Shown here one piece after another: positions 1 through 12,841 of a stretch of DNA of 12,841 nucleotides; positions within the stretch are counted from its first letter, which is position 1; each line of letters starts with the position of its first letter. The notes under the pieces were generated by a model. It searched no databases. It was given only the letters and a program-made list of their open reading frames with translations, and had not been told where the DNA came from. Source of the stretch: Candidatus Saccharimonadota bacterium. Lineage in GTDB: Bacteria > Patescibacteriota > Saccharimonadia > Saccharimonadales > Saccharimonadaceae. Where the stretch lies: contig JAUNQQ010000019.1 of the NCBI GenBank assembly GCA_030536095.1, positions 1 to 12,841 on the forward strand, given 5' to 3'. The position numbers and the translations under genes were made by a program.

Positions 1-1778
1 CCAATCACCTTAAACGCATCCCCCGGAATTTCCACCTTCCCAAATTTCTTCAGTCGCGCCTTCCCCTTCTTCTGCTTCTCTAGTAGTTTCGCCTTCCTGT
101 CTCTGTCGCCCGTATGAATTTTTACTGTCACATCTTTTCGATATGCTCCAATTGTCTCTCTCGCAATGATTTTTGCCCCAATCGCCGCCTGAATTGCTAC
201 TTCAAAATTTTGCCTCGGAATAATTTTCTTCAGTTTTGCCGTCATCTCTCGTCCAATCTTTTCCGACTCTGTCTTATGACACATAATTGCCAATGCGTCA
301 ATTTTTTCGCCTGCCACTAAGAAATCAACTCGGACCAAATCTTCCGCCCGAAACTCATCTATCTCATAATTAAAAGTCGCATATCCGCTCGTCACAGTTT
401 TCAGCTGATCATAAAAGTCTGTCAAAAGATTTGCCATTGGCGCCAAAAAATCAATCACCGCTCGCCCCTCGATATAGCTAATGTTTTTATATTCTCCCCG
501 TTTTCGCACAATTAAATCCAGAACATTCCCAATCATATCTCTCGGGACAATAATTTCACCCCTCGCCCACGGCTCCCGAATTTCCAAAATCTCCGACGGA
601 TCCGGTAAGTCCACTGCCGACTTAATTAGTATCTCCTTTCCTGAATTCATTTTTACCTGATAACTAGTGGATGGACTCGTAACCACCAACTCTAATCCAA
701 ATTCCCGCTCAAGCCTTTCCTGAATAATATCAAGATGAAGTAATCCGAGAAATCCAATTCGTAGTCCAAATCCCAGCATTGGCGAATTTTCCGGTTCAAA
801 CTGCAGTGCTGAATCTGATAGTGCTAATTTCTCCACCGCCTCCTTTAATGTCTTGTAATCTTCATTACTAACAGGGAAGAAGCCCGCATAAACAAATGGC
901 AAAACGTGTCGATAGCCAGGCAGTGCAGTCCTCGCCGGAGTTTTTCGTAGCGTAACCGTATCTCCCACTCGCGCCTCCCCCGTCGATTTTAGATTTGTTA
1001 CAATATATCCAACCTCGCCTTCGCCGAGACTCGCCTTTTTCTCCATTTTCGGCTTTAAAACTCCCACCTCTAGCGCCTGGCCATTCGTCTCTGTTCCGAG
1101 CATCCTGATTTCTTCACCCGATTTTATTTCACCATTAAAAAGTCGCACATAAAGAATCACCCCTCGATAATCATCAAAATAAGAATCAAAAATCAGTGCA
1201 CGGGTTTTTGAGGAATCCTCTGTTTCTACTGGAACTTCCGGCGCCGGCGCTCGCTCAATAATTGCGTCCAAAACTTTTTCCACGTTCAGCCCCGTTTTAG
1301 CCGAAACCTCAATAATATCTTCTCGTTTTACTCCGAGTAGATTAATCAGCTCCTTTGCCACTTTCTCTGTCTCCGCTGCCGGTAAATCAATTTTATTTAT
1401 CACTGGAATCAGAAATAAATCCTGCTCCAGAGCGAGATAAACATTCGCCAGTGTCTGTGCCTGAATTCCCTGTGTCGCATCCACTACTACTACCGCCGCC
1501 TCCACCGCCTGCAGTGACCGCGAAACTTCATACGAAAAATCCACATGTCCGGGCGTATCAATTAAATTCAGCTCATATCCTTTATAATGCATTTGCACTG
1601 GCGCCAATTTTATGGTAATACCTTTTTCTCGCTCTAGCTCCATCGAATCCAGTAGCTGCGCCTTCATCTCCCGTTTTTCCACCGTTCCAGTAATCTCCAT
1701 CATCCTATCCGCTAGTGTCGATTTCCCGTGGTCAATATGCGCCACGATACAAAAATTCCGAATTTTCTCGAGTTTCAT
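1..1778 (-). CDS. lepA: Elongation factor 4 (LepA), 3' end cut by window edge
   Basis: Ribosome-associated translational GTPase (EF4/LepA family), thought to act on the elongating or assembling ribosome in the cytoplasm. Translating from the ATG at 1778 gives 592 codons with no stop before the edge. The family is usually about 600 residues, so only a few C-terminal residues are missing. G-domain motifs are intact: AHIDHGKS (13-20), switch II DTPGH (74-78) and NKID (128-131). The EREKGITIK stretch is near residues 49-57. The LepA-specific C-terminal domain is present, with LLEKQKKGKARLKK and KVEIPGDAF near the end. The usual C-Y-G-G-D stretch of that domain reads I-H-T-G-D here. There is no Shine-Dalgarno: a TTGAAA/TAGAAT promoter sits 7 nt upstream, so the message is probably leaderless. 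It lies downstream of ruvB on the same strand, separated by an inverted-repeat element. Confidence 0.97.
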   Translation of the reverse strand, partial: MKLEKIRNFCIVAHIDHGKSTLADRMMEITGTVEKREMKAQLLDSMELEREKGITIKLAPVQMHYKGYELNLIDTPGHVDFSYEVSRSLQAVEAAVVVVDATQGIQAQTLANVYLALEQDLFLIPVINKIDLPAAETEKVAKELINLLGVKREDIIEVSAKTGLNVEKVLDAIIERAPAPEVPVETEDSSKTRALIFDSYFDDYRGVILYVRLFNGEIKSGEEIRMLGTETNGQALEVGVLKPKMEKKASLGEGEVGYIVTNLKSTGEARVGDTVTLRKTPARTALPGYRHVLPFVYAGFFPVSNEDYKTLKEAVEKLALSDSALQFEPENSPMLGFGLRIGFLGLLHLDIIQERLEREFGLELVVTSPSTSYQVKMNSGKEILIKSAVDLPDPSEILEIREPWARGEIIVPRDMIGNVLDLIVRKRGEYKNISYIEGRAVIDFLAPMANLLTDFYDQLKTVTSGYATFNYEIDEFRAEDLVRVDFLVAGEKIDALAIMCHKTESEKIGREMTAKLKKIIPRQNFEVAIQAAIGAKIIARETIGAYRKDVTVKIHTGDRDRKAKLLEKQKKGKARLKKFGKVEIPGDAFKVI

Positions 1779-1785
1779 TGTTCTA

Positions 1786-1814
1786 ATTCTACCATATTTC
1801 TCCCCACTTTTCAA
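1786..1814 (-). promoter_or_regulatory. lepA promoter, leaderless type
   Basis: On the minus strand, TTGAAA (1814-1809) is followed by a 17-bp spacer and TAGAAT (1791-1786). A TGG immediately before the -10 makes it an extended -10 element. Only 7 nt separate the -10 from the lepA ATG, so transcription should begin at or within 1-2 nt of the start codon. Seen in sequence; the start site is inferred. Confidence 0.7.
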
Positions 1815-1829
1815 TTATTAACCCAGACA

Positions 1830-1955
1830 GAAAAATGATTTCTAGGGATGAAATTCGAGGAAACGACGAGGAACGAGGACGGGCTGGGCTTTATCGCCCT
1901 GCCCTCCGAGTACCGCAGTCGTTAACGAAGAAGTTCGCCCTAGAAATCATTTTTC
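1830..1955. other. 126-nt element closed by an 18-bp perfect inverted repeat (candidate structured RNA)
   Basis: Positions 1830-1847 are exactly complementary to 1938-1955 (arm core AATGATTTCTAGGG). The interior can also fold: 1854-1857 with 1926-1929, 1862-1867 with 1918-1923, and a GC-rich apical hairpin pairing 1881-1884 with 1901-1904 and 1886-1889 with 1896-1899 around a 6-nt loop. The whole would be a long rod. The right arm overlaps the last codons and stop of ruvB. The element ends 16 bp before the -35 of the lepA promoter. On the minus strand it would be transcribed as the ruvB 3' UTR. I see no convincing promoter on the plus strand. It could be a small RNA, a processing or stability element, a weak bidirectional terminator, or a MITE-like repeat. 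No target-site duplication is visible, and it does not match the SRP, tmRNA or RNase P motifs I know. Confidence 0.55.
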
Positions 1956-2953
1956 CTAAGATGATCTTCGGCTTTTTTTGTTACCCTCCTCCCCCTCGGC
2001 GTCCTCTCGAGCAATCCCAGCTGTAATAAATACGGCTCATAATAATCCTCAATCGTACTCGCCTCATCCCCCGTCAGCGCCGCAATCGTCGTCAGCCCCA
2101 CCGGTCTATCCTCATAATTCTGAAGCATCAGCCGGAGCATATTTCTATCCGCCGGGTCAAGTCCCAGCTCATCAATTTCCATTAAGTCAAGCGATTTTTG
2201 CGCCATTTCCGTATCAATAATCCCATCTCCATTCACATCCGCATAATCCCTTACTCGCCTCACTAACCTGTTCGCAATTCGCGGCGTCTTCCGACTTCTC
2301 TCTGCCAGTAGTCGAGTTGCACTATCTTCAATTTTAGTATCTAATATTCCCGCTGTTCGCTGAATAATCCGCTCAATTTCTGGTTCCTGGTAATATTCAA
2401 GCCGATGTAGCATTCCAAATCTATCTCGGAGCGGACCCGCCAGCGCCCCCGTCCTTGTTGTCGCCCCAATTACCGTAAATTTCGGCAAATCCAATCTCAC
2501 ATCTCTCGCCGCCGGCCCCTTTCCAATTACAATATCCAGCTTATAATCTTCCATCGCCGAGTACAAAACTTCCTCAACTGCTCGCCTAAGTCGGTGAATT
2601 TCATCTATAAACAAAACATCACCTTCTTGTAAGTTCGTCAATATCGACGCCAAATCCCCCGCCCGCTCAATTGCCGGCCCACTCGTAATCCTAAGATTCG
2701 CCCCCAGCTCGTGCGCTATTACATTCGCCATCGTCGTTTTTCCCAGTCCTGGCGGCCCATACAATAATATATGATCCAGAGTCGATCCATCTCCGCGCTT
2801 TTTTACTGCCGAAATCGCCAGTTCTAGATTTTTCTTCATTCGTTCCTGTCCAATATAATCCTGAAAACTCATCGGCCGCAGCGTTTTTTCAAGCTGCTCT
2901 TCCTCTCGATTTTCCTCCTCATGACTCGGCTCAACGATTCTCTGAATTCCCAT
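1940..2953 (-). CDS. ruvB: Holliday junction branch-migration ATPase RuvB
   Basis: Hexameric AAA+ motor that, with RuvA, drives branch migration of Holliday junctions for resolution by RuvC. At 337 residues it is full length for the family. Visible features are the N-terminal [11 protein letters not shown] segment (26-36), Walker [10 protein letters not shown] (66-74), Walker B with DEIH (117-120), sensor-1 GATTRTG (163-169) and the arginine-finger segment GPLRDRFG (173-180). The C-terminal winged helix ([10 protein letters not shown] ... TPRGR) is also present. ruvA and ruvC are not in this window. The start has no Shine-Dalgarno: a TATAAT lies exactly 6 nt upstream of the ATG, predicting a leaderless mRNA. 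The last four codons and the TAG stop lie inside the right arm of an inverted repeat. The promoter overlaps that of the divergent HD-hydrolase gene. Confidence 0.97.
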
Positions 2954-2959
2954 ATCTGT

Positions 2960-2988
2960 ATTATACTTTAGTTTGCTCTTCTTTGCAA
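2960..2988 (-). promoter_or_regulatory. ruvB promoter, leaderless type
   Basis: On the minus strand, TTGCAA (2988-2983), a 17-bp spacer and a perfect TATAAT (2965-2960) are followed by 6 nt and then the ruvB ATG. With ordinary -10 geometry the first transcribed base is the A of the ATG. It overlaps the divergent promoter at 2973-3001. Confidence 0.78.
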
Positions 2989-3001
2989 ATTATGATATAA
3001 T
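2973..3001 (+). promoter_or_regulatory. Promoter of the HD-hydrolase gene, overlapping the ruvB promoter
   Basis: TTGCTC (2973-2978), a 17-bp spacer and TATAAT (2996-3001), with a TGA forming an extended -10. The start site is expected near 3008, giving a leader of about 30 nt. That leader carries an AAGGAGGG Shine-Dalgarno (3026-3033) with good spacing to the ATG at 3038. The -35 regions of this and the ruvB promoter interleave on opposite strands, so two polymerases are unlikely to bind at once. Confidence 0.7.
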
Positions 3002-3037
3002 AATTATATTATTGTACCTTGATATAAGGAGGGAATT

Positions 3038-3757
3038 ATGGCTGATCGAAAAATTACCATTACTGAGGCTGAGCTTGATGTTAAAATCCGCAAGACCTAT
3101 ATTCGCGCTATAAACTTCGACGGCTCCCACCCGAACACTGCCGTCGCTCTCGGCTATGCTCTCGCGAGTCATGGCTCCGAACTGCGCGAAACTGGCGAAC
3201 CATATATTATTCATCCTCTGACTATGGCTTGTCGAGCCTTAGCGATCTATCTAAATGAAGACGAACTAATCGCTGCCATTTTACTCCATGATGTTGCCGA
3301 GGATAATAATAAGGCTATTACCGAACTTCCCGTTAACGACATTGTTCGTCGCGCTGTCGAATATCTCACCATTCGGCCTCGCCGCAACGAGTCAAAACTC
3401 GAGACAAAACGCCGTTATTTCGATATTCTTGGCAGTAGTATTACCGACCCCGAGCTTCACGGCATTCCGCTTTTAGTTAAGGGACTTGACCGGTTTGACA
3501 ATTTGCGCACAATGGGAAAGCTAAAATCCTCACCTGAGCGCCTGCGCAAAAATCTCTACGAAACTCAGTATTTTCTCCTGCCACTCCTTCACAAGGGGAA
3601 AAGTCTCTTACCACAATACTCAAACCAATTTCAGGAGATTACCGAAACTCTGACCGCATTGGTCGATTCTCAGGCTGATCTTCTCGGAATTGTATTTAGC
3701 GACGAGATTCCGAGTGATGATGAGCTCGCCAAAATTCTTGACTCAAAAAAGTCATAA
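3038..3757 (+). CDS. Stand-alone RelA/SpoT-type HD-domain phosphohydrolase (putative (p)ppGpp hydrolase)
   Basis: 239-residue protein with the HD fold of the hydrolase half of RelA/SpoT and of Mesh1-type small alarmone hydrolases. The family signature is clear: TGEPYIIHPL (52-61), LLHDVAED (82-89) and KGLDRFDNLRTM (148-159). This preserves the expected metal and substrate residues H59, H84, D85, E88, D89, D151 and N155. The synthetase (nucleotidyltransferase) and TGS domains of long RelA/SpoT proteins are absent. About 80 residues after residue 159 form an unassigned C-terminal extension. Hydrolysis of (p)ppGpp is inferred from the residues; another nucleotide substrate is possible. It is a single-gene unit, divergent from ruvB, with its own promoter, a strong Shine-Dalgarno and a terminator 10 nt after the stop. 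Third codon positions are rich in pyrimidines, as in the other plus-strand genes. Confidence 0.82.
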   Translation: MADRKITITEAELDVKIRKTYIRAINFDGSHPNTAVALGYALASHGSELRETGEPYIIHPLTMACRALAIYLNEDELIAAILLHDVAEDNNKAITELPVNDIVRRAVEYLTIRPRRNESKLETKRRYFDILGSSITDPELHGIPLLVKGLDRFDNLRTMGKLKSSPERLRKNLYETQYFLLPLLHKGKSLLPQYSNQFQEITETLTALVDSQADLLGIVFSDEIPSDDELAKILDSKKS

Positions 3758-3766
3758 CCTCCTCCC

Positions 3767-3791
3767 GAGCCGGCCCCGCCGGCTCATTTTT
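3767..3791 (+). terminator. Rho-independent terminator after the HD-hydrolase gene
   Basis: GAGCCGGC (3767-3774) pairs perfectly with GCCGGCTC (3778-3785) around a CCC loop, followed by ATTTTT. The 8-bp GC-rich stem plus T-tract sits 10 nt after the stop and separates this gene from the histidine-kinase unit. Confidence 0.88.
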
Positions 3792-3861
3792 CGTCAAAAT
3801 TTTAAGCTCAAAAAATGTCCAAAAATCTTTCGCATAAGCATTTTTCTTTTCGCCTCAGAAG

Positions 3862-3870
3862 TGCTACAAT
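3862..3870 (+). promoter_or_regulatory. Extended -10 promoter of the kinase-recO unit, leaderless type
   Basis: TGC followed by TACAAT (3865-3870) matches an extended -10. No good -35 is seen 17 bp upstream. The -10 ends 6 nt before the kinase ATG at 3877, the same spacing as for ruvB. A GGAGG (3871-3875) sits only 1 nt from the ATG and is too close to work as a Shine-Dalgarno. Confidence 0.6.
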
Positions 3871-3876
3871 GGAGGT

Positions 3877-4560
3877 ATGGAAAGCGAGGTAAACGGTATT
3901 TTGGTGGCAGCACACGAGCTAAAGGCTCCGCTAAATCTGCTTCGCCAACTCGCTTTTTCTCTTGATGAAGATCCAGATAATACCAAAAATATCCAATCCA
4001 AAATGATTCAGGTAACTGACCGCGCCATTCGCCAGGTAAATGACCTAACAAAAATCGCCCATCTCGATCGTGAGATTTTTGAGATTGAGCCAATCGCCGT
4101 CCGCTCCGTTTGTACGGATGTTTCTGATGAGCTTCGCCAGCTTTTTCGTTTTAATCATCGCTCTCTAAATCTCGACTACGCAAATCGCTCGCGCCTAGTT
4201 GTCGCAAATCGCGATTTATTATATAGTATCGTCTATAATTTCTGCCTAAATGCTATGCATTATTCCGAGCACGATTCCTTTGCTACGCTTTCGCTTCATG
4301 ACCGTCGCAGTTTTGTTCGTCTTTCCGTCCGAGATTTTGGCCCCACTCTCCCTAGCGACATTTGGCAATGTCTAAAAACCGGCTGGATAAAAAAGCCTGT
4401 TTCTATTTCAATGCGTCCCGGATCCTCCGGCCTCGGTCTCTATATTGCCTCTAAGTTCTCTCAATATATGAATTTAAATCTCGGCGCTATTCGTCATCGT
4501 GACGGCACGACCTTCTTTGTCGATTTACCAGTTTCACGCCAAAAGGTGCTTTTTATATGA
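3877..4560 (+). CDS. Minimal histidine kinase without a sensor domain
   Basis: 227-residue cytoplasmic protein consisting only of a HisKA-like dimerisation helix pair and a HATPase_c domain. The H-box AAHELKAPLN places the phospho-acceptor histidine at residue 13, almost at the N-terminus. The N-box is NFCLNAMHYS (121-130) with N121 and N125. G1 is reduced to DFGP (153-156), with the second glycine of the D-x-G-x-G motif replaced by T157. G2 is GSSGLGLYIAS (182-192). There is no transmembrane segment, PAS, GAF or HAMP region, so the signal must come from a partner protein. The ATG at 3877 is the only sensible start, and the H-box leaves no room for a later one. The stop overlaps the next gene by 4 bp (ATGA), which suggests translational coupling to its response regulator. 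The specific stimulus is unknown. Confidence 0.85.
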   Translation: MESEVNGILVAAHELKAPLNLLRQLAFSLDEDPDNTKNIQSKMIQVTDRAIRQVNDLTKIAHLDREIFEIEPIAVRSVCTDVSDELRQLFRFNHRSLNLDYANRSRLVVANRDLLYSIVYNFCLNAMHYSEHDSFATLSLHDRRSFVRLSVRDFGPTLPSDIWQCLKTGWIKKPVSISMRPGSSGLGLYIASKFSQYMNLNLGAIRHRDGTTFFVDLPVSRQKVLFI

Positions 4561-4898
4561 TTCATATTATCGATGATGACGTAATTATGTCGGAATGTAT
4601 TGCTAACTTTGTCAAGCCTCGTCCTGTTCACGCTTTTACTAACGCCATTGACGCCATCTCCGCTCTAAACGATGAAATTCCCGACTTAATTTTTCTTGAC
4701 ATTCTCCTTGACGGCCCAAATGGTTTTACCTATCTTAATGAAATAGCCTCCTATACTGAAACTAAAAAAATCCCCGTGGTTATTATTACTTCTATGCAGC
4801 TCCCCTCTAATCTCGGTCCATACGGTGTTGTAAAAATCCTCGACAAGTCCACTATGACCCCCGCCGATATCCGCGCTCTCGCGGAGGAGTATTCATGA
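4557..4898 (+). CDS. Receiver-only response regulator
   Basis: 113-residue single REC domain. It has the acidic triad start D6-D7-D8, the phospho-acceptor D48 in LIFLDILLDG, the switch T78 in VVIITS and a conserved lysine (K97 in ILDKSTM). There is no DNA-binding or enzymatic output domain, so it should signal by protein contact or act as a phosphorelay carrier. It is the likely partner of the kinase just upstream, with which it overlaps by ATGA. Its own TGA stop overlaps the ATG of a 12-codon reading frame leading into recO. The targets cannot be seen from the sequence. Confidence 0.88.
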   Translation: MIHIIDDDVIMSECIANFVKPRPVHAFTNAIDAISALNDEIPDLIFLDILLDGPNGFTYLNEIASYTETKKIPVVIITSMQLPSNLGPYGVVKILDKSTMTPADIRALAEEYS

Positions 4899-4933
4899 CT
4901 AAGCTAGCTCATAAAACAGAAAGGTATCCATGA
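4895..4933 (+). CDS. 12-residue mini-ORF bridging the response regulator and recO
   Basis: A short frame encodes MTKLAHKTERYP. Its ATG overlaps the response-regulator stop as ATGA (4895-4898), and its TGA overlaps the recO ATG as ATGA (4930-4933). A strong GGAGGAG (4883-4889) lies 5 nt before its ATG, stronger than the AAGG in front of recO. The arrangement fits a translational-coupling leader that hands ribosomes on to recO. No homologue is recognised. A chance frame is possible, since an open frame of this length is common. Confidence 0.45.
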   Translation: MTKLAHKTERYP

Positions 4934-5595
4934 GCGATTTAAAAACTCAGGCTCTCGTTTTTCATCGTACTAATATTGGCGAAGCCGATCGTCTCGTCGA
5001 TTTCGCCACTTCATCTGGAAAAATTTCTGCCCTTGCTCGTGGTGTTCGCCGCGAAAAATCTAAACTTGCCGGAGGAATTGAACCTTTTTGCCTTGTTGAA
5101 ATTCGTATTCATCACAGCGAAAAAACCAATCGTAATACCCTGACCGGCTCAAGATTACTCACCTTCTATCAGTCAATTCTCTCGGACTACGAGAAGCTCA
5201 CCCTTGCCTCTGATTTTCTCAAGAAATCTTATCGCGCCACGTTCCAGCTTCCCGACGCCAACTTTTTCAGTCTCCTCAACCAGTCATTTTCCGCTCTCAA
5301 TCAAAACATTTCGCCCGACCTTATCAAAATCTGGTTTAATCTAAACTTTTACCTTACAAAAGGGAACCAGCTCAATCTCTCCTTTGATTCAACCGGAGAA
5401 AAACTCTCGCCCGAAAACACCTATGCTTGGAACTCTACTACTGAATCGCTCGAACTCTCCTCTCATGGCGCTATCTCCGCTCCCGAAATAAAACTCTTAC
5501 GACTAATCACAACCAGCCCGCTCGCCCTCGTCGCAAAAGTCAAAAACATCAACACTTTTCTCCCCGCCATAAAATCCATCAGCGAAACGTTATAG
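4930..5595 (+). CDS. recO: DNA repair protein RecO, zinc-finger-less
   Basis: RecO helps RecR load RecA on SSB-coated single-stranded DNA and anneals complementary strands in RecFOR gap repair. The 221 residues begin with the OB-fold signature (KTQALVFHRTNIGEADRLVDFAT, then GKISALARGVRREKSKLAGGIEPF). A helical domain follows, then a C-terminal segment (LSFDSTGEKL ... LELSSHGAIS) where many RecO proteins carry a four-cysteine zinc site. Here those cysteines are absent; the only Cys in the protein is in EPFCLVE. The start has a modest AAGG (4921-4924) 5 nt upstream and overlaps the preceding mini-ORF stop. The TAG stop lies within a 6-bp tail-to-tail overlap with the minus-strand membrane-protein gene. 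recF and recR are not in the window. Confidence 0.85.
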   Translation: MSDLKTQALVFHRTNIGEADRLVDFATSSGKISALARGVRREKSKLAGGIEPFCLVEIRIHHSEKTNRNTLTGSRLLTFYQSILSDYEKLTLASDFLKKSYRATFQLPDANFFSLLNQSFSALNQNISPDLIKIWFNLNFYLTKGNQLNLSFDSTGEKLSPENTYAWNSTTESLELSSHGAISAPEIKLLRLITTSPLALVAKVKNINTFLPAIKSISETL

Positions 5596-6330
5596 ATTAA
5601 ATGTCACCGTTCCTAGCAGCGCATCATAATCCGCCCGAAAAGTCTCCGCATCCGTCTGTATTATCGCCGTCTTGTCTCGAATCTTCACAACCGTAAAAAT
5701 TCCCACTCTGTTCTCATCGATTCGCCCCTCGTATCTATTCGCCGTCTGTCCATTCACCTGCGTTGTTATTAGTGCTAATTCACCCTTCTGGACACGTTCC
5801 TGAAATTCTCCTACCACCGTATCATAGGTCTTATTTAGAATCGACACCCTTAACGCATATATCGGCTCAACCGCACTCACTCTCTCTGGATTTAGATATG
5901 CCTCAAAATCCTCCCCCGCCGCACCATCTTTTACTTCATATACGCTCCAAGTCTTGGGATAAGAAAAAGACAACGCCCCATAATCCACCGGCCCAGTAAA
6001 GGTATCATAGGGATTCTTTCGCTCCTCATCAAATTCCGCTTGTAATTTTTCTGTATTATCACTCACAGCTACCGCAACCTCTGCGTCCACTTTTGCCTCA
6101 AAATCCTTCGACAAATCCGACCACTGCCCCCAAATCCAAATAAACAACCCCACAAAAGTCACCGCCACCAGTGTAGAAATCACTAATCCAACGATAATCG
6201 GCAACGAGCCACCACTTGCCTTCACGGCACTATTGTAATCTCCCGAAATATTCTGATTTGCCTGATAAACCGGACTCTGTCCCGCCACAGTCTGCCCAAT
6301 ATTCGCCGAATTAAATTTTGAATTATCCAT
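5590..6330 (-). CDS. Single-pass membrane protein with an extracytoplasmic C-terminal domain, function unknown
   Basis: 246-residue protein that I do not recognise as a named family. Residues 1-42 are polar, rich in Asn, Gln and Ser, and probably disordered. Residues 43-67 form one hydrophobic transmembrane helix ending in WIWGQW. A charged, likely helical linker (about 70-105) follows. The C-terminal domain starts with GALSFSYPKTWSVYE (118-132) and ends VTFNL. The Y-P-x-x-W pattern resembles PsbP-like or other beta-rich surface domains often anchored in Gram-positive and Patescibacteria membranes. No signal-peptidase or lipobox site is seen, so an N-in/C-out anchor is inferred. The start is leaderless in type: TATAAT ends 6 nt before the ATG. 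Its stop codon is adjacent to the opposing recO stop, with no intergenic gap. Confidence 0.72.
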   Translation of the reverse strand: MDNSKFNSANIGQTVAGQSPVYQANQNISGDYNSAVKASGGSLPIIVGLVISTLVAVTFVGLFIWIWGQWSDLSKDFEAKVDAEVAVAVSDNTEKLQAEFDEERKNPYDTFTGPVDYGALSFSYPKTWSVYEVKDGAAGEDFEAYLNPERVSAVEPIYALRVSILNKTYDTVVGEFQERVQKGELALITTQVNGQTANRYEGRIDENRVGIFTVVKIRDKTAIIQTDAETFRADYDALLGTVTFNL

Positions 6331-6336
6331 AAGCCT

Positions 6337-6365
6337 ATTATAACGAAAATCTCATTTTCTTTCAA
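6337..6365 (-). promoter_or_regulatory. Promoter of the membrane-protein gene, leaderless type
   Basis: On the minus strand, TTGAAA (6365-6360), a 17-bp spacer and a perfect TATAAT (6342-6337), then 6 nt and the ATG at 6330. It lies in the 44-bp gap after adk, so this gene probably has its own transcript as well as any read-through. Confidence 0.78.
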
Positions 6366-6375
6366 CTAGATTTTC
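6345..6375. repeat. AT-rich 8-bp inverted repeat around the -35 region
   Basis: GAAAATCT (6345-6352) is the exact reverse complement of AGATTTTC (6368-6375), with a 15-nt spacer that contains the TTGAAA -35 box. One arm reaches into the adk stop codon. It may be an operator or a weak adk 3' hairpin. It lacks the GC stem and T-tract of a good terminator. Confidence 0.35.
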
Positions 6376-6992
6376 TACTCTCCGTAACTTTCCTCTCTTA
6401 GGTTCGAGTCGTTTTCGATTACATCCTTGCTCTCATTATCGAACACCGCCACCATATCTGGTTTTTTCTCCAAAACCACCGCCTCAATTCTCTCTGCTAC
6501 CTCTTCAACCGTCCCCACTCCATCAACTTCTGAAACACTAATTTCTCCCTCCTCTAAAATCGGCAATATCTCCCCAATATTACTTTCATAAATTTCCAGT
6601 CTCCGTTCGACCACTTCCGCCGTATCGTCATCTCGTCCCCGCTCCTCAATCCGCTTTATTAATTCCTCCTTTGGTACGTTCATTACAATCGCGAGTTCCA
6701 CTTCATCCAAAATCCGTTTTTCCTGAATCATTATCTCCGCCTGCTTCTTATCCCTCGGAAAACCATCCAAAATCACATCCATCCCCTCGTCATCTGCTCG
6801 CGCAATTTCCCGCTCCATTAAGTCAACTACGACCTTATCATCTACTAGCTCGCCATTTTTTAAAATCTCATCAAATTTCCCGGTCTCGCGCAAAACTTGC
6901 CCTACGCTCAGCCATTTCCAACCGTATTTGTCCGCAAGTAATCTCCCCTGTGAAGATTTTCCACTTCCAGCTGGGCCAAATAGAATAATCAT
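6375..6992 (-). CDS. adk: Adenylate kinase, short (lid-less) form with acidic tail
   Basis: Catalyses the reversible ATP + AMP to 2 ADP reaction in the cytoplasm. The P-loop is GPAGSGKS (6-13). The NMP-binding region reads LSVGQVLRETG (28-38), where the usual Thr-Gly-Asp is Val-Gly-Gln. DGFPRDKKQ (76-84) is the classic AMP-site signature. After RIEERGRDDD (114-123) the chain goes directly to VVERRLEIYE, so the roughly 30-residue LID insertion with its zinc site is absent and this is a short-type enzyme. Residues from about 165 to 205 form an acidic tail beyond the usual core end. A good GGAGG (7001-6997) precedes the ATG by 4 nt. It follows rpsU by 45 bp with no separate promoter seen, so the two are probably co-transcribed. 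Confidence 0.88.
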   Translation of the reverse strand: MIILFGPAGSGKSSQGRLLADKYGWKWLSVGQVLRETGKFDEILKNGELVDDKVVVDLMEREIARADDEGMDVILDGFPRDKKQAEIMIQEKRILDEVELAIVMNVPKEELIKRIEERGRDDDTAEVVERRLEIYESNIGEILPILEEGEISVSEVDGVGTVEEVAERIEAVVLEKKPDMVAVFDNESKDVIENDSNLREESYGE

Positions 6993-7011
6993 AAAACCTC
7001 CTTTTAATTAA

Positions 7012-7034
7012 AGATACTCGCCTCGCGAGTATCT
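7012..7034 (-). other. Perfect 10-bp hairpin between rpsU and adk
   Basis: AGATACTCGC (7012-7021) and GCGAGTATCT (7025-7034) pair perfectly around a 3-nt loop, starting 3 nt after the rpsU stop. On the minus strand it is followed by TTAATTAAAAGG, which is only a weak T-tract. Attenuation between rpsU and adk, or an mRNA processing or stabilising hairpin, is more likely than full termination. Confidence 0.6.
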
Positions 7035-7037
7035 GTT

Positions 7038-7256
7038 TTATCTTAGACCTAACTTAATCTTTTCCGTTTTCTCAGCTCGACGAATTTCCCTAATAATCGC
7101 CCTCTGTCTTCGCTCTCGCTTTGACATTGGCTTTGAAAACCGCATCTGCGACTTCGCTAGCGGAACCACGCCACTCTGTAAAACTTTCCGATTAAAGCGC
7201 CGAATAATATTTTCGTTCGCTTCTCCCTGGTCTTTTCTTGTAACTTTTACTGCCAT
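7038..7256 (-). CDS. rpsU: 30S ribosomal protein bS21
   Basis: 72-residue, highly basic small-subunit protein that sits near the anti-Shine-Dalgarno end of 16S rRNA. The family pattern is visible: ENIIRRFNRKVLQSGVV (15-31), followed by an arginine-rich helix (SKRERRQRAIIREIRRAEK, 45-63). The length is typical. It is first in a unit with adk downstream, and a perfect hairpin lies between the two. There is no Shine-Dalgarno: an extended -10 TATAAT ends 8 nt before the ATG, so the 5' leader is at most a couple of bases. This is notable for a protein that influences initiation. Confidence 0.9.
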   Translation of the reverse strand: MAVKVTRKDQGEANENIIRRFNRKVLQSGVVPLAKSQMRFSKPMSKRERRQRAIIREIRRAEKTEKIKLGLR

Positions 7257-7264
7257 ATACAGCC

Positions 7265-7293
7265 ATTATACCAGATGCCCCCCATAATTTCAA
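7265..7293 (-). promoter_or_regulatory. rpsU promoter, near-leaderless type
   Basis: On the minus strand, TTGAAA (7293-7288), a 17-bp spacer and a perfect TATAAT (7270-7265) preceded by TGG (extended -10). The ATG is 8 nt beyond the -10, so the leader is 0-2 nt. It occupies the 51-bp gap after the ileS stop, where no terminator is seen. Confidence 0.78.
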
Positions 7294-7307
7294 CCCTAAA
7301 ATCCGAT

Positions 7308-10300
7308 TTATTTGGCTTTTTCCAGACTAATCGTGATATTTTCCCCCGAAATCTTCGCAATCTCATCAAACTCATAATTCTGATTCTTTTCAATTTTCTC
7401 CGCCAGTGTTTCCGTCGCTATAATTTTCCGTTGATCTTCGTCTAATTCGCACGACAAGCTCAGATAAATTCTATCATCTACCTCTAGCCCAGCCTTCTTT
7501 CTTGCTGCCTGAACCAACCTTACTAGCTCTCTCGCGAACCCTTCTTTTCTCAGCTCTCCCGAAATCTCCTTATTTAGGAAATACTCTGCGTCGTTTGTTG
7601 TCTTTTTTACATTGACCTCGTCTCGGATCATCTCCTCATATTCTTCTGGTAATTTTTCGCCTGCATATCTAAATTCTGCCAACGGCTGCCGCACTTTTAT
7701 CAGTTCTCCATCCATCCGCATTCTCAGCCCCTCGGAGATAATTTCTCTTGTTCGCGCCATCTCGTCTAGAACATCCTGACTTATTTCGCCAGCTTCTGGC
7801 CAATCCAACAAATGAACACTATCTGTCGAATTGGTTAGTTTCTGATATAATTCCTCACTTAGAAACGGCGTAAACGGCGCCAAGATCTTTGACAAAAATA
7901 GCAAAACATAATACAGCGTCCGATAAGCCTCATCCTTATCTTCGTCATCCTCTGATTTCCAGAATCTTCGTCGACTTCTTCTAACAAACCAATTCGATAA
8001 ATCGTCCAAAAACGGCAAAATTTCAGAGGTTGCCCGCGGTAAGTTATACGCCTCCATTCCTTCCGTAATCTGATTTCTAACCTCATAAACTCTCGAGACA
8101 ATCCATTTATCCAAGACATTTTTTAGCTCTCCTAGTTCTGAAAATTCAAAATGGTCAATATTCGCATAAGTCGAGAAGAAATCGTAAGTATTCCAAATCA
8201 TCGCAAGTTTTCGATTTACATCTGAGACATCTTTATCTATCAGTGCAAAATCCTCTCCCGCGCACACCGGACTAGATAGAAGTAGAAGTCTTAGCGCATC
8301 TGCCGAATATTTATCCATTAGCTCATTCGGATCGGTATAATTCCCAAGCGATTTGGACATTTTTCGCCCGTCATTTCCCGCCAGTGTCCCTGTCGTAATA
8401 ACATTTTTATAAGCATTTTCTCCAAACAGCGCCGTATTTACCACATGTACATAATAAAACCACGCCCTGACCTGCCCCACATATTCCACGATAAAGTCTG
8501 CCGGAAAATTCTTTTCGAACTTCTCTTTATTCTCAAATGGATAATGCAATTGCGCAAACGGCATCGACCCACTCTCAAACCAACAATCAAGTACCTTGTC
8601 GACTCTCTTAAAATGCTCAATCTTCGCTGACATCGGCCCCCGCGGAATTTTCCCACCTTTCGCCAAAATCTTCTGCCAATCCTCGTAAATCTTTTTTGCG
8701 CCCTTATCACTCATCGGCGCCACAGATTTTTCCCCATTTGAACGCATTATTGCATATGCGTCAAACTCAATCTCATCCACCCACGGCCGATGATAGTCCT
8801 CCAACTCAGTTCCAGAATACTCTTTTAATTCTTCATACGACCCTATCACTAGCGTCGTCCCCTCGTCACTTTTCCAGACCGGCATTGCCGTCGCCCAAAA
8901 CCTATCCCGCGACAAATTCCAATCTGGCGCCTGTTCAATATTTTTTTCAAACCGCCCATGCTTTAAATATTCTGGGAACCAGTTTATCCCCTCATTTTTT
9001 TCAATCAAAATTTTCTTTGAACCCTGAATATCAAAGAACCAACTCGGGAACGCCCGATACATAATTCGCTGTTTTGATCTCGGATTAAACGGATATTCGT
9101 GTCTAATATATTCAATTTTCCAAACAATACCCTTTTCTTCTAGACACTTCGCGATAAATTTATTCCCCGCCCAACATTCAATCCCATTCTCATCCGTATC
9201 TTTTACTCCTAGCTCATATAACTTCTCTGCAACTTCAGGTAGATAGTATCCATTTTCATCTAAAACATCCTCAAATTCCGCCTCATCCTCATTCTCCAGA
9301 TACAGAGCATAATCGTCCTCACCATATGCCGGTGCAATATGCACAATTCCTGTTCCATCATCTTTGCCCACAAACTCCGCCGCATAAACTTTATGTGTCC
9401 CCCGCCCTAACAAATCCTCATAATGTATTCCGGCAAGTTCTTTTCCTTTTAAGGTTAAAAACGGCTCCTTTTTCTCTATTTTCAGCGTCTTAAAAACTTT
9501 CTCAGAAAGCGCCGTCGCAAAAACCAATACTTCCTCGCCAATCTCATAGAATCCATAATCCATCTCTGGATTTACGGCAAGCATTTTATTTGCTGGCAAT
9601 GTCCATGGCGTCGTCGTCCACGCCAAAAATGTCATCTTTATTCGCCGTTGCGGATTTTTTTCATCTAGACCAGCAATCCCACTCGTACTTCTAAAACCCA
9701 CATATGCACTCGGATCCGTCACCTCTTTATACGCATCATTATCCATCGTCACTTCCGCCTTCGATACCGGCGTACAGAACTTCGTATCATACATCAGGAC
9801 TTTTCGCCCCTCGTAAATTTTTCCTTTTTCATAAAGTGTCTTAAATGCCCACCAGACACTTTCCATAAAGTCCTTATCCATCGTCCGATAAGCATTTCGA
9901 AAATCTACCCACCTTCCAACTCTGTCAATCGTCCCCTCCCAAGTCTCTGAATTTGCCACCATCGACTCCCGACATTTCGTGATGTAATCCTCAAGCGTCC
10001 ACTTCGTCCCAATTTCTCGTCTATCCGTAATATTCAACTGTTTCTCTACGAAATTCTCGGCCGGCAACCCATGACAATCCCAACCCCACCTTCGCTCTAC
10101 TCGAAAACCATTCATTGTCCAAAATCTCGGCACTACATCCTTTAAGATTGAAGATAATAATGTTCCAAAATGCGGATCGCCAGTAATAAATGGTGGTCCA
10201 TCATAAAACACATAACTTCTTTTTGCGTCACGATTTTCTACTGACTCCTTAAAAACCTTGTTCTTTTTCCAGTATTCTATTAACGCTTTTTCATATTCGT

Positions 10301-10352
10301 TTGCCCGTCGCCGTTTTTCAAAAACCTTCCCGTTTTTTTTCTCTAAAACCAT
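7308..10352 (-). CDS. ileS: Isoleucyl-tRNA synthetase, type 2 (eukaryote-like)
   Basis: Charges tRNA-Ile and edits misactivated valine. At 1014 residues it is full length. The catalytic domain opens with DGPPFITGDPHFGTLL, so the HIGH motif is HFGT (61-64), with the last histidine replaced by Thr. WGWDCHGLPAEN (89-100) follows. The CP1 editing domain shows TTTPWTLPANK (246-256) and GTGIVHIAPAYGEDDYAL (333-350). SRDRFWATAMPVW (481-493), DCWFESGSMPFA (589-600) and intact KMSKS (664-668) complete the core. NYTDPNELMDKYSADALRLLLL after KMSKS, and LVQAARKKAGLEVDDRI near the C-terminus, point to the type-2 clade, which lacks the C-terminal zinc-finger of E. coli-type enzymes. Members of that clade are typically mupirocin-tolerant (known for the family, not tested here). 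A GGAG lies 4 nt before the ATG. No T-box is visible in the short leader. Confidence 0.97.
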   Translation of the reverse strand: MVLEKKNGKVFEKRRRANEYEKALIEYWKKNKVFKESVENRDAKRSYVFYDGPPFITGDPHFGTLLSSILKDVVPRFWTMNGFRVERRWGWDCHGLPAENFVEKQLNITDRREIGTKWTLEDYITKCRESMVANSETWEGTIDRVGRWVDFRNAYRTMDKDFMESVWWAFKTLYEKGKIYEGRKVLMYDTKFCTPVSKAEVTMDNDAYKEVTDPSAYVGFRSTSGIAGLDEKNPQRRIKMTFLAWTTTPWTLPANKMLAVNPEMDYGFYEIGEEVLVFATALSEKVFKTLKIEKKEPFLTLKGKELAGIHYEDLLGRGTHKVYAAEFVGKDDGTGIVHIAPAYGEDDYALYLENEDEAEFEDVLDENGYYLPEVAEKLYELGVKDTDENGIECWAGNKFIAKCLEEKGIVWKIEYIRHEYPFNPRSKQRIMYRAFPSWFFDIQGSKKILIEKNEGINWFPEYLKHGRFEKNIEQAPDWNLSRDRFWATAMPVWKSDEGTTLVIGSYEELKEYSGTELEDYHRPWVDEIEFDAYAIMRSNGEKSVAPMSDKGAKKIYEDWQKILAKGGKIPRGPMSAKIEHFKRVDKVLDCWFESGSMPFAQLHYPFENKEKFEKNFPADFIVEYVGQVRAWFYYVHVVNTALFGENAYKNVITTGTLAGNDGRKMSKSLGNYTDPNELMDKYSADALRLLLLSSPVCAGEDFALIDKDVSDVNRKLAMIWNTYDFFSTYANIDHFEFSELGELKNVLDKWIVSRVYEVRNQITEGMEAYNLPRATSEILPFLDDLSNWFVRRSRRRFWKSEDDEDKDEAYRTLYYVLLFLSKILAPFTPFLSEELYQKLTNSTDSVHLLDWPEAGEISQDVLDEMARTREIISEGLRMRMDGELIKVRQPLAEFRYAGEKLPEEYEEMIRDEVNVKKTTNDAEYFLNKEISGELRKEGFARELVRLVQAARKKAGLEVDDRIYLSLSCELDEDQRKIIATETLAEKIEKNQNYEFDEIAKISGENITISLEKAK

Positions 10353-10381
10353 AAAACTCCAATCTCCCCACTATACTATTC

Positions 10382-10410
10382 ATTATACTATAAATCCCCT
10401 ATTTTTTAAA
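10382..10410 (-). promoter_or_regulatory. Probable ileS promoter
   Basis: On the minus strand, TATAAT (10387-10382) with a weak TTTAAA 17 bp upstream (10410-10405). The expected start near 10375 gives a leader of about 23 nt containing GGAG before the ATG. It is too short for a T-box or riboswitch. Confidence 0.55.
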
Positions 10411-10453
10411 GAGTAAAAAGCTATATTTTTCCACTATTTTCATCATTCTGCAA

Positions 10454-10482
10454 CAATAAAAAGCCCAGTATATAACTGGGCT
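10454..10482 (-). terminator. Rho-independent terminator of pyrC
   Basis: Perfect 8-bp stem AGCCCAGT (10462-10469) / ACTGGGCT (10475-10482) with a 5-nt loop. On the minus strand it is followed by TTTTATTG. It lies 22 nt beyond the pyrC stop and isolates pyrC from ileS. Confidence 0.88.
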
Positions 10483-10504
10483 CTAAAATATTTCTAGAAG
10501 GATT

Positions 10505-11845
10505 TTATCGCTTGCGAAGTGACTCAAAAAATGCCTCACGGTCATCCGAACAGACCAGTCGCCCGCCAGAGAAGACATATTTGATTTTTCCGTAAAGTGT
10601 CTCGCCGATAAATGGCGAATTTGACGACTTAGACACAAAATCGCACACCGTCCACGGCTCATCTGGATTAAAAATCACTAAATCGGCCGGACTGCCTTGA
10701 TAAACTCGACCAGCATCTTGTAATCCATAGACCGTGGCAGGATTAAGGCTCATCCGCTCATACAGTTGCTGGATTGTCAAGTGCCCAGGATAAACAAGAT
10801 TGGTAATCCCGAGCGCCAAGGCCGTCTCGAGTCCAATAACGCCACTCGGTGCCTTGAGTAGTCCTAAATCTTTCTCTTCTATAGTATGCGGAGCGTGATC
10901 GGTAGCGATTAAATCAATCGTCCCATCTCGAAGTCCCGCAATAATCGCCTGACGGTCGGATTCCGTCCTAAGGGGCGGATTCATTTTGGCTAGCGCACCA
11001 TATCTGACCGTGTCTTCCTCTGTTAAACTAAAATGATGCGGTGTAGCTTCAGCATGAATATCTGCGCCGAGCCGCTTTCCCTCGCGGATGAATTCTATAC
11101 TTTCGGCTGCGCTGACATGCTGAATTACGACCCGTGCGCCAGTCTCAAGGGCCAGGCGAACATCTCGCTCTACGAGAGAAATTTCAGCCATCCGATCAGC
11201 TCCACCAATGTTAAAACATTTTGAAGCAAAACCGCGATTAAATCCCGGCGTCTTAACATAGGCCGGATCTTCCTCGTGAAAACTGATTGGCACACCAAGG
11301 CGATGTGCATTTTCCATTGCCTTACGCGCCAAATCTTCATTCATCAGCGGCTTACCATCATCCGTGAAACCAATCGCTCCGGCTTCGTGTAGCGCATCCA
11401 TGTCGGTTAGTTCTTCTCCGCGCATTCCTTTGGTGACGCTACCACACGCGTAAATATTTATCCCTGTTAGTCGACCTTTTTTTAGGCAATAGCGAAGAGT
11501 CTCGGGCGTATCAATCGGCGGCGTCGTATTTGCCATCATTACTACCGAAGTAAAACCGCCGTTTTTAGCGGCCATCGCGCCAGTGAGAATATCCTCCTTT
11601 CTGGTTTGTCCAGGATCGCGAAAATGAACATGAGTGTCGATCAGTCCAGGCATAACATAGCAGCCCGTAGCATCGATAATCTGAGCTGAATTATTTTCAC
11701 CAAAACGGCTCATCAATACAGAAGAATATTTACCGGGTAGTATTATATCTATAATTTTTCCGTCTGATATAATTAAATCCAGTCGTTGTGGCTCCATGTA
11801 TTTGTCGTTGACTACTAATCCGCCTATTATTGCAGAAATTGCCAT
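10505..11845 (-). CDS. pyrC: Dihydroorotase, class I
   Basis: Zinc amidohydrolase that cyclises N-carbamoyl-aspartate to dihydroorotate, the third step of pyrimidine synthesis. From the chosen start it has 446 residues, slightly longer than the usual 420-430. Metal and substrate motifs are complete: DTHVHFRDPGQ (70-80, H72 and H74), ANTTPPIDT (105-113), FTDDGKP (160-166), HEED (190-193), IQHVSAAES (241-249) and ATDHAPH (314-320, D316). The frame is open to an ATG at 11893, but that ATG overlaps the -10 box. The ATG at 11845 has an AAGGGAG 6 nt upstream and is the better start. It has its own promoter and terminator, and no other pyr gene is nearby. Third-base usage is much richer in pyrimidines than in the other minus-strand genes, a possible sign of transfer. 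An allantoinase-like role is less likely given the motifs. Confidence 0.92.
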   Translation of the reverse strand: MAISAIIGGLVVNDKYMEPQRLDLIISDGKIIDIILPGKYSSVLMSRFGENNSAQIIDATGCYVMPGLIDTHVHFRDPGQTRKEDILTGAMAAKNGGFTSVVMMANTTPPIDTPETLRYCLKKGRLTGINIYACGSVTKGMRGEELTDMDALHEAGAIGFTDDGKPLMNEDLARKAMENAHRLGVPISFHEEDPAYVKTPGFNRGFASKCFNIGGADRMAEISLVERDVRLALETGARVVIQHVSAAESIEFIREGKRLGADIHAEATPHHFSLTEEDTVRYGALAKMNPPLRTESDRQAIIAGLRDGTIDLIATDHAPHTIEEKDLGLLKAPSGVIGLETALALGITNLVYPGHLTIQQLYERMSLNPATVYGLQDAGRVYQGSPADLVIFNPDEPWTVCDFVSKSSNSPFIGETLYGKIKYVFSGGRLVCSDDREAFFESLRKR

Positions 11846-11892
11846 GACTAGCTCCCTTCTAGAATATGTCAAAGATCTCCCACGACTATTCA

Positions 11893-11921
11893 ATCATATC
11901 ACAAAAATACTAGTTCGTCAA
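11893..11921 (-). promoter_or_regulatory. pyrC promoter
   Basis: On the minus strand, TTGACG (11921-11916), a 17-bp spacer and TATGAT (11898-11893) with a TGA extended -10. The predicted start near 11886 leaves a leader of about 41 nt with a Shine-Dalgarno. This is a conventional leadered promoter, unlike most of its neighbours. No attenuator hairpin is obvious in the leader. Confidence 0.78.
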
Positions 11922-11948
11922 CCAATATAATCAATACAATATGACATA

Positions 11949-12593
11949 CTATTTCTGAATCTTTCTAGACGATTGCACCTTTGATGGCGGGCCCGCCTCT
12001 TTTCTCCTCATCTGATTCCTAAAATCATTAATTAGTTTTATTATATCGCCCTGTAATTTTGGTATTTCAGTCTCCGTACAATCTTGCCACCGAATCCATA
12101 TATCTAGTTTTTCAGCCAACCGAAAAGCAAACCTTCGATAAAATTGCGTTCTCCTATCATAGCCAATCTTATTGGCTAAAATTTCCTTTTGCCACTCATC
12201 CATAATTAACGGTTTAGTACTCTGTATTAAAAATTCTAGCAATGAGTAATTGTCGTCTTGTAATGTCGCTCGAAATAATACATGATACTTCCTGATAAAA
12301 GCTAGTATTTTTATAATATTCGTCTCTAGTCCATAACCTCTTTTAATCATCTCGACAAAATACGTGCCAACCTCATTCTCAAAATCTCGCTTCCAACGCA
12401 AATAAAAATCAGACATAGAAATATACTGATTATAAAATGCTCTCCTGCTAATATGTGATTTTCGGCAAAGTTTCGCAATGGAAATTGTCCCTAGCGGATG
12501 TTCGCCGCTTAACTCAAGCGCACTCTTTCTCAGCGCATGTTCACTTGGCCGATTAGCCATAAAGGGCGCCTGGATTTTCCGTTTTATGGGCAT
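11949..12593 (-). CDS. TetR-family transcriptional regulator
   Basis: 214-residue protein. Residues about 19-62 form a TetR-type helix-turn-helix: HALRKSALELSGEHPLGTISIAKLCRKSHISRRAFYNQYISMSDFY has the alternating pattern of TetR_N, with I-S-R-R-A-F-Y-N-Q-Y as recognition helix. The remainder is an all-helical, aromatic-rich ligand or dimerisation domain with no recognisable ligand signature. The C-terminal 20 residues are basic (MRRKEAGPPSK ... RKIQK). The ATG at 12593 lies 6 nt after a TATAAT, so the message is probably leaderless. A second in-frame ATG at 12560 has no Shine-Dalgarno. Regulators of this kind often control a divergent gene, here the frame beginning at 12715, or the adjacent pyrC. 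No terminator separates it from the pyrC promoter. Confidence 0.75.
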   Translation of the reverse strand: MPIKRKIQAPFMANRPSEHALRKSALELSGEHPLGTISIAKLCRKSHISRRAFYNQYISMSDFYLRWKRDFENEVGTYFVEMIKRGYGLETNIIKILAFIRKYHVLFRATLQDDNYSLLEFLIQSTKPLIMDEWQKEILANKIGYDRRTQFYRRFAFRLAEKLDIWIRWQDCTETEIPKLQGDIIKLINDFRNQMRRKEAGPPSKVQSSRKIQK

Positions 12594-12599
12594 ATAATT

Positions 12600-12627
12600 A
12601 TTATACTATTTATGTTTCATCTTGCAA
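12600..12627 (-). promoter_or_regulatory. tetR-type regulator promoter, leaderless type
   Basis: On the minus strand, TTGCAA (12627-12622), a 16-bp spacer and TATAAT (12605-12600), then 6 nt to the ATG at 12593. The same geometry is seen at ruvB. Confidence 0.7.
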
Positions 12628-12641
12628 CGTTTCACCCAGCT

Positions 12642-12655
12642 TATTGAAGGCAATA
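12642..12655. promoter_or_regulatory. Small dyad between divergent promoters, possible operator
   Basis: TATTG (12642-12646) and CAATA (12651-12655) form an inverted repeat with a 4-bp centre, located between the regulator promoter and the divergent promoter. The position suits a TetR operator. The half-sites are short and AT-rich, so chance is a real alternative. Confidence 0.25.
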
Positions 12656-12679
12656 TCACCTCTAAAACAGTTATGATTA

Positions 12680-12707
12680 TTGGCATTTTATTACTTTGGA
12701 CTATAAT
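12680..12707 (+). promoter_or_regulatory. Divergent promoter toward the right edge
   Basis: TTGGCA (12680-12685), a 16-bp spacer and a perfect TATAAT (12702-12707). Seven nt later an ATG begins an open frame that runs to the window edge. The geometry matches the leaderless promoters elsewhere in the window. Confidence 0.6.
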
Positions 12708-12714
12708 AGATACT

Positions 12715-12841
12715 ATGGTTGGTCACAGAAATAATCAAAGCAGGCTATTTTTAAGGAAGCTACAACGACCCGTTCATAGGTCTTTTATTATGATGTATGA
12801 CGTAATGCCCGCCAGCTCGATAAAAATCTCACAACTCTGTA
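12715..12841 (+). CDS. 5' start of an unidentified open reading frame, cut by window edge
   Basis: From the ATG at 12715 the frame stays open for 42 codons to the edge. It begins MVGHRNNQSRLFLRKL and continues with a basic stretch and PVHRSFIMMYDV. No family is recognised from this fragment, and there is no membrane segment or signal peptide. It is supported mainly by the near-consensus promoter 7 nt upstream and by its position divergent from a TetR-type regulator. There is no Shine-Dalgarno. Codon use is not informative at this length, and a chance frame remains possible. Confidence 0.4.
   Translation, partial: MVGHRNNQSRLFLRKLQRPVHRSFIMMYDVMPASSIKISQLC

Follow-up and report, generated by a model that had tools for sequence, protein, structure and literature searches.

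The stretch of DNA analysed here (the window, 12,841 nucleotides) comes from a Saccharibacterium (Patescibacteria) with a 752-kb genome and an incomplete assembly; ruminant-gut genomes make up most of its nearest named relatives found by search. Seven start codons in the window, those of lepA, ruvB, a histidine kinase gene, a membrane-protein gene, rpsU, a TetR-like gene and an open frame at the right edge, lie shortly downstream of a -10 box. The HD-domain gene, adk, recO, ileS and pyrC carry Shine-Dalgarno sequences. The promoter elements of the seven starts, and two Shine-Dalgarno sequences as contrast cases, are as follows.

1786..1791, minus strand: lepA -10 box TAGAAT, extended (TGG precedes), gap 7 to the ATG at 1778
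1809..1814, minus strand: lepA -35 hexamer TTGAAA, 17-bp spacer
2960..2965, minus strand: ruvB -10 box TATAAT, gap 6 to the ATG at 2953
2983..2988, minus strand: ruvB -35 hexamer TTGCAA, 17-bp spacer
3026..3033, plus strand: Shine-Dalgarno sequence AAGGAGGG of the HD-domain gene, contrast case
3862..3870, plus strand: histidine kinase extended -10 TGCTACAAT, box TACAAT, gap 6 to the ATG at 3877
6337..6342, minus strand: membrane-protein -10 box TATAAT, gap 6 to the ATG at 6330
6360..6365, minus strand: membrane-protein -35 hexamer TTGAAA, located by pattern search
6997..7003, minus strand: adk Shine-Dalgarno sequence AAGGAGG, contrast case
7265..7270, minus strand: rpsU -10 box TATAAT, extended (TGG precedes), gap 8 to the ATG at 7256
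7288..7293, minus strand: rpsU -35 hexamer TTGAAA, located by pattern search
12600..12605, minus strand: TetR-like -10 box TATAAT, gap 6 to the ATG at 12593
12622..12627, minus strand: TetR-like -35 hexamer TTGCAA, 16-bp spacer
12680..12685, plus strand: -35-like hexamer TTGGCA of the right-edge frame, 16-bp spacer, doubtful gene
12702..12707, plus strand: -10 box TATAAT of the right-edge frame, gap 7 to the ATG at 12715, doubtful gene that runs off the window end

Promoter boxes and Shine-Dalgarno sequences in the window

An earlier, sequence-only reading had placed the seven -10 boxes 6-8 nt before ATG, with no usable Shine-Dalgarno sequence, and had noted -35-like hexamers at most of them. 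Re-reading of the sequence reproduced all positions and gaps, the upstream sequences hold no usable Shine-Dalgarno at any of the seven starts, and a -35-like hexamer stands at 16-17 bp in six of them (TTGAAA in lepA, the membrane protein and rpsU, TTGCAA in ruvB and the TetR-like gene, TTGGCA at the right edge). The histidine kinase is without a clear -35, yet it has an extended -10 (TGC); a GGAGGT sits in its 6-nt spacer between -10 and ATG, and cannot act as a Shine-Dalgarno because it is too near the ATG. TG precedes the -10 in only three of the seven window boxes, unlike in the genome-wide module described below. Pfam searches gave no family at E 1e-3 for the TetR-like product and none for the right-edge frame (42 codons to the window end), whose TATAAT also falls within a longer open frame starting at 12622. 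With a -10 defined as TA...T and at least five of six matches, 7 of the 13 window starts have a box at gap 6-8, whereas after dinucleotide shuffling of the 60 nt before each start the mean over 2000 rounds was 0.41 and the maximum 4, no round reaching 7.

The Shine-Dalgarno sequences that the same reading had assigned to five genes are likewise present: in addition to the HD-domain gene and adk, ileS has GGAG, pyrC GGGAG and recO a weak AAGG. The start of the response regulator (4557) overlaps the stop of the histidine kinase as ATGA. The further claim that two initiation modes run in the same genome agrees with the positional profile, in which Shine-Dalgarno signals coexist with -10-adjacent starts: of 294 genes in the source genome, 51-52 have a Shine-Dalgarno core at gaps 4-6, against 11-31 at gaps 12-39. 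A 16S rRNA for an anti-Shine-Dalgarno check was not found in the incomplete assembly; TGGATCACCTCC is present in 6 of 30 same-genus genomes, and the four loci examined are, by our own reading, unlike 16S tails.

The gap between -10 box and start codon across the genome

Genome-wide figures are pattern counts over the whole genome and over stretches covering about half of the 752 kb. Set own_A consists of 20 contigs, 9 of them chosen for pattern hits, and set own_B of contigs not picked for hits; the relaxed -10 peak, start-codon, motif-context, orthologue-concordance and PWM analyses were confined to ORFs of at least 100 codons. A sharp peak at 6-8 nt had been predicted for a genome-wide scan of the TATAAT-to-ATG distance, and it was obtained at 6 and then 7. 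When exact TATAAT is measured to an ATG opening at least 60 codons (gaps 0-28), own_B has 20 cases at gap 6, 5 at gap 7 and 0-3 at any other gap, and the sister genome G109 has 34, 9 and 0-5, respectively. The whole source genome holds 115 TATAAT-N6-ATG against 16 TATAAT-N15-ATG, and 87 TG-N-TATAAT-N6-ATG against 0 of the reversed pattern. Its ORFs have 59 starts at gap 6 and 19 at gap 7. At gap 6/7 of 295 ORFs, ATG is found 78 times (control 16.4), GTG 10 times (5.5) and TTG 4 times (5.8). Chance in an AT-rich genome, where TATAAT is frequent (354 and 266 sites in two samples), can practically be dismissed as the source of these starts: the same motif is far rarer at the other gap counted, the window shuffles fall short of the observed number, and the gap histograms already refute it.

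Comparison with related genomes, which had also been proposed, showed the peak in two other genera of the same family. With a relaxed -10 the relatives G009 and G123 show it; exact-motif counts therefore reflect motif quality as well as use, and the idea that the genus is an outlier of its phylum in leaderless gene number was abandoned. A 50-kb E. coli control had 0 of 43 ORFs with a -10 at gap 6-8, a sample too small to carry weight. A PWM trained on G109 found 69 of the 295 ORFs of the source genome at gap 6/7 (control mean 9.4, maximum 15) and 25 of 107 in own_B (control 2.6, maximum 7). The excess over background is ~20% of ORFs in the source genome, and the module share above background is some 15-23% of genes in the four genomes sampled. 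About one fifth of genes should thus have a promoter that abuts the start codon and a predicted leaderless mRNA, which would be expected to begin at the start codon because the promoter sits so near to it.

The motif context of the gap-6 starts bears on where transcription begins. In the source genome, a TGn extended -10 accompanies 45 of 59 boxes at gap 6 but 9 of 60 at even gaps 12-24 (p 8e-12), and a pyrimidine precedes the ATG in 56 of 59 gap-6 starts compared to 79 of 184 at the first ATG of other genes (p 7e-14); together these indicate a transcription start at the A of the ATG. A -35 TTG is found at spacers 16-17 in 24 of 89 gap-6 sites of the source genome and G109, and at every other spacer from 8 to 29 in 0-4 of the same sites. 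Leaderless genes show no preference for A in codons 2-5 (0.43 vs 0.41). The earlier reading had seen leaderless use in core translation and recombination genes; a preference of this kind receives no support here, and ten scanned leaderless examples include metabolism, DNA, wall and tRNA-charging genes. In five of these ten a Pfam domain starts no later than residue eight, corroborating those start codons.

Many bacterial genes lack Shine-Dalgarno sequences, and of 20 same-genus genomes 19 gave a match to a bS1-like protein. These mRNAs could accordingly be ordinary leadered ones that start farther upstream and are translated by virtue of low structure or bS1, TATAAT being either a secondary promoter or simply an unstructured stretch rich in A and T. 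This we consider improbable, since an unstructured stretch needs no TGnTATAAT at one exact distance and the peak is only 1-2 nt wide; moreover, the -35 at 16-17 bp accompanies the peak, and ruvB keeps its box without other conservation.

In the source genome the predicted leaderless starts are more frequent where the upstream neighbour is divergent. They occur in 31 of 84 divergent heads (~1/3) versus 9 of the 76 genes that closely follow a same-strand neighbour (p 0.0002), and in 12 of 28 versus 3 of 31 in own_B (p 0.006). The contrast is not significant in G109, which also trained the PWM (11/34 vs 10/47, p 0.31). In the source genome, genes lying over 60 nt downstream of a same-strand neighbour are no richer in such starts than close followers (8/71 vs 9/76). 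Some of these more distant genes should also head units.

Orthologues of ruvB, rpsU and adk

Among 21 same-genus genomes, the source genome counted, 16 have the ruvB -10 exactly 6 nt before the ATG, while identity over the 33 nt that precede the box averages only 32%. Thirty loci were collected, of which L177-L180 were left out as partial or paralogous (26 remained), as were L159, L166, L172, L173 and L176, in which the alignment begins after residue 2 (21 counted). By eye, the gap is 8 in the uncounted L172, and the likewise uncounted L159 carries a Shine-Dalgarno sequence.

For rpsU, 12 of 13 relatives have a -10 at 7-10 nt, and each of these 12 has a TTG at a spacer of exactly 17 bp; none of the 13 has a Shine-Dalgarno. 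There were 18 matches, of which 17 were inspected; L031, L041, L143 and L145, which align from residue 3, were left out of the count, and by eye show a -10-like box 8-9 nt before ATG. Standard promoter geometry had been taken to put +1 on or next to the ATG throughout, a claim that fits the main gap-6 class, while rpsU, with gap 8 in the window and 7-10 in relatives, better fits a leader of 2-4 nt. The rpsU mRNA thus probably has such a leader, of about 2 nt in the window gene, where a T precedes an A located two nt upstream of the ATG. Very short leaders, with a start 1-4 nt upstream of the ATG, are a less favoured but serious alternative at least at gaps 7-10 (lepA, rpsU); the gap-7 starts of G009 also agree with them, with A before ATG in 7 of 11. 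Against their wider application, the main class has a gap of exactly 6 and a pyrimidine before nearly every ATG.

The adk gene differs among relatives. Of 30 matches 28 were inspected and 27 counted (L029, with no ATG there, was left out): a -10 at 6-10 nt without Shine-Dalgarno is seen in 5, a Shine-Dalgarno without such a -10 in 19, neither in 3 and both in 0. Among reciprocal-best orthologues of the source genome and G109, the leaderless state showed no significant concordance (12 pairs, p 0.25; 4 leaderless in both, 1 in the source genome only, 3 in the other only, 4 in neither), nor did it with G009 (20 pairs, p 0.28) or G123 (8 pairs, p 1), these being small samples.

Predicted leaderless mRNAs and known systems

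In the account proposed here, to which we assign a probability of roughly 0.88, about a fifth of genes have the promoter fused to the start codon and give leaderless mRNA beside Shine-Dalgarno starts. What the sequences show directly is a conserved promoter-like element at a fixed distance, together with the motifs around it. The gap peak, the TGn of the extended -10, a pyrimidine/purine signature of start sites that falls on the ATG, and the exact ruvB gap all support the leaderless reading of starts next to Shine-Dalgarno starts in one genome. The module would be (weak TTG -35)-16/17-TRTGnTATAAT-6 nt-ATG; RNA polymerase with the housekeeping sigma factor would bind the extended -10 and start at the A of the ATG, and the mRNA would therefore have no leader. 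By analogy with leaderless mRNAs elsewhere, the ribosome may initiate at the 5'-terminal AUG instead of a Shine-Dalgarno, and we infer from sequence a start site at the ATG and 70S or IF2-dependent initiation. Such starts appear commoner in the source genome where the upstream neighbour is divergent and the gene therefore heads its transcription unit; the remaining genes would use Shine-Dalgarno sequences or stop-start overlap.

Mycobacterium tuberculosis reportedly has an extensive leaderless transcriptome (work of Cortes in 2013), with start sites mapped experimentally, whereas those of the Saccharibacterium are deduced from its sequence. In Deinococcus-Thermus, a -10 box adjoining the start codon is a promoter giving leaderless mRNA, for ~30% of ORFs on average; an RBS motif coexists and a well-placed -35 helps (PMC12340547). 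The Saccharibacterium shares the adjoining -10 and the coexisting ribosome-binding motif, but Deinococcus-Thermus is a different phylum with promoter function tested by mutation (PMC12340547), and the extended -10 (TGn) dominates in the Saccharibacterium, for which the evidence comes from sequence. That study also scanned the bacterial domain, and the word Patescibacteria is absent from the available part of its text. In the TA-led genes of Zheng et al. (2011), a TANNNT box precedes the start by ~12 bp, operon-proximal genes may lack a leader while distal ones usually need Shine-Dalgarno, and a TG peak precedes the box in some low-GC genomes, e.g. Lactococcus (PMC3160421). Box distance and TG peak are the same in the Saccharibacterium, and operon-proximal use may be; the genomes used were those of RefSeq 2010, and neither TM7 nor Candidatus occurs in the main text as available (PMC3160421). 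GeneMarkS-2 (Lomsadze 2018) predicts a leaderless transcription class, as described in PMC9581028, the available part of which mentions neither Patescibacteria nor Saccharibacteria. Cultivated Saccharibacteria grow on actinobacterial hosts (PMC10633639).

Our literature search yielded no description of leaderless initiation in Saccharibacteria; leaderless genes as such are already known in bacteria, and the Saccharibacterium would add a further case. Patescibacteria form a very large, mostly uncultured share of bacterial diversity. Should leaderless starts prove common, start positions in Saccharibacteria genomes may be misplaced by gene callers that rely on Shine-Dalgarno signals, and many promoters would be recognisable in the genome sequence simply by their place at start codons. 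One could also try leaving the ribosome-binding leader out of expression cassettes designed for Saccharibacteria. With some reservation, we lean towards an extension to the whole family of host-associated Saccharibacteria, in which promoter and start codon are fused as a standard module, TRTGnTATAAT-N6-ATG, that is a leading way to open transcription units, the genus has brought this module closer to a perfect consensus than the other Patescibacteria sampled, nearly reaching it, and adk-like genes switch modes in evolution. Such mode-switching orthologues would offer a natural experiment on the evolution of the initiation mode.

Promoter-like boxes at start codons in the window and its genome

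The window is contig C2 of an assembly of 752,288 bases in 84 contigs (96.8% complete). The top match of its IleS is to Candidatus Saccharibacteria genomes (70% identity to locus L001), and 14 of the 21 best IleS loci carry titles referring to the ruminant gut (goat, roe deer, sheep, yak). GC content is 43.5% versus 36.6% in two contig samples of this assembly (L081-L100, L101-L120), and mobile or foreign contigs may be admixed. The genes lepA, ruvB, rpsU, adk and recO, the HD-domain gene, the histidine kinase and the response regulator are backed by Pfam, and an amidohydrolase family lies at the pyrC position; the Pfam scan gave no family for the membrane protein, the TetR-like gene and the right-edge frame. 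As in translational coupling, the start of the response regulator and the stop of the kinase share bases (ATGA, 4557-4560). Between ruvB and lepA, positions 1830-1955 form a long, near-perfect hairpin (MFE -68.6 kcal/mol, z -8.8) without an Rfam match. It is a dispersed repeat with 27 matching stretches in the genome (own copy and mirror match counted), some standing in series on contigs C44 and C16, and 19 other genomes of the genus yielded one weak match; its appearance suggests a palindromic element of the REP or MITE type, almost restricted to this genome.

The sequence-only reading had placed a -10 box 6-8 nt before seven start codons, six with a -35 hexamer, and read these starts as leaderless; when the window was re-read, all boxes, gaps and hexamers were found in place. 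Such a box precedes 7/13 window starts; 2000 dinucleotide shuffles averaged 0.41 and never exceeded 4. The adk start has a Shine-Dalgarno sequence.

The peak in TATAAT-to-ATG distance predicted by that reading exists, at a gap of 6 nt and then 7 nt. Among ATGs opening at least 60 codons (gaps 0-28 nt), 20 contigs chosen by number among those not already sampled (own_B; 155,368 bases) gave 20 cases at gap 6, 5 at gap 7 and 0-3 elsewhere. Another 20 contigs, nine of them picked for prior promoter-motif matches (own_A; 208,900 bases), gave 33, 11 and 0-8, and the sister genome G109 (160,508 bases) 34, 9 and 0-5. Genome-wide, TATAAT-N6-ATG occurs 115 times versus 16 at N15, and the full TTGAAA..TATAAT..ATG pattern 11 times versus once reversed.

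Anatomy of the module and the genes that carry it

The profile of 89 gap-6 starts from the window's genome and G109 reads T(-17) R(-16) T(-15) G(-14) n TATAAT, followed by six loose bases closing with T or C, and ATG. A -35 TTG is enriched at spacers of 16-17 bp (24/89, versus 0-4 per other spacer). Within the window's genome, TGn accompanies 45/59 gap-6 starts versus 9/60 at even gaps of 12-24; TG is found at 3/7 window boxes (lepA, kinase, rpsU), so that the window is poorer in TG than the genome. A pyrimidine precedes the ATG in 56/59 gap-6 starts versus 79/184 first ATGs of other genes. Bacterial polymerases start about seven bases past the -10 box and favour a pyrimidine at -1 and a purine at +1, which would place the start site at the A of the ATG. 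Gap-7 starts of G009, a family member from another genus, have A before the ATG in 7/11 (L137-L143); a one-base leader would be expected there, and genera may have drifted apart in the gap they prefer.

A matrix for this module, trained on 30 G109 sites, matched at gap 6/7 in 69/295 ORFs of at least 100 codons in the window's genome (control mean 9.4), and in 25/107 of own_B alone (control 2.6). Judged by this matrix, about 20% of ORFs above background would be leaderless. Such predicted genes are frequent among divergent heads (31/84 versus 9/76 close followers, p 0.0002; in own_B 12/28 versus 3/31, p 0.006), with no enrichment among same-strand genes more than 60 nt from their neighbour (8/71). 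In G109 the contrast between heads and followers is not significant (11/34 versus 10/47, p 0.31).

A strict set (TGn, at least 5/6 -10 matches, gap 6) comprises 45 genes of the window's genome. Ten, hand-picked for a Pfam scan, encode enolase, tRNA-synt_2b, NAD-dependent DNA ligase, tRNA-synt_1b, a ParA-like ATPase, glycerol-3-phosphate dehydrogenase, a glycosyltransferase, a phosphomannomutase-like protein, a Mur ligase and tRNA-synt_2d. In 5/10 (enolase, tRNA-synt_1b, ParA-like, glycosyltransferase, Mur ligase) a domain begins no later than residue eight, lending support to their start codons. What the earlier reading said of core translation and recombination genes describes the window only.

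The Shine-Dalgarno mode is also visible, cores peaking at gaps 4-6 (51-52/294 genes, versus 11-31 at gaps 12-39). A bS1-like protein that matches TIGR00717 over roughly its first 348 positions (of 516) occurs in 19/20 genomes of the genus, with 0 matches above the curated cut-off.

Distribution among relatives and switching in orthologues

Across 145 Patescibacteria, TATAAT-N5-8-ATG versus its reversed control was counted at 184 versus 25 in the window's genome, 207 versus 43 in G109, 76 versus 34 in G009 and 76 versus 67 in G123, a family member of another genus. The stricter TG-N-TATAAT-N6-ATG, counted in 192 Patescibacteria, was highest in the window's genome (87) and its sisters G109 (100) and G211 (86), with 0-1 reversed; G330 (36) and G218 (32) followed, and the remaining 187 had at most 24. 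Among 23 genomes chosen via loci, counts were 47-111 in seven close Saccharibacteria relatives, but 6, 8 and 26 in three further Saccharibacteria, 4 in a Parcubacterium (3 for the reversed control) and 0-7 in twelve genomes from outside the Patescibacteria. Across the order (148 genomes), TATAAT-N6-ATG reached 99-124 in the six of this genus (8-26 at N15) and was also high in some other genera of the family (g136, 77-83 versus 11-17), with at most 50 in the 120 genomes outside the family.

With exact TATAAT, G009 has 3 cases at gap 6, 7 at gap 7 and 0-2 elsewhere, and G123 no peak (3, 1 and 0-3). Yet a relaxed -10 gives G123 a gap-6 peak (16/123 ORFs), so exact counts also gauge -10 perfection.

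The ruvB box lies at 6 nt in 16/21 genomes of the genus with an aligned start (window's genome included), at 7 in one, 9 in two and 10 in one, with none of these in one; the preceding 33 nt have a mean ungapped identity of 0.32. For rpsU, a -10 at 7-10 nt is present in 12/13 relatives, each time with TTG at exactly 17 bp; the exception (L029) lacks this -10, and Shine-Dalgarno sequences are absent from all 13. For adk, 27 relatives show a -10 at 6-10 nt in 5, Shine-Dalgarno in 19, neither in 3 and both in 0, so the initiation mode of one gene varies among relatives. Between rpsU and adk, a 10-bp hairpin (7012-7034) with a U/A-rich run after it (z -3.7 over 6990-7040) is a possible terminator or attenuator, separating a near-leaderless gene from one led by a Shine-Dalgarno sequence.

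Predicted leaderless starts in the family and known ones in other bacteria

Among papers listed for leaderless starts in Saccharibacteria, the candidate phyla radiation or Patescibacteria, and for transcription start sites in Saccharibacteria, no account of such starts in this lineage came up. Nakagawa 2017 (PMC5397173) has no match to Saccharibacteria or TM7, and the excerpts of PMC6851277 and PMC7441243 have "leaderless" solely inside a reference title. Saccharibacteria cassettes have been made with tuf and rpsJ promoter regions (PMC10633639); the main text of that paper lacks "ribosome binding", "start codon" and "untranslated". Elsewhere, excerpts describe YchF as promoting leaderless mRNA translation (PMC12641178), leaderless genes of many bacteria, with a -10 lying some 10-12 nt upstream (Zheng 2011, PMC3160421; StartLink paper citing GeneMarkS-2, PMC9581028), and a -10 adjoining the ORF tested as promoter in Deinococcus-Thermus (PMC12340547). 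Leaderless, -10-marked genes are already known in many bacteria, and this lineage would be a further case. A relaxed -10 at gap 6/7 is in excess in the window's genome (78/295 ORFs, control 16.4), G109 (38/137, control 6.0), G009 (21/120, control 2.4) and G123 (24/123, control 5.2), which points to a habit common to the sampled family members.
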